64,000 nt of DNA, taken from assembly GCF_024494595.1 (NCBI RefSeq), contig NZ_JANHDI010000006.1:186001-250000 (forward strand). The letters are read 5' to 3'. Source of the stretch: Halobellus rarus. GTDB lineage: Archaea; Halobacteriota; Halobacteria; Halobacteriales; Haloferacaceae. A program made the translations under genes and the position numbers. The notes beneath the pieces were generated by a model. The model was not told the origin of the DNA. It was given only the letters and a program-made list of their open reading frames with translations, and did not search any database. This document shows positions 1 to 64,000 of this stretch, one piece after another. Positions within the stretch are counted from its first letter, which is position 1, and the number at the start of each line of letters is the position of its first letter.

Positions 1-2
1 TC

Positions 3-1451
3 GAACTGCCGTTCGAGCAGGTAGGCGACGACGAAGTACAGCAGCGCGCCGGTCGGGACGAGCACGACGAGTTCGACGAGCGGGGGGAGATTGGTCACCG
101 AGGTCGCATACCGCAGCGACCCGAACATCACGGTGGCGGCGACGAACGGGTAGACGTACTCGGTGTAGAGCTGCATCGAACGGCCGTTCACGATCCGCGC
201 GGCGAGGTAGACGTCGATCGGTAACATCGGAACGATGTACACGGCGACGACGACGAGCGCCGTTCCCTCGATGCCCCACCTGGCCGTGGCGGGCCAGATC
301 AAGAGCGCGATGCAGCACACCCGCAGGAACCCGAGCTTCGCGATGTAGTCGGGCCGCCCGAGCGCCTTCCAGACGGCACCGAAGTTGCGCGTGATCGCGT
401 GCATCAGTCCGTACAGCGCGAGGATCTGCATCGTCACGATCATCGGCTCCCACTCCTCGCCCAGGACGACCGGGACGAAACTCGGCGCGACCAGGGCGAT
501 CCCGAACGCGAGCGGGAAGGCAACGAACGCGGTGAGACGGGTCGTCTGAATGAGCGCCTCCCGCAACTCGTCAAGGTCGTCCTGCAACTGCGAGTACGCG
601 GGAAACGTGATCTTTGAGATAATCCCGGAGAACTCCGAGGCGGGCGTATCGGCGAGCCGATAGGCGTACTGGTAAAACCCCAGCGCCGTCGCGGAGAGGA
701 ACCACCCGACGAAGGCGTCGTCGCCCTCGCTGAAAATGAAGCCCACGATGGACGCGCCGGTGATCCACTTCCCGTAGTTGATGAGCTTTTTCGCCGTCTC
801 GACTTCGAACGCGGGCCAGGGGCGGTAGTCGTGGAGGACGTACGAGAGGGCGAACTTGACGAACGACCGACTCAGGGAGGCGAACACGAGCGCCCAGACA
901 GTGGGAGAGTACAGCGCGTACCCGACGCCGACGACGAACTGCACGAGGGCGGCGCTGCTCTGCCAGACGAAGTTTTTGTGAAAGGAGAGGTCCTTCTGGA
1001 AGTACACCACCCCGGGGTTCCGCATTCCGATCAGGAGCGGGCTGAGTCCCAGCGCCCGAATGAGAATCGTCGCGCCCGGTTCGCTGAACAGGTCCGCGAT
1101 GAACGGTGCCGCGACGAACAGCACGGCGAAAATGAGGAAGCCGCGACCGGCCTCCAGACTCCAGGTCGTGTTGAGGTACTTGTCGACGTTTTCCTCGACG
1201 TCCTGAACGAGTGCGGCGTTGATCCCGATGTCGGTGAACCGCCTCGTCGCGGAGACCGTCAGGAGCGCGATACCCATCAACCCGAAGTCCCGCGGCGAGA
1301 GCAGCCGCGCGAGGACGATGAGCATCAATATCTGTGAGAACCGGACCGAGACCGTCGTCATCGACACCCAAATGCCGCTCTTCATCGTCCGCTGGACGAC
1401 GGAGCCGGACGGAACGAGGCGTCTCACGAACTCCCGAAGCCGATCTCTCAT
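3..1451 (-). CDS. Wzx-type polysaccharide flippase (partial at window edge)
   Basis: This gene runs off the left edge of the window, so only its first 483 codons are visible. The translation is a polytopic membrane protein of the lipopolysaccharide/oligosaccharide flippase family (MATE/MOP superfamily, TuaB/Wzx type). It begins MRDRLREFVRRLVPSG and contains repeated hydrophobic segments such as VSMTTVSVRFSQILMLIVLA, the LLSPRDFGLMGIA region and paired helices through to YLLERQF. Family members move lipid-linked oligosaccharides across the cytoplasmic membrane. The ATG at 1451 has GGAG directly upstream and an in-frame TAG further upstream, which supports this start. No ORF of this gene is closed inside the window because the stop lies outside. 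It fits the surrounding glycosyltransferases as the export step of a surface glycan pathway. The family call is strong and the substrate is unknown. Confidence 0.88.
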   Translation of the reverse strand, partial: MRDRLREFVRRLVPSGSVVQRTMKSGIWVSMTTVSVRFSQILMLIVLARLLSPRDFGLMGIALLTVSATRRFTDIGINAALVQDVEENVDKYLNTTWSLEAGRGFLIFAVLFVAAPFIADLFSEPGATILIRALGLSPLLIGMRNPGVVYFQKDLSFHKNFVWQSSAALVQFVVGVGYALYSPTVWALVFASLSRSFVKFALSYVLHDYRPWPAFEVETAKKLINYGKWITGASIVGFIFSEGDDAFVGWFLSATALGFYQYAYRLADTPASEFSGIISKITFPAYSQLQDDLDELREALIQTTRLTAFVAFPLAFGIALVAPSFVPVVLGEEWEPMIVTMQILALYGLMHAITRNFGAVWKALGRPDYIAKLGFLRVCCIALLIWPATARWGIEGTALVVVAVYIVPMLPIDVYLAARIVNGRSMQLYTEYVYPFVAATVMFGSLRYATSVTNLPPLVELVVLVPTGALLYFVVAYLLERQF

Positions 1452-1781
1452 CTCCGTGTGGTTCGTCTATTACCGATCAGTGATACGCTCCTACCACGAG
1501 GTTCCATTACTCCCCACACCGACGGAAGTGAGCATTGTTATTCCGTGGGTAACGCCTCGACACAGGTCGCTCCCGCCGGATCGAGTCAACGAGTATCATT
1601 ACTAAGATCGGCTCCAGACCGGAACGAGGGTGCACGAACTCCGGTATCCAGGGTATAATTATCCGACTCTCACCCGTCTCCGTCATACGATGATCATTGC
1701 ACGCACCGGAACAGTAACTGGTCCGAGACACGAGAGCGACCCCCGACCGTCACGACTCGCTCTCAGTCACCGCTCGCTCCG
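1452..1781. other. Divergent intergenic region between flippase and GT4 gene
   Basis: No convincing gene is seen here; short ORFs on both strands have no recognisable family. The stretch separates divergent genes and should hold both promoters. A TATA-like element, GGGTATAATTATCC near 1649-1662, faces the downstream glycosyltransferase but lies more than 100 bases from its start. Confidence 0.5.
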
Positions 1782-2873
1782 ATGAAATCCACCCACGAAC
1801 TCACTGTTCTCCTGATGAGCGGCAGCTGGTACGAGGAGAACGCGTATATGACGTTGTTATCGAGGGCACTCCGAGACCACGGGATCGAGGTGCGAACCCC
1901 GGATCTGCTCCTTTTCTTTCCGCTCACACGGACGGTGCTCCGAAACCGCGACGCCGACGTGATGCAACTAGACTGGATATACGACTACTACGCGACGGGC
2001 GATCTGGAGTCCCGACGCCTGAACGATCTGGTGTCGTACCTGCGGGCGGCCGCGTTCCTCCTCGACCTCCTCGCTGTCTCACTGTTGGACGTGCGGGTCG
2101 TACGGACGGTTCACAACAAGCGGAGCCACGAGGGGATCTACCCCCGGACCGAACGGATCGTCAGCGAGTGCGTGTTCTGGGTCGCCGACGCGATCACAGT
2201 CAAGTGCTCGGCGGCCGCCGCCGAAATCGCCGCCGCGTACCGCGTCCCCGAGGCCGAAGAGCTATCCGTTGTTCCGGACGGGAACTACATCGACGCGTAC
2301 GAGAACGACGTTTCACGGGCAACGGCCAGGTCAGATCTCGGGATCGACGACGCGTCATTCGTGTTCCTGTTTTTCGGGCAGGTCCGTCCGTACAAGGGAG
2401 TTCCCGAACTCGTCGAGGCGTTCTCGTCGCTGGATTTTTCGGACGCCGAACTCTGGATCGTCGGGAGTCCGTACACCGACGACATCGAAGCCCGGATTAC
2501 GACTCTCGCCGCAGCGGACCCGCGAATCGAGACGAGACTATCGTACGTCCCCGACGACCGCATCCAGTACTACCTGAACGCGGCGGACGTCCTCACACTC
2601 CCCTATCGGAAGATACTCAATTCCGGATCGGCGCACCTCGGCCTGTCGTTCGCGACGCCGATCGTGGCTCCGAAGATCGGCTGTCTCCCGGAGACGATCC
2701 CGCCCGAAAACGACCTCCTCTACGATCCCGCTGCCGACGGATTGGTCCGAGCGCTGCGACGGGCCTACGAATCACCTGATCTCGACAGCGTGGGTCGGGC
2801 GAATCACCAGCGTGCTCGCACGCTGAACTGGGACCGGACGTGCGAACTACTGCTCGACGTGTACGCGGAGTGA
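1782..2873 (+). CDS. GT4-family glycosyltransferase
   Basis: The 363-residue product has the two-Rossmann layout of GT-B glycosyltransferases. The N-terminal half (about 1-180) carries the acceptor-domain pattern VVRTVHNKRSHEG. The C-terminal half starts near residue 190 with SFVFLFFGQVRPYKGVPELV, the usual first strand and loop of the nucleotide-sugar domain, and ends with FATPIVAPKIGCLPETIPP and an LLYDP loop typical of family GT4. The protein is predicted to be cytosolic or membrane-peripheral and to transfer a sugar from an NDP donor to a lipid-linked or nascent glycan. The ATG start is followed by an uninterrupted reading frame with normal haloarchaeal codon use. It is divergent from the flippase and upstream of a sugar isomerase in the same direction, so a role in surface-glycan assembly is inferred. 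Donor and acceptor cannot be read from the sequence. Confidence 0.85.
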   Translation: MKSTHELTVLLMSGSWYEENAYMTLLSRALRDHGIEVRTPDLLLFFPLTRTVLRNRDADVMQLDWIYDYYATGDLESRRLNDLVSYLRAAAFLLDLLAVSLLDVRVVRTVHNKRSHEGIYPRTERIVSECVFWVADAITVKCSAAAAEIAAAYRVPEAEELSVVPDGNYIDAYENDVSRATARSDLGIDDASFVFLFFGQVRPYKGVPELVEAFSSLDFSDAELWIVGSPYTDDIEARITTLAAADPRIETRLSYVPDDRIQYYLNAADVLTLPYRKILNSGSAHLGLSFATPIVAPKIGCLPETIPPENDLLYDPAADGLVRALRRAYESPDLDSVGRANHQRARTLNWDRTCELLLDVYAE

Positions 2874-3008
2874 ACCGAGGGCACGCGCCCAGCGGTTTCG
2901 CGGATCAGCCCATCGATCTCGCCATTTGCCCCGAGCGCGGCTATAGGCGGTGGTTACCGACCGGATATGCGGTCTATTACCTATTCGCGTTCCGTCGAAC
3001 CGCCAGTA

Positions 3009-3899
3009 ATGGCTCAGGTCACCGCTCCGACGTCCGTCTCCGGGTCGCAGCCTCGGTCGGCGATCCAACTGCATACGCTTCGCGACATCGACACTCCGCT
3101 GCCCGAGACGATCCGACGCGTCGCCGACGCCGGCTTCGAGGGCGTCGAGTTCGCGGGCGCGTTCCTCGAATCGAATCCGCACGCCGTCCGGGAGGCGCTC
3201 GACGATACCGGCGTGACCCCCGTGGCCGCCCACGTGGATCTCACGAGGATCGAAGCGAACGTCGAGGCCCTCGCGGACCGGATGCGTCACGTCGGGTGTA
3301 ACCACGCCATCGTTCCGCACCTCAGCGGGGGGTACTTCCGGACCAAGGACGACGTCGACGCGCTCGCGTTGCGTCTCGAAGGACTCGCGGACCGCCTCGA
3401 CAGTTACGGGATACAGCTCTCGTATCACGTCTCCCGAGAGCCGTTTCTTCCCCTGTTCGACCGATACGGACTCGCGACGCCTGTGCGCCTCCCGTCGCCC
3501 GGGATCGTCTGGCGACTCGCCGCCGAGGTCCTCGATCTCACGATCCGGGGATCGTCTCGCACAGTCGAGGTCACGGCATTCGATCGACTCGTCTCCCGAA
3601 CGGACGATCTGACGTTCGAGGTGGACGTCGGCTGGGTCGCCGCCGGCGGCTACGACCCGGTGGCGATCTTCGAGTACCTCGGCGACCGGATGCCGCTGAT
3701 TCACATCGCTGATGTCCGACGGACGCGACGATTCCCGCCCGCCTTCCGATCTGTTCCTCCCGGAGAGGGAATTCTCGACCTCGACCGAGTGCTCGACGCC
3801 GCCCGCCGGACTGACGTCGACTGGCTCGTTTACGAGAACGACGAGCCCGGGAGCCCCGAAGCGGCGATCGACCACGGTCGCTCGGTGCTCGAACGCTAG
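3009..3899 (+). CDS. Sugar phosphate isomerase/epimerase (xylose-isomerase-like TIM barrel)
   Basis: The product (296 residues from this start) belongs to the AP-endonuclease-2/xylose isomerase-like TIM barrel family. Visible hallmarks are the first strand SAIQLHTLRDI, the second-strand pattern AGFEGVEFAGAF, VAAHVDLT, a metal-ligand region EVDVGWVAAGG and HIADVRR near the C-terminus. These proteins are metal-dependent isomerases or epimerases of sugars and inositols, often paired with Gfo/Idh/MocA oxidoreductases; one of those lies about 7 kb away. An ATG at 2967 would add 14 residues (MRSITYSRSVEPPV) with no family similarity, so the ATG at 3009 is preferred, though neither has a clear ribosome site. 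A CTATAGG element at 2940 could be the promoter for either start. The family call is firm and the substrate is unknown. Confidence 0.8.
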   Translation: MAQVTAPTSVSGSQPRSAIQLHTLRDIDTPLPETIRRVADAGFEGVEFAGAFLESNPHAVREALDDTGVTPVAAHVDLTRIEANVEALADRMRHVGCNHAIVPHLSGGYFRTKDDVDALALRLEGLADRLDSYGIQLSYHVSREPFLPLFDRYGLATPVRLPSPGIVWRLAAEVLDLTIRGSSRTVEVTAFDRLVSRTDDLTFEVDVGWVAAGGYDPVAIFEYLGDRMPLIHIADVRRTRRFPPAFRSVPPGEGILDLDRVLDAARRTDVDWLVYENDEPGSPEAAIDHGRSVLER

Positions 3900-4026
3900 C
3901 CGACGAGGCAGTGCGGTCCCTCCGTCCAGACCCCGAAAGGGTGGCACAGTCTGGGTAATCGGTGTCTCGTCACCTTGCGGGCCGGAGAATCAGTACCTCA
4001 CCTTTGCAGCCGGGAGAATCGACCCC

Positions 4027-4608
4027 TCACACCTTGCGCAACCGCTGGATCGGAGCTGTGAACACTGCGAGGCCGGGAAGCCCATCGAGGAGCCACAGCG
4101 CGGTTCCGAAGAGAATCGATCCGAGTTGGAGCCCGACAACCAGCGTGAGATCGAGGGTAAGCAGTTGTGTGAGGTACCGGACCAGTAACGTGCCCGTGCT
4201 TTCGGCGAACGTTCCCCCCGCATCGATCGGGAGTCGGTTCGAGATCGGCCACAGGACCGGTGAGAGATCTAACGTTCGCCCGGACAGTGAGGCGGGCAGG
4301 ACGTCGCCGACGAGATGGAGGAGATATCCGACGGTGAACGCGACGGTCAGGGTCTCTGACCCCCTCCGACGCGCGAGAAGCGCGACGCCGAACAGGACGG
4401 GAACGACGACGAACACCGAGTGCGCGACCGCGTATCCCGTCTCGAACAGGCCGAACTGCCACGCGAGCGGCTTGTCGATCAGATCCGGAAGCACCGCTCC
4501 GACCGCGAGCGCCACCACGGCCGGGTCCGTCGGTCGACGCCGGTGCCTGCCGTGCACGTACAGCGAGAATAGTACGTACGCGAAGAAGACATGTTCCCAG
4601 GGCCACAT
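4027..4608 (-). CDS. Membrane-bound metal-dependent hydrolase-like protein (DUF457/YdjM type)
   Basis: The 193-residue protein has about four to five hydrophobic segments with histidine and aspartate residues embedded at their ends: MWPWEHVFFAY at the N-terminus, LPDLIDKPLAW near residue 42, AHSVFVVVPVLF near 62 and LLHLVGDVLP near 96. This spacing of His/Asp in membrane helices is typical of the LexA-regulated YdjM/DUF457 family, annotated as membrane-bound metal-dependent hydrolases. The real substrate of the family is not established. The gene converges on the sugar isomerase gene, with about 127 bases between the two stops. It shows no obvious link to glycan synthesis apart from its position. 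Confidence 0.75.
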   Translation of the reverse strand: MWPWEHVFFAYVLFSLYVHGRHRRRPTDPAVVALAVGAVLPDLIDKPLAWQFGLFETGYAVAHSVFVVVPVLFGVALLARRRGSETLTVAFTVGYLLHLVGDVLPASLSGRTLDLSPVLWPISNRLPIDAGGTFAESTGTLLVRYLTQLLTLDLTLVVGLQLGSILFGTALWLLDGLPGLAVFTAPIQRLRKV

Positions 4609-4884
4609 ACGAAGGTAGGGCGCTCGCAGAAATAATAGCCTGTCGACTGCCGTGGCCTGTCTCTTCCTCGTCTCGGCACCGCTAAGTTAGGCAGACATCC
4701 AGACCCCGGCGAATTGTCTGAACCAGTTATTTGGGGTGGTAACGTCCGGTAAATAACTCGTAAAGCGTCTCTATGTGCCGTTTCAGTTTCCGCACCTCAC
4801 CGGCCACGAGGGTAGGGAATCGTCTCCGCCCTACGGCGAGACGGGGATCCGTAGCCGCGTCCTCTGGAAGCGGGCCCCGTACGG

Positions 4885-5030
4885 TCCGATGGTGGTTCGT
4901 CCTTCCCAGTCACTCTGAGGGGCGGCCGACGGTGCTCTACGAGGCGATGGCGAGTGCAACGCCCACCATCACTTAGCGCGTCGGCGGGATTTCCGAACAG
5001 GTCGCCAACGGAGAGGCGGGGGCTGTTCGA
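4885..5030 (+). pseudogene. Glycosyltransferase C-terminal relic
   Basis: This short stretch encodes LPSHSEGRPTVLYEAMAS followed by ATPTIT, a TAG stop at 4975-4977, and then in the same frame RVGGISEQVANGEAG. The intact glycosyltransferase at 31296 has LPSHTEGRPTVIYEAMAS and VGGIPEQVVDGETG at the corresponding sites. The segment is therefore the donor-binding core (the E-x7-E region) of a GT4 glycosyltransferase interrupted by a stop codon. No convincing N-terminal half is visible upstream, so most of the gene has been lost. It is a decayed copy and is unlikely to make a functional product. Confidence 0.75.
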
Positions 5031-5086
5031 CGCGGGCGTACGTCGGAGCGTTCGACCCCTCGGCGTAGGTCGCTTCTCTCTCGCAC

Positions 5087-6886
5087 TCAGTCGAGGTGAT
5101 TTTGAAGCCAGTACTCCAGCGTCGTTATCCGTGCAAGCATTGAGGCGTTGTTGCTGCCGTTCATATGCCGTTCAAACACCGCCTCGACCGCGTCGGCGTC
5201 GAAGAAGGACCGGTCTGTGGCGTCGGCGATGTACTGGGACACCCACTCGTGGACGAACGTATCGGTGTCCCGAATCCAAAAGTCCTGTAGCTGACCGCCC
5301 GCGTAGGTGGCTTTCGACTGGAGGCGGCTGAGGACGACGTTGCCGACGAATCCAGCGACGTGAAACCGGTACGGCCGCGCCGGCTTCGTCTTCGTCCGTT
5401 CGTACCGTATCTCGGAGAGGGTCGGAGATACTCGTCGACACAGCTCCAACTTCGCTATCGACGTCCCGTACGGAACGCCGCCTGCGTCGGACTTGAACAC
5501 GTGGTGCGACAGCGGGAACGATCCCTTCCGGTAGTAACGGGGCATTTTCGCACACCACTCGAGGTAGTCGCCGTCCACCTGCATCGAACGGCTTCCCGTC
5601 CGGTCGCGCATAACCCGGTTGCTTTCGAGTCCGGCACGAGCGTAGTAGTTCTGGTAGTGGATATCGAGTACCTTCCCGCGGTGGGTGGTCTCGGGACTCC
5701 TCTCGGCCTCCTGTTTGAACGTCCTCACCGGATCAACGTCTTCGGTGAGCAGGTTGTTCACCTGCTTCTTGCTGGCAGACGCCTCGCTCGCGAACTGCGT
5801 CTCAACGATGGACCGGGATTCGTCGAAGTGGTACCGCAGGAGATGGTCGCCGATGAGTTCCCCCTGCACGCCCTCCATCAGCACCGGCACGTCGCGTTCG
5901 ATGTGGTAGGACGGGGAGAGGTTCGCCGTCGTGTTCCACTGGAGCATCCCGTCGGTCACGTCGATGACTCGCTCGATGTCCTCGGCGAATGTCTCCGCGG
6001 TCAGCGGGATCTGCAAATACTCGATGCCCAACTCGCGGGCTATCTGCGACGCTATCTTCGGGTTGTCCTCCGTCGGCGGGTTCGCGTCGTACCCGTAGGC
6101 GATGAGGCGGTCGAGGTGGCCGGGTGAGGCGTTCTGGAGGAGAGCTGCCGCCGTCGTCCGACTGTCGAGCCCGCCGGACAGCCAGATTCCGACCTCTTCG
6201 GGGAGTGTCCCGGTCACTCGCCTCGCGGCCTGTTCGTAGCGGTCGGCCAGTTCGTCGAAGTAGCCGTCGCTGTCGCCGCCGTGCGCCTCGTAATCCGGCT
6301 TCCAGTACCGGGTCGTCGACCGCTCTCCGTCGGCCACTTCGAGTACGGTCGCGGGCCGCATCGCCCGCACCTCCTCAAGGAGCGTCCGTTCGCCCCACAT
6401 ATGGCCCATAAGCAGTATGTCATTCACAGCCTGCAGATCGACGGTCGGGTCGTCGAGGAGGGGCACCAGCGAATTCATCGACGTCGAGTACAGGAACCGG
6501 CCGCCGGTGGCGTAAAAGCAGGTTCGAGCCCCCAACTTGTCGGTTACCACGACGTGGCGGTCCTCGGCACCGTCATAACAGGCGATTAGAAACTCGCCTT
6601 CGAGTTCCGCCGCTATCGTCACCGGGTCCGACAGCACTGCGGTGAACAGCGCTCGCTCGTCGTAGCCGAATTCGTCGAGGTTCGTGACCGCTCCGTACAC
6701 GACCCCCGCGTGTTTCCCGTCGCTCCACGTCGTGTAACCGTTCGAATCGACGGACGGGTTGGTGGTTCCGAGCGCGCCGTCGGCGACTTCGAATTCCCAC
6801 CTCGTCTCTGCGTTCCACCCGTCGAGTTGAGAGATCGTATCGGCGAGTTCGCCCGAATCCATCTCGCCGCCGCAGGTTCCACTCAT
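5087..6886 (-). CDS. Asparagine-synthase-like protein (glutamine amidotransferase/PP-loop family)
   Basis: The 599-residue product has the two domains of class B asparagine synthetases. An N-terminal Ntn-hydrolase-like region (about 1-190) includes DKLGARTCFYATGGRFLYST, and the ATP-pyrophosphatase domain contains the P-loop EVGIWLSGGLDSRTTAA near residue 240, followed by AYGYDANPPTEDNPK. Family members adenylate a carboxylate and amidate it; many in polysaccharide clusters amidate uronic acids or other non-aspartate substrates. The first frame position at 6907 is TTG; the ATG at 6886 is preferred and gives MSGTCGGE. In canonical enzymes the catalytic Cys is residue 2 after Met removal, while here the nearest Cys is residue 5, so glutaminase activity is doubtful. 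The gene stands alone on the minus strand between a glycosyltransferase relic and a beta-helix relic. A role in sugar amidation is inferred from context only. Confidence 0.8.
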   Translation of the reverse strand: MSGTCGGEMDSGELADTISQLDGWNAETRWEFEVADGALGTTNPSVDSNGYTTWSDGKHAGVVYGAVTNLDEFGYDERALFTAVLSDPVTIAAELEGEFLIACYDGAEDRHVVVTDKLGARTCFYATGGRFLYSTSMNSLVPLLDDPTVDLQAVNDILLMGHMWGERTLLEEVRAMRPATVLEVADGERSTTRYWKPDYEAHGGDSDGYFDELADRYEQAARRVTGTLPEEVGIWLSGGLDSRTTAAALLQNASPGHLDRLIAYGYDANPPTEDNPKIASQIARELGIEYLQIPLTAETFAEDIERVIDVTDGMLQWNTTANLSPSYHIERDVPVLMEGVQGELIGDHLLRYHFDESRSIVETQFASEASASKKQVNNLLTEDVDPVRTFKQEAERSPETTHRGKVLDIHYQNYYARAGLESNRVMRDRTGSRSMQVDGDYLEWCAKMPRYYRKGSFPLSHHVFKSDAGGVPYGTSIAKLELCRRVSPTLSEIRYERTKTKPARPYRFHVAGFVGNVVLSRLQSKATYAGGQLQDFWIRDTDTFVHEWVSQYIADATDRSFFDADAVEAVFERHMNGSNNASMLARITTLEYWLQNHLD

Positions 6887-7149
6887 ACGCTCGGCCTTCG
6901 CCGACAACGTGGATAATAATACGCCTCATAATAATCGACAAATAACTGACGACGACTGTTCGAGCCGTTGTAACGTGAGTTTTCCCTCCTCAGGCTCTCC
7001 GCGAATCCGGACGTAGATACCTATCTGGTAGCCGATTGGAGAACAAATTACGCCTATCTAGTAACTAACTGGAAAGCGAATCACACCTTCTGTAAAAAAA
7101 GCATCAGTATCGCTGCCCCCTGTCGAAACTACGGTTAAGACCGAGGAAC

Positions 7150-8127
7150 GTGTCGGATTCGGACGGGATGAGGACTTACACGAAGCCCCGCACGACGGGG
7201 ACGAGACGAAGAGCGAACCGCGCGAGCCGCCGCGGCCCCGAACGGGACGGTGTACCTTTCCGAGAGCGACATCCTCATCGCGGGGAGTATGACCGGATTC
7301 CAATCCGTCTCACGGAGGCTCAGGGCGGATTGAACTGCTAGGGCGCTGGCCCGACGTAGACGAGACTCCTGATGGCCGGCGGTCAGACGGACACCCACTT
7401 CGGTATCTACGTCAAGCCGTCGTCCGGTACGGCTGTCTCGGGGCTTCGGTTCAAGAACTTCACCCTCGGCGGGGAGGGTCTCAAACGGAACTACGCTATC
7501 GGTCTGGGCATCGAGGTCAAGGACACGGGTAGTCCCGACCACCCCGTCGGGACTGCGTCGTCCGGGACTGGACGGTCGACGGAATCAAACTCCGCGCCCC
7601 CGGTGTCCGAATCTACGACTCGACCATCTCGCTCAACGGCCGGAAGCGCGAGGGTGACACGGGTGGCCACGGCATCGACAGCAGTCTCGACGCCGACACG
7701 TCGGACGAAGTTGTCATCGACGGCTGTCTGATACAGGGTCACACTGGCGCTGGCGCCGACAACGGTGGCGGCAAGATGACGATCCGCGACTCCGTCATCG
7801 ACGACTGCGGCTACGCGGTCAAGCAGAACGACGATACCCCGGAGAGGCGTACGTCACGGATACCGTGGGCGGGTCTGGCGTCTACTTCCAGAACTGTACC
7901 GGGCTTCCATCGACCGACTCGTCAACGGCGGCAACGACGGAAATATCGCCCCGGCGAGCGGTATTTCCATCAGCAGCGTCGAGCCCGGGAGCGTGCTGAG
8001 CGTCTCCGTTCCCACCGCCGATCAAGTCGGCGCCACAGCCTCCTCAACCACTGACTCCCCGAACTCGACGGACTCCACCGCGAACTACGGCGGATACGTC
8101 CAGTCCGAGACGGGGATGGTCAACTGA
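7150..8127 (+). pseudogene. Decayed right-handed beta-helix (pectin-lyase-fold) gene
   Basis: Pieces of one protein appear in different frames along this stretch. NGTVYLSESDILIAGS lies near 7240. From 7372 an ATG frame gives GIYVKPSSGTAVSGLRF and GGEGLKRNYAIGLGIEV. After a shift near 7555 another frame gives IYDSTISLNGRKREGDTGG, GHTGAGADNGGGKM and IDDCGYAVKQND. After further shifts FQNCTG and then SIDRLVNGGNDG appear, with a final stop at 8125-8127. The intact beta-helix protein at 34035 has DGTVRLPEGEILIGS, GLKQDYNIANGIEV, IYDSSILLNGRKQEAETG, IDDCGYGVKQND and NCTGSIDRLVHDG in the same order. At least three frame changes make this a pseudogene of that family, not a functional gene. Confidence 0.85.
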
Positions 8128-8287
8128 CACGTCCCGCTGTCCCGCTCAACGAGAGCTTCGAGAAGATCGAAGACGACGTACTGAAACTGGACAGTGGCTG
8201 GAACAGTTTGAGTAGCGCGGCCGACTCCGCCCGATACCGATTTCCGGTCTGTTTTCGATTCGACACCGTCGCCGTTTTCGAGTCTAC

Positions 8288-9595
8288 TCACGCTGCTTCT
8301 GGTACCGGACGCTTCTCAAGGACGTGCGTCCGGATGAACCGCTCGTATTCGTCGAGTATCGGGTCGGGCGCGAAGTTCTCTGCCCGACCTCTGAGTACCG
8401 CCGCGGGAAGCGGATCCGCGAGTGTCTGGACGACAGCGTCGGCGAGTCCGTCCACGTCGCCGACTGCCGCCAGCTGTCCGTACTCGCCCTCGGCGAGTAT
8501 CTCTCGGGGTCCGCTGGGGCAGTCCGTCGCCACTACGGGACACCCGCAGGCGAGCGCTTCGATGATGACCGTCGGGAGTCCCTCGTACCGCGAGGTGAGG
8601 AGGAAGGTGCTGGCCTTGTGCATAAATCGGTAGGGGTTCTCGACATACCCTGGGATCGACACTACGTCTTCGATACCGAGTTCGGCGGCCAGAGATTGGA
8701 GCGCCTCGCGCTGGGACCCCTTCCCGGCCACGATACCTCTCGTGTCGGGATTCTGCTCCTGGACGCGTGCGAACGTCCTGAGCCACGTCTCGAGGTCCTT
8801 CTGCCGTTCGAGCCGTCCAACGAACAGCACGATATCGACGTCGTCGTCCTCAACCCACTCGTGATCGACCGGTTGGTTCGCTCGCTCTCGAATCGACTCG
8901 ATTTCGACAGGGTTGTGTAGGACGCTGACCCGGTCGGGGTCGAGGTCCATCTTCTCTATGAGGCTGTCGGCGACGCCCCGAGAGACGCCGATGATGCCGT
9001 CAGCCGTCGGGAAGAGCGCCGTCGCCAAGCGCCTGAGCGCTTCGGACTTCAGCGTCACCTCGTCGGACTCGCCGAACGCGCAGTGCTTCGTCGGGAAGAC
9101 GGCCGTCTCGACGTCCACCAATCGGCGGGCGGCGAGGCAGGTGACGCTCGCGTGCGTCATCTGCGGAAAGATGGCCGCCGGTTCGACCCGGCGGAGGTAG
9201 CGCGCGAGAGCGGGGACGTGCGCCACGATACCCACCACCGGCAATCGAGTCGATCCAAGTATCGTTACCCTCACCTCGTCGGACACCTTAGGCAGCAGTT
9301 CACCCGTGGCGTGCGAGATGATCAGTTCGACGTCTTGGCCGCGTGCCGCGAGACCGTTGACGATGTCGACGGTCACCTGCTCTGCGCCCCCCACCGAGAG
9401 GTTCGGGATGTAAAAGGCCAGTCGGGGTCGGTCACTCTTGCCGTCCTGCCCCGAGTGTTCCGGACCGGTCACGCCGTTTGCGTTCTCCGTCGCCTGCGAG
9501 CCCCCACCGGACACTCTCGCGGCCCAATCGAGGAATCGGTGCGCGAGTCCCCGAGGCGTTCTACCATCTCGGAAGCCGTTCGAAGGCAAATCCAT
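8288..9595 (-). CDS. GT4-family glycosyltransferase
   Basis: The 435-residue product starts with about 55 low-complexity polar residues and then enters a GT-B fold at RLAFYIPNLSVGGAEQVTV, the glycine-rich acceptor-domain loop common in GT4 enzymes. The donor domain begins at VDIVLFVGRLERQKDLETWL and contains the E-x7-E motif inside SRYEGLPTVIIEALACGCPV, then SGPREILAEGEYGQL. This is a complete GT4 enzyme of the WecA-downstream, GalNAc-transferase-like type (PglA/PglJ-like sequence style), although the sugar cannot be assigned. It is flanked on both sides by pseudogenes but is itself uninterrupted. It probably acts on the cytosolic face of the membrane in glycan assembly. The long N-terminal extension might indicate a later start, but no better ATG with a ribosome site is evident. 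Confidence 0.87.
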   Translation of the reverse strand: MDLPSNGFRDGRTPRGLAHRFLDWAARVSGGGSQATENANGVTGPEHSGQDGKSDRPRLAFYIPNLSVGGAEQVTVDIVNGLAARGQDVELIISHATGELLPKVSDEVRVTILGSTRLPVVGIVAHVPALARYLRRVEPAAIFPQMTHASVTCLAARRLVDVETAVFPTKHCAFGESDEVTLKSEALRRLATALFPTADGIIGVSRGVADSLIEKMDLDPDRVSVLHNPVEIESIRERANQPVDHEWVEDDDVDIVLFVGRLERQKDLETWLRTFARVQEQNPDTRGIVAGKGSQREALQSLAAELGIEDVVSIPGYVENPYRFMHKASTFLLTSRYEGLPTVIIEALACGCPVVATDCPSGPREILAEGEYGQLAAVGDVDGLADAVVQTLADPLPAAVLRGRAENFAPDPILDEYERFIRTHVLEKRPVPEAA

Positions 9596-9688
9596 TAGAT
9601 TTTCGTACTGCGTTCTATGTCATTGTTAATCGGAAACTACGTGCTACCGACGCCGTCGCGCCCGTTCGGCACCGTCGTCAACGGAATG

Positions 9689-10030
9689 CTAGTCATCAGC
9701 CTCGAACGAATTTGAAAACCCTGAATCGACGTCACCGAACGCGGGGTCGTGACAGTTTCCGAAGTCGCTCTGGACGACGCGCTTGGTCCACCGCTCGCGC
9801 GGGTCGTCGGGCCGATCGAACCAGATAATGACCCCGAAGCCGATACCCTGTCCGACGACGAGATCTTCCGACCCGTTGCCGTTGAGGTCGGCGAGGGCAT
9901 TCGAGGAGGCGGAGGTCCGTTAGTCCGCCACCTCGTGGCGCTTCCACCGGGGGTTCTCGTACCAGAAGTCCTCGTGAGCGTTCAACGTTCGCCCGTAGAC
10001 CAGCGGCCCCCTCGGCGCAGTCGCGGCTCG
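9689..10030 (-). pseudogene. Truncated VCBS/FG-GAP repeat gene relic
   Basis: On the minus strand one frame reads HEDFWYENPRWKRHEVAD, a TAA stop, and then ALADLNGNGSEDLVVGQGIG, IIWFDRPDDPRERWTK and CHDPAFGDVD before diverging and stopping at 9689. The intact protein at 48345 has DLFWYENP, LGDVNGNGRLDLIVGQGYG, IYWFEQPSDPRDRWTK and YHDLAFGDVDNDG. The relic thus covers roughly 110 codons of an FG-GAP beta-propeller protein, is cut at both ends and carries an internal stop. The DLNGNGSEDL and GDVD pieces are the calcium-binding loop signature of VCBS/FG-GAP repeats. It is not expected to be functional. Confidence 0.82.
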
Positions 10031-10139
10031 GAAGACCGGCTTCGAACGTTAATCCGAGGAGAGACGGATCCCCCGCCAGACCGGAGGGTGATATATTCTT
10101 AGCGCTGACGAGATCCCCGAGAACAGATACTCGCGCGAA

Positions 10140-10424
10140 CTAGCCGAGGTTCTTTTGCTTTACCGTCTCCCAGAGCGAACGTCCCACGCCTGTGATGCCG
10201 TAGATGCGGCCCTTCTTCCGGTCCTCGGACACTAACAACTCGACGTGCGACTGTTCGCGCAGTTGCTGTAGCGCGCGGGAGACGTGCGTAATCGAACTGC
10301 CGGAATCGGTGGCGATGCGCGATGGCGTCGCCGGACCCTCGATGAGTCGCTCTAGGACGAGAACTCTGTACCGCGAACTGATAACGTACCCGACCTCGTC
10401 CCACCTGCTCTTGCCGACGCTCAT
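10140..10424 (-). CDS. Winged-helix transcriptional regulator
   Basis: The 94-residue protein is a stand-alone winged helix: WDEVGYVISSRYRVLVLERL (helix 1 and 2), PSRIATDSGSSITHVSRALQ (recognition helix) and a wing with VSEDRKKGRIYGITGVGR. This resembles the small ArsR/MarR-like regulators that are common in haloarchaea. Its start codon overlaps the stop of the upstream Tat-leader gene by four bases (ATGA at 10421-10424), so the two are translationally coupled. No effector domain is present. The target is unknown; the upstream partner gene or the neighbouring glycan genes are possible. Confidence 0.78.
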   Translation of the reverse strand: MSVGKSRWDEVGYVISSRYRVLVLERLIEGPATPSRIATDSGSSITHVSRALQQLREQSHVELLVSEDRKKGRIYGITGVGRSLWETVKQKNLG

Positions 10425-10897
10425 CGGCGCCCCCCGTTCGAAGCGATGGAACGGCGTACCTTGTCGCCGTCGAGCGTGACGGCGACATCGCCATCAACCT
10501 GCAGGTCGCGGAGTTCGCCGCTGAATCGGTACCGCCGCTCGCCGGTCGTGATCGCTCCTTCCGCCGTGCACTCGGAGATGCGGGCCTCGGCGTCCCGACT
10601 CGCGTCCGCGCCGGGCGTCAGGTTCCCGTCGACGGTGAGTTCGTACGTCGATGCGGTCCCCGAGCCGCTGATCCGCAGGCGATGTACGTCGTCGTCGCTC
10701 CCGACGGCGGCCGCTACGACCGTCGGAACGGCCCCAGCGGCGGAGAGGACCGCTGCGACCACCGTGCCGCCGAGTCGGAGGTACGTTCGGCGTTCCAGTA
10801 TCCGCCCGCTGACCCCTCGCGCCGCGGGCGGATCGTCCCCGTTCGATTCCCTTTCAGTTTCGTCGGACTTTCGGTCGTGTGCCAGCTTGCGTGCCAT
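10421..10897 (-). CDS. Secreted haloarchaeal protein with Tat-type leader
   Basis: The 158-residue product carries an arginine-rich stretch and hydrophobic core, ERRTYLRLGGTVVAAVLSAA, at about residues 35-54, consistent with a Tat-type export leader, followed by a small mature domain of about 100 residues. The mature part has alternating beta-type sequence (LRISGSGTASTYELTVDGNL, RYRFSGELRDLQVDGDVAVT), a pattern often seen in small exported haloarchaeal proteins near polysaccharide genes; no function is known. The frame opens with TTG at 10915, but the ATG at 10897 is preferred. It overlaps the winged-helix gene downstream by ATGA. An AT-rich block just upstream (10905-10950) probably holds the promoter. 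Confidence 0.7.
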   Translation of the reverse strand: MARKLAHDRKSDETERESNGDDPPAARGVSGRILERRTYLRLGGTVVAAVLSAAGAVPTVVAAAVGSDDDVHRLRISGSGTASTYELTVDGNLTPGADASRDAEARISECTAEGAITTGERRYRFSGELRDLQVDGDVAVTLDGDKVRRSIASNGGRR

Positions 10898-11017
10898 GCG
10901 ACTGTTAATGTGCAATTAACCGCAATAAGTATTCGGCATTTTATATATTCACCGTTAACTGAATGTCTCTCTCTTCGATAGGTGAAGACTACTGCCTCTA
11001 TGGCGCGTAGCGGCCGG

Positions 11018-12172
11018 CTACTCGGCTGAGGGAGTCGCTTCCAGTTGCCCTCCACCCAGTTGTCCGGCCTCGTACATCTCTTCGAGCGGGTTCCCCGCTA
11101 TGTCGATGGGGAGATGCACGCGGCCGCGCTGTCGAGCGGACTCCCAGCTCGCAAAGATCAACTCCGTTCCGCGGAGGACCCGTCGACCGGAGAAAATAGG
11201 CTCCGTTCCGTTCTGCAACGACGAAACGAGGTGTTCGATCGCCTGTTCGTAGTGGGTCGGTGGCTGTGTGAGCGAGGGGGCTCCGGGTATCAGACTCGCG
11301 ACCTTGTCGAGTCCGAGACGGACGAGGCCGGGCGTCGGCCCGTAGACGTTCTCGTCGGTGTCGATTTCTTTCCACCCCCCGTCCGTACGGACCCGGAGCG
11401 CCGGCCCGTCATCGGGTTGAATCTCGATCACACCGTCCTCGCCGACGATCCGGAGATACGCATCGACGACGGTATCGCCGTCCTCGGCGGTCGAGGCGAA
11501 GCCGACGGTGCCGTCGGCGTACCGCCACCGCGCGATTGCGCGCGTCTCGTTGAGCGCCCCGAACCACCGGTTCTCGTGCGAGCAATCGATCCCGGCCAGT
11601 ACCCACTCGGCGCGCGCACCGCCGACGAAGTAATCACAGAGGTCGAAGAGGTGCGACCCGGCGTCGAAGAGGTTGACTTCCGACCACTCCAAGCGTTTGA
11701 GATCGCCGATCTCGCCGTCTTTCAGGAGCTTCTTGGCGCGTTGCACGGGTTCGGATAGCCGCCGCTGGTGGTCGATCGTCAACTGGACGTCCTCCGCGTC
11801 ACAGGTCGAGACCATCCGGCGACAGTCGTCCCACGTGGTCGCCATCGGTTTCTCACAGTGGACGGCGTCGACGGAGGGCGTCTCCGCGCTGTCCACCACG
11901 AGGTCGGCGTGAACCCCCGGGGGAACACAGACGCTCACGATGTCCGGTTCGACCTCCTTGAGCATCGTTTCGTGATCCTCATAAACCGCCGTGAGGTCGT
12001 GGTGATCGGCGAACGCCTGGGCGTTCTCGGGGACGATGTCCGCACAGGCGACGAGCGAACACGAATCCAGTCGTCGGTATCCCCCGGCGTGTCGGTACGC
12101 CATCGCGTATCCGTCGCGGTCTCTCGTCTCGGGATCCGGTCCCGTTCCGATAATCGCCACACGGTATGTCAT
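11018..12172 (-). CDS. Gfo/Idh/MocA family oxidoreductase
   Basis: The 384-residue product has the N-terminal Rossmann fold of this family, MTYRVAIIGTGPDPETRD, followed by ACADIVPENAQAFADHH and the signature VHCEKPMATTWDDCRRMV with the catalytic Lys of the EKP motif near residue 100. The second half is the alpha/beta substrate domain. Members oxidise or reduce sugars and inositols with NAD(P). An in-frame extension up to 12355 exists, but its arginine-rich translation resembles noncoding frame; the ATG at 12172 directly precedes the conserved strand. Its presence next to glycan genes and in the same region as a TIM-barrel sugar isomerase suggests a role in making or breaking down an unusual sugar. 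The substrate is unknown. Confidence 0.87.
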   Translation of the reverse strand: MTYRVAIIGTGPDPETRDRDGYAMAYRHAGGYRRLDSCSLVACADIVPENAQAFADHHDLTAVYEDHETMLKEVEPDIVSVCVPPGVHADLVVDSAETPSVDAVHCEKPMATTWDDCRRMVSTCDAEDVQLTIDHQRRLSEPVQRAKKLLKDGEIGDLKRLEWSEVNLFDAGSHLFDLCDYFVGGARAEWVLAGIDCSHENRWFGALNETRAIARWRYADGTVGFASTAEDGDTVVDAYLRIVGEDGVIEIQPDDGPALRVRTDGGWKEIDTDENVYGPTPGLVRLGLDKVASLIPGAPSLTQPPTHYEQAIEHLVSSLQNGTEPIFSGRRVLRGTELIFASWESARQRGRVHLPIDIAGNPLEEMYEAGQLGGGQLEATPSAE

Positions 12173-12661
12173 TATCGGATGCTCGCCGGGTCGAAAGAAT
12201 AGTATACGTCTGCTAACTCCCTGACATCGCGATCGGGCCCCACGGACGACGAGTGACGGGCGGCGTCTTCCTCCGTTTACGAGTACTTGGCGGGATGTCC
12301 GAACCGGTGGCCTTCTTCGACGGTCCACGACGGCGTGTGGCCTCGAGACGACCACGAGCGATGTCCTCGCCGGTTAATACCGAAATAGCGCCGGTATTAT
12401 CGCTTTACCCGATCTAACGTCGGTTGAACCGTCGCGCGGTGAGGATCTGCCTTGTCGGAACCTTGCTATGATGGACCGGTTGGGGTCACGATCCTGGTCG
12501 CTCGCTCGTTAATCAGATCATATACTCGTTAAAGTGCAGTACTGCTCCCGGTTCTCGGGCTCCTCCGTTGGCCGCGTTCCCGGGATATGAGAACCCCTCT
12601 CAATTGTTTCTGAACTATTAAGTTCGTTATATCTATAGTAGTCGGATGATTAAGGGGTTCT
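12173..12661. other. Divergent intergenic region with hairpin
   Basis: This 489-base stretch separates the oxidoreductase from a divergent DUF7344 gene. I see no protein gene. It contains a perfect eight-base inverted repeat (TAATACCG / CGGTATTA) at 12375-12399 and an AT-rich promoter-like block at 12600-12650 (TTAAGTTCGTTATATCTATAG) in front of the gene at 12662. Confidence 0.5.
12375..12399. repeat. Perfect inverted repeat, possible operator
   Basis: TAATACCG and CGGTATTA flank a nine-base spacer. The repeat lies about 200 bases upstream of the oxidoreductase start on the minus strand. It could be a regulator-binding site or an RNA hairpin; there is no T-run to suggest a terminator. Confidence 0.4.
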
Positions 12662-13282
12662 ATGAGCGCGGGAAAAACGGGGTCAATCGACGAGGGCTCG
12701 CTCGGTCGCACAGAAGAGTCGAGCGGAGAAGAGGCGAACGCCGACGATGATTCCAACTTGGAGATGATCGGCCAGTCATCCCGGTCGAACGGTTCGAGTC
12801 TGGATAAAGGCGAGATTTTCGATCTGCTGAAAAACAGCCGTCGGCGGAGTACGATTCGGTACCTCAGAGAGCACGGGGGCAACGCGGAACTGAAAGACAT
12901 CGCCGAACACATCGCGGCAGAAGAGAACGACACGACGGTCAGACAGCTCTCCTCCGACCAGCGAAAGCGCGTGTATATCGGACTGTATCAGTGTCATCTC
13001 CCGAAGATGGACAAACTCGGCGTCGTCGAGTACGACAAGAATCGCGGAACGATCGAGCTCCAAGACTCGGTGACCCAGTTGCTTCAGTACATCGAACCGG
13101 TGGAAGAAGACGAGGGGTTGGAGTGGAACTGGGCGGTTCCGGCGGTCGCCGCGTGCCTCGTCGTCGTCGTCTCTCTGGGTACGTTGGGGATCGGTCCGCT
13201 TTCGGCGGTTCCGCCGACGGGATGGACGCTGGTGAGCGTCGTCGGTATCGCTGTCATCGTCGGAATTCAATACCTGGAGTGA
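12662..13282 (+). CDS. DUF7344-type winged-helix protein with C-terminal membrane hairpin
   Basis: The 206-residue protein has a polar N-terminus of about 48 residues, then a winged-helix domain: KGEIFDLLKNSRRRSTIRYL, AELKDIAEHIA, RKRVYIGLYQCHLPKMDKLG and VVEYDKNRGTIEL. This layout is the haloarchaeal DUF7344 family. Two hydrophobic helices follow, VPAVAACLVVVVSLGTLGI and TLVSVVGIAVIVGIQY, so the DNA-binding domain should be tethered to the inner face of the membrane. The ATG at 12662 sits behind an AT-rich promoter region. The gene converges on a paralogue of the same architecture at 13411. A sensing role for the membrane part is inference; no ligand domain is visible. Confidence 0.8.
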   Translation: MSAGKTGSIDEGSLGRTEESSGEEANADDDSNLEMIGQSSRSNGSSLDKGEIFDLLKNSRRRSTIRYLREHGGNAELKDIAEHIAAEENDTTVRQLSSDQRKRVYIGLYQCHLPKMDKLGVVEYDKNRGTIELQDSVTQLLQYIEPVEEDEGLEWNWAVPAVAACLVVVVSLGTLGIGPLSAVPPTGWTLVSVVGIAVIVGIQYLE

Positions 13283-13410
13283 AACGGCTGGGCGTTCGTC
13301 TCTCGTCGCGCCCGCAACCGATTGCGGACTCAATCGCCCGACAGCGTTCGAGCGAGTGAAGATTTCCGCGATTATAACCACCGCCGTACCACCGGTCGGG
13401 GGTGTATGAA

Positions 13411-13932
13411 TCAGTCGTTGATGAGGTGTTCGAGAAACGAGTACTCCTTCGCTTTGACCCTCGTCTCGTAGTACTGATACAGCGCTAGTACCAAGACGGC
13501 TCCCGCGAACAGCAGGCTGGTTCCCGGCGGAAGCGCCCCGGCGATCTGTCCGATCGCGAGGAGCGCACCGAGAAGCGCCAGCCCGCCGTAGTAATACGCC
13601 CACTGTCGGTCGGGGCCGACGTCGTGGTTAAGAACGCGCGCGATCTCCTCGACGCGGTCCGTCAACGAGACCGACTTATCGTCGCTGTCGTACTCCACGA
13701 TCCCGACTTCCTCGAGTTTCGGGACATGTGTCTGATACAACGAGATGTAGAACCGTTTTACGACGTCGTCTTCGACCGGTTCTCCCGTCTCGTCGACTGC
13801 CGTATCCCGAGCGAGCGTTCGAAGATCAGCGACCCCGCCACGTCGGTGTAGATGATACAGTATTCGTCGACGTCGCGAGCTGCTCAGCACCTCGAATACC
13901 TCGTCCTTTGTGAGTTCCTCCGTCGTGTTCAT
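13411..13932 (-). CDS. DUF7344-type winged-helix protein with C-terminal membrane hairpin
   Basis: The 173-residue protein begins MNTTEELTKDEVFEVLSSSR and shows the same order as its convergent neighbour: helix RRRILYHLHRRGGVADLRTL, KRFYISLYQTHVPKLEEVG, the wing VEYDSDDKSVSL, then two hydrophobic helices (WAYYYGGLALLGALLAIG and SLLFAGAVLVLALYQYY) and a short cytosolic tail, KAKEYSFLEHLIND. The in-frame region upstream to 14016 is probably noncoding; the ATG at 13932 is chosen because the family domain starts there. It is a predicted membrane-anchored transcription regulator. The target is unknown. Confidence 0.8.
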   Translation of the reverse strand: MNTTEELTKDEVFEVLSSSRRRRILYHLHRRGGVADLRTLARDTAVDETGEPVEDDVVKRFYISLYQTHVPKLEEVGIVEYDSDDKSVSLTDRVEEIARVLNHDVGPDRQWAYYYGGLALLGALLAIGQIAGALPPGTSLLFAGAVLVLALYQYYETRVKAKEYSFLEHLIND

Positions 13933-14099
13933 GACATGTCTCGTTATCCAACAGCGGGTTGCTCGCCTCCTTTGTGGCAGCGCGATCCGAATATACACAC
14001 ATTGGGCTTCATTCAATTTGTTATCACGTCCATATCGTGGATATGCTCCGACTGATCGATGACAAGTTCGGGCGGCCGGCGGCCTCGCCGCCGCGTTCC

Positions 14100-14790
14100 G
14101 GAGGCAGCCGCCACTCGCGATCCGGCCGACGTTCGACAGCGGTCACGGTCAATCGATCGAGCGTCGACCGGACGACGTACAGACGGAACGCCACGCGCCT
14201 GGCAGGTAGGGTGCCAGCGGGTCGACTTACTGGTGTACCTCTCAACGCCCCGGACGAGTGACGGAGGGTGGACTCGTCCACCCACCCGCTTCACGTCGTC
14301 CAGCGCGTTCCCGAAGGAGTCAGCGGACAGTGTTTCCGTCCCCGGACCGGGAGATGAATCGATGGCATCGAGCGCGTAGTCGACGATCTCCTCCCCGAGC
14401 ACGGACCGAGCATGAGTCGTATCCAGTCCGCGGTGCAGGAATCCGCGCGACAGCTCGTGGCCGAGAACGGATGCGTCGTCCGGATTCGCCGCTCGGGCCG
14501 CGATCGGAAGTGGCGGGTTCTTGGCAATCATGTACTCGCGAAACAGCTCTTTTCGCGTCCGAACGTCGTCCGCGAGCGTCCAAACGGTCTTGAGGATTAT
14601 CCCAGGAGACGAGCGGGTTGGAGACCTCGACGTACGGGGTCTGTAGCGCGGTAGGAGCGCTATGCATCTCGGGAAGTTGACACGAATGATACAGTCTATG
14701 TCGCCACATCTCCATCGACTCGTTTGAGGTCCGTGTCGGTGTAGACGTCCGTCTCCTCCTCCGACCACAGAGATAGACGAACTCGGTCAT
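14100..14790 (-). pseudogene. Frameshifted gene relic, possibly asparagine-synthase-like C-terminus
   Basis: Protein-like sequence continues across three frames on the minus strand. From about 14700 one frame gives LYHSCQLPEMHSAPTALQ and PYVEVSNPLVSW. After a shift near 14600 the next gives LKTVWTLADDVRTRKELFRE, AKNPPLPIAARAANPDDASV and LGEEIVDYALDAI. After another near 14280 a third gives RRVAFRLYVVRSTLDRL. The pieces read as one broken C-terminal domain. The pattern (EVSNPL, then DDVRTRKELFRE, then a PIAARAAN segment) resembles the end of PP-loop asparagine-synthase-like proteins of polysaccharide clusters, but it is not close to the intact copy at 5087. The family is a guess; the broken state is better supported than the identity. 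Confidence 0.45.
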
Positions 14791-15095
14791 TTGATCTGGG
14801 TTTCTCGCATCAACAAGTACTTAATAAGCTGCTAACCGCGGTCGCCCGCACCGTCGATCCCGACCGAGGTTGTCCGGCCGTCTCCCCCACGTTGGGGGCA
14901 GACGGCTATTCAATCATCAGTCCGACCACGCGCTGCGACCGGTCAGGTACTGTCGCTCGCGGTAACGACAACGCCCGAGGAGACTGTGGTCTGTTTCTCG
15001 CCCCTCCGCGCGAATCGACCGCGCGTGTCGTCTGACGACCCGTTGGGACGTTTAGTTCTTTATAACAAAACGGTCGGGGGGCACAGAACAAGAGT
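14791..15095. other. Intergenic region with hairpin and PadR promoter
   Basis: No gene is seen. The stretch holds the strong hairpin at 14878-14905 and, close to the downstream start, a TATA-like box TTTATAACAAAA at 15058-15069 about 30 bases before the PadR gene. A short CGCGCG-rich inverted pattern is also present around 15008-15024. Confidence 0.5.
14878..14905. terminator. Strong GC hairpin
   Basis: CCGTCT-CCCCC and GGGGG-C-AGACGG pair over 11 bases with one bulged C and a five-base loop ACGTT. It lies between the decayed gene and the PadR gene. It could end transcription or be a protein-binding site; no T-run follows on either strand, so the terminator call is tentative. Confidence 0.4.
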
Positions 15096-15380
15096 ATGTC
15101 CAAGCCTCTTTTCGAACTCACCAGCTTCCAACGGGACTTGCTCTACGTGATCGTAGGGCTGTCGAACCCATCGGGCCAGGAGATCAAAGCCGAACTCCAG
15201 GAAGTGATCGGCGAAATCACTCACGGTCGACTGTATCCGAACCTGGACACGCTCGTGAACAAGGGATACGTGGAAAAGGGACAGAGCGACCGTCGAACAA
15301 ACGTCTACGAGATCACCGAAAAAGGGATCGAGAGTCTCAGGACCCGACGCGAGTGGGAAGACCAGTACGCGAACCTCTAG
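15096..15380 (+). CDS. PadR-family transcriptional regulator
   Basis: The 94-residue protein is a small PadR winged helix. FELTSFQRDLLYVIVGLSNP forms helix 1, SGQEIKAELQEVIGEITHGR leads into the recognition helix, LYPNLDTLVNKGYVEKGQSD is the classical PadR signature, and the wing RRTNVYEITEKGIESLR is followed by a short C-terminal helix. Haloarchaeal members bind DNA as dimers and lack a separate effector domain. A TATA-like TTTATAACAAAA lies about 30 bases upstream and there is no Shine-Dalgarno, so the transcript may be nearly leaderless. It precedes the GT2-wecB-wecC operon by about 450 bases, and control of that operon is plausible but unproven. A second TATAACAAAAC occurs at 15641, inside that gap. 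Confidence 0.87.
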   Translation: MSKPLFELTSFQRDLLYVIVGLSNPSGQEIKAELQEVIGEITHGRLYPNLDTLVNKGYVEKGQSDRRTNVYEITEKGIESLRTRREWEDQYANL

Positions 15381-15835
15381 GTACCGTTCGTCCCGTGAGA
15401 CGATCGGCGGAACCCGTTCTCGGGGAAGCGGCCATCGACGCCGACACCGGCGGTCGCCCGGGTCGGGTGTCGATCTGTCCGCTGCGGCTCCGCACAGTAA
15501 GTGGCGTGTTAACCGGTTCGAGACCCGTTATTGTGGCCTGATAGTGGCAAATGACGGCTACACACTCTCGCGATCCGATGGGTTTTGTCACCGTTCCGAG
15601 GGGCTACATCGGTCCCTAGGGGTGGACACTCAAGCAGTGTATAACAAAACCTACATAGAGCGGTTGTACGGACACGCCCCGCCGTGCGGCCGGTGACCAC
15701 ACCGAGCACGCCGGGTAGCAACGGAAGATCCTATATGATCCTATTCAGCACACAGACCGACCGCTTGTACCGCCCTCTGCTTAGTGGCCGAGCGTTGCGG
15801 CCGCTTTCGACCCTTCGAGAGGGTACGAACTGACG
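15381..15835. other. Upstream region of the GT2-wecB-wecC operon
   Basis: I see no gene in these 455 bases. Possible signals are GTATAACAAAACC at 15640-15652, which repeats the TATA-like box of the PadR gene, and two copies of GATCCTAT spaced exactly ten bases apart (15727-15734 and 15737-15744) that enclose a CTATAT box. The leader from there to the first ATG is about 90 bases. Confidence 0.45.
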
Positions 15836-16951
15836 ATGTACGACGGACAGACGATCGGCGTCGTCGTCCCGGCGCACAACGAGGCGGACCTCGTCGGCGA
15901 CGTGATCGAGACGATGCCCGCCTACGTCGATCGGATCTACGCCATCGACGATGCATCGACCGACAGTACCTGGGACGAAATGCGGGAGTCCGCCCGGCGT
16001 GTCAACGGTGGGACCTGGGAGGAGGACGTCTTCAACGTGGACAGCGATCACTCGTCGCGCGTCGTCACGGTCCAGCACGAGCGTAACCGGGGAGCGGGCG
16101 CCGCTGTGAAGACTGGATACGCGTGCGCGCTCGAGGACGGGATCGACGTGGTCGCAGTGATGGACGGCGACGGACAGATGGACCCGGCGCAGCTCGATCG
16201 GATACTAGAACCCGTCACCAGCGGCGAGGTAACCTACTCGAAAGGGAATCGGCTCGCCTCCCGGGAGGATTATGAATCGATGTCGAACTGGCGGCTGTTC
16301 GGAAACGTCTCGCTCACGCTGTTGACGCGGGTCGCCAGCGGCTACTGGGAGCTCTCCGACCCGCAGAACGGGTTCACGGCGATCTCGAACGAAGGGCTTC
16401 GGTCTATCGGGTTCGAGCGCCTCTACGACGAGTACGGCTTCTTGAATCACGTCCTCTTCGCGCTCAACATCAACCGAGAGCCGATCGCCGACGTCTCACA
16501 CCCGGCCGTCTACGCGGACGAGATGAGCGGCATCAACTACTGGACGTTCATCCCCAGCGTCTCTCTACTCCTGGGCCGGAACTTCCTCGAACGGCTCGTT
16601 CGTTCGTACGTCGTCCGCCGGTTCCACCCGCTCGTCGTCTGTTACGTGATCGGAACCCTCGCGACGGTTACCGGAGTCGCTGGCGGAGTGTACGCGCTCT
16701 CTTCACCGGTCGTGAACACGTTCCTCGGCGGAATGGTGTCAGTCACCGCCGGAACGCTCGGCACGCTGCTGCTCGTGCTGGGACTGTGGTTCGACGTCTC
16801 CGAGAACGAGGGACTCGTCCGAAAGGTCGAACACTCGAGACGGAGGGTCCCGGATACGGAGGCCGACGAGGTTCCGGAGGTGCCGTCCGGGTTCGAGGTG
16901 TACCAGGACGGCGGGACGACTGCCACGTCGGCGGAGGGTGATCCAGAATGA
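15836..16951 (+). CDS. GT2-family glycosyltransferase with C-terminal membrane helices
   Basis: The 371-residue product has the GT-A fold of polyprenyl-phosphate sugar synthases and related GT2 enzymes. IGVVVPAHNEADLVGDVI opens the fold, YAIDDASTDSTW lies near residue 35, RNRGAGAAVKTGYACAL near 84, and the metal-binding DGD is at 110-112 in VAVMDGDGQMDP. Two or three hydrophobic helices follow from about residue 260 (PLVVCYVIGTLATVTGVAGG and VNTFLGGMVSVTAGTLGTLL), so it is membrane-anchored. It overlaps wecB by ATGA at 16948-16951 and so opens a three-gene operon. Such enzymes either charge dolichyl phosphate or add a sugar to a lipid-linked glycan. Given the neighbours, a role in adding a ManNAcA-type sugar is inferred, not shown. 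Confidence 0.85.
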   Translation: MYDGQTIGVVVPAHNEADLVGDVIETMPAYVDRIYAIDDASTDSTWDEMRESARRVNGGTWEEDVFNVDSDHSSRVVTVQHERNRGAGAAVKTGYACALEDGIDVVAVMDGDGQMDPAQLDRILEPVTSGEVTYSKGNRLASREDYESMSNWRLFGNVSLTLLTRVASGYWELSDPQNGFTAISNEGLRSIGFERLYDEYGFLNHVLFALNINREPIADVSHPAVYADEMSGINYWTFIPSVSLLLGRNFLERLVRSYVVRRFHPLVVCYVIGTLATVTGVAGGVYALSSPVVNTFLGGMVSVTAGTLGTLLLVLGLWFDVSENEGLVRKVEHSRRRVPDTEADEVPEVPSGFEVYQDGGTTATSAEGDPE

Positions 16952-18051
16952 CCGACGTCGCGTTCGTCCTGGGGACGAGACCCGAGATCATCAAGCTCGC
17001 GCCGGTCGTCCAGGCCTGTCAGCGCTTCGAGGTCGACTACACGATCATCCACACCGGACAGCATTACTCCGACAGTCTCGATTCGGTCTTCTTCGACCAA
17101 CTCGAACTGCCGGAGCCCGACTACAACCTCGGTGTCGGATCCTCGTCTCACGGCGAACAGACCGGTGAGATGCTGATCGGCATCGAGCGGGCGCTCACCG
17201 AGACTGCACCCGACGTCGTCTTGGTACAGGGCGACACCAACAGCGTGCTCGCCGGCGCGATCGCCGCGAGCAAGATGGACGCGGAGCTTGGCCACGTCGA
17301 GGCCGGCCTGCGGAGTTTCGATCGATCGATGCCTGAGGAGACCAACAGAGTGGTCTCAGACCACGTGTCTGAGTACCTCTTCGCGCCGACCGAACAGAGC
17401 AAAACGTACCTCCTCGACGAGGGGCTCTCCGAGCACCGGATCACAGTCACGGGAAACACGGTGGTCGACGCGCTCTTGCGGAACCGAGAGATCGCACGAC
17501 AGAAGAGCAACGTTATCGCGGATCTCGGCCTCGAAGGCACCGAATTCTTCGTGATGACGGCACACCGACAGGAGAACGTCGACGACGAAGCACGGTTCAG
17601 GGAGCTTCTCGCAGGCGTCGAACGGGCGGCGGAGGCACACGACGCCGAGGTGATCTATCCGGTACACCCCCGCGCCCGTGACCGTCTCGAGGCCTTCGGC
17701 CTCGACGTCCCCGATCGGATTCGGACGATCGAGCCACTGGAGTACCTCGATTTCCTGCGGCTCTCGTCGATGGCGGACCTGATCCTGACCGATTCCGGCG
17801 GCGTCCAAGAGGAGGCGTGCATCCTCGGCGTCCCGTGCGTGACGATGCGGGACAACACCGAACGACCGGAGACTATCGACGTCGGCGCGAACCGACTCAG
17901 TTCGTGCGATCCCGGACAGATCGTCGCGAGCGCGACGGAGATGCTGCTGAAAGGCAACGACTGGGAGAACCCCTTCGGTGACGGCGACGCCGCCGAACGG
18001 ATCCTTCGGGCGCTACCGCTCGAAATCAAGTCCCGGGAGGTCGCACAGTGA
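16948..18051 (+). CDS. wecB: UDP-N-acetylglucosamine 2-epimerase (non-hydrolysing)
   Basis: The 367-residue protein starts VAFVLGTRPEIIKLAPVVQA and continues with DYTIIHTGQHYSDSLDSVFF, VLVQGDTNSVLAGAIAA, GHVEAGLRSFDRSMPEETNR, FFVMTAHRQENVDD, IYPVHPRARDR and LILTDSGGVQEEACILGVPC. These are the full set of WecB/MnaA signature blocks, including the catalytic Asp and Glu regions and the UDP-binding HRxEN and SGGxQEE loops. The enzyme converts UDP-GlcNAc to UDP-ManNAc in the cytosol. It overlaps the GT2 gene by four bases upstream, and the next gene starts with GTG inside its stop region, so all three should be cotranslated. The downstream dehydrogenase is the expected next step. Length and motifs are normal. 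Confidence 0.94.
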   Translation: MTDVAFVLGTRPEIIKLAPVVQACQRFEVDYTIIHTGQHYSDSLDSVFFDQLELPEPDYNLGVGSSSHGEQTGEMLIGIERALTETAPDVVLVQGDTNSVLAGAIAASKMDAELGHVEAGLRSFDRSMPEETNRVVSDHVSEYLFAPTEQSKTYLLDEGLSEHRITVTGNTVVDALLRNREIARQKSNVIADLGLEGTEFFVMTAHRQENVDDEARFRELLAGVERAAEAHDAEVIYPVHPRARDRLEAFGLDVPDRIRTIEPLEYLDFLRLSSMADLILTDSGGVQEEACILGVPCVTMRDNTERPETIDVGANRLSSCDPGQIVASATEMLLKGNDWENPFGDGDAAERILRALPLEIKSREVAQ

Positions 18052-19337
18052 GTTCGGTCTGCGTCCACGGACTGGGCTATATCGGGTTGCCGACGGCTGC
18101 GATGCTGGCCACACACGACCACGACGTGTACGGATACGATACGGACGGGGTCCTCACGGCCGCACTTCGAGAAGGCGACGTCAAACTCGACGAACCGGGA
18201 TTAGAAGCGCTCGTCGTTCGAGCGCTCGAGTCGGGGCGATTGCGGGCCGTCGACGACGTCGCGGCCGCGGAGTATCACGTGATTTGCGTCCCGACGCCGT
18301 TCGACGAGGAACGGCGCGAGGCCGATCTGGATTACGTCGCCGACGCCGCGCAGGCGGTCGGGTCCGTCCTTCGCGAGGGCGACACTGTGATCCTCGAATC
18401 GACCGTTCCGCCCGAGACGACCGAGGAACACCTTCGTCCGCTCCTCGAGGAGTCCGGGTTGGTCGCCGGTCGCGACTTCGGACTCGCATACTGTCCCGAG
18501 ACCGTCCTCCCGGGGAACATCATCGCCGAACTCCGTGAGAACGACCGGATCATCGGCGGCGTCGACGACCGGTCCGCGACCGCGGCGGTCCGGCTCTACG
18601 AGTCGTTCGTGGAGGGCGAGATACGGACGGCAGCGGACCCGACGACCGCGGAGTTCGTGAAGCTGATCCAGAACACCGCTCGCGACGTCGAGATCGCGCT
18701 GGCGAACGAGATCGCTCGGATCGCACACGACTACGGGATCGATTCGCGGGAGGCGATCGCGATGGCCAACGCGCACCCGCGGGTCGAGATCCTCCAGCCG
18801 GGGCCAGGCGTGGGCGGCCACTGCCTCCCGATCGACCCGTGGTTCCTCGGCGTCGGCTCCGACTCGCTCGATCTCGTCCCGACCGCACGGGCGGTGAACG
18901 ACGGAATGATCGGATTCGTCGTCGAACTCCTCGAGGAACTGCTCTCCGACCTCGACGGGAAGCGCATCGCCGTGTTCGGCGTCGCCTACAAGGGGAACGT
19001 CGACGACACAAGGATGAGCCCGGGCCTCGAGCTGGTCCGGGAGTTACAGCACGAACAGAAGCCGTCGACGCCCGCGACCGACGGCGGTGCCCCCGATACG
19101 CCGGGGGTCGCGATCCACGATCCCCACGTCGTGGATTCGACGTTGCGACTCCTGGATGCCGAAGACGCCGTGGCGGGCGCTCACGCCGTCGTGATCACAG
19201 CCGACCACGACGAGTTCACCGAACTCGATCCCGGTCGGTTGCGAGGGCTGATGGCGGAGCCGAACGTCGTCGATACGAAAGGGATGCTCGATGTCGATCG
19301 GTGGCGAAACGCGGGATTCGACGTGCGGCGAGTGTGA
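18048..19337 (+). CDS. wecC: UDP-N-acetyl-D-mannosamine dehydrogenase (nucleotide sugar dehydrogenase)
   Basis: The 429-residue protein is a UDP-sugar 6-dehydrogenase. The NAD-binding start is VCVHGLGYIGLPTAAMLA, followed by VICVPTPFDEE, ILESTVPPETTEE, AYCPETVLPGNII and NDRIIGGVD. The catalytic cysteine is in GVGGHCLPIDPWF near residue 259, and AVFGVAYKGNVDDTRMSPGL starts the C-terminal domain. The PET and GHC-IDP forms favour the WecC (ManNAc) branch over UDP-glucose dehydrogenase. The start is GTG at 18048, overlapping the wecB stop (GTGA). Together with wecB it should give UDP-ManNAcA for the surface glycan. Substrate specificity rests on context and motif style and has not been tested. 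Confidence 0.9.
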   Translation: MSSVCVHGLGYIGLPTAAMLATHDHDVYGYDTDGVLTAALREGDVKLDEPGLEALVVRALESGRLRAVDDVAAAEYHVICVPTPFDEERREADLDYVADAAQAVGSVLREGDTVILESTVPPETTEEHLRPLLEESGLVAGRDFGLAYCPETVLPGNIIAELRENDRIIGGVDDRSATAAVRLYESFVEGEIRTAADPTTAEFVKLIQNTARDVEIALANEIARIAHDYGIDSREAIAMANAHPRVEILQPGPGVGGHCLPIDPWFLGVGSDSLDLVPTARAVNDGMIGFVVELLEELLSDLDGKRIAVFGVAYKGNVDDTRMSPGLELVRELQHEQKPSTPATDGGAPDTPGVAIHDPHVVDSTLRLLDAEDAVAGAHAVVITADHDEFTELDPGRLRGLMAEPNVVDTKGMLDVDRWRNAGFDVRRV

Positions 19338-19427
19338 TGCCTTCCCCCCGTCGACTCTTCCCCTCCCGACGTTCTATCGACGCAATTCCACCGACGCGCG
19401 CGTTCCCTCCCTCTTCCTGGTCGCGAG

Positions 19428-19673
19428 TTAGTTCGGAGCAGTCGCCCGGACGGTCTCTTCGCCGGTCACCGTGACGAAACACCCGGCCATCCGAAAGGAG
19501 ACGGACAGGTCGATCGATTCCGACTCGCACGCCTGATCGACGAGCCGTGCCAGAGACTCGACGTCGATCACGTCGTAGAGACGGTCCTCGATCTGTTCGG
19601 GCTCGACGCCGCGTTCGTCGGCGACCGTCGAAACGATGTGCCAGCAGAGGTCGTCGGCCAAGTCCGGTGTCAT
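19428..19673 (-). CDS. HalOD1-domain small protein
   Basis: The 81-residue product is a single HalOD1 domain: DDLCWHIVSTVADERGVEPE, RLYDVIDVESLARLVD and DLSVSFRMAGCFVTVTGEE. These small haloarchaeal output domains occur alone or fused to response-regulator receivers, and their activity is unknown. The open frame extends to a TTG at 19739, but the ATG at 19673 is preferred because GGAG lies four bases before it. Two more HalOD1 genes occur at 47489 and 50507. Confidence 0.78.
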   Translation of the reverse strand: MTPDLADDLCWHIVSTVADERGVEPEQIEDRLYDVIDVESLARLVDQACESESIDLSVSFRMAGCFVTVTGEETVRATAPN

Positions 19674-19994
19674 GATGCTCCATCTATACACTACGGATAC
19701 GGGGGCATCGACCTTGTTTCGATGCGTATCGTATGTCAACTGTTCGGGTACTACGTGTGTAGTATGGGTGCCGGAAACGTCTCACAGTGGGACGGTCGCC
19801 CCGGCACCAATGCCAGGTCCCATCGTCGATCGTGGGTTCCCGACCACCTCCCACACTCGACGTGAGAACCATTCGACGTTAGTACCGAAACTGGCGTGCC
19901 GCAGGAACCGGCAGCTCGCACGTTCGAACGTGCCCCGACGAAGAGTCTCGGTAGCCCCGGGTGCCGAAATCCCGAACGGACTCGTCCGGGCGTC
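19674..19994. other. Intergenic region, promoter of HalOD1 gene
   Basis: No gene is evident in these 321 bases. On the minus strand a GTGTATAGATGGAG element immediately before the HalOD1 start may combine a TATA-like box and a ribosome site. The rest looks unstructured. Confidence 0.4.
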
Positions 19995-22529
19995 TCACTC
20001 GACGCCCGCAGGGGAGTCGAACAGCGCGGCAAAGAGTTTCCGTTCGGCCGTCCGCAGGTGCCGGTTGAACGTCGGCTGCGTGATCCCCATTGCCGCCGCC
20101 ACGTCCTCGCCGGTACTCGTGCGTGGCCACTCGAAGTACCCGCCGAGATAGGCCGTTCGGGCCGCCTCCCGCTGCCGGTCGGTGAGCGCTTCGGTAACCA
20201 TCGAACCGGAGACGTCGTCGCCGGCGGCTTCGCGGTCACCGCGCGCCAGGAGTTCGACCGACTCGTACCGGTCGGCCAGGCTCTCGATGACGGTTCGCAC
20301 GTCGACGGCGGGTGACAGCGTGATCGTCGCGTCGAACCCGTCGGAGTCCGCGATCAGGCGGTCGACGCTGCCCCCGTGCGCGGTCACCCTGTCGATGACG
20401 GTCGTCGCCGCGATCGACACCTCGATCCGACTGTCCGAGTCGCCGTCGAGCGATCGAACCGACTCGACTGCGTGGACGGTCTCCGAAAGCGCCGTCGGGT
20501 CAGCCTCGGTGGTGAAGTACACCAGCGCTCGATCGTCAGTCTGTCTCACCGTTCCGTCGACGTGGAGGGGTTCGCCGACCGTGGACGCGATCCGCGAGAG
20601 GATCGCATTCGACCCGTCGATCCGTACCCGGAGTTCGACGACGGACTCGCTCTGTAGCGACCGCCTGGTCTCGACGCTGCTGATCGCGTCGGCGACGGTG
20701 TCACCGAGTTCTGCGAGCAACTCGCGGAGTTCTCCCTCGAACGCCCCCCGTTCGTCGGCGTACACCGAGAGGACGCCGTACTTCAGATCGTCGTGCGAGA
20801 GCGGGACACTGAGGACCGAACCGAACCCGCGAGCCAGTGCTCGCTCGCGCCACGGGGACGCGCGGAGGCCGTCGGAAACGTCCGGAACGTAGATCGGGGA
20901 CCCGGAACCGAGCGCTCTGTGGCTCGGTTCTCCGTCGGATTGGCCGGCGGGGACGTTTCCGGAACCCTCCGCGGCCGGTAGTCCGTCGAGGTAGCCCTCG
21001 CCGTCTCCCGCCGAAGCGACCGGTCGCAGGGCTCCGCCCGTTCGATACGTCTCTCCGATCCAGGCGAACGCGACGGACTCGGCCTCGAGGAGCGGATCGC
21101 AGACCGCGGTCGCGATCCCTTCGAGCGTATCGGCCTCGACGAGCGCCCCGTTGATGCGGCGGAGGAGGTCGTGGTACCCGTGGAGCCGTTGTAGCTGCCG
21201 GGTCCGTTCGCTGAGCGTCTCGCGGTGCTGGGACAGTTCCGCCTCTCGGTCCACCCGATCGAGCGCCGCGACCGCGTTCGCCGCCAGTAACTCCGCGGAC
21301 TCCGCGACGTTGCCGGCGACCTCCTCGTCGGGTAACTCGATTCGTAGCAGTCCGTACTCGCCGAGCGTCGCATAGAGCGTTCGTGTTCCGGTCGACTCCG
21401 TCCCGTCGGAGCGTTCGACCACGTGTCCGGTCGGGGTCGTCCCCGCTTCGGGATCTTCGGGTTCTTCGAGTGACGACGGCGAACTGATACGGTGAAAGGT
21501 CGGGGACTGATCGGCCGGCCCGCCCGTCGCTGAGTCGGCCGGTTCACCCGTCTGATCGGGGGGTTCAGTCAGACCGTCCCCGGTCGAAAACGCCTTCCAG
21601 ACCGCACTCCCGGGCGGGCACACCTCGGGATCCGTTATCGACGCTGCGACGGGTTCGAGCACCGACGCCGAGCGGTCGAGCGAGTAGGCGACGACCGTCG
21701 CGCTGGGCCACACCGACGTGGCGACGTCGACGGTCGTCTGATAGACCGCCCGTTCGTCCTCCGTGCCCAACAGCAGACGTGCGGATCTGTTGAGTTCTCT
21801 GAGCGCGTGTTCGTTCTGCTTGCGGTCGGTCACGTCCCTGATTACACCGACGCGCTGTTGGCGTCCAGTCGCGAACTCGACCGACGAGAAGTGCGTCTCG
21901 ATCGGAAGCGAGTCCCCGTCCGCAGTCCGGATCGAGGACTCGATCATCCCGACGTCGGAGTCGTCACCACGGAGTTGCTCGATGATCTCGCCGGCCATCG
22001 AGAGCGTCTCCTCGCCGGCCAGCATCGACGCGTGTGACCCGACGAGCTCGTCGCGATCGTACCCCGTCATCGACGTGACCGCCTCGTTGACGGACGTGAT
22101 GACGAACGCCTCGTCGAGCGTGTACACGCCGTCTTCGAGCGTTTCGAGGACACGATTCGACCGCTGGAGCCGCCGACGCATCGCGACGCGGTCGCTGGCG
22201 TCTCGAACGAGAAGAGCCACGCCTCCACTCGTCGGAACAGCCCGAACCTCGACTGTCGCTCCCTCGGGAAGCATCGTTTCGCTCTCGACGATACGTCCCC
22301 TTCGGGCGACTTCCTCGACGGTCTCGGCCAGTTCGGGTCCGACGATCGGATCGACCGCTTTCAGGTCAGTTCCGACGGGGTCACCGTCGATATCGAGCAG
22401 GCGGACGCCGGACTCGTTTGCTGCAGTGACCGTCGAGGACTCGTCGATCAACAGAAATCCCGTGACCGCTCGGTCGAGAAACGACCCCACACTCATCGAA
22501 CGCCCCGTCCCGTCGTCATCGCCACTCAT
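19995..22529 (-). CDS. PAS-PAS-GAF-GAF-BAT type transcriptional regulator with HTH_10
   Basis: The 844-residue protein has sensor modules and no kinase or receiver domain. A PAS domain lies at about 1-110 (GFLLIDESSTVTAANESGVR), a second PAS with PAC at about 115-235 (GVYTLDEAFVITSVNEAVTS ending VGVIRDVTDRKQNEH), a GAF-like region at about 240-420, and a second GAF at about 445-610 (GFGSVLSVPLSHDDLKYGVL). A bacterio-opsin activator (BAT) type domain follows at about 615-770, and a C-terminal HTH_10 at about 785-835 (LTDRQREAARTAYLGGYFEW and DVAAAMGITQPTFNRHLRTA). It should bind DNA in response to redox, light or small molecules. A TATA-like TTTATAAATATC lies about 50 bases upstream on its strand. 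It is divergent from the terpene-synthase-like gene across a shared 283-base region. Confidence 0.9.
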   Translation of the reverse strand: MSGDDDGTGRSMSVGSFLDRAVTGFLLIDESSTVTAANESGVRLLDIDGDPVGTDLKAVDPIVGPELAETVEEVARRGRIVESETMLPEGATVEVRAVPTSGGVALLVRDASDRVAMRRRLQRSNRVLETLEDGVYTLDEAFVITSVNEAVTSMTGYDRDELVGSHASMLAGEETLSMAGEIIEQLRGDDSDVGMIESSIRTADGDSLPIETHFSSVEFATGRQQRVGVIRDVTDRKQNEHALRELNRSARLLLGTEDERAVYQTTVDVATSVWPSATVVAYSLDRSASVLEPVAASITDPEVCPPGSAVWKAFSTGDGLTEPPDQTGEPADSATGGPADQSPTFHRISSPSSLEEPEDPEAGTTPTGHVVERSDGTESTGTRTLYATLGEYGLLRIELPDEEVAGNVAESAELLAANAVAALDRVDREAELSQHRETLSERTRQLQRLHGYHDLLRRINGALVEADTLEGIATAVCDPLLEAESVAFAWIGETYRTGGALRPVASAGDGEGYLDGLPAAEGSGNVPAGQSDGEPSHRALGSGSPIYVPDVSDGLRASPWRERALARGFGSVLSVPLSHDDLKYGVLSVYADERGAFEGELRELLAELGDTVADAISSVETRRSLQSESVVELRVRIDGSNAILSRIASTVGEPLHVDGTVRQTDDRALVYFTTEADPTALSETVHAVESVRSLDGDSDSRIEVSIAATTVIDRVTAHGGSVDRLIADSDGFDATITLSPAVDVRTVIESLADRYESVELLARGDREAAGDDVSGSMVTEALTDRQREAARTAYLGGYFEWPRTSTGEDVAAAMGITQPTFNRHLRTAERKLFAALFDSPAGVE

Positions 22530-22812
22530 TGCGGATCTCCGGTCCGTTGTCGTGACACGTCGTTCAGTACCGGCCGATATTTATAAATTTTCCGTCATAT
22601 TCACGCCTCATTATACGTTTTGGTGACAGATACTGGGGAAACGGGACCGTGGAGACCAATTCGGATCGACCCCATAACTCAGCGACTCGGATGTTCCGAT
22701 AATGATACAAAAGTTACCAGAAAACCAATGACAGTCACGAATTCGTACTTTTTTGCCTATGATTAAAGTATGAACAAAAGGCTTAACTGGGTTATTGTGA
22801 TACTAACTCGGT
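22530..22812. promoter_or_regulatory. Shared promoter region of BAT-type regulator and terpene-synthase-like gene
   Basis: This AT-rich stretch separates divergent genes. For the minus-strand regulator a TATA-like TTTATAAATATC lies at about 22576-22587. For the plus-strand gene, AT-rich blocks occur around 22738-22768 and before the ATG. BAT-type regulators in haloarchaea control isoprenoid and retinal genes, so regulation of the neighbour from this region is a reasonable inference. Confidence 0.5.
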
Positions 22813-23823
22813 ATGGCACACGAGGCTCGCGGCCAGGTCGCTGCAATCCGTGGCGGAGCGGACGTGAACCGGGGAGAGTACATGCGCACGGTCCAGAACG
22901 TCGAACTCCCATCGAGCGTTCGTGAGTTCGCGAACCGGTACGACCGGATCATCGGCGATCGGGACCGCTTCCTCTGGAAATGGATCCATAACCTCTTCGA
23001 GGAGTTCACGCTCTCATCGGTCCAAAGCGATCTTCTGACGGACGTCTACGAGCATAAGACGCTGTTAACGATCTTCGTGACGGTCTTGGACGACCTCGCG
23101 GAACGAGGCGGTGACCGGGCTACCTTCGAGATCGGACGTCGCGTTCCCTTCGGCGTCGAGGAGGCGTCCGCCGGGATGGACCGTTCCGGCGTCGATCTAT
23201 CGGTTCTGGAATTGCTCGCCGACCTCTGGGGCGAGATCGACCGTGGTCTCCGGGAGGCACCACGACACACGGCCTTCTCGGACGTGTTCGAGTACGACCT
23301 CCGACAGACGTTCGACGCGATGGCGTACTCGGGGCTGCTGAACGACAACCCGATGATCGCGAACCGGACCGAAGCGGAGCGACACGACGCCTACAATATG
23401 GCGATGTTTCCGTACGCGGGAATCGATCTGATGCACTCGCCGTCGTTCGACCCGGGCGAGTACGGTGCGCTCCGGAGTCTTATCTGCGATCTGCAGCAGA
23501 TGGCGCGAATCGGCAACTGGATCACGACCTGGGAACGCGAACTCGCGGAGGGGGACCTCAGTTCGGGTGTGGTCGTCTGTGCGCTCCGGCGGGGCGTGAT
23601 CACTCCGGAGGAAGTATCCGGGGCGGACGAGTCGACGGTCGGCGGGCTGGTCGACCGAATCAAATCACGCGGCATCGAGTCGGAGTTCGTTCGTGAATGG
23701 GAGATCCGCAACAAGACGGTTCGCAAACGGACCTCCGAGGTCGAGAGTATCGACGCCGACGCGTTCGTCGACGGGATCCAGGCGGTGATGAATCACCACC
23801 TGGCGAGTGAAGGGTACAAATGA
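22813..23823 (+). CDS. Probable class I terpene synthase (terpenoid cyclase fold)
   Basis: The 336-residue, mostly helical protein has no obvious annotation, but it carries the two metal-binding motifs of class I terpene synthases at the right distance. The aspartate-rich motif DDLAE is at 93-97, directly after a hydrophobic helix (LLTIFVTVLDDLAERGG), and an NSE-type motif N235-x3-T239-x3-E243 lies in ARIGNWITTWERELAEGD, followed by LSSGVV. The 142-residue gap and the total length match bacterial sesquiterpene cyclases such as pentalenene synthase. R190, about 45 residues before N235, fits the pyrophosphate-sensing arginine. The usual C-terminal RY pair is not seen, and Trp replaces Asp at the second NSE position. 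It could also be an inactive relative or another helical prenyl-diphosphate enzyme. An alternative start is the ATG at 22882. Confidence 0.65.
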   Translation: MAHEARGQVAAIRGGADVNRGEYMRTVQNVELPSSVREFANRYDRIIGDRDRFLWKWIHNLFEEFTLSSVQSDLLTDVYEHKTLLTIFVTVLDDLAERGGDRATFEIGRRVPFGVEEASAGMDRSGVDLSVLELLADLWGEIDRGLREAPRHTAFSDVFEYDLRQTFDAMAYSGLLNDNPMIANRTEAERHDAYNMAMFPYAGIDLMHSPSFDPGEYGALRSLICDLQQMARIGNWITTWERELAEGDLSSGVVVCALRRGVITPEEVSGADESTVGGLVDRIKSRGIESEFVREWEIRNKTVRKRTSEVESIDADAFVDGIQAVMNHHLASEGYK

Positions 23824-24017
23824 CGGCGGACTCCAAGGCGGCCGAGTCCACCCCTTCCGCGCCGAGACGGAGTAGATCAGATTCGGGAGTTTCCTCGCCG
23901 CGAATGGCCACCCCCGGATCTCGACGTCAGTGAACCGCTCCCGGACTCACCGTTACCGGGTAGGGCGAGCACCGGTACACAGGTACAACAGTCCTTCTCA
24001 AAGGTACGACGACCCCG

Positions 24018-24245
24018 CTACCGGTAACCGAGCGACGCCAGTCGGTCCTCGACGTCCGGAGAGACCTCCCTGTCGGAATCGCGGTCGTCCCGAGTATCTA
24101 CCTCCCGATCATCGCTCGCGATCACGGTCTCCATCACGAACTCAACGTACTGTTCGACACTCTCGAACTCGGTTCCCTCGATGCGCACTTCGCACTGTTC
24201 GACGATCTCCCCTCGGAGTCGGATCTCGGTGTCTTCTGCAGTCAT
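24018..24245 (-). CDS. Small acidic protein of sulfatase operons
   Basis: The 75-residue protein begins TEIRLRGEIVEQCEVRIEGT, runs through FESVEQYVEFVMETVIAS and ends in an acidic linker and VEDRLASLGYR. Short proteins with this beta-then-helix start and the terminal DRL-SLGY tail are commonly encoded beside sulfatase/phosphatase genes in haloarchaea; their function is not known. Its ATG overlaps the toroid gene stop by four bases (24242-24245), so the operon order is sulfatase, toroid, this protein. A role as an adaptor or small regulator is a guess. Confidence 0.65.
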   Translation of the reverse strand: MTAEDTEIRLRGEIVEQCEVRIEGTEFESVEQYVEFVMETVIASDDREVDTRDDRDSDREVSPDVEDRLASLGYR

Positions 24246-25402
24246 CGTTGTGATTTACGTTTGGTAATAACCGCACGCGACTGGTCGGTATCACAGTCGT
24301 GTCGGTTTGCGGTGAGGATCGCATCCACCAGGAACTTCGGCGCCCAGTTGGGGTACCGAAGTCGCATATACGGCCCCCATACCGGTTTTGAGCCGGCGAG
24401 CCCGCCCCGGATCGGCGCAGCCCCGTCGAGGGGCTGGGCGAGTTTCAGCTCCTGGATCGCCTGGCGCGCCGCGTCCGCGTAGTCGGCCTCACCGGTCAGC
24501 TCGGCCAGTCGTATCCAGATGATTGCCGTCTGTGCGACCCCGGTGAGACAGCTGAAGTCAACTCCGTTCCACCCGTCGTCGTAGGCACCCGCCAGTGCTC
24601 CGTTGCGTCGTTGATCTGCTATGAGCCGGTCCGCAGCCCGCTGTCCCGCTTCGACAATGGCCCGATTCCCCAGATAGTGACCGCCCTCGACGAGTCCACG
24701 GATGGTGTAGGCGATCGTGTGCAGGAACGCGTCGTCGTCCGGAGTGAAGGCCCAGTGTCTGAACGTGTCGTTCTCCTGCTGGATCCGCTGGACCCACTCG
24801 AGATTACGGACCGCCGCATCCCGGACTCTGTCCTCGCCGGTCACATCGTAGGCGACGAGGAGTGCCCATCCGACTCTGGCCGTGTACGCGTGGACCATAC
24901 TCTCGTACGTGTGAGAGGACCAGTACCCTTCCGGTTCCTGAACGTCGGCCAGCCACCCGCTGGCGTCACGGAGCGCGGTCGCGAACGCGTTGTCACCGGT
25001 TTCGGCGTGCGCTCTCGCCAGTCCGAACAGGATCTGGCCGGTGTTGAAAACGCTCGGCTCGGGAGTCCCACCGACGGTACCGCCCGGGAACGCGCCACTG
25101 TCTAACTGGACGTCGAGGAGCCACCGCGCCATCCGTTCGGCACGGTGTCGTGCCTCGGAATCGTCGGCGTGGGTCGCGTAGTCGTACAGCGTCGGGACGA
25201 TGTAGCCGGTCGTTTCGGGGTATGCGCGTTCCCACCCGAGAACGAGGTTGTACGTCGCCGAACAGCCGTCTGACTCCGCCACGTCCTGTGACCGAAAGAG
25301 CCACTCGATGGCCGATCGCAGGTGAACGTCGTCCGCACGCGGCGTCGTCTCCGTGTGCGTCAGGTCGCGACGAAGTGCCTCGGCCAGCACCCTGGCTCTC
25401 AT
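24242..25402 (-). CDS. Alpha/alpha-toroid protein of polysaccharide clusters (prenyltransferase/glycosidase-like fold)
   Basis: The 386-residue protein is a ring of helical hairpins with repeated small-residue turns: AERMARWLLDVQLDSGAFPG, DASGWLADVQEPEGYWSSH, AVRNLEWVQRIQQENDTF and LAELTGEADYADAARQAIQE. Conserved pieces include YPETTGYIVPTLYDYA, FNTGQILFGLARA, HTIAYTIRGLVEGG and CLTGVAQTAIIWIRL. Such proteins are found in bacterial and archaeal polysaccharide loci and are usually labelled prenyltransferase- or squalene-cyclase-like, or wrongly as aminolevulinate dehydratase; a glycoside-hydrolase or epimerase activity is more likely but unproven. The ORF extends to 25672 inside the sulfatase gene; the ATG at 25402 has GGAGG ten bases upstream and is preferred. 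It overlaps the small protein gene downstream. Confidence 0.75.
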   Translation of the reverse strand: MRARVLAEALRRDLTHTETTPRADDVHLRSAIEWLFRSQDVAESDGCSATYNLVLGWERAYPETTGYIVPTLYDYATHADDSEARHRAERMARWLLDVQLDSGAFPGGTVGGTPEPSVFNTGQILFGLARAHAETGDNAFATALRDASGWLADVQEPEGYWSSHTYESMVHAYTARVGWALLVAYDVTGEDRVRDAAVRNLEWVQRIQQENDTFRHWAFTPDDDAFLHTIAYTIRGLVEGGHYLGNRAIVEAGQRAADRLIADQRRNGALAGAYDDGWNGVDFSCLTGVAQTAIIWIRLAELTGEADYADAARQAIQELKLAQPLDGAAPIRGGLAGSKPVWGPYMRLRYPNWAPKFLVDAILTANRHDCDTDQSRAVITKRKSQR

Positions 25403-25523
25403 ACGACCGATCCCTCCGGTATCCTCGCCTCGAGGGTGGCTTCGGTTTGGGACTCGTCGCTCGATTCTCTCGCGATCGCGTCCCAGGTACATCCGACAGG
25501 CCCGAATCGCCGTTTCACGCGCA

Positions 25524-26936
25524 TTATATCGCTCCCTCCCGGTGGAGCATCGCCACCCTATCGCGGATCCGGTACTTCTCTGCGACGGTTCGCTGGCACT
25601 GTCTGGTCTCCACACGGTGATTTTCGATCTTCGACTGTAACTCGTCTGTGATCGTCGACCGCTGGGCCACACGGTTCCGCTGTTCTTTCGGGTCCCGTTC
25701 CAGGTTATACAGTTCCTGCTCGTCCGTCCCCTCCCTATCGACGAGTTTCCAAGGCCAATCGAGGCAGGCGGTCAGCATCTCGCCGTTCCCTGCGTCCCTG
25801 GTCGCCGGGCTGAATCCGTATATGACGTTCGTGAACGTGGGATCGCCCTCCGCTTCAAATAGGGACGTCCCCTCGAAGTCGTCCGGGATTGCGTCCTCGC
25901 GTTCCGGGGCGGCATAGTTGAGCAGCGTCGGAGGCAGATCGAGGAGCGAAACCGGTTCGGTCATCGTCGTCGATGGGACACCGGGCCCCCGCAGCAGGAG
26001 TGGGACCCGAACCACTTCGTCGTACAGTGACCGCGGTGCGTGACTGAAGTTCCCGTGGTCGGCCAGTTCGGTTCCGTGGTCGCCCGCGACGACGACGACT
26101 GTCTCTGAGAGGCCGAGTGTGTCGTCGACGACCGTCAACAGATCCTCGATAGCGTCGTCGGTCCGGCGCAGTTCGGCGTCGTAGAGTGCGTTGATGGCCT
26201 CGAGGTCGCTGTCGGGGATCGACTGTTCGGCCGCCCCCCCGTGCCGCCCTGCGACTGTATGCCAGAGTCGGCCAATGTCGAGACGAGACAGGGGCTCGTC
26301 GTGAAACCGCTCCAGCAGCGCTGCGGGTGGAACCCACGGGTAGTGGGGATCCATATAATGGATCCACAGGAACGTCGGTCGGTCGGTGTCGACCTCGTCA
26401 ATGAGCCACTCGGTCGCGGCCGCGGTCACCCGCTCCGCCGGTTCGAGCGGCACCTGCCCGGTGAGTGCACACCCCGTCCGGGCAACGCGTCCGGCCCAGT
26501 CCCTGACGAGATCGTGATCGGGGACAAACCGCTGCAGTTCCCGGAGTCGTTCAGCGATACCGTACCCATCCTGGTCGTCGGTCAGGAAATCGCGAAACGT
26601 CTCGAAACCCCGGTCGTACCCGTCCGCGTCCGTGAGCCAAGGGTTGCCCGAATTGAATCCAGCAGTCCGGTAGCCCAGCTTCTGGAACGCTTCCGCCAGT
26701 GCGGGCACCTCTCTCGGCAGGCCGAGGTCCGACGTGTGACTGAGCGGATAGACTCCTCCTAGCAGCGACTTGAACGAAAAGTAGGTCGGGATTCCACTGG
26801 CCATCGCCCGCGTCCAGACGGTCCCGTCGGCAGCGAGCCCGTCCAGTGTTGGGGTTGTCGGCTTATCGTACCCCAGATAGCCCATCCGGTCGGCCCGGAT
26901 CGAGTCGACAGTGATGTAGAGAACGTGTTGTCGCAT
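25524..26936 (-). CDS. Sulfatase / alkaline-phosphatase-superfamily hydrolase
   Basis: The 470-residue protein has the sulfatase fold: LYITVDSIRADRMGYLGYDK with the metal-binding Asp11, PTLDGLAADGTVWTRAMASG, WIHYMDPHYPWVPP near residue 195, and VVVVAGDHGTELADHGNFSH with the C-terminal metal ligands. There is no signal peptide, so it is probably cytosolic, as is common for sulfatase-like proteins in archaeal polysaccharide loci. The segment where most sulfatases have C/S-x-P-x-R reads SGIPTYFSFKSLLGG (47-61), with Gly at the nucleophile position and Tyr in place of Arg. It may therefore use a Ser/Thr nucleophile, act as a phosphohydrolase or transferase, or lack activity. It heads an operon with the toroid and small protein genes. 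Confidence 0.85.
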   Translation of the reverse strand: MRQHVLYITVDSIRADRMGYLGYDKPTTPTLDGLAADGTVWTRAMASGIPTYFSFKSLLGGVYPLSHTSDLGLPREVPALAEAFQKLGYRTAGFNSGNPWLTDADGYDRGFETFRDFLTDDQDGYGIAERLRELQRFVPDHDLVRDWAGRVARTGCALTGQVPLEPAERVTAAATEWLIDEVDTDRPTFLWIHYMDPHYPWVPPAALLERFHDEPLSRLDIGRLWHTVAGRHGGAAEQSIPDSDLEAINALYDAELRRTDDAIEDLLTVVDDTLGLSETVVVVAGDHGTELADHGNFSHAPRSLYDEVVRVPLLLRGPGVPSTTMTEPVSLLDLPPTLLNYAAPEREDAIPDDFEGTSLFEAEGDPTFTNVIYGFSPATRDAGNGEMLTACLDWPWKLVDREGTDEQELYNLERDPKEQRNRVAQRSTITDELQSKIENHRVETRQCQRTVAEKYRIRDRVAMLHREGAI

Positions 26937-27097
26937 GAGTGAGTTTTACAGGGACTGTAGTAGTCCGTACAGTGCCTTCGTGAGGGACTCGGGTAGTTAA
27001 TACGCATATAACGGCCAGGGGCTGGCCGAGGAACAATGACGGCGTAGCGAACGAGCGTAACGTAGCAGGTACTGCACCGAGACGTGCCTCGTCGATG

Positions 27098-27859
27098 TCA
27101 GGTATCGACGATTACGTCCTCATCTTCCTGATCGGCTTCGGTACCGTGTTTCGCTGCCAATCGTTCGCTCGCCTCTTCACGGTCCTCTGGATAGCCCACG
27201 TCGATGCGCCAACCCTCCAGACGGAGAGCGTCGATCGTCCGACCGGACTGAATAAGGAGATCGATCGCGTCCGGAAGTTCGTACTCGCCGCGATCGGACG
27301 GCTGGACGAGGTGGCAGGCGTGGAAGATTGCTGGCGTGAACGTGTAGAACCCTGTCATTACCAGGTTCGATGGCGGGTCGTCGGGCTTCTCGACGACTTC
27401 GATGATTTCACCGTACTCGTTGGTGTCGAGGACGCCGTAGCGACTCGCATTCTCGTACGGAACCTCCTCGACGAGGAACGCGGCGTCGGCCCGCTCCTCC
27501 CGCTGGCGGTTCACGACGTCTTCGAGGTTTCCTCGGAAGATGTTGTCTCCCAACATCAGCATAAAGTCGTCGTCGACGTGGGGCTCCGCCTGGAGGATTG
27601 CGTGGGCGAGGCCCAGTTGCTCACGCTGGTGTGCGTACGTTATCGGAACGCCCTCGTAGGCGTCTCCGTAGCGGTCGATGATCTGTTCTTTCTTGTAGCC
27701 GACCACGACGACGAACTCCGTCGCCCCGCACTCGAGGAGGTTGTCGAAGACGTCCTCAACGAGGGGCTTCCCGTCGACTTCGACGAGGACCTTCGGTTTG
27801 TCGTCGGTCAGGGGGCGAAGTCGCGTCCCCTTTCCAGCCGCGAGTACCACTGCTTGCAT
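27098..27859 (-). CDS. Sugar-1-phosphate nucleotidyltransferase (AglF/RmlA-like)
   Basis: The 253-residue protein starts MQAVVLAAGKGTRLRPLTDD and continues KPKVLVEVDGKPLVEDV, the nucleotide-binding signature of glucose-1-phosphate thymidylyl/uridylyltransferases. Other blocks are LGLAHAILQAEP, FMLMLGDNIFRGNL with the metal Asp, YGVLDTNEYGEIIEVVEKPD and the DVGYPED loop. The product is an NDP-sugar, probably UDP- or dTDP-glucose type; haloarchaeal AglF is a close functional model, but specificity cannot be read here. The frame extends upstream to 27925 without family similarity; the ATG at 27859 matches the conserved start. It stands alone on the minus strand between the sulfatase operon and the divergent Tat-leader gene. 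Confidence 0.88.
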   Translation of the reverse strand: MQAVVLAAGKGTRLRPLTDDKPKVLVEVDGKPLVEDVFDNLLECGATEFVVVVGYKKEQIIDRYGDAYEGVPITYAHQREQLGLAHAILQAEPHVDDDFMLMLGDNIFRGNLEDVVNRQREERADAAFLVEEVPYENASRYGVLDTNEYGEIIEVVEKPDDPPSNLVMTGFYTFTPAIFHACHLVQPSDRGEYELPDAIDLLIQSGRTIDALRLEGWRIDVGYPEDREEASERLAAKHGTEADQEDEDVIVDT

Positions 27860-28262
27860 ACGGGGACTGTCGACGCTGCGGCGTAAGTTTATAGACGTCG
27901 TAATCAAGGGTATCGCTGAGTCCATCGATCACCGATGAACCGGTCGTAGCGGTTGCAACGGATCCGTCATTCGATCGCACGCTGCGCACGAGGTTACGTA
28001 AAGAATTGAAATCGATAGTGCCCATCTTGCCCCGGGTAACGATCGAGCGGCCGGACTTCTCGTATCGCACCGACGTCCCCTCCGTTATCACGGTGTTAAC
28101 GAGGCGATAATAGGGAAATAATTAGCTGACGGAAGCGTGATGCCCGATTCGTGTTCCGAACGATGTTCACGTCTACTCTGGTAAACAGAGCTGAAATTCA
28201 TTGAAGCGTGAATATGTAAACAACAAAACACTTATCCCGGTTAACGATTCACTACCAATTGC
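27860..28262. other. Divergent intergenic region before Tat-leader/beta-helix genes
   Basis: Nothing gene-like is seen in these roughly 400 bases. An AT-rich part at 28085-28130 (GCGATAATAGGGAAATAATTAG) and another at 28195-28245 (GTGAATATGTAAACAACAAA) probably hold promoter elements for the plus-strand gene at 28263. Confidence 0.45.
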
Positions 28263-28490
28263 ATGGCACACAGGCTGGTACGCAGCGACCGACCCCAGAG
28301 TGACGACCACTCGACCGGGGATTCGATGGACAGCAGCGGTAAATGGCGTATTAACAGGCGGAGCTGTCTCAAAGCCGGGGGAGCCGCGGTGGCGGCACTC
28401 ATCTTCGGTGGAGCGGCGAGCAGCGCTGCTGCTGACGAAACCGAGGCGACGAACGTCCACTGGACGAACTTCAGCGCGGGGCAGTTATGA
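28263..28490 (+). CDS. Tat-type leader ORF separated by frame from the beta-helix protein
   Basis: This 75-residue ORF contains a Tat-like leader: the twin arginines in INRRSCLKAGGAA and a hydrophobic core, VAALIFGGAASSAAADETE, ending with an AxA-like cleavage region, then TNVHWTNFSAGQL and a TGA stop. The stop overlaps the start of the 908-residue beta-helix gene (ATGA at 28487-28490). Exported beta-helix proteins normally carry such a leader at their own N-terminus, and the product downstream has none. The simplest reading is that a one- or two-base frameshift separated leader and passenger, or that the passenger is re-initiated without it. A sequencing error cannot be excluded. By itself the 75-residue product is not expected to be functional. 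Confidence 0.65.
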   Translation: MAHRLVRSDRPQSDDHSTGDSMDSSGKWRINRRSCLKAGGAAVAALIFGGAASSAAADETEATNVHWTNFSAGQL

Positions 28491-31213
28491 CGGTCTTAAA
28501 CGTCCAAGACTTCGGCGCGAAGGGTGACGGCTCCACGAACGACCGAGATGCGATCCAATCAGCGATCGACGAAGCCACTGAAGGGGATGAGATATACTTC
28601 CCCGCGACGAGCGACTACTACGCTATCGAATCTTCCGGTGACGGAGAGGTTTTAGCGCATCACGTCGCTGATGGTGCTCCGCAGGATATCCTGTACCGTG
28701 GTGACGGAGCGGATTCGGTGGTCAAATACAACGGCGGGTCCTACACCAGCGGGTTCCTCATGTTTGAGATTCTCGGTGGTCCGTCGAACTTTCGGATGAA
28801 GAATATGGTTTGGGACGGGAACAAATCCATCGTCTCAGGCGTCAACTACCAGAATCTCATCGACATTGACGAAGGAGATCCCGGCAACCACAGTTACTAC
28901 TTTGAAAATTGTGTATTCCGCAACTCCTTCGGAAACGCAGTGCAGATATGGGTTCAGGGAGTAGAGCTTAACCGGTGTACCTTCCAAAGCAATCTACAGC
29001 ACGGTGTCTCGATAGGCGTGAAGAATGATGAGATGAGTACGAACTCGATCGTTGTTCGGAACTCGTTGGCAGACGATTGCGGCAAGAAATATAACAACTT
29101 CTATGGGATCGACTCTGCGTATGGTGACTTCCTAATCGAGGATACCGTGATCCAGAACTGCGGTCGAGGAGGGAAGACCTCGACGGAAGGTGACTTCGGT
29201 TCTGTCAATGGAAGGTATCGCCGGGTCAGGATCGAGAACTGCAACGCGGAGTCGTTCATCAACACTACGGGTTCAACGAACGATGGAGTCAATCTTTCCA
29301 ACGGCACTATGTCCTTTGAGGATGTGGTGATCGGGCCGAACAATGGGGAGATTATGCAGTTATCCGAACTCGATTACTCCATCGTTGACAATTCGGAACT
29401 CGTCATCACCGGTAACAACTCAGAGAACAATCGTCCGGCGTTGATGGTGATAAACAACGGGAAACTGGACGCCTCTAACGCCACGATCTGGTCGAATAAT
29501 AATCAGGGCGAAGGGCTCGATCACGACTCAGATCAGACTTCGGTCGTCGATGTCTATACCCACGAAAACAACACCGAAGGTGCTCTCTACCGGGCTCGAA
29601 ATCTGACGAACAACACTCAGAACACGGGCTCCAAGACAGATATTTCTGGGGTGCCCACGGCCGACGAAGTCGGCGCGTGGAGCGGAAGCACGACCACCGA
29701 GACGGAGTCGAACAGTGAGGACTCGACTCCCGCGGACGACACCAACGACGGCGCGTGGACGCTTCGATGGGAATCGGGGACGGATGACTGGGCCGTCGTC
29801 TCCGGTTCCGAGTTCGACGGCGGATATGCCCTAGAGCACGAACACGACGGCACAGATCGAACCGTCAGAGCCATCTCGTGGGACGCCGTCGGCGAACCCG
29901 CCGACGTCGAGGTGCTCGACAAGGTCCGGGTGCCGGCGTTTACCGAGGGTGTCGACCGCGGCTACCACGCCAGAGTCCACATTCGCTCATCGTCTCACAA
30001 CGGCGACCGACTCGGGTACTGGTTGGAACTCGAAAGCGCGGCGAGCTCGTTTCGGCTGGGGAAGTACTCCAAAGACGGGTTTGCGACGCTGCTACGCTTC
30101 GGGACGCCCCAGGAGAACACCTTCTTCTACCGGCGCTTCCGCGCCGAAGATGAGACGCTCAAGGCCAAGGCGTGGCCGGCCTCCGAGTCCGAACCGGCCG
30201 GGTGGGACGCAGAAATCACGGATTCAGACCTCACCGACGGCTGGGTCGGCCTCGGCTCGTATGACACGGGAACCGTCCAGACGGACGTCTTCAGTGTCGC
30301 GACGGGCGGTGAGTCGGCCCCGCTGATTCCGGGCGGCCGACCGACGGCCTCGTTCCGGACCCCGACGGATGGACAGTCTGTCAGCGGGGACGTATCCGTC
30401 CGGATCGACGCCGAAGACGGAAGCGACGGCGCAAGCGCGCTGAACGTGGAGTGCCGCGTTAACGACGGTTCTTGGTCGCCGGCGACATACGATGCCGACA
30501 CGGGCGCGTACGCGGCGACGTGGGATTCGACTGTCCTCGACGACGGAACGGTCCCCCTCGAAGCGCGCGTGACCGACACCGACGACAACACGGCCGAGAC
30601 AGCGGTCGAAGTGGTCGTCGATAACGGCCCGACGGTCGCGACCCTCGAACCGCAGGACGTGACTTCGGAGACAGCGACCCTGCGCGGCGATCTCCGGAAA
30701 CTCGGCGGTGCGGACGCGGTGGACGTCCGATTCGAGTGGCGAGCGGCCGACGGAGGCGCGTGGACCGAAGCGGGCGAACAGTCGCTCGATTCTCCGACGG
30801 AGTTTGCACACACCGTCTCCGGCCTCGAAGGGGACACTCAATACGAGTTCCGAGCGGTGGCCGACGCCGACGGCGAGACGGTCGAAGGAGACGTCGTGGA
30901 GTTTGGGGCCCTTGCTGTCCCTGCGCCTGACAGTGCGCCGACCGTCGAGAAGCTGGACGTCACCGATCGGAGCGGCTCCAAATGGACACGCTTCGACGTC
31001 GACTGGACGGTCAGCGACGACGAACAGGACCTCAATACGGTGATCACCACCCTGGAGTACGAGGGACAGCCCGTCGCAGCCGAAAGCACCAGCGTGAGCG
31101 GCAGCAGCGCGAGTTACACCCATATCCTCCGCGTCCGCGGCGACGTCGACACCGTCCGACTGTGGGCTAACGACACGTCGAACGAGACGGTGAGCGAGGC
31201 CATCGACGTATAA
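28487..31213 (+). CDS. Large beta-helix protein with LamG-like and Ig/FN3-like domains
   Basis: The 908-residue protein opens with the pectate-lyase superfamily start VLNVQDFGAKGDGSTNDRDA and continues as a right-handed beta-helix to about residue 390, with repeats such as YYFENCVFRNSFGNAVQIW and VIQNCGRGGKTSTEGDF. An acidic linker (TETESNSEDSTPADD) leads to a jelly-roll/LamG-like domain (about 420-605, WTLRWESGTDDWAVVSG to WVGLGSYDTGTVQTDVFSV), an Ig-like domain (about 620-700, PTASFRTPTDGQSVSGDVSV), an FN3-like domain (about 705-800, PTVATLEPQDVTSETATLRG) and a last beta domain. It is probably a surface polysaccharide-binding or -cleaving protein. It has no leader of its own; the Tat leader lies in the overlapping upstream frame. 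The first 1.1 kb is visibly poorer in GC than the rest. Confidence 0.82.
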   Translation: MTVLNVQDFGAKGDGSTNDRDAIQSAIDEATEGDEIYFPATSDYYAIESSGDGEVLAHHVADGAPQDILYRGDGADSVVKYNGGSYTSGFLMFEILGGPSNFRMKNMVWDGNKSIVSGVNYQNLIDIDEGDPGNHSYYFENCVFRNSFGNAVQIWVQGVELNRCTFQSNLQHGVSIGVKNDEMSTNSIVVRNSLADDCGKKYNNFYGIDSAYGDFLIEDTVIQNCGRGGKTSTEGDFGSVNGRYRRVRIENCNAESFINTTGSTNDGVNLSNGTMSFEDVVIGPNNGEIMQLSELDYSIVDNSELVITGNNSENNRPALMVINNGKLDASNATIWSNNNQGEGLDHDSDQTSVVDVYTHENNTEGALYRARNLTNNTQNTGSKTDISGVPTADEVGAWSGSTTTETESNSEDSTPADDTNDGAWTLRWESGTDDWAVVSGSEFDGGYALEHEHDGTDRTVRAISWDAVGEPADVEVLDKVRVPAFTEGVDRGYHARVHIRSSSHNGDRLGYWLELESAASSFRLGKYSKDGFATLLRFGTPQENTFFYRRFRAEDETLKAKAWPASESEPAGWDAEITDSDLTDGWVGLGSYDTGTVQTDVFSVATGGESAPLIPGGRPTASFRTPTDGQSVSGDVSVRIDAEDGSDGASALNVECRVNDGSWSPATYDADTGAYAATWDSTVLDDGTVPLEARVTDTDDNTAETAVEVVVDNGPTVATLEPQDVTSETATLRGDLRKLGGADAVDVRFEWRAADGGAWTEAGEQSLDSPTEFAHTVSGLEGDTQYEFRAVADADGETVEGDVVEFGALAVPAPDSAPTVEKLDVTDRSGSKWTRFDVDWTVSDDEQDLNTVITTLEYEGQPVAAESTSVSGSSASYTHILRVRGDVDTVRLWANDTSNETVSEAIDV

Positions 31214-31243
31214 CTCGTCGAGAGCCGAGTAGCTCGTCGATAG

Positions 31244-31266
31244 CCGGGGTATAATTTTATCCCGGG
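31244..31266. promoter_or_regulatory. TATA-like element inside an inverted repeat
   Basis: The sequence CCGGGG-TATAATTTTAT-CCCGGG sits 30-50 bases before the glycosyltransferase start at 31296. TATAATTTTAT is a good archaeal TATA-like box and the flanking CCGGG/CCCGG arms could form a hairpin that ends the upstream transcript. Just before it, CTCGTCGAGAGCC and CTCGTCGATAGCC form a 13-base direct repeat (31215-31244) with one mismatch. Confidence 0.5.
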
Positions 31267-31295
31267 TCCGCGGAGTAGGGAGCGACTCGTCTCAA

Positions 31296-32477
31296 ATGTA
31301 CTCCCTACTCGCGAGCGCGGTGAACCATCCGGACACGATCGAGCGCTACAACGGGCTGTTCAACCACCGGATACTTCGCTCCCTCGCGGAGACGGGGGTC
31401 GAGATGAGTGTCGTCTCCCCGCGACCGTTCGCCCCGCCGATCGGTCCGTATTCGGCGTATCGCTCGCTCCCGGACGTCGAAGACTGGGGCGCGTATGCGG
31501 TCCACCATCCCCGATTTTGGTATCTGCTTCCGAAACGGCTCTTCTACGGGTTCGCCGGTGACTCCTTCGGAAAGCGGGTTCCGCAGTACGCCAACCGCAC
31601 CTTCGACGTCCCCGACGTCGTCCACGCCTGTCACGTTTACCTCGACGGGTACGGGATGCTCCCGTACGTTCGCGAGCACGACCTGCCGCTTTTCGTCGTC
31701 GCCCACGGGACGATCCTCAACTCCTACGAGGACTTCTCGCGGGAGGTCCGCCGGAACGTCCGTGAAACGGTTGACGAGGCTACTGGCGTCCTCTGTGTGA
31801 GCGATGCACTCGCCGAACGGGCCCGCGAACTGACTGACTCATCGACGGTTTCGACGGTCCCGCTCGGTGCCGACCCCGAGCGGTTTCCGGTCGATCAGCG
31901 CGACACGCTCCGTCGGGAGCTCGGCGTTGCGGCGGACGCGACCGTCGTCCTGTTCGTTGGCCATTTCCTGGAACGGAAAGGCGTTCAGGAGATGATAGAC
32001 GTCATTCCCCGGATACATGATCCGGACACGGTCTTCGTCTTCGTGGGACACGGCGGGGATCTCGACGACGATCTGCGTCGCGTACTCACTGCGGTGGGCC
32101 GCTCGCCGCGTCTCGTGTTCGACGGCCTTCCCCCGGTCGCACTCCGTCGCTGGTTCGCCCTCGCGGACGTGTTATGGCTCCCGAGCCACACCGAGGGACG
32201 GCCGACCGTCATCTACGAGGCAATGGCGAGCGAGACCGCCGTGTTGGCCTCGTCGGTCGGAGGTATTCCCGAACAAGTCGTCGACGGCGAGACCGGACTG
32301 CTGGTGCCGCCACGCGACGCCGACGAGCTCCACCGGGCGCTGCAGTCGCTGCTCGCGGATCGAGAGCGGGTCCGAGCGATGGGAAAGCGCGGGCTGGAAC
32401 GGCTCCGCGAACGCGGGTGGACGTGGGAAGCCCACGCCGAACGGGTCCGGCGGCACCACCTAGCGGCGATCGAATGA
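31296..32477 (+). CDS. GT4-family glycosyltransferase
   Basis: The 393-residue protein is a complete GT-B enzyme. The N-terminal domain includes VPDVVHACHVYLDGYGMLPY and LPLFVVAHGTILNSYEDFSR. The donor domain begins at ATVVLFVGHFLERKGVQEMI and contains LPSHTEGRPTVIYEAMASE with the E-x7-E motif, then SSVGGIPEQVVDGETGLLVP. It should transfer a sugar from an NDP donor on the cytosolic side of the membrane. A strong TATA-like box lies just upstream. The decayed fragment at 4885 is a copy of this type of gene, with near-identical wording in the donor motif. Donor and acceptor are unknown. Confidence 0.88.
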   Translation: MYSLLASAVNHPDTIERYNGLFNHRILRSLAETGVEMSVVSPRPFAPPIGPYSAYRSLPDVEDWGAYAVHHPRFWYLLPKRLFYGFAGDSFGKRVPQYANRTFDVPDVVHACHVYLDGYGMLPYVREHDLPLFVVAHGTILNSYEDFSREVRRNVRETVDEATGVLCVSDALAERARELTDSSTVSTVPLGADPERFPVDQRDTLRRELGVAADATVVLFVGHFLERKGVQEMIDVIPRIHDPDTVFVFVGHGGDLDDDLRRVLTAVGRSPRLVFDGLPPVALRRWFALADVLWLPSHTEGRPTVIYEAMASETAVLASSVGGIPEQVVDGETGLLVPPRDADELHRALQSLLADRERVRAMGKRGLERLRERGWTWEAHAERVRRHHLAAIE

Positions 32478-32635
32478 CACTCTCGCACAGTGTTGTTTCA
32501 TACTCTCGCCGCCCCTGAGATGGCTAGCGGTCTCACGGACTGGGTCCAGCAGTACGAACCCGAGGCGGAGAACGGATCTAATCCGGGACCAAAGGGAAGG
32601 AGAGACGAGAAGGTCCGGGAGGGCGCGTCAGCGGG

Positions 32636-33625
32636 CTATCCGAGCGGCGTGATCTCGTTCAGCGATCGAGCGGCAGAGTGCGTCCACCGTCCGCCGAGCG
32701 ACGAACCGGCGTACGCGTAGAAGGTCGGCTCCAGTGGGTACCACCGAACGGCACTGATCAGGAACCGGCGGGCCATCCCGTACTCGCCCATATGGAGCAG
32801 GGACTTGCCGGCGCGGAAGTCCGCCCAGCCCCGCATCTTCCGCTTCATCACCGGTCCGTACTCGGCCGCCAGCGGCAGGTACTTCTCGACGAAAAGCCGG
32901 TGCCCCTCGTACAGTTTCGCCGTGTCGTAGGAGATCCGGTTGTGCGTCTCGAACTCGTGGATGACGAGCGGATCGCGGATACGATCGAACGCACACTCCG
33001 TCGACAGCGAGACGTACCACTCTTGGTCCGCCCAGCGGGGAAACCGCTCGTCGAGCGGAACCCGCTTCGCGATCGACGTGCGGACCATCACGGCTGACTG
33101 GGTCCCGACGACGTTCTCACACAGGAGCGCTTTAGTGACGTCTCCCGTGACATCGGGCGGCAGCCAGACCTCCTCGATCGAGCCGTCGTGGACCCGCTTC
33201 CATCCCGTCGAGACGACACCGAGATCGGGGTCACCTGCCTCGAATCGGGCGACCTGCTGGTCGAGTTTCTCCGGCATCCACCTGTCGTCGTCGTCGAGAA
33301 ACGCGATGTACTCGCCGCTTGCGGCCGATATGCCGGTGTTTCGTGCGGCGTTCGGCCCCCTGTTCTCGTCGTGGCGAACGATCTCGAACGACGAGAACCC
33401 GTGGGCGTCCGTCGAGACCACCTCGGAGGCCATCGTCGGCGACGCGTCGTCGACGACTATCAGTTCCACGGGGTCGTACGTCTGTTCGGCTACCGTCTCG
33501 ACCGCCCCCGGGAGGTAGGACGGCCGATCGTACGTCGTGATGACGACGCTCACCGTCGGCCGGTCGGCCTCGTCCGGCGAGTCGGAACGATCCGCCACGT
33601 TATCGGAGCCCGAACGACGCGTCAT
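32636..33625 (-). CDS. GT2-family glycosyltransferase
   Basis: The 329-residue protein has a GT-A fold: VSVVITTYDRPSYLPGAVET near residue 25, LIVVDDASPTMASEVV near 54, ENRGPNAARNTGISAASGEY near 85 and the metal site YIAFLDDDDRWMPEKL near 105. The C-terminal part has a helical region without clear membrane spans and ends GGRWTHSAARSLNEITPLG. It is a typical cytosolic GT2 enzyme of surface-glycan loci; the sugar is unknown. It stands on the minus strand between two plus-strand genes, which suggests rearrangement within the region. The ATG at 33625 is followed by a polar N-terminal tail of about 24 residues; a later start is possible but has no better support. Confidence 0.87.
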   Translation of the reverse strand: MTRRSGSDNVADRSDSPDEADRPTVSVVITTYDRPSYLPGAVETVAEQTYDPVELIVVDDASPTMASEVVSTDAHGFSSFEIVRHDENRGPNAARNTGISAASGEYIAFLDDDDRWMPEKLDQQVARFEAGDPDLGVVSTGWKRVHDGSIEEVWLPPDVTGDVTKALLCENVVGTQSAVMVRTSIAKRVPLDERFPRWADQEWYVSLSTECAFDRIRDPLVIHEFETHNRISYDTAKLYEGHRLFVEKYLPLAAEYGPVMKRKMRGWADFRAGKSLLHMGEYGMARRFLISAVRWYPLEPTFYAYAGSSLGGRWTHSAARSLNEITPLG

Positions 33626-34034
33626 CGTCGTCGAGGCGCCGGCGGGCGAGCTATCCAGCGGGGTCGATACGTGGTGGTGAGTGGGTACATACGGCTCGGT
33701 GATCGCGTGTCGTCCGGTTTGTTATATCGATTCTAACCCACTCACGGCTTCGCACGTCGGTGAGAGAGTCCAGTCGTCCGCTCTCATACGGTCGGACGCA
33801 CGTCCGCGGGTGATTCGGAACCACGTGGTGTCGAATCGATTCACACAGTTACGCCCGACAGTATCGGACATCGAGCGGCGAGGTGGCAAGGCGGTCCCGT
33901 CCCGGTTAGCTGGCGACGTCGACTGCCGTTACGAGGTTATTAATCACTTCTCGAAGGTTGCCTATGCGGTGCCCGAGAGGTAGCAGTGGTATAAATATAT
34001 ACTCTGGGCGCGGATGCACGTATACTCTCGAACG
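33626..34034. other. Divergent intergenic region with long inverted repeat and TATA box
   Basis: No gene is seen. GTGAGTGGGT at 33677-33686 and ACCCACTCAC at 33736-33745 form a perfect ten-base inverted repeat with a 49-base loop. Close to the beta-helix start, GGTATAAATATATACTC at 33988-34004 is a strong TATA-like element about 30 bases before the ATG at 34035, consistent with a short leader. Confidence 0.5.
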
Positions 34035-35378
34035 ATGGACGACGAAGACCTCAGCCGCCGTGCAGTTATCGCTCTCCTCGCGGTGGCAGGAGGAGCCACA
34101 GCAATAAATCAATTGAGTTCGATCCTCGACAGCCGTACCGACGATGCGCGCGAAGTACTGCCAGAGAAGGACCCAGACAAGCCGCACGCCTCGGAGGAAA
34201 CCGCCACGCCGGAACCTAAACCGGGAGTCCACCTCGAAGACCACGGTGGCATCGCCGACGGAGAGACGGACGATACGGAGGCGCTGATGGCAGCCTTGGA
34301 TGAAGCGGCCCCGGACGGGACGGTCCGTCTCCCGGAGGGGGAAATACTCATCGGCAGCGGGTTGGCCGACGCCATCCTCTTAGTGCACCGCCACCGGGGA
34401 GTGACGATCGCCGGTGAGGGCCCGGACGCGACCCGGTTGAAAATGGCGCCGGGTCACAACTCTGTTCACCGGGGTATCGTTATCACGCCGAGCCGGAGAG
34501 ACGACATAACCGGCATAACGATTCGTGACCTTATGCTCGACGGGCAAGGCCTCAAACAGGATTACAACATCGCGAACGGGATCGAGGTTCAGAGCGCCAA
34601 CGGGAACGGCTACCCCGTCGAGATCCGGAACTGCGTGATATACGACTGGGCGACGAACGGGCTGCAGCTACGGGAGCCAGGAACCAGTATCTACGATAGT
34701 TCAATCCTGCTGAACGGCCGCAAGCAGGAGGCCGAGACGGGGAGGGACGGCCACGGCGTCGCCACGTCTATCGGCAACAACCCGAACGGGCAGACGCTGA
34801 TCCAGCGGTGCCTCCTGCAGGGAAACACCGGCGCGGGTGCGGATAACAGCGGCGGGAATATGGTGATAACCGGGTGCGTCATCGACGACTGCGGCTACGG
34901 CGTCAAACAGAACGATACGACGAATAAACAGATCATCGAGAACACGCGGATCTCGAACCTCCGAACTGAGCCCGGGGTGTACAACATTCCCCCAGACCGA
35001 ACCGGCGGCGACCTGGTCCTCAACAACGTCTGCATCGAGAACGCGACCGATCCGGGGCTCCTGTTTCCAGCTGGAGGAACCATCACCGGCGATCAGATAC
35101 TCATCAAAAATACGAACACCGAAGCGTCGCAGCCCGCCGCAGTCGTTGTCACGGACGAGGGCAGGAAGTTCGACGTCGGAGAGCTGGCGGTGTACGAGAC
35201 GGGCACCGGATCGGCGATGCACTTGGAGAACTGCACCGGTTCGATCGACCGACTCGTTCACGACGGTCCCGACGACAGCCTGGGACAGCTCAGCGACGTG
35301 GCGGTGGACACGATCGCCAATGACGATTCGATGGCAGTAGACGTTCCAAGAGCTATCGATGTCGGCGCGTCGCTGTAG
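34035..35378 (+). CDS. Right-handed beta-helix (pectin-lyase-fold) protein, probable Tat/secreted
   Basis: The 447-residue protein begins with a twin-arginine-like start and hydrophobic core, LSRRAVIALLAVAGGATA, at about residues 6-23, then a polar linker rich in Glu/Pro. The beta-helix starts at GVHLEDHGGIADGETDDTEA, with turns DGTVRLPEGEILIGSG, GVTIAGEGPDATRLKMA, ITIRDLMLDGQGLKQ, YPVEIRNCVIYDWATN and VIDDCGYGVKQNDTT. The fold is shared by polysaccharide lyases, epimerases and depolymerases; no catalytic set is certain. Seven residues further upstream an alternative ATG (34014) exists, but the TATA-like box at 33990 favours the start chosen. The relic at 7150-8127 is a broken copy of this family in the same direction. 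An exported glycan-active or glycan-binding role is inferred. Confidence 0.82.
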   Translation: MDDEDLSRRAVIALLAVAGGATAINQLSSILDSRTDDAREVLPEKDPDKPHASEETATPEPKPGVHLEDHGGIADGETDDTEALMAALDEAAPDGTVRLPEGEILIGSGLADAILLVHRHRGVTIAGEGPDATRLKMAPGHNSVHRGIVITPSRRDDITGITIRDLMLDGQGLKQDYNIANGIEVQSANGNGYPVEIRNCVIYDWATNGLQLREPGTSIYDSSILLNGRKQEAETGRDGHGVATSIGNNPNGQTLIQRCLLQGNTGAGADNSGGNMVITGCVIDDCGYGVKQNDTTNKQIIENTRISNLRTEPGVYNIPPDRTGGDLVLNNVCIENATDPGLLFPAGGTITGDQILIKNTNTEASQPAAVVVTDEGRKFDVGELAVYETGTGSAMHLENCTGSIDRLVHDGPDDSLGQLSDVAVDTIANDDSMAVDVPRAIDVGASL

Positions 35379-35470
35379 ACCGCTACCCTCCCGAAGACGT
35401 AATCCTCAATGAAGACTTCGTCTCGTTTGAGACGGCATTGTGAGCGAAGTCATCGGCGCGTCGTTCATTG

Positions 35471-36559
35471 CTAGATGCCGGTTACGCGCCGGTCGGCGGG
35501 ATACGGACTGACGGCTTCGACGTTCGGAACGTCCTCGCTATTCGACGGTGATACGGTCACCCAGAGATGGACCTCCCGATACGCGTTCGCGACGGACGCA
35601 TCGGCAGCTGGTGTGCCCTCATACAGGAGAAATACCAACCGAAGGTTCTGACCCGTCACGCTCGAGTCGGGCGTGACAGTTCGCGAAATCCGCTCGCTTT
35701 GGCCGGATTCGACGGTCGTACTGAACCGGTCGAGTTCCGTTTCTTCGACGACGTTTCGTTCGCCGGTGACCGGTTCGATCTCCTGGAGTTTCACGACTAC
35801 CGTATACGTAGCCGAGTGGGTTTCGCGATTCCCGATGCCGACGTGGAGTTCCTGTGGCTCGCCAGGGGTGAATGTTTCAGGATACTCACTGGCAGTCAGC
35901 GTTCCGGATTCGGGGTCTTCACTCAGCAGATACAGTTCGGTGTATTCTTCGCCCCCCTTGGGCATCGCGATTGCCGTTCCCACAGCGATGACTGCGAAAA
36001 CGACGAGGAGGGCGACCGCGATGTTGAGCCTCTTCTCGCGAGTTGTCCTCCCTTCGAGCGCCGGCCAGTACTCCGTCGATATCCGTTCAAGCGGGAGACG
36101 AAAACGGTCCTCGGGCCGGAGTTTAGCCCGTCGATACGCGCCGAGGACCACTGCAACGACGACAACGGCGGCGAGGCTCCCGAGCACCTGCTGAATCGCG
36201 ATTCCCCACGGGGTGAAGTTCCAAACGAGGCCGACTAGTGGAACGGTGACGACGCTCAATCCGACCGATAGAACGAGCCGCTCTAACGGAGTGGGTCCAC
36301 GCTTCGTTTCCGCGTTCTCCATCCCCGCAGAGAACCGGTCGTGCGTGTCGAGGCTACTAGCGGGATACAGCGCCGACTGGACCGCGTACCCGGGCAAGAG
36401 GAACACGAATACGAACCCGAGCGGAACTCGCAATAGTCCCAAGAGGCCCTGTTCTCCCGGGATCAAGACAGGGACGATCGTGAGCAGAGCCAGCACGACG
36501 GTTGCCACGAGATCCAGCCAGGTTGCGAACGTCCTCCTCGAAGAGTGGCTCCTGGTCAT
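35471..36559 (-). CDS. DUF1616 membrane protein
   Basis: The 362-residue protein has four to five predicted membrane helices (WLDLVATVVLALLTIVPVLI, LRVPLGFVFVFLLPGYAV, LERLVLSVGLSVVTVPLVGL, GIAIQQVLGSLAAVVVVAVV and LNIAVALLVVFAVIAVGTAI) and then an external beta-rich domain of about 130 residues (EYTELYLLSEDPESGTLTAS onward). This order and the LGFVFVFLLPGYA motif define the archaeal DUF1616 family, often found in haloarchaeal surface-glycan and S-layer regions. Its molecular role is unknown. It follows the polytopic membrane protein gene on the same strand, about 180 bases away, and may share its transcript. Confidence 0.85.
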   Translation of the reverse strand: MTRSHSSRRTFATWLDLVATVVLALLTIVPVLIPGEQGLLGLLRVPLGFVFVFLLPGYAVQSALYPASSLDTHDRFSAGMENAETKRGPTPLERLVLSVGLSVVTVPLVGLVWNFTPWGIAIQQVLGSLAAVVVVAVVLGAYRRAKLRPEDRFRLPLERISTEYWPALEGRTTREKRLNIAVALLVVFAVIAVGTAIAMPKGGEEYTELYLLSEDPESGTLTASEYPETFTPGEPQELHVGIGNRETHSATYTVVVKLQEIEPVTGERNVVEETELDRFSTTVESGQSERISRTVTPDSSVTGQNLRLVFLLYEGTPAADASVANAYREVHLWVTVSPSNSEDVPNVEAVSPYPADRRVTGI

Positions 36560-36738
36560 ATTCGACTCGGTCCACGAGTTAGAACGCGGTCCTCCGTTCG
36601 AAGTTGCTCACGCGTGTTATATCGATCGACTGTCCGGCCCCGGCGGTGGCTCCTACTGGTCATTATTGTTCGAGAATTCCCTAGTGAGCTGATTGTTACT
36701 CCGTCTCTAACAGGTTTGAGCATTTTCTATCGCTCCAG

Positions 36739-38532
36739 TCAGGCGGGAGTGTTTGTCCCGTTGACGAGATACGTATCGTACCCGCCGTTGGCGTACACCT
36801 GCGAGACCGTCGGATCGGTCTCGAGTCGATCGAAGTCCTCGGCCGTGTACCGCCAGAACTGACGGTAATCCGGCCAGACTTCCGGATAGAACTGACGGCC
36901 GGCAGACGTGATCACCAGGTAGTGGCTTTCGTTGTACTTGGCACCGAGGGTCTCACCGTCGGCGTATCCGAAGTGATCCGGCGGTGGATCGGGATCCTTC
37001 GTGACGTTGTCGGACTGGAATCCGATCAGGGCGTCCTCAAATCGATATAGTTTAATTCCGTACTCCGTGTGTGGAATATCTTCGCTGCCAGATGTCAGGT
37101 GCCACCCTGCGCCGTCTAGTTCCATATCGGTCACCTGCTGGTTGGTTCGCATCGTCAGCGGGGAGTGGTGAGCCCCGAGTACCGAAAAGACGACCAGTAT
37201 TGTCAGAACAACAACCATCGCTCGCGGGACGTTTGGATTCCAGTTAACACGCTTGTAGAGGTCGAAGAAAAACGAGCCGACAACAAGCACGGCGAAATAT
37301 CGCGCGGCCATCAGCGGACGACCGAACCCGACAATGAGGTCGAAGAGGAGAAACAGAACGGCGACGCCGGCGAACGCCATCGCAGTTGCGGAAAACGAGA
37401 GCTCGAAGACGTTCTTCGAGATCCGACCCCGAGCGCGTTTGACGAGCATTTTCGAGAAATGGAGTCCACTGGCCCCCAGCAGAATCATCGAGATCCCGTA
37501 CTCTAATAACAGAATCCTGAGCAGATCGACTAACGCAGGAGACGTCCGAGAAACGGTGGAACTGGCCGCGTCGAGTGGAGACTCGCCACCCGAGGAACCA
37601 AACAGCGTGGTCAGAACCGACTCCGCTCGGATAAGCATCCCCGCGAAGTTGTAGTACCACACGATGAACATCCCCAGTGTGAGGCGACGAACAGTTCCCG
37701 ATCCGGTTGGGGCGGAGTTGGCGCCGTCTGAAGACAACAGTGCATTGCGGACTATCGACGTCTGGAAACCGGCGTAGATTATGAAGAATATCAGCGCGAA
37801 GAGCGTCGTCAGCGGGTGATAGATGACGAGAGCCACGAGCGAAACGGCTAATGCGAGCCGAATACCGAACGCCTGCGTCTGCTGTTCTTTGACGAACAAA
37901 TAGAGCACGAACGGGAGAATCAACATACTCTGCGCGAAGGGGGACGCGTTCATATGTGCCGTTCCGCCGATCAACAGACAGACGAACGGGATGCAGAACA
38001 GTGCCCGTCGCCTGTCGTACACCGTCGCGACCAATGCGATAGCCGAGAGTATCGAAAAGATGCTGATGACGCCCGAGACGGCGTTGATCACGCGCATCGG
38101 TTCGAGGCCCGTGGCGTACGAGAGGCTGAGGACGAGTTGATGGATATTCGGATAGATGTTTTCGGTGCTGAACGTCCCAGTAGTCTGGATGATTCGTATG
38201 AGTCCCAGGTGGGTGAGGACGTCTGCTCGCTCGAAGTAGGTGTAGCCTCGAAGGTATGGCATAAAGACGAGAATCGAGTTACAGAGGAGTATCAGTAGGA
38301 CACCCAACTGCCAGTCCGATCTCGATTTCCCGTCGGTAAACGCGCTCCGAAGAATGAGCACTTGACCGATAACTGTCGAGGCGATCAGCATCGCCCAAAA
38401 GTACCACGGGAACACCCGATAGATCGATATCTCGTACTGGTTAGCGGGAGGAGTCAGCAAAATGATACCCGCTAGTATCGAGACGATTCCGAACCCTCCA
38501 CCGACGAGCAACTTCGAGGGGATGCGCCTCAC
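36739..38532 (-). CDS. Polytopic membrane protein, possible GT-C or polymerase-like
   Basis: The 597-residue protein has about 11-13 hydrophobic helices followed by an exposed C-terminal domain (about 480-597, QVTDMELDGAGWHLTSGSED onward). The loop GYTYFERADVLTHLGLIRII after the third helix, with acidic and histidine residues, recalls the first extracytoplasmic loop of GT-C glycosyltransferases, where an Asp/Glu pair is catalytic. YPNIHQLVLSLSYATGLEPM follows. The family is not recognised with certainty; a glycan polymerase, GT-C transferase or unspecified surface-protein assembly factor are options. The start is GTG at 38532, since no suitable ATG lies nearby. It precedes the DUF1616 gene on the same strand. 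Confidence 0.7.
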   Translation of the reverse strand: MRRIPSKLLVGGGFGIVSILAGIILLTPPANQYEISIYRVFPWYFWAMLIASTVIGQVLILRSAFTDGKSRSDWQLGVLLILLCNSILVFMPYLRGYTYFERADVLTHLGLIRIIQTTGTFSTENIYPNIHQLVLSLSYATGLEPMRVINAVSGVISIFSILSAIALVATVYDRRRALFCIPFVCLLIGGTAHMNASPFAQSMLILPFVLYLFVKEQQTQAFGIRLALAVSLVALVIYHPLTTLFALIFFIIYAGFQTSIVRNALLSSDGANSAPTGSGTVRRLTLGMFIVWYYNFAGMLIRAESVLTTLFGSSGGESPLDAASSTVSRTSPALVDLLRILLLEYGISMILLGASGLHFSKMLVKRARGRISKNVFELSFSATAMAFAGVAVLFLLFDLIVGFGRPLMAARYFAVLVVGSFFFDLYKRVNWNPNVPRAMVVVLTILVVFSVLGAHHSPLTMRTNQQVTDMELDGAGWHLTSGSEDIPHTEYGIKLYRFEDALIGFQSDNVTKDPDPPPDHFGYADGETLGAKYNESHYLVITSAGRQFYPEVWPDYRQFWRYTAEDFDRLETDPTVSQVYANGGYDTYLVNGTNTPA

Positions 38533-39231
38533 GACGATTCGCTCCGTGTATCGGTTCGGTGTCCTAACTGGCCCGGAGACGGTTGCTCGAACTGCGCGGA
38601 GAGATTCCTACGAGACGCCAGTTCGGACGCCCAGCCGTGCTCCGCAAGCGAGAAGACACGGCCCAACGACGCTCCCACAGATCCATCCTGGCTACGCGGT
38701 ACCGAGGGGACTCTCGGCTGTGAGGTAAACGAGCGACCTCCGGTCGTCGTGCAACGCTTTCGTCTCATATTGTAGTGGGTCTCTTCAGTCGATGCTGGTG
38801 CTGCGGGGGGTTTGTTAGTCTGCTCCTACGACCAGTGACACGAGCGGTTGTGCAAACGGTTCCAACGGCTACGATACTCAGTGGTTATCGCTACCTCGTG
38901 GACACACGCAATCATAAACAGTTGTATCCAGTAGTATACAGCCATCCGTTCCAGTACTCGAGAGGCGGGAGTGTGTTGTCGTCGACAGCACAGGACGAGG
39001 AGGGTCGACCCGTGAGTTCACACGTTTTTAACTCATTAATTAAGTGGTCTGTATGCCAACTCAGGATCATCGATGAACACCGTCGCTCGGGAGAGAACTT
39101 CCGCTATCGCCCGGATAGGACGAGACAGGTGGCTGATTTCGATGTGTCCCATCGAGGTCTATACGGGCCGACCAGGTACAAACTCCTCATCAGGTTTTGG
39201 CGGCCCGTTGTCCACGAATGGGTGACACACG
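38533..39231. other. Long intergenic region
   Basis: Almost 700 bases with no gene I can support. A 154-codon ORF at 38775-39239 has irregular composition for a haloarchaeal protein (many Cys, Arg and Trp, few acidic residues) and no family pattern, so it is left out. An AT-rich block at 39028-39052 (TTTTTAACTCATTAATTAAG) may be a promoter. Short direct patterns are present but no clear repeat unit. Confidence 0.4.
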
Positions 39232-39543
39232 ATGGGTGAATACACGGAATCCCTACTCCGAATGCGAAATAACGAAACATCCGAGATAGACAGGTTCCGA
39301 CTGTTCATTGCAACGCAGGTCGGGTGGCTCGCTGTGTCGGTTCCGATCGTCGCTTCGTTCGGGATGGCCTCAATAGAATCAGTGTTCGTCCTCGCGTTCG
39401 TCGGATTTCTCTCCGGGAGTCTCTTGTTTGAACCTGCTGAATCGAATCGCCGATGGTGGAGACTCTCTGTGTGGATTTCTCGCGGTGGGTTCGTGGTCCT
39501 CGGATACTGGGTCTTCCAACGGGCACAGGAACTGGGGATTTGA
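39232..39543 (+). CDS. Small membrane protein, function unknown
   Basis: The 103-residue protein has three hydrophobic helices after a polar start of about 20 residues: FRLFIATQVGWLAVSVPIVA, IESVFVLAFVGFLSGSLLF and WWRLSVWISRGGFVVLGYWV. It ends VFQRAQELGI. No family is recognised. It faces the heparinase gene convergently. Composition is normal for a membrane protein and the frame is uninterrupted, so a real gene is likely, but no function can be proposed. Confidence 0.55.
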   Translation: MGEYTESLLRMRNNETSEIDRFRLFIATQVGWLAVSVPIVASFGMASIESVFVLAFVGFLSGSLLFEPAESNRRWWRLSVWISRGGFVVLGYWVFQRAQELGI

Positions 39544-39674
39544 ACCGCAGTCCGATCCGATGCCGGGTCGACCGAACGCGCTCGAGGAAAGAGCGGAACC
39601 TTCGGGTCCACCGACCGTGCGAACGGCGAAGCCGTGAGCAGAAGGGAACCCCGCGCCACCGCTTCAGTCGAGGC

Positions 39675-41519
39675 TCAGCCTGATACCGTGTCGGCCGAGA
39701 ACCGGGTGACGACATCGCTCCCCGTTGACGCTTTGAGGGCGATCATCGCCCTGAATTGCTCACGCCCATACTCCTCGAAGTATGGGGTTTGCGTGAGTCG
39801 AACCCGATCAGTCCCGGAAAACCGAACCGACGCGATCCGGTCGCCGTCGCGACGCACAGAGAACTCGGTGGCGTCGTCGGACGACTCACAGACGTCCGTA
39901 GTCGGATGAAAGTGATACCGAACGGTGTACGTCGCGGCGGGATCCCCCGTGACCGTATCAGCGATCTCCCACCCCGAGTCGATTGTCGCGACCGTCCGTC
40001 GGTGTTCGTAGGAGGTGCCAGCAATGGAGCGCCGAGAGTGCCGAGCCTCGATCCGTCCGGGGTCGTCGTCGACGACTGAAACGGACGTGCGCTTTCCCAT
40101 CAGGAAGCTCCCACCGATCGGAATCGGTTCGATCCCGCCGTACTGTGCAGTATTGTGTGCCGCCACGCTCCGTGCGTACTGTCGACGTTCGTTCGCTTCG
40201 TAATCGTAGACGCCGGTGTCAGCGAGGACCGGATCGCCGTCCACCCAGAGAAGGACACTCAGTTGGTCGTTGTGGGAGTGCGCGGGGAGGTGCGTCGGGC
40301 CGACGTCACCGACGTCAAAGAGGAGCGTCCCCGTGTCCGTGGAGAGCGTTCGATAGCCCGTGCCGTCGGGGTGATGGAGTGAGCGCTCCGTCGGTGTCAA
40401 CGAACAGGCCCGGCAGTACGCGAGACACGTGGTCGCTTCGATCGCTTCCCCGTACGCGGAGTCGTTCAAAAGCGGGATCTTCCCACCGGGTTTGATAAGT
40501 TGAGAGAGGAATCCCAGCGCGAGTTCCGCAGTCGTCTCGATAACAGTCGTCGAGAGCTCATTCGATGAAAGGAGGTCGTATGCCGTAGCGTACCGGCGAA
40601 GCACCGTAATATGGTACATCGGACTTCGCTCGAAGTGACCGCCGTCGGCGAGGAACTGCTTCCGTGCAGCCTCCTCGAGCAGATCGAGACCCATCGACTC
40701 CCACCCCGTGTCGTGGTCTCCGAACAGCACGCCGGCGGCGACCAGTGCGACGGCGTTCTCGATCAGGTGGTTACCGCCGATGTCGTGTTCCACGTGGTTC
40801 TCGAGGAACAACGCGTTCTTGTAGACGAGACGCAGCAGCCGATCCGGCACGGTAACCGTGTCGCCGGCACACCAGGCGGCGTAGCGACACCAGTGTAGTA
40901 CCCGTAGCGACACCGCGTGGGGGATCCACGAGCGACGGAGGTACGGACCCTCGCCGATCGGGTTCGCTGCGTCCCACTCGAACGCCTGCCGTTCCAGCGC
41001 CGCCCGGTGGTCGTCGACGGTCGAGGCAGACTCCTCGCTCAACACCAGCCACTCGAACCCCTGAAAGGATTCGAGCTTGAGTCGCCAGAGACGGGGATAC
41101 TCGTCGATCCGCTCGTGATTCCAATCGATCCGATCCCCGAAGTCGATCGCCCGGTCGAGAAAGGTGAATCGGCCGTTGGCTGCCTCGGATGCGGCCTCGC
41201 GATAACGCGCCCGCTCGGCTTCAGTTAGACTCTCTCTGAGTTTCGTGAGGTTGGCACGGATCGGTTCCGGCGTGATGGAGAGCTCGTCGGGGACCCGCCG
41301 TTCATACCGGGCGTTGAAGTCCACAGGCAGGCGGGGGACGACAGCGTGACGGAGGCGACGTTCGATGATTCCTGCGATCTGAACGGGTTTCATATTCCGG
41401 ACCGTGTGGTACGCCAACGGCCAGTCGCCGGGGGTCGTCACCAATCGATCGGACTGTCGGACGGTCCCGATCGGATCGGAAAGAACCCGGTTTGAAGGCG
41501 TCTCGGTCCGATCAGTCAT
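39675..41519 (-). CDS. Heparinase II/III-family protein
   Basis: The 614-residue protein has an N-terminal alpha/alpha toroid (about 60-370: FLDRAIDFGDRIDWNHERID, YLRRSWIPHAVSLRVLHWCR, GGNHLIENAVALVAAGVLFG, GGHFERSPMYHITVLRRYAT) and a C-terminal beta-sandwich heparinase II/III domain with HLPAHSHNDQLSVLLWVDGD, PVLADTGVYDYEANERRQYA and RSVAAHNTAQYGG. The His and Tyr in these blocks correspond to catalytic residues of the lyase family. There is no signal peptide, as is usual for the copies in polysaccharide biosynthesis loci, where they may trim or proof-read glycan or act as epimerase-like enzymes. Its ATG overlaps the stop of the upstream glycosyltransferase gene by four bases (41516-41519), indicating a two-gene operon. 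Confidence 0.88.
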   Translation of the reverse strand: MTDRTETPSNRVLSDPIGTVRQSDRLVTTPGDWPLAYHTVRNMKPVQIAGIIERRLRHAVVPRLPVDFNARYERRVPDELSITPEPIRANLTKLRESLTEAERARYREAASEAANGRFTFLDRAIDFGDRIDWNHERIDEYPRLWRLKLESFQGFEWLVLSEESASTVDDHRAALERQAFEWDAANPIGEGPYLRRSWIPHAVSLRVLHWCRYAAWCAGDTVTVPDRLLRLVYKNALFLENHVEHDIGGNHLIENAVALVAAGVLFGDHDTGWESMGLDLLEEAARKQFLADGGHFERSPMYHITVLRRYATAYDLLSSNELSTTVIETTAELALGFLSQLIKPGGKIPLLNDSAYGEAIEATTCLAYCRACSLTPTERSLHHPDGTGYRTLSTDTGTLLFDVGDVGPTHLPAHSHNDQLSVLLWVDGDPVLADTGVYDYEANERRQYARSVAAHNTAQYGGIEPIPIGGSFLMGKRTSVSVVDDDPGRIEARHSRRSIAGTSYEHRRTVATIDSGWEIADTVTGDPAATYTVRYHFHPTTDVCESSDDATEFSVRRDGDRIASVRFSGTDRVRLTQTPYFEEYGREQFRAMIALKASTGSDVVTRFSADTVSG

Positions 41520-42730
41520 CGATCGAGCACCTCGTCGAGAACCAAACTCAACCTGCGGGCGACGACGCCGCGGTCGTAGTGTTCGATCATGTGTTCTCGG
41601 CCGTTCGCGCCGAAGGTCTCCCGACGCTCTGCGTCCGTGAGCAGCGAATCGAACACCGCCGCGAGTCGTTCGGCGTCGTTCTCGACGAACAGGCCGCCGC
41701 CGGACTCCTCGATCAGCGATTCGATCTCGCCGACGCCGGTAGCGACGACGGGGAGCTCACACGACATATATTCGTACGCCTTCGTCGGAACCGCATATTC
41801 GAGCGTCGAGTCGCGTTTCAACGGGGCGACGCCGATCATCGCATCGTTGAGAACGTCCGGAACCGTCTCCCTCGGGACGAGCCCGGTGAACTCCACGCGG
41901 TCCTCGAGGCCCTCCTCGGCAGCCAGTCGCTTCAGCCGATCCGTTATGTCGCCGTCACCGACGATTTTGAGCGTCGCATCGGCCGTTTCGATCGACGCCA
42001 TCGCTCGAACGCAGGCGTCGAGGTCCTGTGCGTGGCCGACGTTCCCGGTGTAGACGATCGTCGGGTCGGGCTCGCCCCCAGTCGGTCGATACTGGTCGGT
42101 GTCGACGCCGTTCGGGATGTGGCGGACGATTCCCTCGTCTACTCCGTATCGTTCGACGAGCCGCTCTCCGAGGACGGTCGTCGTGACGGTGATCCGATCG
42201 GCCGTCCGAAGGACGACTCGCTCGTACCACCGGCTCGCCCGTTCGACGAGCCCGCCATCGTCGATGAAATCCAGGCCCACAGCGGCGTCGATCCAGAGGT
42301 CGCGGACGTCGACGACCCACGGTTTCCCCGTCAGGAGGCCGAGCGGGAGCCCGGCGAGGCCGGTGAATATCGGCGGGGACGACGTGATGACCACGTCGTA
42401 CTCCCGGTAGTGAACCAGCAGCCACAGGATCGCGTGCAGCGGGAAGAGGAGGTAATACGCCATCCGACTCCAGAAACTCGGGTCGGTCGACGTCGGCTGC
42501 CACGACCACAGGCGGTGGACCGTGACCCCGTTTGTCCTGTGAGAAGTCCGCCGGGTCCACGTCCGGGAGAACTGTCCGTGCGGGAACGCCGGCGGGGGCG
42601 CGAGGACCGTGACGTCCCACTCGGCCTCGCTGAGGTGCGTACACGTGTCGCGGACCCGAGATGCGTTCCCCGACCGATCGGGCGGATAGTGCTGGGAGAC
42701 GACGACGACGCGTGAGTTGTCTTCAGACAT
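41516..42730 (-). CDS. GT4-family glycosyltransferase (WbuB-like)
   Basis: The 404-residue protein follows the WbuB/L-fucosamine-transferase style of GT4. VVVVSQHYPPDRSGNASRV is at the start, YDVVITSSPPIFTGLAGLPL near 118, KPWVVDVRDLWIDAAVGLDF near 142, ITVTTTVLGERLVERYGV near 190 and IPNGVDTDQYRP near 212. The donor domain begins at PTIVYTGNVGHAQDLDACVR and contains VPTKAYEYMSCELPVVATGV. The hydrophobic stretch MAYYLLFPLHAILWLLVHYR near residue 91 is a usual membrane-contact element of these enzymes. It overlaps the heparinase gene downstream. This pairing of WbuB-like transferase and heparinase protein is common in bacterial O-antigen and capsule loci and here indicates a surface polysaccharide. 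Confidence 0.88.
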   Translation of the reverse strand: MSEDNSRVVVVSQHYPPDRSGNASRVRDTCTHLSEAEWDVTVLAPPPAFPHGQFSRTWTRRTSHRTNGVTVHRLWSWQPTSTDPSFWSRMAYYLLFPLHAILWLLVHYREYDVVITSSPPIFTGLAGLPLGLLTGKPWVVDVRDLWIDAAVGLDFIDDGGLVERASRWYERVVLRTADRITVTTTVLGERLVERYGVDEGIVRHIPNGVDTDQYRPTGGEPDPTIVYTGNVGHAQDLDACVRAMASIETADATLKIVGDGDITDRLKRLAAEEGLEDRVEFTGLVPRETVPDVLNDAMIGVAPLKRDSTLEYAVPTKAYEYMSCELPVVATGVGEIESLIEESGGGLFVENDAERLAAVFDSLLTDAERRETFGANGREHMIEHYDRGVVARRLSLVLDEVLDR

Positions 42731-42990
42731 AGGTTACCTGATCGATTCGGGACCGAACCCCTGACCCTTCCACCGACGTCGATCCACCCCGGCTCGGACC
42801 GGAACCGGAACTGTTCGACGCGGGCGCCCACCGCTCGGAGGGCAGGGTCCAGACACGCTTCGCTCCCGCTCGAGTGGGGGGTCGGTACGGCCCACGGAAC
42901 CACGCGGTCGACGCTGCGTTCCCGTTCGGTTCGGACGAGTCACTACCGCGACGTACCGCCGAGGGGCCCATTGTTACGATTCGACTACCG

Positions 42991-43932
42991 CTACGTTTGT
43001 CGCTCATTACCGGCGCTGTCCGAATCCGTCGGCGACTCCGCGCGGACGAGCGTTTCGAGTCCCGCTTCGAGACCGACGGTCGGTTCGTATCCGAGCCGCT
43101 CCCGGGCCCGAGAGACGTCGGCGCGACTGTGCCGGATGTCGCCATCCCGCGCCTCGGTGTGGACGACCGGCGAGTCGCTTCCGACGGCATCCCTGGCGCG
43201 TTCGGCGAGTCGGGTGATACTCGTCGACGTCCCGGTCCCGACGTTGTACGCGGCCCCGACGTGGTCTGTCTCGGCGGCCAGCCGGTTCGCCCGAACGACG
43301 TCGTCGACGTGGACGAAGTCCCGCGTCTGCCCACCGTCCCCGTGAACCGTGATCGGATCGCCGTTCCTGGCCTGTTCGAGGAATACCTGGATTACCCCGG
43401 CGTAGTCGCCCCCCGTCTGCCCGGGACCGTACACGTTGAAGTAGCGGAGCGCGACGGTTTCCAGCCCGTAGAGGTCGTGATACAGTCTGGCGTAGTGGTC
43501 AGAGGCTAACTTATCCAACCCGTAGGGCGACGTGGGAACGAGCGGGTCGGTCTCCGAGACTGGAACGCTGTCGGGATCGCCGTAGACCGCCGCGCTCGAC
43601 GCGAGGACGACCCTCGCGTCGTGTCGCCGAGCGGCCTCGAGGACCCTGAGCGTGCCGGTGGCGTTGACCGTGTGGCTTTCGACTGGATCGTCGACCGAGG
43701 CCGCGACGCTCACCAGCGCCGCCTGGTGGAAGACCACGTCGACGCCGTCTATGGCCTCTTCGACCACCTCCCGTTCGCGAACGTCGCCCTCGATCAGTTC
43801 GACGTCACCGGGAGGCGTCTTTTCGGGATCGATATCGAGGACTCGAACGTCGGTTTCCGACCGGAAGGCGTCGACGAGCGCACCGCCGATGAACCCGGAA
43901 CCGCCAGTGATCAGGACGCGTCGTGCTTCCAT
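42991..43932 (-). CDS. NAD-dependent nucleotide-sugar epimerase (extended SDR)
   Basis: The 313-residue protein starts MEARRVLITGGSGFIGGALV, the GxxGxxG nucleotide site, followed by VRVLDIDPEKTPPGDVELIE, GVDVVFHQAALVSV and SSAAVYGDPDSVPVSE. The catalytic Tyr-x3-Lys lies in TSPYGLDKLASDHYARLY, then ALRYFNVYGPGQTGGDYAGV and FVHVDDVVRA. These are extended SDR epimerases/dehydratases acting on UDP- or dTDP-sugars, most like UDP-glucose or UDP-GlcNAc 4-epimerases. The ORF extends to 44106 but the extra segment is unrelated; the ATG at 43932 is chosen. It probably supplies a galactose-type NDP-sugar for the cluster. Exact specificity is unknown. Confidence 0.88.
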   Translation of the reverse strand: MEARRVLITGGSGFIGGALVDAFRSETDVRVLDIDPEKTPPGDVELIEGDVREREVVEEAIDGVDVVFHQAALVSVAASVDDPVESHTVNATGTLRVLEAARRHDARVVLASSAAVYGDPDSVPVSETDPLVPTSPYGLDKLASDHYARLYHDLYGLETVALRYFNVYGPGQTGGDYAGVIQVFLEQARNGDPITVHGDGGQTRDFVHVDDVVRANRLAAETDHVGAAYNVGTGTSTSITRLAERARDAVGSDSPVVHTEARDGDIRHSRADVSRARERLGYEPTVGLEAGLETLVRAESPTDSDSAGNERQT

Positions 43933-44195
43933 ACGCGGCAGTCCGGGCGACAGTGGGTTTAGTAGTCGGAGCCTGATACGGCGACGGCCGTTCTCGCGGC
44001 CGGAAATCCGGCGGGTGAAGGATGGACCGACCCGCCGCTCGATCGCTGCGGCAATCGCTCGGCGAGTGAAATCGGGACCCGGACCGTAGGGCACAGTTGC
44101 TGGCACACAAGCTGTTTACTATCTCGCGACCAGGTCCCATATGTACCCACGGGCGCAGGTGTTATCAAGCTGACGGACGTCCGCACGCCGTCTCT

Positions 44196-46007
44196 TCACT
44201 CGACGGTGACGCTCTTGGCGAGGTTCCGCGGCTTGTCGATCGGTCGTGACAGTTCGTCGGCGGCGAGATACGAGACGAGCTGAAGCTGAACGTTGGCAAG
44301 GATGCCGGAGACGTCGTGGTGGGTGTCCGGAATCCGGAGCACGTGATCGGCGTAGTCGTCGACCTCGTGGTACCCGTCCGCGGCGACCGCTACCACCGGA
44401 GCGTCGCGGGCGCGCACCTCCTTGACGTTGTGTAGCGTCTTCGTGTCGTTTCGGCCGGTGAAAATCGCGAAGACGGGGGTCTGTTCGGTGACGAGCGCTA
44501 GCGGGCCATGTTTCAGTTCCGCGGCGGAGAACCCCTCGGCGTGGTCGTACGTGATCTCCTTGAACTTCAGCGCGCCCTCCAACGCGACGGGGTGTCCGAT
44601 GTCGCGGCCGATGAAGAAGTACGACTCGCTGTCGTGGTACGCCTGTGCGACCGACTTCGCGGTCGACTCGTCGAGGATACGCTGGACGTCGTCGGGGAGC
44701 ACCGCCAGCGACTCGAGCAGATCGCCCGTCGCCGCCGGGGTCCCGCCGTGGATGTCCTGACTCAGCCGCTCACTCAGGAGGATCAACGTCGCGACCTGCG
44801 CCGAGAACGACTTCGTGGCCGCGACGCCGATCTCGGGACCGGCCCGGATGTACACCGTGTCTTCACACTCTCGGGTGAGCGTGGATCCGACGACGTTCGT
44901 CAGGGCGAGCGTGCGCGCACCGGTGCCCTGCACACTCCGGATCGCCGACAGCGTGTCGGCCGTCTCCCCGCTCTGGGAGACGGCGATCACGAGCGTCCCG
45001 TCGTCCGTGGGCGGCGGGTTGGAGCCGTACTCCCCCGAGAGGAACGCCTGTGCAGTGATACCCCGGTCGGCGAGCAGGGTCTGCGCGTACATCGCCGCGT
45101 GGTAAGAAGTCCCCATCGCGACGAGGTGAATCGATTCCACGTCGGAGAACGCCCCCGGAGGGAGCTCTTCGAGTTCCGCGCGGCCGTCCAACTGGTTGCT
45201 CCGTCCGCGGATCGTCTGCCGAAGGGCGGTCGGCTGCTCGTAGATCTCCTTCAGCATATAGTGGTCGTACCCGCCCTTTCCAGCGTCGTTCGGATCCCAC
45301 TCGACCGTCTCGACCGGACGGTCGATCGCGACCCCGTCACCGTCCGTGATCTCGTAGCCGCCCGGACGCATCGTGACGACGTCGCCGTCCTCGATGTAGA
45401 CGACTTCGTCGGTGTATTCGAGGAAGGCGGGCACGTCGCTGGCGAGGTAGAACCGGTCCTCGGACCGACCGAGCACCAGGGGCGACCCGCTTCGGGTTCC
45501 GAACACGGTGTCGCTCTCCTCGAATACGGCGGCGATCGCGTAGCTCCCCGAGATCCGATCGACCGCCCGTCTGAAAGCCTGCTCCGGCGAATACCCCGCA
45601 GAAAGGAACTCCTCGATGAGGTGGGGGACGACCTCGGTGTCCGTCTCGCTCGTGAACTCGTGCGTCGAGAGCTCCGATTTGAGTTCGGCGTAGTTGTCGA
45701 TGATGCCGTTGTGAACGACGGCGACCTGCTCTAAGCAGTCGGTGTGTGGGTGCGCGTTCGCGTCCGTCGGGGGGCCGTGAGTCGACCAGCGCGTGTGACC
45801 GACGCCGATCCGGCCGTGTATCGATGCCGTCTCGACCGCGTCGCACAGGGCATCGATCTCGCCGGCGCGTTTGATGACGTCGAGGCCGTCGGCGTTCGCG
45901 GTGGCGATGCCGGCGGAGTCGTACCCGCGGTACTCGAGGTTTCGGAGCCCCGAGACGAGTTCGTCGACCGCGTCGCCGCGGCCGACCCGGGCGGTGATTC
46001 CGCACAT
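44196..46007 (-). CDS. glmS: Glutamine--fructose-6-phosphate transaminase (isomerising)
   Basis: The 603-residue protein begins MCGITARVGRGDAVDELVSG with the catalytic Cys2 of the Ntn glutaminase, followed by LRNLEYRGYDSAGIATANAD and GRIGVGHTRWSTHGPPTDAN. Two SIS domains hold the fructose-6-phosphate site (LVAMGTSYHAAMYAQTLLAD, LVIAVSQSGETADTLSAIRS, and EGALKFKEITYDHAEGFSAA), and the end KPRNLAKSVTVE is the usual GlmS tail. It makes glucosamine-6-phosphate from fructose-6-phosphate and glutamine, the first step to UDP-GlcNAc. The ATG at 46007 overlaps the stop of the GlmU-like gene (TAATG), so the two are coupled. The remaining step, phosphoglucosamine mutase, is not in the window. Confidence 0.95.
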   Translation of the reverse strand: MCGITARVGRGDAVDELVSGLRNLEYRGYDSAGIATANADGLDVIKRAGEIDALCDAVETASIHGRIGVGHTRWSTHGPPTDANAHPHTDCLEQVAVVHNGIIDNYAELKSELSTHEFTSETDTEVVPHLIEEFLSAGYSPEQAFRRAVDRISGSYAIAAVFEESDTVFGTRSGSPLVLGRSEDRFYLASDVPAFLEYTDEVVYIEDGDVVTMRPGGYEITDGDGVAIDRPVETVEWDPNDAGKGGYDHYMLKEIYEQPTALRQTIRGRSNQLDGRAELEELPPGAFSDVESIHLVAMGTSYHAAMYAQTLLADRGITAQAFLSGEYGSNPPPTDDGTLVIAVSQSGETADTLSAIRSVQGTGARTLALTNVVGSTLTRECEDTVYIRAGPEIGVAATKSFSAQVATLILLSERLSQDIHGGTPAATGDLLESLAVLPDDVQRILDESTAKSVAQAYHDSESYFFIGRDIGHPVALEGALKFKEITYDHAEGFSAAELKHGPLALVTEQTPVFAIFTGRNDTKTLHNVKEVRARDAPVVAVAADGYHEVDDYADHVLRIPDTHHDVSGILANVQLQLVSYLAADELSRPIDKPRNLAKSVTVE

Positions 46008-47185
46008 TATCCTCTCACCTCCGCGCCCTCGGAGACGTCGTATCCGAGGTTGACGCCGGAGGCGACGGTCCCCCGCGGACCGATTCGACACCCGGGCGTG
46101 ATCGTGACGTTGGAACCGACCGTCGCACGGTCGGCGACGACTCCGCCCATCCTTTTGTTAGTGTACTCGGTGCCATCGAGGACGACCGTCGCCGATCGTC
46201 CCGGGGAGACGGTCCCGTCGCCGATCGTCGCTCCGCCGCCGACGATCGTGTCTCGGAGCACGGCGTTGGCACCCACGCGCGAGTCGGGACCGACGATCGA
46301 GCCCTCCAACACCGTGTTCTCTCCCACGATCGTGCTCGCGTGGAGGCACGTCCCGTCGCGGACGACCGCGCCGGCGGACACCTTACAGTCCGGTCCGATC
46401 AGGACGTTCTCGCCGACGACGGCGGAATCGTGTACTCGGGCAGAATCGTCGACGGGGGACACAGCAGCGACGAGTTCTGGATGGGAATAGATGAGGGTCC
46501 GGTTCGTCGAGAGCAGATCCCAGGGATACGACGGGTCGAACCAGACGCCGTTGGGTGTCGTCGCGACGACGTCTCCCGCGAGTTCGCCGATCGCGCCCGT
46601 CAGCGGCCGTTCACCGTCGACGAAGTCGGTACGTTCGAGCGCGTCGAATATCGTCCGGTCGAACGCGTACACGCCCGTGTTCACGCGTGCGGACCTACTG
46701 TGTCCGGACTCGTCGATCCGTTCGACGAGTCCGTCTCGAATCCCTACCGTCCCGTACTCCGCCGTCCGGCTCGAGGACGCGACGGCGAGACAGGCCGCGG
46801 CGTCCGACTCGACGTATCGGCTGACGGTCTCGCGGACCATCGTCGCGTCGATGACGTTGTCGCCGTTGACGACGAGAAAGGTCTCGCCGGCGTACTCTGC
46901 TGCCGCCTGGAGCGCGTGGCCGCTACCCAACTGGGTCGACTGCGTGACGTAGGTGAGATCGAGGTTCCGATAGCTGCTCTCGAAGTGGTTCTGGATCCGG
47001 TTTTTCGCGTGTCCGACCACCAGAACCACGGACTCGACCCCGCTGTCGGCGAGCGCGTCCAGGGGGTATTCGAGTATCGGCCGACCGGCCACCCGAAGCA
47101 TCGGTTTGGGTTGATACCGAGTCAGCGGGCGGGTCCGGCGACCCTCGCCCGCAGCGAGGACGACCGCTCGATCGATCGAAGTCAT
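46007..47185 (-). CDS. Bifunctional sugar-1-phosphate nucleotidylyltransferase/acetyltransferase (GlmU-like)
   Basis: The 392-residue protein has an N-terminal nucleotidyltransferase domain (about 1-230: DRAVVLAAGEGRRTRPLTRY, QPKPMLRVAGRPILEYPLDA, LGSGHALQAAAEYAG, FLVVNGDNVIDATM) and a C-terminal left-handed beta-helix of hexapeptide repeats (about 250-390: DDSARVHDSAVVGENVLIGP, TIVGENTVLEGSIVGPDSRV). The layout matches archaeal GlmU-like enzymes that make UDP-GlcNAc from glucosamine-1-phosphate, and its coupling to glmS supports that job. Archaeal relatives also use glucose-1-phosphate, so the symbol is withheld. Its stop shares one base with the glmS start (TAATG). Confidence 0.88.
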   Translation of the reverse strand: MTSIDRAVVLAAGEGRRTRPLTRYQPKPMLRVAGRPILEYPLDALADSGVESVVLVVGHAKNRIQNHFESSYRNLDLTYVTQSTQLGSGHALQAAAEYAGETFLVVNGDNVIDATMVRETVSRYVESDAAACLAVASSSRTAEYGTVGIRDGLVERIDESGHSRSARVNTGVYAFDRTIFDALERTDFVDGERPLTGAIGELAGDVVATTPNGVWFDPSYPWDLLSTNRTLIYSHPELVAAVSPVDDSARVHDSAVVGENVLIGPDCKVSAGAVVRDGTCLHASTIVGENTVLEGSIVGPDSRVGANAVLRDTIVGGGATIGDGTVSPGRSATVVLDGTEYTNKRMGGVVADRATVGSNVTITPGCRIGPRGTVASGVNLGYDVSEGAEVRG

Positions 47186-47488
47186 ACCCGGAATCCGACT
47201 GTAGGACCCGATCGAGGCCGAACGGTGCCGCCGGTCACCTCGGTATTCCGTTCACGCACGAACGCACTCCGACAGGAACTATGCATACCTCATCTGCTGC
47301 CTGAACAGATATTGTAATGCAGATCCTTGAAAAATCCTATAGAACGTCAAAAGAAACTCTGACACGGCGGGATTCGTTAGGAGACTCCTACTGCCGACCG
47401 AGACCGAATCGATATTCGACGCGACGAAGCGCCTCGGAGTCGGAGTGGATCGGTCGGTGAAGCGAGCAGTGACCGCTCCAGGGCGGAC
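47186..47488. other. Intergenic region upstream of GlmU-like gene
   Basis: No gene is seen in these 303 bases. The part around 47305-47350 is AT-rich (CAGATATTGTAATGCAGATC) and probably contains the promoter of the minus-strand GlmU-glmS operon, although no strong TATA-like box stands out. Confidence 0.4.
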
Positions 47489-47791
47489 TCACCGAATGTC
47501 GAGCGTGACTACGTCTTCGGTAACGGTGACGGTGTATCCACAGTAGTCGAACGATAATCGGGCGTTCGATCGGCCGACGCGCTGGCCGTCTTCGAACACG
47601 CCGTCGAGCGCCTCCGGGTCGATAACGTCTCCCAGTACGGGCAGATCGCCCGGCGTTACGTCTTCGACTTCGGCGACAGCCCTGATGACCGAGACGGTAG
47701 CGGACGCGTCAGGGTCTCGACGGGTCCGGTAGATGGTCGACGCGTCAGCGTTCGATGCCGCGCTTCGGTGAGTCGCTTGAGACGGATTCAT
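47489..47791 (-). CDS. HalOD1-domain small protein
   Basis: The 100-residue protein has a polar N-terminus, then a HalOD1 domain: SATVSVIRAVAEVEDVTPGD, LPVLGDVIDPEALDGVFEDG and NARLSFDYCGYTVTVTEDVV. It is a stand-alone copy with no receiver or sensor. Its function is unknown; the family occurs as an output module of haloarchaeal signalling proteins. The start ATG at 47791 is the only plausible one. Confidence 0.78.
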   Translation of the reverse strand: MNPSQATHRSAASNADASTIYRTRRDPDASATVSVIRAVAEVEDVTPGDLPVLGDVIDPEALDGVFEDGQRVGRSNARLSFDYCGYTVTVTEDVVTLDIR

Positions 47792-48344
47792 ACTGGCTCT
47801 CTTGCCCCGGGATTTAGACTACCCTCTATAAACAGTGTCGATCTGCCCCGCTGTAATGTCGTTTGCTTGGCCGTTCAGCCGATCACACGACTGCCTTCGG
47901 TCGGGTACGCGAAGACTGCGGGGAATCGGCAGCAAACGATGCCATAGGTTACGGCGTATGGGTCGACCACCGACCCTGTCAGTGTCAGCGGTCGGTCAGT
48001 GGTCCCTCGCCACGAAGGAAATGGCAATGATAAAATAACTGTGCCTGACGGACAGGTATTTTAGAAAATAAGTCAACCTTATCGAATTTAGATGATTTAT
48101 AGCAAATATCGGTGTGGTCGATAGTACACTCGTACCGCGGCTGTCTGCGAGCGTCCCTTGACCCCGGACATCCCGCCGCAGTTGCGGTACCGGTCTCTGT
48201 GTATGGATCTTCGACCCCAGACTTCGGGGCCGATACCCCCGAAGTTTCGTCGAGGAGCGTTTACGACACGATCGTAGGCGTCTACACGTTTTGACAGGCG
48301 GGGCACAGCGGACACCGAGGGCGTAATATCGATTGACGTCGCAA
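47792..48344. other. Long intergenic region with AT-rich block and hairpin
   Basis: No supported gene. The middle part (48040-48112) is strongly AT-rich (TATTTTAGAAAATAAGTC, TAGATGATTTATAGC) and could hold promoters. The strongest structure is the hairpin at 48221-48245. Small ORFs here lack family patterns. Confidence 0.45.
48221..48245. terminator. Perfect nine-base hairpin downstream of the VCBS gene
   Basis: ACTTCGGGG and CCCCGAAGT pair perfectly around a seven-base loop. The hairpin sits about 100 bases beyond the stop of the minus-strand VCBS gene, as a terminator or 3' processing element might, but no T-run follows. Confidence 0.4.
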
Positions 48345-49568
48345 TCAGGACCGGTTGTACCAGACGTCGACGTGGACGTTCGGCTCGAAGGACTTCCCGA
48401 TGATGTCGGGGCGGCCGTCTCCGTCGACGTCGACGGCCTTGGCCTCGTGGGTCGGAATCCCCGACTCGACGATTTCTTCTCTGAACTCGCCGCCGCCCTG
48501 GTTGTGAAACCGGATGTGCTGTGCCGATGCGTCGTTCTCTCCGAGGCCCATCTCGGCGACGTAGATGTCGGGAGAACCGTTTCCATCGAAGTCGGAGACC
48601 TGTACCGTGTGCGGGCAGTACAGCTCGTCACTGAGGATGTGAGGCTCCCAGTTTGGGGGATCGAACCACCCGACTCGCCCCATGTGTTCCCCGTATATCG
48701 GGGAGTCGCCCTCGGCGAACACGACCTCCAGTTCGCCGTCGTCGTCGAGATCGCCGACGGCGACGCGGGTCCAGTCCCAACCGGTGACGATGTGCTCCCG
48801 CGTCCACTCCGGTGCGAGATCGGACTCTTCACCGCCGTCGGCTTCGACCGGCCGACTGGACGGCTGGTCTGGTCCGCCCGTCGCCGCTGCCTTTCGGTAG
48901 ATCGCCGTTCCGGCGATCAGTTCGTTGCCGCCGTCGCCGTCGATATCGACGATCGCGAGTCCCTCGACGTCGACGCCGCGACTGACGACTGTCAGCTGCT
49001 CACTCGGCCACGGCGACTGGGAGGGATCGGCCGGGACGTCGTAATAAAAGACCGTCTCGCTCTCCTGGGAGAGCCCGACGACCTCCGGTTCGCCGTCGTT
49101 GTCGACGTCGCCGAAAGCCAGGTCGTGATACTTCGAGAAGTCGTCCGCAATCAGGTGTTTCGTCCACCGGTCCCGCGGGTCCGACGGTTGTTCGAACCAG
49201 TAGATGTCGTTGCGGCCGTACCCCTGCCCGACGATCAGATCGAGGCGTCCGTTCCCGTTGACGTCACCCAGTGTGCTCCCGAGGGCGTGGAGGTCCGACG
49301 CCGACGAAATCGTGTGCCGGGTCCACTCGGAACCACCGTTGTGCCGGCCCGCGCCGGGGTTTTCGTACCAGAACAGGTCGTTTTCGAGTCGTCGAAGCAG
49401 GCGTCCAATGAGCGGGATACTCCGGTCGCCGAGGACAGGGAGATCCTCTGCACCCATCCCGCCGACAATCAGATCGGGATACCCGTCACCGGTCAAATCG
49501 GTGGGTTGACAGACGAAGAGACGCCCACACGGCGGCGAGTCGTCGATAGCGTGGTGCTCGAATCGCAT
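48345..49568 (-). CDS. VCBS/FG-GAP repeat beta-propeller protein
   Basis: The 407-residue protein consists of FG-GAP/VCBS blades with calcium-binding loops: TDLTGDGYPDLIVGGMG, GDVNGNGRLDLIVGQGYG, GDVDNDGEPEVVGLSQ, VDIDGDGGNELIAGTAIY, GDLDDDGELEVVFAEGDS, SDFDGNGSPDIYVAEMG and VDVDGDGRPDIIGKSF. It is about seven blades and so probably a complete propeller. No signal peptide is visible, which is odd for a family that usually acts outside the cell; a frame opening with GTG at 49580 adds only four residues. It may bind polysaccharide or protein. A truncated copy with a stop lies at 9689-10030. The ATG at 49568 is chosen. Confidence 0.87.
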   Translation of the reverse strand: MRFEHHAIDDSPPCGRLFVCQPTDLTGDGYPDLIVGGMGAEDLPVLGDRSIPLIGRLLRRLENDLFWYENPGAGRHNGGSEWTRHTISSASDLHALGSTLGDVNGNGRLDLIVGQGYGRNDIYWFEQPSDPRDRWTKHLIADDFSKYHDLAFGDVDNDGEPEVVGLSQESETVFYYDVPADPSQSPWPSEQLTVVSRGVDVEGLAIVDIDGDGGNELIAGTAIYRKAAATGGPDQPSSRPVEADGGEESDLAPEWTREHIVTGWDWTRVAVGDLDDDGELEVVFAEGDSPIYGEHMGRVGWFDPPNWEPHILSDELYCPHTVQVSDFDGNGSPDIYVAEMGLGENDASAQHIRFHNQGGGEFREEIVESGIPTHEAKAVDVDGDGRPDIIGKSFEPNVHVDVWYNRS

Positions 49569-49894
49569 CGTAAGAGCCACGAGGACGGCACGGACCCTTA
49601 CTATACAGTAACTATAAGCGGTTTACGACCAGTTATCGTCGCCTCAGTATGTATTCACGCAACCGTATCAATTCGACGGGCAGTCGTTCTCGGTCGTACC
49701 CGCCGCGTTAGTAGCTCGATTCCACGATCGCAGGCAATCGGATCCCCGAGCGCCGCGTTGATACCAGTTCGGGGGGTGATTCAGGATCCCCTAGGAGAGA
49801 CTATTCGAACAATTCCATCCGACAGCAAGACCGGTGACGAACAAGCGCGTCCGCTACCGACGTTTCGGTCCGAAGGACACGGACCCCCCTCAAA
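49569..49894. other. Intergenic region between VCBS and zinc-ribbon genes
   Basis: No gene is supported here. The stretch includes CTATACAGTAACTATAAGCG around 49600-49619, which contains possible promoter elements for the minus-strand VCBS gene. Confidence 0.4.
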
Positions 49895-50122
49895 TCACGG
49901 GAGGTCACTGGTCGGCCATCGAGGCCGCTGGGGTGACTGCTCTCCGTTTCCGTCGCCGCGGACGGCCGCCTCGCCGATGGCCAACTGCGTTCGAGTGAGA
50001 CAGTTGAGACACCCGTGGACGCTGTTGTCGACACCGAAGACGCGGATGAACTGTTTGCTGACTGCCGATCCACACCGTCGACACTGCCGAGTCGTCGCCG
50101 TTGAGGCGTTTCGGTCGGACAT
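49895..50122 (-). CDS. Small zinc-ribbon protein (DUF7563-like)
   Basis: The 75-residue protein has two CxxC pairs spaced by about 22 residues: RQCRRCGSAVSKQFIRVFG and NSVHGCLNCLTRTQLAIGE. This matches the short haloarchaeal zinc-ribbon family in which CxxC, a VFG turn and HGCLNC are conserved (DUF7563). Zinc binding is expected; function is unknown. The frame opens with GTG at 50131, but the ATG at 50122 is preferred. It is upstream of the VCBS gene on the same strand with a wide gap, so cotranscription is unlikely. Confidence 0.75.
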   Translation of the reverse strand: MSDRNASTATTRQCRRCGSAVSKQFIRVFGVDNSVHGCLNCLTRTQLAIGEAAVRGDGNGEQSPQRPRWPTSDLP

Positions 50123-50506
50123 ACGTGCCACGATATCCCAATGAACTCTTGGTTATATACGAAATACCGGACGAGGGTGTAGCGTTTGTAACTCGTTATA
50201 CCGCCGATCGCCCGGGGGAGTGCGGTCGTGTGAGCTCCGGGATTCACGCCCCCGATAGGGCTCGAGAAACCGACTTAGAACATAATATCGGCGTGGATAT
50301 TCGAGGATGCAGCCGAAGACGGAGCCGAACCTAACCCGTTCGAAACGGACGCTAATGAGACTCTAACAAAGGGTCTGGCAGGACGTATTCCGCCTGTCCC
50401 GTCATCCGGCGATCCCCCACCCACCCCCCCATTACGAGCCGACGCGAACGTCGGATCGGCGGGCGCTTTTATTTCGGAACGAGTGAACAGAGGAGACAGC
50501 GAACCG
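50123..50506. other. Intergenic region
   Basis: About 380 bases without a supportable gene. A 122-codon minus-strand ORF across this area has no family pattern and overlaps the neighbour. TTATATACGAAAT near 50152 may be a promoter element for the minus-strand zinc-ribbon gene. Confidence 0.4.
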
Positions 50507-50794
50507 TCACCGATCGAGTCGGTGGGACGACTTTCGATCCAGAATGACCGTTCCGTCTCCAAGGACAGTGACCGTCTCGTCGGCGTAGGCAAATGACACA
50601 GTGGGCGACCCCCGATCGCTCGTCGTGTCCGAATACAGCGCATCGAGCGCGTCCGGATCGATCGAATCGTTCAACGTCGGGAGGTCGGTGGGGTCGAGAC
50701 CGGTGCAGTCGCTTAGTGCCTCGACGACGGCGACAGACGGTGGAACGTCCTCCCAATCGTACCTGTAGACTGCCTGTTCAGGCCGTTCTTTCAT
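50507..50794 (-). CDS. HalOD1-domain small protein
   Basis: The 95-residue protein carries a clear HalOD1 domain: VPPSVAVVEALSDCTGLDPT, DLPTLNDSIDPDALDALYSD and PTVSFAYADETVTVLGDGTV. It is the closest of the three HalOD1 genes in the window to the family consensus (SVAVVEA, IDPDALDALY). It probably takes part in signalling as a stand-alone output module; no partner is evident nearby. Confidence 0.82.
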   Translation of the reverse strand: MKERPEQAVYRYDWEDVPPSVAVVEALSDCTGLDPTDLPTLNDSIDPDALDALYSDTTSDRGSPTVSFAYADETVTVLGDGTVILDRKSSHRLDR

Positions 50795-51262
50795 CTCATA
50801 TCACGGCGCGTTCGCCGCGCCACCTTACAGGCGTGCACACGAGACCGGATCACGGGGGTGTGCTTTCTGTTCATTCGTTGCTCACCGGTCAGGACGCGAG
50901 TTATTTTTTCGTTCCGATTTCCAAGTTCACTCCGTGGCCGCGAGTAGAGGCGTGTGCCCGAGTGCCGTAGAACTCTATGTTGCAGTCTGAACTCGATGCA
51001 GACATCTGACTTCGGGGTTTCTCCAATCGTCTCCCGGTGACGGATCACAACCCTGTCGAGCACGTCGACTCCGTTAGGCCGTCTATTACTGTTTCCGTGA
51101 GGTCGATTGTCATCGGGTAAACAGTTGTTATTAATAACGATCCGCGTGGAAGTGTCTACCAGACAGTATGTATGCCCACCGGATTAGACGACGCCGAGAG
51201 CTGACACAGGTACAAAGCAGGCGTTGCATCGTGAATCGATCCGTCTCACGTGGGAGAGGTCG
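50795..51262. other. Divergent intergenic region
   Basis: No gene is supported in this 468-base stretch. AT-rich blocks occur around 50898-50915 and 51120-51140 (CAGTTGTTATTAATAACGAT); the latter is a small palindrome, GTTATTAATAAC, at 51126-51137 that might serve as operator for the DUF7344 gene at 51263. Confidence 0.45.
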
Positions 51263-51646
51263 ATGAGCCCGGGCAACGGGGAAGGGGAACTGTCGACCGA
51301 CGAGGCGCTGGAACTCCTCGCAGACGAGACACGCTACCAACTCCTTCGGACGTTCTGTGAGCGCGATATCGGGGACGACGGACGAGTTGACCTGCCGGAG
51401 TTACTGGAAACCCTGTCGGAGACGTCGAAGACGGAAGGGGACGGACCCGCTTCCGAGAGTGACGCGAGACGGGAGCGGCTCACAGTCGAACTCCGTCACA
51501 ATCATCTCCCACGGCTGGACAGTCGGGGCGTTATCGACTGGGACGCGGAGGCCGACACCGTTGCACGGGGGCCGACTTTCGGCGAGTTACGTCCGCTCGT
51601 CGAACTCCTCGACGAGCACACCGACGAATTGCCGGGGAACTGGTGA
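51263..51646 (+). CDS. DUF7344-type winged-helix protein
   Basis: The 127-residue protein (from the ATG at 51263) is a soluble member of the family seen at 12662 and 13411. LSTDEALELLADETRYQLLR is helix 1, DLPELLETLSETSK follows, and LTVELRHNHLPRLDSRGVID is the conserved recognition segment, ending in WDAEADTVARGPTF and an acidic C-terminus. It has no membrane helices. The frame opens at an ATG 13 codons upstream (51224), but GGGAGAGGT just before 51263 supports the later start. It is a predicted DNA-binding regulator with unknown target; the nearby catabolic genes are possible but unproven. Confidence 0.78.
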   Translation: MSPGNGEGELSTDEALELLADETRYQLLRTFCERDIGDDGRVDLPELLETLSETSKTEGDGPASESDARRERLTVELRHNHLPRLDSRGVIDWDAEADTVARGPTFGELRPLVELLDEHTDELPGNW

Positions 51647-51907
51647 CGAATCACGCCCTATCGATGGACTGTCACGGAATTTCTGATAAACACTCTGTAC
51701 GAGGAGCACAACTATCAAAATAGATTAGTTGTGAACCGGATCGGTAGGCGGTCCTTTCTCCTCGGGTGCTTTTGTTAAATTGTACAGTATGCATCGTCAT
51801 ACCCCTCGTTGTACTGTTTCCGCGGGCTTTCGAAGAGACGTCGATCACGACGTGGCTGTACGGACCGCACCCAACGAATTATAATATCGCATATAATATA
51901 ATTAAAT

Positions 51908-54001
51908 TTATTTTTCCGGAGGCGAACGCGGGAACGAGCAGAGGTCTGCTCGACCCGTCGCGACGAGCGTGTTTACTTTGTCGAGTGAAGTCGTCGCTAC
52001 GGTGGCGAGGGTGGCGATCCCAGTTTCGTTTCGGATGTCGTCGCTGAAATCACTCGGTCCCTTTTGGTCGACCTCGCGTCCGCTCGTCGAGACGTCGACG
52101 GGTGCGACCAAATCGCACCCTGCCCGGTCGAGTCGGCAGACGAGGTCGAAGGCGACCTGGAGTGAGACACCGTCGCCATCGCCGTCCGAAACCGGGAGCG
52201 AAACCCCGAGCAGTCGGTCGGCCGGCCACGCCTCAGCGACCGCTTCGACGACCGCTAGGGGGAATCGAACGCCCTCGGCGGGAGGGGCGTCCGACCGAGT
52301 GAGAGCGTCACCGAGCAGCGATTCCGGGCCTGCGTCGAGGAAGAGGCAGTCGAATCCGGCGTCCCTCGCGCGCCGTGCGGCCGCGGCGAAATCTTCGGTG
52401 ATGTCCTCTCGGTCACTCGCGGTCATCTCGTCGATCCGGAACGCGCCCGGTCGAGCGGGGAACTCGTCTGTGAGCCGCGGCGCCCACGTGGATTCCCGCT
52501 CCACCAGTTCACCGCGCCCGAAGAGTCGGGGCTCACGGGCCCCGTTCGCACCGGCGTGATGCAGTCGTGCGCCGGCAGTGACGTTATCGGGAATGGAAGC
52601 CAATTCCTCGCTCCAGGCTTCGACATGCTCGTCGTCGTACAGTCCCGGCGTCCCGGTGGTCGATCGCCCCTCGGGTGCCACGGCGAGCGGCTGGGTGAGT
52701 AGCAATCCTGGCTCTTCTGCGCCCGCCTCGACGAACGTCGATCGCTGCGCGTTCGACGGCGTCCCGTCTACCGCCGAAAACGAGGGTTCGAGCGGTCGGA
52801 CAAATCGGTTCGGGAGTTCGAGGTCCCCGATCCGCGCCGGCTGGTACGCGGGTTCGACGACCCCATCGCCCGAGGTCTCGGCCGCGAACCACTCGTCGAA
52901 GGCGCTGATGAATGAGGGATCTCGACGCTTCAGGCTCCCGTACGTGAGCCGCCCGCTGCGCGTGAGGTGGTGGACAGCGAACTGGCGGGGGGCCAGATCG
53001 TAGTAGCGCGCGACGTCCTCGAAGTGGATCCGACTCCGTTCGGCGGCCGACATCAGCGCCTTCACGAACGGCTTCCGGGAGGATTCGTACGTCGAGAGCG
53101 CACTCTCGACGTCGCTGTGCTCCTCGAACGCTTCCATCAGGCCGATCGCGTCCTCCATCGCGAGCGTGGTGCCCGATCCGATGGAGTAGTGAGCCGTGTG
53201 TGCAGCGTCACCGAGGAGCACCATATTCTCGTGATGCCAGTGTTCGTTCGTGACCGTCTCGAAGGTCCGCCACTGGTCCTGTTGGGAGAGGAGCGAGTGG
53301 CCGCCGAGGTGATCGGCGAACACGTCTTCGAGGTACCCGAGGTACTCCGACTCGCTGGCCTCGGCGAGTCCGGACCGTTCCCACGTTTCGGCGTCGCAGT
53401 CGACGATGAACGTGCTCGTCGGACTCGGATAGGTGTGGGCACACCAGAGACCGTCGTCGTTCTCGACGAAGATGTGCGTGAGCGCCTCGAAGTCCTGCTC
53501 CGTCCCGAACCACGAGAACCTCGCCTCTCCCTCTGCGACGTCCGTCCCGAACTCCTCGGCGAATGCGTCGCGGGCGCGGCTGTGAATCCCGTCGGCGAAG
53601 ATGCACAGATCAGATCCCTCCGCGAGCGCACCGGGATCCGTGATCTCTGTCTCGAACTGGAGGTCCACGCCGACGTCCCGACAGCGCTCCTGGAGCACGC
53701 GGAGGAGATCCGTCCGCATCATACTCGCGAACGTGTTGCCGCCGCAGCGGAAGCGCTCGCCGTCCGTCCGGATGTCGAACGGGTCCCAGCGCTCGAACGC
53801 CTCCGTGATCGCCTCGTGGGAGGGGCCGTCCGCCTCGGCGAGGTTCGAGATGGTTCGGTCCGGGAAGACGATGCCCCAGCCGTACGTCACGTCCGGCGGA
53901 TTTCGCTCGTACACGGTGACGTCCCAGTCGGGGTGTGCTCGCTTCAATAGCAGGCTCGCGTACAGTCCGCCTGGGCCGCCGCCGATGGTGTTGACTTTCA
54001 T
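51908..54001 (-). CDS. Flavin monooxygenase fused to Old-Yellow-Enzyme-like domain (2-aminobenzoyl-CoA monooxygenase/reductase or salicylyl-CoA 5-hydroxylase type)
   Basis: The 697-residue protein has two parts. Residues 1-380 are a group A flavin monooxygenase: NTIGGGPGGLYASLLLKRAH (FAD dinucleotide fold), then MVLLGDAAHTAHYSIGSGTT followed by LAMEDAIGLMEAFEE, a block shared by salicylyl-CoA 5-hydroxylase and 2-aminobenzoyl-CoA monooxygenase/reductase. Residues about 390-697 resemble the OYE TIM barrel (IGDLELPNRFVRPLEPSFSA, LHHAGANGARE, AAAARRARDAGFDCLFLDAG), but the HxHGYL region and the terminal FMN-phosphate loop are not recognisable and the domain is shorter than usual. The enzyme should hydroxylate an aryl-CoA; a reductase half-reaction is uncertain. 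It lies downstream of the symporter genes on the same strand, near an aryl-acid AMP ligase and IclR regulators. Salicylate or anthranilate as substrate is inferred. Confidence 0.82.
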   Translation of the reverse strand: MKVNTIGGGPGGLYASLLLKRAHPDWDVTVYERNPPDVTYGWGIVFPDRTISNLAEADGPSHEAITEAFERWDPFDIRTDGERFRCGGNTFASMMRTDLLRVLQERCRDVGVDLQFETEITDPGALAEGSDLCIFADGIHSRARDAFAEEFGTDVAEGEARFSWFGTEQDFEALTHIFVENDDGLWCAHTYPSPTSTFIVDCDAETWERSGLAEASESEYLGYLEDVFADHLGGHSLLSQQDQWRTFETVTNEHWHHENMVLLGDAAHTAHYSIGSGTTLAMEDAIGLMEAFEEHSDVESALSTYESSRKPFVKALMSAAERSRIHFEDVARYYDLAPRQFAVHHLTRSGRLTYGSLKRRDPSFISAFDEWFAAETSGDGVVEPAYQPARIGDLELPNRFVRPLEPSFSAVDGTPSNAQRSTFVEAGAEEPGLLLTQPLAVAPEGRSTTGTPGLYDDEHVEAWSEELASIPDNVTAGARLHHAGANGAREPRLFGRGELVERESTWAPRLTDEFPARPGAFRIDEMTASDREDITEDFAAAARRARDAGFDCLFLDAGPESLLGDALTRSDAPPAEGVRFPLAVVEAVAEAWPADRLLGVSLPVSDGDGDGVSLQVAFDLVCRLDRAGCDLVAPVDVSTSGREVDQKGPSDFSDDIRNETGIATLATVATTSLDKVNTLVATGRADLCSFPRSPPEK

Positions 54002-54127
54002 AACTCTGTCGTGATAGGTGCTCGGTGTGTAATTCGTCGCAGTCGATTGCGGTTCGGAAGTCGTCGATCGCTAGTCGTTCGAGCGCTGAACGATTCGTCC
54101 GGTCGTCGATCGAATCGCGCGGGGCTG

Positions 54128-55609
54128 TTACCAGACGTGTTCGAATAGCTCCTCGTACTGTTCCAACTTATCTTTGGGGGGTTTCCCCGTGGCGTAGGCG
54201 ACGACGATCATCAGGATTACTTGCGAGAGCAAGACCGGAACGAACGGCAGGAAGCCGAACGTGAGACTGTTCGGTAGGAGGCCGAGTTCGAACGCCCAGA
54301 TGCCGACGAATCCCCAGATTAGACCCGCGTACGCCGAGTACTTGTTGGACCGACGCCAGTAGAACGCCGAACAGATCGGGAAGAACATCAACCCGAATCC
54401 GGAGAAGGCGAACGTCGCTGTGTCGACGATACTGTCACGGGTGACCATCGCTCCGACGAAGGCCGCGACGAAGATGAGAATCAGGAACCCACGCGTGTAG
54501 TAGACCTCTCGGTACTCGCTGATGTTGAAGAACTCTTTGAGGACGTCCTCGGTGAAGAACGTGCTCAGCGTGAGCACCTGACCGTCGAGACTGGACATCA
54601 GCGCCGCGAGGATGCCCGCGAGTGCGAACCCGACGACCCACACCGGCAGGAGTTCGCCGACGAGCGTCGGGAGGATGAAGTCGGGATTCGCCAGGTCGGG
54701 GAACTGCGCGATGCCCCAAAAGCCGAGTAACACCGCCGGCGTCCACACGACGATGACGGCGATCGGGTAGAGCACGGCCGTCTGCTGAAGGTTCTTGACT
54801 GACTTCGCCGTCATATAACGGACGAAGAGGTGCGGGAACATAAACGCCCCAAAGGCGACGATGAGTCCCTGTGAGAACCAGGATCGGGGCTGGAACGGTG
54901 GGATACCGCCACGGTTCAGGAGGACCCCGTCGTTGATCTGTGCGACCGCCTGCGTCGCGCTGTCGAATCCCCCGATCCGGGTGGGAACCCAGAGGAACAT
55001 CGCGAGCAGAAACACGATGAACACCGCCCCCTGGAACGCGTTCGTCCAGCCGGTCCCGCGCATCCCCCCTTGGTACACGTACCCGCCGACGACGACGAGG
55101 ACGATCGCGGCTCCCAGCCAATACGGAACGAGTCCGTTCGTGAGCGCTTCGAAGACGATGCCACCGCCCTGCACGCCGACGAGGATGTAGGGGATCGTCC
55201 AGATGGTGAACATCACCATCGCTAGGACGCCGAGATACTCCGCGTCCCAGCGGTGGTTGATGATCTGTGCGGGCGTGATGTGACCGAACTCCTTGCCCAC
55301 CATCCAGATGCGGTACCCCACGGTCATCAGGAAGACCGGGAACAGGAACGCGAAGAGGACGACGAAGAACCCGAACGCGCCCGCACCGGCGCTGTAGGCC
55401 AGACCGGGCGCGCCGATCATCACCACCGCGGTCATATTCGTCGCGAAGAGGGCGGCCAGGAGAATGATCGTACTGAACGACCGATCGGCCATCAAGTAGT
55501 CCTCGCGGGACGTTCCAGTCGCCCGAGCGGCGAGGTGGCCCACCCCGAGTACGATGAGCAGGTAGACGGTCGTGATCGCGACGACGAGGAGGTTCGATCC
55601 CGACGCCAT
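54128..55609 (-). CDS. Sodium:solute symporter (SSS family)
   Basis: The 493-residue protein has about 13 membrane helices of the SSS/LeuT-like fold, beginning LLVVAITTVYLLIVLGVGHL. DYLMADRSFSTIILLAALFA is in the position of the family's DFFLAGR-type motif, and GFVGIWAFELGLLP lies near the C-terminus. It should couple sodium entry to uptake of an organic anion. It overlaps the DUF3311 gene (TGATG at 55607-55611), a common pairing in which the small protein is thought to be a partner subunit. The monooxygenase gene follows on the same strand 126 bases later, so an aromatic or other carboxylate substrate is inferred. Confidence 0.9.
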   Translation of the reverse strand: MASGSNLLVVAITTVYLLIVLGVGHLAARATGTSREDYLMADRSFSTIILLAALFATNMTAVVMIGAPGLAYSAGAGAFGFFVVLFAFLFPVFLMTVGYRIWMVGKEFGHITPAQIINHRWDAEYLGVLAMVMFTIWTIPYILVGVQGGGIVFEALTNGLVPYWLGAAIVLVVVGGYVYQGGMRGTGWTNAFQGAVFIVFLLAMFLWVPTRIGGFDSATQAVAQINDGVLLNRGGIPPFQPRSWFSQGLIVAFGAFMFPHLFVRYMTAKSVKNLQQTAVLYPIAVIVVWTPAVLLGFWGIAQFPDLANPDFILPTLVGELLPVWVVGFALAGILAALMSSLDGQVLTLSTFFTEDVLKEFFNISEYREVYYTRGFLILIFVAAFVGAMVTRDSIVDTATFAFSGFGLMFFPICSAFYWRRSNKYSAYAGLIWGFVGIWAFELGLLPNSLTFGFLPFVPVLLSQVILMIVVAYATGKPPKDKLEQYEELFEHVW

Positions 55610-55899
55610 CAGCGATCACTCCCCCCAGTGGCCGAGTCGCTCGCGCTGTCGCCGGCGGTCGGTTCGTGTTCCGACGGCGGTTCGGGAGCGACGAGGTACA
55701 TCACGGCCAGGATGGCAGTCCCGACTAGGAGGTACGCGACGTCGTACGCGATCTGAACCGGGATCCAGCCCAGAATCAGCGTCTGTGAACTCATCAGCCC
55801 GAAGAGTTCGCTCTGGTGGAGCACGACCATCGCCAGTACGGCCCCCAAAAGCGCGATCCGGACCGGCCGCTTCGGTGTCCAAAAGCTATCGCCTATCAT
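55609..55899 (-). CDS. DUF3311 small membrane protein, partner of SSS symporter
   Basis: The 96-residue protein has two membrane helices (VRIALLGAVLAMVVLHQSEL and YDVAYLLVGTAILAVMYLVA) separated by a loop with GWIPVQIAYD, and an acidic tail. DUF3311 proteins of this type are encoded directly before SSS symporters and probably form a two-component transporter. The frame opens with GTG at 55914, but the ATG at 55899 is preferred. The stop overlaps the symporter start. The palindrome at 55944-55957 lies just upstream and may control the operon. Confidence 0.8.
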   Translation of the reverse strand: MIGDSFWTPKRPVRIALLGAVLAMVVLHQSELFGLMSSQTLILGWIPVQIAYDVAYLLVGTAILAVMYLVAPEPPSEHEPTAGDSASDSATGGSDR

Positions 55900-55943
55900 G
55901 GTAACGGAAGCCACGTTTCGAATAGGTACACTTGAATCTATCT

Positions 55944-55957
55944 ATAACGTACGTTAT
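55944..55957. promoter_or_regulatory. Perfect palindrome ATAACGTACGTTAT, candidate IclR operator
   Basis: This 14-base perfect palindrome lies between the divergent DUF3311/symporter operon (starts 55899) and the aryl-acid ligase gene (starts 56066). A related near-palindrome with the same ACGTACGT core precedes the second IclR gene at 59014-59031. The position suits an operator that controls both directions. A TATA-like ACTATAATTTTATC lies at 56022-56035 for the ligase. Confidence 0.55.
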
Positions 55958-56065
55958 CGATCACGGGATCGCACCGCAAAGCAGGGAGACGAGCCGCGGG
56001 AGGATTCCGTGTGACGTCGACACTATAATTTTATCACGCTGGGTCCGATACGTGGTTCCGTATCA

Positions 56066-57775
56066 ATGACCGCAGGCGATCCTATGGAGCCGACATCGTT
56101 AGCCGGATACGTGCCGTTCGACGAGGAGCGACAGCGTCAGTACGTCGAAGAGGGGTACTGGCGAGAGACGACGTTCCACGAGGTGCTCGACGAACACGCC
56201 GAGGCGCACCCCGACCGGACGGCGCTCGTCGGTCCGAACCGAGAGCTCACCTACGGGGAACTCGCAGCGAGCACCCGACAGATCGCGTCCTATCTCGCCG
56301 GCGAACTGGGCTTGCGTCCAAACGAACGCGTCGTGTTTCAGCTGCCGAACTGCTCGGAGTTCGTGGAGACGTTTCTCGCCTGTTCCCGTATCGGCGTCGT
56401 CCCGGTGATGGTGCTTCCGCGCCACCGCGAGGCCGAGGCGAACCACGTCGTCGAGTTGACCGACGCCCGCGCGTACGTCGTCGACCACGATCGCTACCCG
56501 AACCGGTTCGACTTCGTCGGCCTCGCAGACGACGTCCGCGCCGCTCACGACTCCCTCGAACACGTCATCGCGGTCACCGACGACGGGGCCGCCGAGCTCG
56601 ACGAATGTGTGACTTTCGGGTCGATGCGAGACGAGCGGTGGGTGAACACGTACGGGGAGCAGGTGGTCGAAACTGACGTCGACCCGGCGAATCCGGGCGT
56701 GATGCTCCTCTCGGGGGGCACCACCGGGTTACCGAAGGCGATTCCACGGACCCACAACGACTACGTGTTCCAGTGGGAACGGATGGCCGAGGTGGCCGGA
56801 GTCGAGACGGACTGGATCGCGTTCCCGAGCGTCCCGATCGGCCACAACGCGTCGTTGAACTGCATCGTCGGTGCCGCGCTGTGGGAAGGCGCGACCGTTG
56901 CCGTCGAACCCGTCTTGAAACCGGAACATCTGATGGACTTCATCGAACGCGTCGACGGGAGTTACACGCTTCCGATGCCCACCCAGATCCTCGACATTCT
57001 TGATCACCCCGACGTCGACGAGTACGACTTGACCTCCCTCGAAGTGCTCGTCAGCGGCGGGCAGAAAGTCCCGCCCGCAGTGGTCGAACGGGCGGTCGAG
57101 CGCTGGGACGTCGGGTTCTGCAACATCTTCGGGATGGCGGAAGGGCCCCTGATTTGCTCCCGCCCGGAAGACGAGCTGGCGGTACAAGCCCACACGGTCG
57201 GCCGCCCAATCGCACCCGAGGCCGACGAGGTCCGTATCGTGGGTCCCGACCGAGAAGAGAACCTCGACACCGGAGAGGCGGGAGAACTCGCCGTTCGCGG
57301 ACCGGGGTACTTCACCGGATACTTCCGTAACGACGAGGAGAACGCGGAGAACTTCTCGGTGGACGGCTGGTTCTTCACCGAGGACGTCCTCGCGCGTCGC
57401 CCGGACGGGAACCTCGAAGTGTACGGCCGAATGAAGGATACGATCATCCGCGGAGGCGAGAACATCTACGCACCTGGTGTCGAGGACGAACTCATCGAAC
57501 ACCCGAAGATCGCAAACGTCGCTGTCGTCGCCATTCCAGACGATCGACTCGGAGAACGACCCGCGGCCGTCGTCGAGTTAGCTGAGGGGGCCGAGGACGT
57601 TTCGGTCGATGAGTTGTCGTCGTTTCTCGACGAACGGGGTATCGCCGTATTCAAGCGACCGGAACGACTCGCCGTGCTCCCGTCGCTCCCCCGGACTGAA
57701 GTCGGGAAAATCGAAAAGAAAGCCCTCGAGGACCGCATCGGCGATCTGTTCGAGGCGTCCAACGACGATCAGTAA
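56066..57775 (+). CDS. Aryl-acid AMP ligase (DhbE/EntE-like; salicyl- or aminobenzoyl-type)
   Basis: The 569-residue protein is an ANL-family adenylating enzyme. Motif A3 is VMLLSGGTTGLPKAIPRTHN, almost the wording of 2,3-dihydroxybenzoate-AMP ligases. Further blocks are IGHNASL near 260, where DhbE has HNYPLSS at the aryl pocket, then NIFGMAEGPLICSRPEDELA, GYFRNDEENAENFSVDGWFF and KDTIIRGGENIYAPGVED with the C-terminal hinge. It ends LPRTEVGKIEKKAL with the catalytic Lys. The His-Asn pair of the DhbE pocket is kept, while the following residues differ, so the acceptor is probably a related benzoate such as salicylate, anthranilate or benzoate. It activates the acid, probably to the CoA thioester, for the monooxygenase nearby. 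It is divergent from the transporter operon across the palindrome region. Confidence 0.85.
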   Translation: MTAGDPMEPTSLAGYVPFDEERQRQYVEEGYWRETTFHEVLDEHAEAHPDRTALVGPNRELTYGELAASTRQIASYLAGELGLRPNERVVFQLPNCSEFVETFLACSRIGVVPVMVLPRHREAEANHVVELTDARAYVVDHDRYPNRFDFVGLADDVRAAHDSLEHVIAVTDDGAAELDECVTFGSMRDERWVNTYGEQVVETDVDPANPGVMLLSGGTTGLPKAIPRTHNDYVFQWERMAEVAGVETDWIAFPSVPIGHNASLNCIVGAALWEGATVAVEPVLKPEHLMDFIERVDGSYTLPMPTQILDILDHPDVDEYDLTSLEVLVSGGQKVPPAVVERAVERWDVGFCNIFGMAEGPLICSRPEDELAVQAHTVGRPIAPEADEVRIVGPDREENLDTGEAGELAVRGPGYFTGYFRNDEENAENFSVDGWFFTEDVLARRPDGNLEVYGRMKDTIIRGGENIYAPGVEDELIEHPKIANVAVVAIPDDRLGERPAAVVELAEGAEDVSVDELSSFLDERGIAVFKRPERLAVLPSLPRTEVGKIEKKALEDRIGDLFEASNDDQ

Positions 57776-58213
57776 GCTCGCGACGTTTCCACTGTCGCAT
57801 TCCGGTTCCATTCGGTAGCGTCCGTCACCGATTCTCAGTTAACCCGTTTGTCGTGCGATCACGGAGGTCAAAGACTCCCAGGCGACACCACTACTCCGTC
57901 GACCAGCGGTCACGCGTTTCCCCAGGCAATAACGTGTAAGTCGGTATCAATCCACAGTGTGCAACAACGCGGTAGACTGGTGTTCGGAATCTCTGAGGTC
58001 GAACTAACCTGCTTTCCGAATTCTTACACCTCGATATTTATAAATTATAGATACTTGGCCGAATATATCCAATAGCGGCTCCGACAGCGGACAGAGCTTG
58101 AATTCCTTTTGACGGAATGCGGTGGGGAATGAGCGTAAACGATGATGAAGAACCCATCGTTCGTTGCACGAGGCGGAACAAATTTGTGGGAGACGACCGT
58201 ACGAAAAGGTAGA
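57776..58213. other. Intergenic region before the first IclR gene
   Basis: No gene is seen. CGATATTTATAAATTATAG at 58032-58050 is a strong TATA-like element for the IclR gene, though it lies about 165 bases before its preferred start; a leader or an earlier start is possible. Confidence 0.45.
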
Positions 58214-58978
58214 ATGCGAGAGCCAACCGGGGACACGATCAAGTCGGACGAAACTCTTCTCGAGATACTGGAAGCGCTGCACAGCCTCGACGAATCCACG
58301 CTCACGGCGATCGCAGACGAGGTCGACGTCTCGAAGAGCACTGTCCATCGCCACCTGGAGACGCTGCGCGCGCGCAGATTCGTCTCGAAGGGAGACGAGG
58401 AGTACCGGCTCGGATTAGAATTCCTCCGATTCGGTGGGGCTGCGCGGGAGCGCTATCCGTTTCACCGGCAGTCGAAATCGATCGTCCAGCAGGTGGCAGA
58501 TCAAACCGGCGAGTTCGTCGGATTCCTCGTCGAAGAACAAGGCGTCGGGACCTTCATATACTGCGAGATGGGAACGGAGGGTGTTCCATCGGAGGCGAAG
58601 GTCGGGCAGAACCTGTTGCTTCACCAATCCGCGTCGGGAAAGGCGATTCTCGCACACCTCCCCGCCGAACGGAGGTCGAGGATCCTCGATCAGTACGGGC
58701 TCCCGCCACGCACGGACGAGACGTTGACCGATCGAGCGACGTTGCTGGACGACTTGGACGAGATCCGAGAACGTGGCTACGCCTTCGCCCACGAGGAGTA
58801 CACCGACGGGTTGCGGGCCGTCGCAGCCCCCGCCTTCGATGCCGACGGAACCGTTATCGGAAGTCTGGTCGTCGCCGGTCCGATCCACCGAATGCGAGGC
58901 GAACGCTTCGAGACCGATCTCCCCGAACTCGTGACAGGAGCCGTCAAGGAGTTTCAACTCACTATCTCGTACGCCTGA
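58214..58978 (+). CDS. IclR-family transcriptional regulator
   Basis: The 254-residue protein has an N-terminal winged helix (about 10-75: SDETLLEILEALHSLDESTL, AIADEVDVSKSTVHRHLETL, ARRFVSKGDEEYRLGLEFLR) and a C-terminal IclR effector domain (about 90-250: GVGTFIYCEMGTEGVPSEAK, LLLHQSASGKAILAHLPAER, RERGYAFAHEEYTDGLRAVA, GTVIGSLVVAGPIHRMRGER). Family members respond to aromatic or small organic acids. The frame opens with an ATG at 58142, but the domain starts after MREPTGDTIKSDE, so 58214 is preferred. It lies beside the ligase and transporter genes and probably regulates them. Confidence 0.88.
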   Translation: MREPTGDTIKSDETLLEILEALHSLDESTLTAIADEVDVSKSTVHRHLETLRARRFVSKGDEEYRLGLEFLRFGGAARERYPFHRQSKSIVQQVADQTGEFVGFLVEEQGVGTFIYCEMGTEGVPSEAKVGQNLLLHQSASGKAILAHLPAERRSRILDQYGLPPRTDETLTDRATLLDDLDEIRERGYAFAHEEYTDGLRAVAAPAFDADGTVIGSLVVAGPIHRMRGERFETDLPELVTGAVKEFQLTISYA

Positions 58979-59434
58979 CTCGATCGGCCGACCGAGCCCG
59001 AAACGAACGCGGTAACATACGTACGTTTGTTATGTACATAGTTGCATCGAGAACGCGAGTCCAGTTCGAGATAATCGAACTATTTGTCGAACCTTGGAAC
59101 GTCACCGTTTAGACAATATCGTCTCGAATACGTGATCTAGAGCAGGTATCAATCGAGATCCTGTATCAGTTTCCGTTATTTAACCAAATAGTTTGTGAAT
59201 TCCGAAGTATACGTCCAAATGTTGTCTCGGGAAACCGCGACCGTATCAGTGAACGGGATCTGACAGAATGCCGTGAAGCGGCCTCAATGCAGTAGCACGC
59301 CCTAGAGAGCGGTACGGCGGTGACTGCAAAACCGTGCTGGAGTTCCCCCCGGCTACGACCGATCTTTCAAGGCCCGAACTTCAAAGTTCGGATATGCGAA
59401 ATTTTTATATTCGCGTGTGAGCGTGTTGGTACCA
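58979..59434. other. Intergenic region before second IclR gene
   Basis: No gene is seen in this 456-base stretch. It contains the near-palindrome AACATACGTACGTTTGTT at 59014-59031, an AT-rich part around 59175-59215, and a TATA-like GAAATTTTTATATTCG at 59398-59413, about 25-35 bases before the start at 59435. Confidence 0.45.
59014..59031. promoter_or_regulatory. Near-palindrome with ACGTACGT core, candidate operator
   Basis: AACATACGTACGTTTGTT matches its reverse complement in 16 of 18 positions and shares the ACGTACGT core with the perfect palindrome at 55944-55957. It lies between the two IclR genes. Binding by one of them is inferred. Confidence 0.45.
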
Positions 59435-60229
59435 ATGACCGAGAACGAATCGATCGTGAAGACGACGCAAACGTCGCTGGAAATGCTCTCGACGATCCGT
59501 GAAATCGGCGGCGCACGGACGAACGAGATCGTCGAAGCACACGACGTCGCCAAGAGCACGGCTCACAAGCACCTCACGACGCTCGAACGGGCAGGATACC
59601 TGCGGAAGGTCGGCGAGCGATACTACATCGGTTACAAGTTCCTGAACCTCGGCGAGTACGCCCGCGAGCAGTGGTCCTGGTTCTCGGCCGTCAAAGCGGC
59701 CGTCGAGGAACTGGCCGAGCGGACCGAAGAGGAGTGCGACTTCGTCGTCGACGACCACGGTCGGGTCATCACGGTCGTCGAGTCGTATCACAAGTGGGCG
59801 AAGTACGGGAGTGACGACGGTACGAAGCGATATCGGGCGAACATCGGTACCTACTACCCGATGCACGCGACCGGATCCGGCCTCGCGATCCTCGCGTCCT
59901 ATCCGCGGGACCGAGTCGAAGCGATCGTCGACGACACGGGGCTTCCCGCAGTCACGGAGCAGACAATCACGTCGCGTGCGGAACTGTTCGAGGAACTGGA
60001 TCGGGTCGACGAGCGGGGATACGCCATCGGAGATCGGTACTACACGGATGGGCTCCGAAGCGTCGGAAAGGTGGTAACCGGAGCCGACGGAACCGCGGTG
60101 GGTGCGCTCAGCGTCTCGGGGCCGACATACCGGATCGACGGATCGGTGCTCGACACAGAGATCCCGCGGGCGCTGGAGGACGTGGCCGACTCGCTGGAGT
60201 CCGAACTCGCGGACGCGTCCCGGACGTAG
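59435..60229 (+). CDS. IclR-family transcriptional regulator
   Basis: The 264-residue protein has the same plan as its neighbour: winged helix (TTQTSLEMLSTIREIGGART, EIVEAHDVAKSTAHKHLTTL, GYLRKVGERYYIGYKFLNLG) and IclR effector domain (ECDFVVDDHGRVITVVESYH, YYPMHATGSGLAILASYPRD, ERGYAIGDRYYTDGLRSVGK, GTAVGALSVSGPTYRIDGSV). A TATA-like box lies 25-35 bases upstream of the ATG at 59435. It could control the ligase/transporter genes or the alcohol/aldehyde dehydrogenase pair downstream. The two IclR proteins are only moderately alike, so they probably read different ligands. Confidence 0.88.
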   Translation: MTENESIVKTTQTSLEMLSTIREIGGARTNEIVEAHDVAKSTAHKHLTTLERAGYLRKVGERYYIGYKFLNLGEYAREQWSWFSAVKAAVEELAERTEEECDFVVDDHGRVITVVESYHKWAKYGSDDGTKRYRANIGTYYPMHATGSGLAILASYPRDRVEAIVDDTGLPAVTEQTITSRAELFEELDRVDERGYAIGDRYYTDGLRSVGKVVTGADGTAVGALSVSGPTYRIDGSVLDTEIPRALEDVADSLESELADASRT

Positions 60230-60284
60230 GCCGCTTGGTCCCTATCGGGCGCGAACGGTGGAGTGAAAGATAGCGGGAGGGGGC

Positions 60285-61484
60285 TCAGTACGCGTCGCGG
60301 GCGACTTCGAGCAAGTCCTCGGCGTCGGCGTCGCGGGGGTTGTCGTGGATCTCGATCGTCTCAAGTGACTTCTCGGCGATCTCGGAGAGATCGTCCTCGT
60401 CGACGTCGAGTTCGCTCAAGCTCGAGGGAAGGTCGACCTCGTCGATCAGGGCCTCGACCGCCTCGACCGCCTCGTGTGCGGCTTCGACGTCGGACAGTCC
60501 GTCGGTGTCGAGCCCCATCGCCTCGGCGACCTCCGCGTAGCGCGCGGGGTACTCCTTGAGGTTGTACCGCATCACCGGCGGCGTGAACACCGCGATTGCC
60601 TCGCCGTGGGGGATCTCGGGATACATCCCGCCAGTCACCTCGGCGAGGGAGTGAATCGCGCCGAACCCGGCGAAGTTCTCACAGAAGCCAGCCATATGCG
60701 ACCCGTACAGCATCTGCTCGCGGGCCTCCATATCGCCCGTCTCGTAGGCGTCGGGGAGGTACTCCGGGACGAGCCCCATCACGTGTTTCGTGTACGGCTT
60801 GACGAGTTCGGGCGCCCCGGCGGCGACGTGGTTCTCCAGGGCGTGGGAGAACGCGTCGAACCCGGTCGCAGCGGTCTGTCGCGGCGGGAGCGACGCAGTC
60901 AGTTCGGGATCCACCAGTGAGACCTCGGCGCCGAGGTACGGCCCATCGGGGTACAGCGGGGGTTGACCGATCGCCATCTTGAATTCCCTATCGGGCGCGG
61001 TGATCACGGCCCAGTAGTCCACCTCGCTCCCGGTCCCGGACGTCGTCGGGACCGTGACGAGCGGGTGCGGGTGGTTCTCGATACTGCCCGCGGTGACATC
61101 CTCCGGGACGTTCACCTCGTACTCAGAGAGCTCCCCCGAGTTGGTCTTCAGAAGCGTCGCGCACTTCGCGGTGTCGATGACGCTCCCGCCGCCCACCGCG
61201 ACGACCACGTCAAAGTCACCGGCGTTCAGCGTCTCCAGGGCGTCGTGGACCATCGCCGTCGTCGGGTTGGGCTCGATCTCGTCGTAGACCTCGTACTCGA
61301 TTCCCTCGGCTTCGAGCGAGGACTCGACGCCGTCGAGGATGCCGGCCGTCCTGATATCCTGGTCGGTGACGACCAGCGCGCTCTCCCACCCCTTCGCGTC
61401 GATCACTTCGCCGGTCCGCTCGCTCTTCCCGTTCCCGAACTCGACCCAGATCGGGAACGAGAAGGTGTACTCGCCGAGGCTCAT
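60285..61484 (-). CDS. Iron-containing alcohol dehydrogenase
   Basis: The 399-residue protein is a group III (iron) alcohol dehydrogenase: FPIWVEFGNGKSERTGEVID at the start, VVVAVGGGSVIDTAKCATLL with the nucleotide-binding GGGS near residue 98, LVTVPTTSGTGSEVDYWAVI, GFDAFSHALENHVAAGAPEL with metal ligands, and HSLAEVTGGMYPEIPHGEAI with further His ligands. It oxidises or reduces a small alcohol with NAD(P) in the cytosol. It is divergent from the aldehyde dehydrogenase, with an operator-like inverted repeat between them, so the two probably form an alcohol-to-acid pathway. The substrate is unknown. Confidence 0.92.
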   Translation of the reverse strand: MSLGEYTFSFPIWVEFGNGKSERTGEVIDAKGWESALVVTDQDIRTAGILDGVESSLEAEGIEYEVYDEIEPNPTTAMVHDALETLNAGDFDVVVAVGGGSVIDTAKCATLLKTNSGELSEYEVNVPEDVTAGSIENHPHPLVTVPTTSGTGSEVDYWAVITAPDREFKMAIGQPPLYPDGPYLGAEVSLVDPELTASLPPRQTAATGFDAFSHALENHVAAGAPELVKPYTKHVMGLVPEYLPDAYETGDMEAREQMLYGSHMAGFCENFAGFGAIHSLAEVTGGMYPEIPHGEAIAVFTPPVMRYNLKEYPARYAEVAEAMGLDTDGLSDVEAAHEAVEAVEALIDEVDLPSSLSELDVDEDDLSEIAEKSLETIEIHDNPRDADAEDLLEVARDAY

Positions 61485-61592
61485 CGTCTCTTCCTCCGCG
61501 CGGACGGGATGGCTGTGCTACTCGTCGGACAGTCGCGGCTGTTGTGTCGCATCCACACGAAATTCGGGAAATACAACATATAAAGATGATGG

Positions 61593-61613
61593 AACAAGCA
61601 ACAATCGCTTGTT
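61593..61613. promoter_or_regulatory. Inverted repeat AACAAGC-N7-GCTTGTT, candidate operator
   Basis: A perfect seven-base inverted repeat with a seven-base spacer lies in the 187-base region between the divergent alcohol and aldehyde dehydrogenase genes. A TATA-like CATATAAAG is found at 61577-61585. The layout suits a site for one regulator acting on both genes. Confidence 0.5.
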
Positions 61614-61671
61614 TCATCCGGACGGACCGCATCGTGAGAAGTTTTTTGAACCGGTGAGAGAGACAGGCTGT

Positions 61672-63186
61672 ATGGACAGTTCGCGACCAGGCGGTAGTAC
61701 GATCGCCGAGCGGCACCGCTCGAAACACCGGGAGGCAACGGCCGACGTCGAGTTCGGCGCGTGGATCGACGGCGAGCGTCGCACCGGGGGACCGAAACGG
61801 GGGATCGAGGATCCGGTGATCGGTGAATCGATCGTCGACGTCCCGCAGTCCGACGCCGGCGACGTCGACGACGCGGTCGGCGCGGCGTGGGACACCTTCG
61901 GGGGCGGGTGGGAGGACGCCACCGTCCGCGACCGGTCAGAGCGCCTCTTCGAGTGGGCCGACGTCCTGGCGGATCACGTCGAGGAACTCACGTTGTTGGA
62001 GTGTCTGGACTGCGGCAAGCCGATCTCGCAGGCCCGCGGCGAGGTCGAGGGCGCGATCGATACACTGGAGTTCTACGCGTCCGCAATTCGGGGACAACGC
62101 GGCAGCGAGGTACCGGCAGGGGAGGACCTCCACCTCTACACGAAACGGGAGCCGTACGGCGTCGTCGGACAGATCGTCCCCTGGAACTACCCCCTGTGGG
62201 CGGCCGCCTGGAAACTCGGTCCGGCGCTCGCCGCGGGCAACGCGTGCGTCCTGAAGCCCGCCAGCGACACGCCGCTGTCGACGGTCCGCGCCGCGCAGCT
62301 CTCGGAGGGCATCTTCCCCGACGGCGTGCTCAACGTCGTGCCGGGATCGGGCAGCGAGGTCGGGCAGGCGATCGCGGAACACGAAGAGATCCGTAAGGTC
62401 TCGTTCACCGGCAGCACCGGCGTCGGCAGCGGGGTGATGCGCGCGGCCGCCGACCGGGTCGCGCCGGTGACGCTGGAACTCGGCGGCAAGTCCCCGTTCA
62501 TCGTCTTCCCCGACGCGGACCTCGACAAAGTCGTCCAAGCCGTCGCCGACGGTATCTTCTACAGCACCGGCGAGATCTGTGACGCCTTCTCCCGGGCGTT
62601 AGTCCACGAGTCGATCGCCGACGAGTTCACCGAGCGGTTCGTCCAGGCGGCCGAATCCTACGTATTGGGGGACCCACTCGACGAGGAGACGACGATGGGG
62701 CCGCTGACCTCGAAGCGCCAGCTCGAGACCGTAACCGACTACATCGAGACGGGCAAGGAAGCGGCGGATCTGCTCTGCGGCGGCGGGCGGCCGGACGACC
62801 CGGAGTTGGCCGACGGCTACTACGTCGAACCGACCGTCTTCGACGACGTGACGAACGATATGACCGTCGGCTGCGAGGAGATCTTCGGGCCGGTCCAGAC
62901 GATCCAGACGTTCGAGAGCTACGACGAGGCGATCGAACTCGCGAACGACACGCAGTACGGGCTCGCCTCCGGCATCGGGACCGAGAGCACGTCGCTCGTA
63001 CATCAGACTGCCGACGACCTGGACGCCGGCCTCGTGTACGTCAACGAGTACGGGCCGATTATGCCAGACGCGCCCTACGGCGGGTTCAAGCGGTCGGGCT
63101 TCGGGAAGGACCTTGGGCTGGAGGCCCTCGATCACTACCAGCGTCAGAAGAGCGTATACGTGAACCTCGACGAGCCCGAACTCTAA
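61672..63186 (+). CDS. NAD(P)-dependent aldehyde dehydrogenase
   Basis: The 504-residue protein has the ALDH motifs: VVGQIVPWNYPLWAAAWKLG, LAAGNACVLKPASDTPLS, VSFTGSTGVGSGVMRAAADR, VTLELGGKSPFIVFPDADLD with the catalytic Glu, the active-site Cys in YSTGEICDAFSRALV, and EEIFGPVQTIQTFESYDEAI. It resembles betaine-aldehyde and related dehydrogenases. The open frame continues upstream to 61339 inside the neighbour; the ATG at 61672 begins the family sequence. It should convert an aldehyde made by the divergent alcohol dehydrogenase to an acid. Usually a Gln stands where Glu precedes Ile-Cys; this looks like a natural variant. Confidence 0.92.
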   Translation: MDSSRPGGSTIAERHRSKHREATADVEFGAWIDGERRTGGPKRGIEDPVIGESIVDVPQSDAGDVDDAVGAAWDTFGGGWEDATVRDRSERLFEWADVLADHVEELTLLECLDCGKPISQARGEVEGAIDTLEFYASAIRGQRGSEVPAGEDLHLYTKREPYGVVGQIVPWNYPLWAAAWKLGPALAAGNACVLKPASDTPLSTVRAAQLSEGIFPDGVLNVVPGSGSEVGQAIAEHEEIRKVSFTGSTGVGSGVMRAAADRVAPVTLELGGKSPFIVFPDADLDKVVQAVADGIFYSTGEICDAFSRALVHESIADEFTERFVQAAESYVLGDPLDEETTMGPLTSKRQLETVTDYIETGKEAADLLCGGGRPDDPELADGYYVEPTVFDDVTNDMTVGCEEIFGPVQTIQTFESYDEAIELANDTQYGLASGIGTESTSLVHQTADDLDAGLVYVNEYGPIMPDAPYGGFKRSGFGKDLGLEALDHYQRQKSVYVNLDEPEL

Positions 63187-63709
63187 GTTGGTCGCCCCCG
63201 GGATAGCCCCGCGTCCGACACACGGACGCAGCGATTCGCCGGGGAGCCCGGACCGGAACTCGAACACTGCCGTGGATTCCGGATACAAACCCGCTTTGCT
63301 GCCTCTACGGGTCGTGAACGCCCGAGACAGGCTCGTTAGGTCGCTCCGCACGACGCTGTTCCGCGGGTTTCTCCACCAAAGATGTTTTATCTCGAACGAA
63401 GAGGGTATCGTCCCCTGACATATTGAACCTCAGTGACAAGCCAGAACACGGTGAAAATTAACGATAATAGTTGTTTTATATAGTATCGGAATTTATATAA
63501 GAATAATATAGTGAGTGAATTTATATACATACTATTTTTAATATTTCACGGGTGTCTCGGGGTAGTGGCACCGAGAATCTGATTAGAAATCAGAGAATTG
63601 TCGCGTAACAAACGCCTCTAGGTGCGCTAAAGAGACAAAAAGAGACTTGCTCTCACGTTTTATATTTATCTTGTTTTTCTGTCAGGGTTATAAATAGGTA
63701 AATATTCAA
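63187..63709. other. Long AT-rich intergenic region with small hairpin
   Basis: No gene is seen in these 523 bases. From about 63450 the sequence is very AT-rich (TTATATAGTATCGGAATTTA, GAATTTATATACATAC). TCTGATT-AGA-AATCAGA at 63578-63594 forms a seven-base hairpin with a three-base loop, and AAAGAGACAAAAAGAGAC at about 63629-63646 is a short direct repeat. A terminator or foreign-DNA boundary is possible. Confidence 0.45.
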
Positions 63710-64000
63710 TTATTTCAGAACAGTCGTGATCCCCAGCACCTCGGTGATCAGCCACGCGACGAACAGCAGATAGCACACCAAAAGTCCGTACGCTTCCGCG
63801 GTACTGAGACGCAGGTCCGTTCGAATCATCGCGAACAGAATCACGGTCGCGAGTGTCAGAACCGCGAACATCGGGACGGCCGTCGCGAAGTCGACCGTGA
63901 CGCTCCCGGCGATGAGGACGCCGATCGGAATCGCGACCAGCAGGTCGAACGTGTTCGAGCCGAGCACGTTGGCGAGGCTGGTGACGCTGTTACCGTCGCG
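63710..64000 (-). CDS. Sodium/calcium exchanger family protein (partial, C-terminal end)
   Basis: The gene enters from the right edge and ends here, with 96 codons visible. The first visible residues, GNSVTSLANVLGSNTFDLLV, match the second alpha-repeat of CaCA exchangers, where the GSN-F(D/N) motif forms the ion site. Three further helices follow: AIPIGVLIAGSVTVDF, AVPMFAVLTLATVILFAMIR and YGLLVCYLLFVAWLITEVLG. Members exchange calcium for sodium or protons across the membrane. The start lies outside the window. Confidence 0.82.
   Translation of the reverse strand, partial: RDGNSVTSLANVLGSNTFDLLVAIPIGVLIAGSVTVDFATAVPMFAVLTLATVILFAMIRTDLRLSTAEAYGLLVCYLLFVAWLITEVLGITTVLK

Follow-up and report, generated by a model that had tools for sequence, protein, structure and literature searches.

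A predicted class I terpenoid synthase family associated with sensory transduction genes in haloarchaea, methanogens and small-genome bacteria

Organization of the locus

The stretch of DNA analyzed here (the window, 64,000 nucleotides from Halobellus rarus) encodes a 336-residue protein whose existing annotation is only "hypothetical protein", together with a divergent Bat-type regulator and a small partner of the latter. The relevant features, in window coordinates, are the following:

22813..23823, + strand: terpene-synthase-like gene, 336 aa (fold model, Pfam, motif conservation)
23089-23103, + strand, within the synthase-like gene: putative D93-D94-x-x-E97 metal motif
23515-23541, + strand, within the synthase-like gene: putative N235-x3-T239-x3-E243 metal motif
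22530..22812, no strand: divergent Bat/synthase intergenic region, 283 bp (alignment)
19995..22529, - strand: Bat-type regulator, 844 aa, PAS-GAF-BAT-HTH_10 (Pfam), divergent from the synthase gene
19428..19739, - strand: small HalOD1 (halobacterial output domain 1) protein, downstream of Bat (Pfam PF18545, 3.2e-16)

The open reading frame is real, with the length and coordinates given in the initial annotation, and the elements that the latter had singled out (D93-D94-L-A-E97, N235-x3-T239-x3-E243 at a distance of 142 residues, and R190 about 45 residues before N235) are all present in the sequence. A plasmid-borne homologue in Halobellus limi, 84% identical to the window protein, is likewise annotated as "hypothetical protein", and a second paralogue, with 39% identity, is found elsewhere in the window genome (contig C21:288162-289139); its Halobellus relatives (L099, L102-L104) adjoin not sensor genes, but a predicted secretion/pilus-type ATPase gene, recognized by eye.

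The probable true start of the HalOD1 protein is Met23 of its reading frame, at about 19673. The intergenic region contains blocks conserved among aligned Halobellus/Halorubrum loci that probably correspond to a promoter and regulator sites, and exact matching within it of the Bat upstream element returned no hits. Across its 3.66 Mb, the window genome has 23 matches to HTH_10 and 14 to HalOD1, so the occurrence by chance of one of each beside the synthase gene is unlikely.

The synthase/Bat module lies inside a cluster of the surface-glycan type (15836-19337 and 24242-26936) encoding a glycosyltransferase, a UDP-GlcNAc 2-epimerase, a nucleotide-sugar dehydrogenase, a GH127-like alpha/alpha barrel and a sulfatase, and this cluster is conserved on the Halobellus limi plasmid. 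The gene at 24242-25672, labeled as a "prenyltransferase/squalene oxidase repeat", was considered as a class II cyclase partner and rejected: its best Pfam match is the GH127-like barrel, it lies within the glycan cluster and it does not stand out as a recurrent neighbor of the synthase. No tailoring genes marking a terpenoid pathway were found in the 64-kb window.

Fold and homology to terpene synthases

The AlphaFold2 model of the window protein (pLDDT 90.8, pTM 0.90) is entirely helical, and the bundle is interrupted between helices 185-196 and 198-207, which we take to be the site of the broken helix G of class I synthases. A bacterial homologue with about 30% identity was also modeled with high confidence (pLDDT 95.7, pTM 0.92), and the best Foldseek matches in the PDB for both models are all terpene or isoprenoid synthases. 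Those of the window model comprise PcIDS1, hydropyrene synthase, cubebol synthase, tolypothrichol synthase, aristolochene synthase and FPP synthases (TM-scores of roughly 0.5-0.6, rmsd 5-10 Å), and those of the bacterial model include abietadiene, isoprene and sesterterpene synthases and Sat1646. Structure prediction, which the initial annotation had put forward as a check on its class I terpene synthase reading, therefore returns the expected fold in two distant family members, and the models support a class I terpenoid-synthase fold for the window protein.

The other proposed check, a profile search against the terpene synthase C-terminal family, gave different results for the window protein and for a relative. 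The window protein matches Pfam PF19086 (Terpene_syn_C_2) weakly (E=0.01, 16 bits, for a curated cut-off of 23.7 bits), but the Haloarcula homologue L047, the best in the family, scores above the cut-off (2.4e-8, 34.4 bits), and 41 of 52 members match the profile at E<=1; one member also shows a weak SQS_PSY match (E=0.029). Profile-profile alignment (hhalign) of the family against 13 canonical terpene synthases places DDLAE opposite DDLFD and NWITTWERE opposite NDIASLEKE, bringing both metal motifs into register, with E=0.0022 in a single comparison and a probability of only 13%; with a wider alignment the E-value rises to 0.1. An NCBIfam search with the window protein identified no family. 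Searched by sequence, the PDB yielded no matches to the window protein or to the family alignment, and with the wider alignment it yielded only Sat1646, at E=1.5 and in register over RxxN..E. By these measures, the similarity of the window protein to known synthases is marginal at the sequence level.

Conservation of the metal-binding motifs

Conservation was assessed on a diverse set of 30 homologues from haloarchaea, Methanosarcina-type genomes, Methanohalobium and bacteria, and on a closer set of 52 family members. In the diverse set D93 is aspartate in 29 sequences and D94 in all 30, position 97 is acidic in every sequence, and N235, T239 and E243 are each kept throughout (30/30); D94, R232, N235, T239 and E243 are invariant among the 52 closer members. 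Free variation of DDLAE and of the N/T/E triad had been named beforehand as an outcome that would refute a synthase, and retention of the metal ligands in 29-30 of 30 homologues does not bear it out. R232 and R221 are not universal across the diverse set.

Two features had been listed in the initial annotation as reasons for caution. Tryptophan does occupy the second NSE position of the window protein (W236), but this position varies in the family (W/A/T in the diverse set). The C-terminal RY pair is indeed absent, and in its place the family carries a conserved H-x-x-S-x-G-x-K terminus (H329 in 47, S332 in 44, G334 in 48 and K336 in 46 of the 52 members). R190, noted there without a stated role, does align with the pyrophosphate-sensor Arg173 of pentalenene synthase in the profile-profile comparison, but this position, some 46 residues before the NSE motif, is not conserved, with Arg in only 20 of the 52 members, and is thus a weaker point than the initial annotation implied. 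The original reading as a class I terpene synthase or cyclase is thus supported for the fold and the likely chemistry by the models, the Foldseek matches and the motifs in register, and is weakened by the lack of conservation of the sensor arginine and the RY pair.

Distribution of the family

Homologues were detected in 25 of 60 relatives of the window genome and, in a class-level haloarchaeal set of 341 genomes with at least 90% completeness, in 103 genomes (~30%) and 36 of 81 genera, a prevalence that rules out a lone oddity. The family extends to Methanohalobium and, more distantly, to Methanosarcina-type genomes, which together account for 14 of the 238 genomes in that class, to a MAG that is the only carrier among 19 genomes from a small archaeal phylum, and to bacteria with genomes mostly of 0.5-1.1 Mb (5 of 380 in one phylum), which are probably members of the CPR (Patescibacteria). 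The initial description of a synthase "in a haloarchaeon" is correct for the carrier, but undersells this spread. We found no published account of the family, in a literature search that was incomplete for most subscription journals and for preprints.

Association with sensory genes

Comparison of 80 synthase loci revealed that almost all members of the window protein's clade have a large Bat gene beside the synthase, in divergent, Bat-HalOD1-synthase co-directional and synthase-Bat arrangements. The best match in the window genome of the linked Haloarcula Bat is the window Bat, and by sequence comparison the synthase-linked Bats are orthologues. Distances among Bats and among synthases are strongly correlated over 32 loci (mirror-tree r=0.967, 0 of 1000 permutations), a value that includes a contribution from shared species history. 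Sensor-gene density reaches 6.3 per 10 kb in the 500 bp nearest the synthase and drops to roughly 0.18 per 10 kb at distances of 4-9 kb. This difference of about 35-fold should be taken as indicative, since the profiles derive from the linked families themselves and the loci share ancestry. In haloarchaeal sister clades the synthase is adjoined by PAS or 4TM histidine kinases, or by REC-PAS kinases. Several clades, among them Natrinema/Natrialba and that of the second Halobellus paralogue, lack a detected sensor neighbor, and sensor coupling by neighborhood is therefore not universal.

Similar associations are observed outside the haloarchaea. The Methanohalobium synthase gene is flanked on both sides by PAS kinases, and at five measured Methanosarcina-type loci a PAS-containing kinase (HisKA_2 where scanned) lies 37-251 bp upstream of the synthase, with a PAS-related ORF also upstream at two further loci. 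One Methanosarcina-type synthase-like gene, L230 (G925:C57:2794-3552), contains an in-frame TAG that may be a pyrrolysine codon or indicate a broken gene. In the archaeal MAG (L156), the neighbor is a gene for a FIST-domain protein, which shares 4 nt with the start of the synthase gene. Seven small-genome bacterial loci (L098, L108, L109, L153, L203, L204 and L205) have a histidine kinase, usually with a recognizable 7TM domain, starting at most about 30 bp from the synthase stop or overlapping it (the L108 kinase is in pieces in its assembly), and L206 has a 7TM-GAF kinase ahead of the synthase and GAF-like ORFs, recognized by eye, after it.

Several bacterial clusters also contain putative substrate-supply genes. 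The clusters L108, L153, L203 and L205 each encode a polyprenyl synthetase, and in L204 one lies some 2 kb from the synthase; in L153 and L205 it is joined by an IDI-like NUDIX protein upstream of the synthase, and in L204 a UbiA-like protein, just below the cut-off, precedes the synthase. The presence of prenyl-diphosphate synthase and IPP-isomerase-type NUDIX genes fits a prenyl-diphosphate substrate, as supportive evidence only, catalysis itself being inferred. SAM methyltransferases adjoin the synthase in three lineages (L108:195-1028, L228:4093-4902 and L152:10039-10710), and a C-methylated prenyl diphosphate is a conceivable substrate.

Receiver-synthase fusions

The window protein itself has no receiver domain, but at least two haloarchaeal proteins fuse REC-HalX to the synthase. 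L077 (the same locus as L162) encodes Response_reg (8.3e-17), HalX (8.1e-7) and Terpene_syn_C_2 (2.3e-4) domains in a single ORF of at least 505 aa, with no N in the sequence. L074, from a different clade, is a second REC-HalX-synthase fusion according to the REC and family profiles, and L073 is a fragment at a contig end that starts inside an apparent REC domain. On inspection by eye, the phosphoacceptor Asp, the Thr and the Lys of the receiver and the synthase motifs are intact in the fusions. A census of two-component systems in archaea published in 2018 lists KaiC-like, BcsA, thioredoxin reductase and PPDK enzymatic outputs of REC proteins, and the words "terpene" and "isoprenoid" are absent from it (PMC5847659).

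Discussion

The recurrence of sensor neighbors, the co-evolution of Bat and synthase and the receiver fusions make functional coupling of the synthase with sensory transduction well supported. Our favored interpretation, which we hold to be probable though far from settled, is that the window protein belongs to a previously unrecognized family of catalytically competent class I terpenoid synthases and serves as effector within a sensory module of its own. The fold, the invariance of the motifs, the gene linkage and the fusions are established by computation; that the protein is catalytic, what it acts on and makes, and which way control runs are inferences. Under this interpretation, DDLAE and N235/T239/E243 would bind Mg2+, and a prenyl diphosphate (GGPP, FPP or GFPP) would be ionized to yield a cyclic or linear terpenoid. 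The divergent Bat and its HalOD1 partner would sense a cue, perhaps redox or light, and switch the synthase gene, a role that in relatives may fall to the adjacent histidine kinase or the fused REC-HalX.

The direction of control may also be reversed, with the synthase producing a membrane-permeable terpenoid that serves as ligand, either autoinducer or cofactor, of the neighboring sensor (7TM kinase, Bat PAS/GAF or FIST), a scheme for which CqsA/CqsS, a synthase/receptor-kinase pair, offers an analogue. It would account for a constant synthase next to sensors that differ by lineage, for synthase and 7TM kinase genes that overlap or nearly abut in small-genome bacteria and for prenyl-diphosphate supply genes in the same clusters, and a hydrophobic ligand would suit membrane sensor domains. 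Yet no exporter or second species-specific component was seen, there is no evidence for a ligand, and the REC fusions point to control of the enzyme, not detection of its product. This possibility remains open as the lesser one, and we prefer control of the enzyme by the sensor on the basis of the fusions and of the divergent regulator.

Recurrent sensor pairing and REC fusion would also be expected of a pseudoenzyme that binds prenyl diphosphates or Mg-pyrophosphate without turnover and reports isoprenoid supply to the sensor, and the absence of a conserved sensor Arg and of the RY pair is compatible with it; pseudoenzymes, however, usually lose their metal-liganding positions, all of which are retained here over archaea-bacteria distances, making this reading improbable. 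Even less credence can be given to a chain-elongating prenyl-diphosphate synthase or a squalene/phytoene-type condensing enzyme, instead of a cyclase or lyase: FPP synthases and PcIDS1 do appear among the Foldseek matches and one member has the weak SQS_PSY match, but the second metal motif is of the NSE type (N-x3-T-x3-E) instead of a second DDxxD, the Pfam matches are to terpene synthases and a separate PF00348 synthase is encoded in the same clusters.

With the family read as a sensor-controlled terpenoid synthase, the results extend the class I terpene synthases by a sizeable branch that had gone unannotated; to our knowledge, archaea are not usually credited with terpenoid cyclases. The results also tie terpenoid synthesis to two-component and Bat-type signaling, including receiver-synthase fusions absent from the 2018 census. 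The recurrent sensor pairing is the more surprising part, was missed in the initial annotation, and makes the finding more interesting through its link to signaling. Our analysis suggests that terpenoid production in the carriers either is controlled by dedicated sensors or serves to provide a signal. A broader and tentative extension, which we regard as possible at best, is a terpenoid-based sensory or cell-cell signaling system, ancient or widely transferred, in haloarchaea, methanogens and small-genome bacteria, in which the synthase would make a lipid-like signal or cofactor for a cognate sensor (7TM kinase, Bat or FIST) and some lineages would set its activity by phosphorylation of the fused receiver. 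Two questions can now be put to a direct test, namely the identity of the terpenoids produced by haloarchaea and by small-genome bacteria and the possible role of any of these compounds in signaling.

Comparison with known systems

Two canonical-type terpene synthases related to pentalenene synthase were observed in Actinarchaeum halophilum (L140:7494-8885) and Halocatena marina (L141:5467-6906), with tblastn E-values against pentalenene synthase of 4e-20 and 6e-16, respectively. Both are plasmid-borne, adjoin polyprenyl synthetase genes and are annotated as "hypothetical protein" or "SRPBCC family protein". Like the new family they are of the class I terpene synthase type and occur in Halobacteria, but plasmid-borne members of the new family are not among the pentalenene synthase tblastn matches.

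Bat, the bacterio-opsin activator, regulates bop/crtB1 in Halobacterium. The window Bat shares its PAS-GAF-BAT-HTH_10 architecture and lies next to a putative isoprenoid-related target, but differs in that the divergent region has no exact match to the Bat upstream element, in having an additional HalOD1 partner and in that its presumed target is a class I synthase-like gene instead of phytoene synthase or opsin. The fusions, in turn, follow the REC(-HalX)-enzyme design of response regulators with enzymatic outputs, for which the census mentions no terpene or isoprenoid output (PMC5847659).

The bacterial class I synthases (PF19086; pentalenene synthase, hydropyrene synthase, Sat1646) share with the new family the predicted all-helical fold, the length, the broken helix before the NSE helix, the DDxx(D/E) helix and an N-x3-(S/T)-x3-E helix some 140 residues later. 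The new family departs from them in carrying W (or A/T) instead of D at the second NSE position, in not conserving the sensor Arg and the RY pair, in its C-terminal H..S.G.K and conserved D248 and in being often paired with or fused to signaling proteins.

Follow-up and report, generated by a model that had tools for sequence, protein, structure and literature searches.

A candidate salicylyl-CoA 5-hydroxylase module in Halobellus rarus, with a probably vestigial reductase half and predicted gentisate cleavage encoded elsewhere

Background

In Streptomyces WA46, the sdg genes degrade salicylate by way of an AMP-ligase, a CoA ester, 5-hydroxylation and gentisate, and a second enzyme is thought to transfer salicylate to CoA (Ishiyama 2004, as reviewed in PMC4600096). 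The 2-aminobenzoyl-CoA monooxygenase/reductases of Azoarcus evansii and of pAL1 in Arthrobacter sp. Rue61a (PMC3534580) have the same two-domain architecture as the enzyme studied here. Salicylate degradation has been reported for a Haloferax sp. (Bonfa 2011, as listed in PMC4005966), and our search of the literature on haloarchaea with salicylate/gentisate, anthraniloyl-CoA or kynureninase returned no record naming genes for salicylate degradation.

We analyzed a 64,000-nucleotide stretch of the Halobellus rarus genome (hereafter, the window) and propose, as the probable reading of its sequence, that it carries a salicylyl-CoA 5-hydroxylase module whose reductase half is vestigial and whose product goes to gentisate cleavage by enzymes encoded in another part of the genome. 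The module, which supplies testable genes for haloarchaeal salicylate degradation, would share with the WA46 sdg route AMP-ligase activation, a CoA ester, 5-hydroxylation and gentisate. Unlike the sdg genes it is haloarchaeal, and it combines a salicylate-type DhbE ligase with a small membrane protein and a symporter. A distinct CoA synthetase was not found in the module, the Old Yellow Enzyme (OYE) half of its monooxygenase is decayed, and the gentisate genes usually lie elsewhere in the genome.

Gene content and conservation of the module

The five genes of the module (monooxygenase, symporter, small membrane protein, ligase and IclR regulator) span 51908-58978:

51908-54001, minus strand: FAD monooxygenase with degenerate OYE barrel, candidate salicylyl-CoA 5-hydroxylase (NF006101, Pfam, structure model)
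54128-55609, minus strand: sodium:solute symporter, probable aryl-acid importer (Pfam SSF, 2e-43)
55609-55914, minus strand: small membrane protein, probable symporter subunit (conserved in 8/8 modules; gene overlaps the symporter gene)
55915-56065: divergent promoter region, with the ligase gene on one side and the transport and monooxygenase genes on the other (partly conserved in the four modules with the same layout)
56066-57775, plus strand: aryl-acid AMP ligase of the DhbE/SdgA type, its pocket of the salicylate type (5wm2 match, 2e-99; Cys and Leu positions)
58142-58978, plus strand: IclR-family regulator of the module (Pfam IclR_C and HTH_IclR)
59417-60229: second IclR gene, outside the module

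A first contig scan with a single protein as query returned no relative. Homologues of the monooxygenase occur in 25 of 392 haloarchaeal genomes, and the whole module was found in all eight genomes of the monooxygenase clade (four genus codes), with the symporter 67-90% and the module IclR 48-83% identical across the seven other modules. Since the same five genes co-occur in all eight close homologue loci, their grouping is not due to chance, and this gene-order comparison with other haloarchaea upholds the view of an earlier note, made from the letters of the window, that the genes belong together. The limits given there (51908-57775) enclose genes that we confirmed but omit the module IclR at 58142-58978. 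Both IclR genes assigned to the island are present and only this one is conserved with the module; the second was rejected as a module gene because its best matches in the other loci are only 32-38% identical. The symporter stood up as well, whereas the DUF3311 label attached to its small partner was set aside as weak (E 0.036; 14.5 bits where the cut-off is 30). Two further candidates were rejected as module genes: an aldehyde dehydrogenase, which shares 37% identity with the ones lying by two other modules, and an Fe-ADH.

The monooxygenase and its OYE half

The monooxygenase (697 aa) matches Pfam FAD_binding_3 and Oxidored_FMN. As the earlier note had recognized, it resembles salicylyl-CoA 5-hydroxylase/2-aminobenzoyl-CoA monooxygenase: its top NCBIfam match is NF006101, 'bifunctional salicylyl-CoA 5-hydroxylase/oxidoreductase', at 574 bits, below the curated cut-off of 1078, with residues 1-692 aligned to positions 1-718 of the 768-position profile. 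Pfam, a structure model (pLDDT 87) and fold comparison (Z 42.8 with VioD, 39.8 with an OYE) agree on a fusion of a VioD-like FAD monooxygenase, residues 1-351, with a degenerate OYE barrel, residues 381-697. The FAD motifs GGGPGG, ADGI and LGDAAH are present. We rejected the possibility that 51908-54001 is frameshifted or cut short at its 3' end, since the other downstream frames hold no recognizable continuation and the ends of the haloarchaeal homologues fall at nearly the same point.

As a correction to the earlier reading, the OYE half is probably non-functional as a reductase. In the Halobellus rarus protein the three OYE catalytic positions are occupied by D, P and S, the loop is deleted and the Q and R positions are changed. 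The four core members of the clade have lost HxxH and Tyr along with 8-9 residues, and the bacterial Arg (VRxSATDW) is replaced in all 25 haloarchaeal members, most of which are also changed at the Q and GR positions. In the core clade the OYE half has diverged about twice as fast as the FAD half (ratio 2.07), whereas the ratio for intact bacteria is 0.80 and none of the listed bands exceeds 1.33. At the sequence level, the HxxH, Tyr and FMN contacts of a working oxidoreductase half were not found, and we regard the reductase half of the haloarchaeal enzyme as probably vestigial.

A reductase half is required for the anthraniloyl-CoA route. The locus could instead be an anthranilate module, its ligase making anthraniloyl-CoA and its two-domain enzyme hydroxylating and reducing it as in Azoarcus and Arthrobacter. 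In keeping with this, the best-supported family members act on 2-aminobenzoyl-CoA (PMC3534580), RidA or acyl-CoA dehydrogenase genes lie beside most of the bacterial relatives (best 80 of 544), and a scan of the FAD half found no column marking dioxygenase-linked members, so that this half may accept both salicylyl and anthraniloyl substrates. In that scan the haloarchaea formed a single lineage, counted when the core four differed or when the other four did; at the His and Tyr columns it is the core four that differ. We nevertheless consider an anthranilate module improbable, given the loss of the reductase site, which is intact in 50 of 50 RidA-linked bacterial members (best 80 of 544 relatives plus 13 plasmid regions), and the salicylate-type ligase pocket. 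RidA, acyl-CoA dehydrogenase and LLM genes are moreover missing near the module in all eight loci, and an LLM protein is absent from all eight clade genomes.

The module enzyme is 36% identical to the pAL1 protein but has lost the reductase residues, is about 70 aa shorter at the C-terminus and lacks RidA or other anthranilate partners. Haloarchaeal anthranilate-type clusters (L045-L061) encode monooxygenases of the same family, 44-49% identical to the module enzyme, that unlike it largely keep HxxH and YGGSLENR; in contrast to the module, 16 of these 17 clusters include an LLM-class partner gene, and some carry RidA, acyl-CoA dehydrogenase, IDO or kynureninase genes.

Ligase pocket and acyl acceptor

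The DhbE-like aryl-acid AMP ligase named in the earlier note is present, its best PDB match being a salicylate-AMP ligase. It resembles DhbE, MbtA and PchD in fold, P-loop and aryl pocket (motifs HNASLNC and FGMAEGPLIC), and scores 359 bits against TIGR02275, (2,3-dihydroxybenzoyl)adenylate synthase, below the cut-off of 723.55. Pocket positions were read from an alignment to 5wm2, 5kei, 1md9, 6e8o and 7tyb. All eight module ligases have Cys at the DhbE Ser240/PchD Cys250 position and Leu at the Val337/Ile347 position, as in salicylate-specific members; both positions have been reported as salicylate determinants (PMC9470617), the Cys position also in PMC12005286.

Family annotation leaves the choice of substrate undecided, and promiscuous aryl ligases exist, BasE being similarly active on salicylate and DHB (PMC12005286). 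The same chemistry might therefore serve another 2-hydroxy aryl acid, such as a substituted salicylate or 2,3-dihydroxybenzoate; we think this unlikely, because the Cys and Leu positions favor salicylate over DHB and the gentisate dioxygenase described below fits unsubstituted 5-hydroxylation.

DhbE-type ligases usually load carrier proteins, and the nearest ligases of known structure come from siderophore or NRPS-type adenylation, as would be expected of a siderophore ligase in an incidental monooxygenase neighborhood. That the ligase keeps fixed company in all eight modules, and that a carrier-protein (PP-binding) domain was found in none of the eight clade genomes (positive control: 11 of 14), make siderophore synthesis very improbable. 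Unlike DhbE, MbtA and PchD, the module ligase thus presumably has coenzyme A as its acceptor, and it likely transfers the aryl group to CoA.

Gentisate genes elsewhere in the genome

Ring-cleavage and thioesterase genes, reported earlier as missing from the window, were likewise not found in the 46-64 kb part that we examined. Gentisate 1,2-dioxygenase homologues occur in all eight clade genomes (with E-values between about 1e-59 and 1e-65), in 3 of 17 other haloarchaeal homologue genomes and in 63 of 392 overall; the score of about 200 bits falls under the TIGR02272 cut-off of 442, as it does in all 63 haloarchaeal genomes with a match. In Halobellus rarus, following the earlier note's suggestion to look elsewhere in the genome, we located the dioxygenase on a different contig from the module, where it shares a 7.5-kb stretch with an FAA hydrolase and a 4HBT_2 thioesterase. 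The 4HBT_2 protein, a candidate gentisyl-CoA thioesterase, was matched in five of the eight clade dioxygenase loci, one partially. In Natrinema salinisoli the genes form one run: IclR, ligase, small protein, symporter, monooxygenase, small protein, cupin dioxygenase and FAA hydrolase. The dioxygenase is also present in five of six same-genus genomes lacking the monooxygenase and so serves other routes too.

Proposed pathway

As first suggested, the module is best read as taking up, activating and hydroxylating a single aromatic acid; of the two substrates then offered, salicylate is favored by the pocket, the dioxygenase and the lost reductase site, and anthranilate is disfavored by its absent partners. 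The sequences themselves show the gene content and its conservation, the ligase pocket, the loss of the OYE sites and the gentisate genes, whereas the substrate, the individual reactions and the regulation are deduced from them. Salicylate would be imported by the sodium symporter with its small membrane partner and converted by the ligase to salicylyl-AMP and then salicylyl-CoA, which the monooxygenase would then hydroxylate at position 5, through its FAD half, to gentisyl-CoA. Because the OYE half lacks the reductase active site, the product would stay aromatic, unlike the reduced product of the anthraniloyl-CoA route. A 4HBT-type thioesterase or a reverse-running ADP-forming acyl-CoA synthetase may release gentisate from CoA, and a separate genomic island would supply the gentisate 1,2-dioxygenase and FAA-family hydrolase that cleave it. 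The IclR at 58142 is predicted to control the module.

OYE sites and dioxygenase linkage in bacteria

We compared OYE sites in a non-random bacterial set, the best 80 of 544 relatives plus 13 hand-picked plasmid regions (from 178 and 95 records). The OYE H1/Tyr site is altered in 7 of 7 dioxygenase-linked members, which fall in four lineages, versus 1 of 86 others, with kinship ignored in these counts and their Fisher tests, and with absence of a dioxygenase gene giving a lower bound because many loci end within 8 kb. These counts include L136, moved to the dioxygenase-linked members for a dioxygenase about 8 kb away (6 of 6 versus 2 of 87 before the move), and distant dioxygenases were sought in 20 of the 80 genomes. 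All eight extra plasmid regions are among the 93 bacterial rows; in seven of them the relative keeps both His and Tyr and a dioxygenase is lacking, though five of the eight are unannotated. Counted by independent pairs, the association of dioxygenase and altered OYE site comes down to five (p 0.0625). As a counter-example, L118, the sister of L130, has an intact site in a genome with a dioxygenase. Where ligases were found at the dioxygenase-linked bacterial loci, they are of another, benzoate-CoA-ligase-like kind.

Salicylyl-CoA (gentisate) enzymes and anthraniloyl-CoA monooxygenase/reductases go by one database name, and it is apparently the state of their OYE active site that sets them apart. 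If it does, many annotations would be corrected, and the role of the fused reductase would become a question for point mutations. We tentatively suggest, at somewhat less than even odds, that the OYE half is a switch between two fates of the hydroxylated aryl-CoA: on the gentisate route the reductase site would have been lost several times over, in haloarchaea, Streptomyces, another actinomycete, Flavobacterium and Caballeronia, with the whole barrel kept as a non-catalytic scaffold. The haloarchaeal sister lineage and a single Chloroflexi genome have likewise lost the FMN contacts, and there reduction would have passed to a separate LLM-class, possibly F420-dependent, enzyme encoded by an adjacent gene. 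LLM presence and loss of the OYE Arg are compared by only two independent pairs. Among 199 Flavobacteriaceae genomes, five gave matches, three of these to the OYE part only, and the search added one new full-length relative besides the query genome.

A conserved module with a salicylate-type ligase

The earlier note had proposed an aryl-CoA island for salicylate or anthranilate, and each of the genes it named (flavoprotein, symporter, ligase and IclR genes) was found in the window:

51908-54001, minus strand, two-domain flavoprotein (best NCBIfam match NF006101)
54128-55609, minus strand, sodium:solute symporter
55609-55914, minus strand, small membrane protein, overlapping the symporter gene
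56066-57775, plus strand, DhbE-type ligase
58142-58978, plus strand, IclR gene
59417-60229, plus strand, second IclR gene

The flavoprotein scored 574 bits against NF006101 in the NCBIfam profile search (cut-off 1078). The DUF3311 label is weak, the small membrane protein matching that family at E = 0.036. An Fe-type alcohol dehydrogenase and an aldehyde dehydrogenase adjoin the module (60285-63186), the latter with just 37% identity to counterparts near two other modules.

A genome search found flavoprotein homologues in 25 of 392 genomes of the order, with neighbourhoods that split into sets of 8 and 17. The module set comprises the window's own genome and seven others under four genus codes (flavoprotein identity 53–72%). 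The module is a genuine gene grouping: gene order in other haloarchaea, suggested earlier as a check, showed the same five-gene company in 8/8 genomes, the flavoprotein occurring every time with the ligase (60–80% identity to the window's), small membrane protein, symporter (67–90%) and IclR gene (48–83%). All 25 haloarchaeal rows formed a single clade (96) in a tree built from the monooxygenase half alone, and the eight module rows formed one clade (100) nested within it. A half-length ligase copy, 85% identical to the window's, lies on Halobellus ramosii plasmid NZ_CP101826 (locus L192, 8989-11965) with genes for an IS5 transposase and an IclR protein downstream; it is likely a relic of the module.

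Aligned to solved relatives, the window ligase carries Cys where DhbE and 6e8o carry Ser, and Leu at the position of a DhbE Val; both residues are kept in all eight module ligases. The same Cys occurs in salicylate-AMP ligase 5wm2, in 5kei (which we take to be MbtA) and in PchD. Judged by these residues, the ligase looks salicylate-specific. The PchD paper states that these two positions confer salicylate specificity (PMC9470617), and according to the BasE paper the KM of EntE S240C is 10-fold lower for salicylate than for DHB (PMC12005286). Because no PP-binding domain was found in any of the eight module genomes (control positive in 11/14), a siderophore role for the ligase is unlikely and CoA is its likely acceptor.

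Candidate gentisate genes and apparent decay of the reductase half

Gentisate dioxygenase and thioesterase genes, which the earlier note had suggested seeking elsewhere in the genome, both have candidates on a separate contig, where a dioxygenase homologue lies with FAA hydrolase and 4HBT_2 thioesterase genes and with two genes for an ADP-forming acyl-CoA synthetase. A hotdog-fold gentisyl-CoA thioesterase is known from Bacillus halodurans (PMC516016). Gentisate 1,2-dioxygenase homologues occur in 8/8 module genomes, 3/17 other homologue genomes and 63/392 overall (module genomes vs all, Fisher 3e-7 with kinship ignored). Counting against specificity, however, the dioxygenase is also present in five of six same-genus genomes without the monooxygenase. 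The Natrinema salinisoli record runs, in order, IclR, AMP-binding protein, hypothetical, symporter, FAD-dependent monooxygenase, hypothetical, cupin protein and fumarylacetoacetate hydrolase, the cupin protein being the gentisate dioxygenase homologue.

The structure model of the flavoprotein (pLDDT 87) comprises a VioD-like half (residues 1-351, Z 42.8) and an Old Yellow Enzyme (OYE) barrel (about residues 373-697, Z 39.8). The FAD motifs are intact. In the core four, a subset of the eight module members, the OYE half no longer carries the HxxH pair, the Tyr that comes after it or a loop of 8–9 residues; the Arg in the VRxSATDW motif of bacteria is altered in all 25 haloarchaeal members, and the haloarchaeal protein ends close to the bacterial GR motif. 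These sites are near-invariant in 93 bacterial members (the best 80 of 544 relatives plus 13 plasmid regions). They are presumably FMN or substrate contacts in OYEs, a role that agrees with their conservation in two solved OYEs, 5ocs and 5nux, and with PDB 8x0j, whose title names Q102A/Y169F/R215A/R308A. The OYE/FAD-half divergence ratio was 2.07 among the core four (6 pairs), 1.63 among the other four module members and 0.80 in intact bacteria (3570 pairs; maximum 1.33 in the bands listed). From such sequence evidence, we consider the reductase half vestigial.

A dead reductase site is expected for a gentisate route, which needs its product to remain aromatic. Because the site in the window's enzyme fits this route, the enzyme is best read as a putative salicylyl-CoA 5-hydroxylase whose OYE half would be a non-catalytic scaffold. 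We infer the substrate (salicylate), its transfer to CoA, the release from the thioester and the regulation of the module; the chemistry proposed agrees with the Streptomyces WA46 route as given in PMC4600096. Salicylyl-CoA routes are already known, and what is new is a haloarchaeal variant that combines these genes with decay of the reductase half; a literature search, with most subscription journals outside its reach, found no description of such a haloarchaeal module or reductase loss.

Other haloarchaeal and bacterial homologues

The other 17 haloarchaeal homologues (L045-L061, e.g. L047:7889-10974) share 44–49% identity with the window flavoprotein, and 16 have an LLM-class oxidoreductase gene nearby. 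Further partners, in varying sets, are acyl-CoA dehydrogenase, MaoC, SDR, enoyl-CoA hydratase, RidA, a benzoate-CoA-type ligase, indoleamine dioxygenase, a kynureninase-domain protein and tryptophan synthase beta, a company that reads as a tryptophan/anthranilate route. The LLM protein was present in 9/9 of the other homologue genomes tested and in 0/8 module genomes. These 17 monooxygenases have likewise lost FMN-contact residues of the bacterial enzymes, and in their clusters reduction may have passed to the LLM enzyme.

The same OYE-site loss recurs in bacteria. A dioxygenase lies no more than about 10 kb from seven of the 93 bacterial members, and the first His and/or Tyr is altered in all seven vs 1/86 others; His and Tyr are intact in all 50 RidA-linked members among the 93. 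The sole altered non-linked member, L100, has lost the Arg and adjoins an LLM partner. The dioxygenase-linked rows require five changes on the tree, and in five independent pairs, four or five went in the same direction in every pairing and none in the opposite (p 0.0625, the minimum reachable with five pairs). A blind scan for columns in which four or more of the five dioxygenase-linked lineages depart from the anthranilate-linked consensus returned five columns, the first His and the Tyr among them. All five lie in the OYE half, and the FAD half has none; random five-row sets gave means of 0.17 FAD and 0.10 OYE columns. As a counter-result, however, bacterial locus L118 has an intact site despite a dioxygenase in its genome.

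L100 (1728-4777, Chloroflexi MAG RFIA01000148) is the only bacterial member found with a haloarchaeal-type LLM partner (60% identity), and both the Arg and GR positions are gone from its OYE half. In L188 (7448-12452, Caballeronia sp. SBC1 plasmid) and L095, genes for a thioesterase, the monooxygenase, a cupin dioxygenase and an FAA hydrolase are consecutive and adjoin indolepyruvate oxidoreductase-like genes, which also occur near a Tsukamurella homologue. Many bacterial bearers of the NCBI name 'bifunctional salicylyl-CoA 5-hydroxylase/oxidoreductase' lie near RidA, acyl-CoA dehydrogenase or tryptophan-degradation genes, and these are probably anthraniloyl-CoA monooxygenase/reductases.
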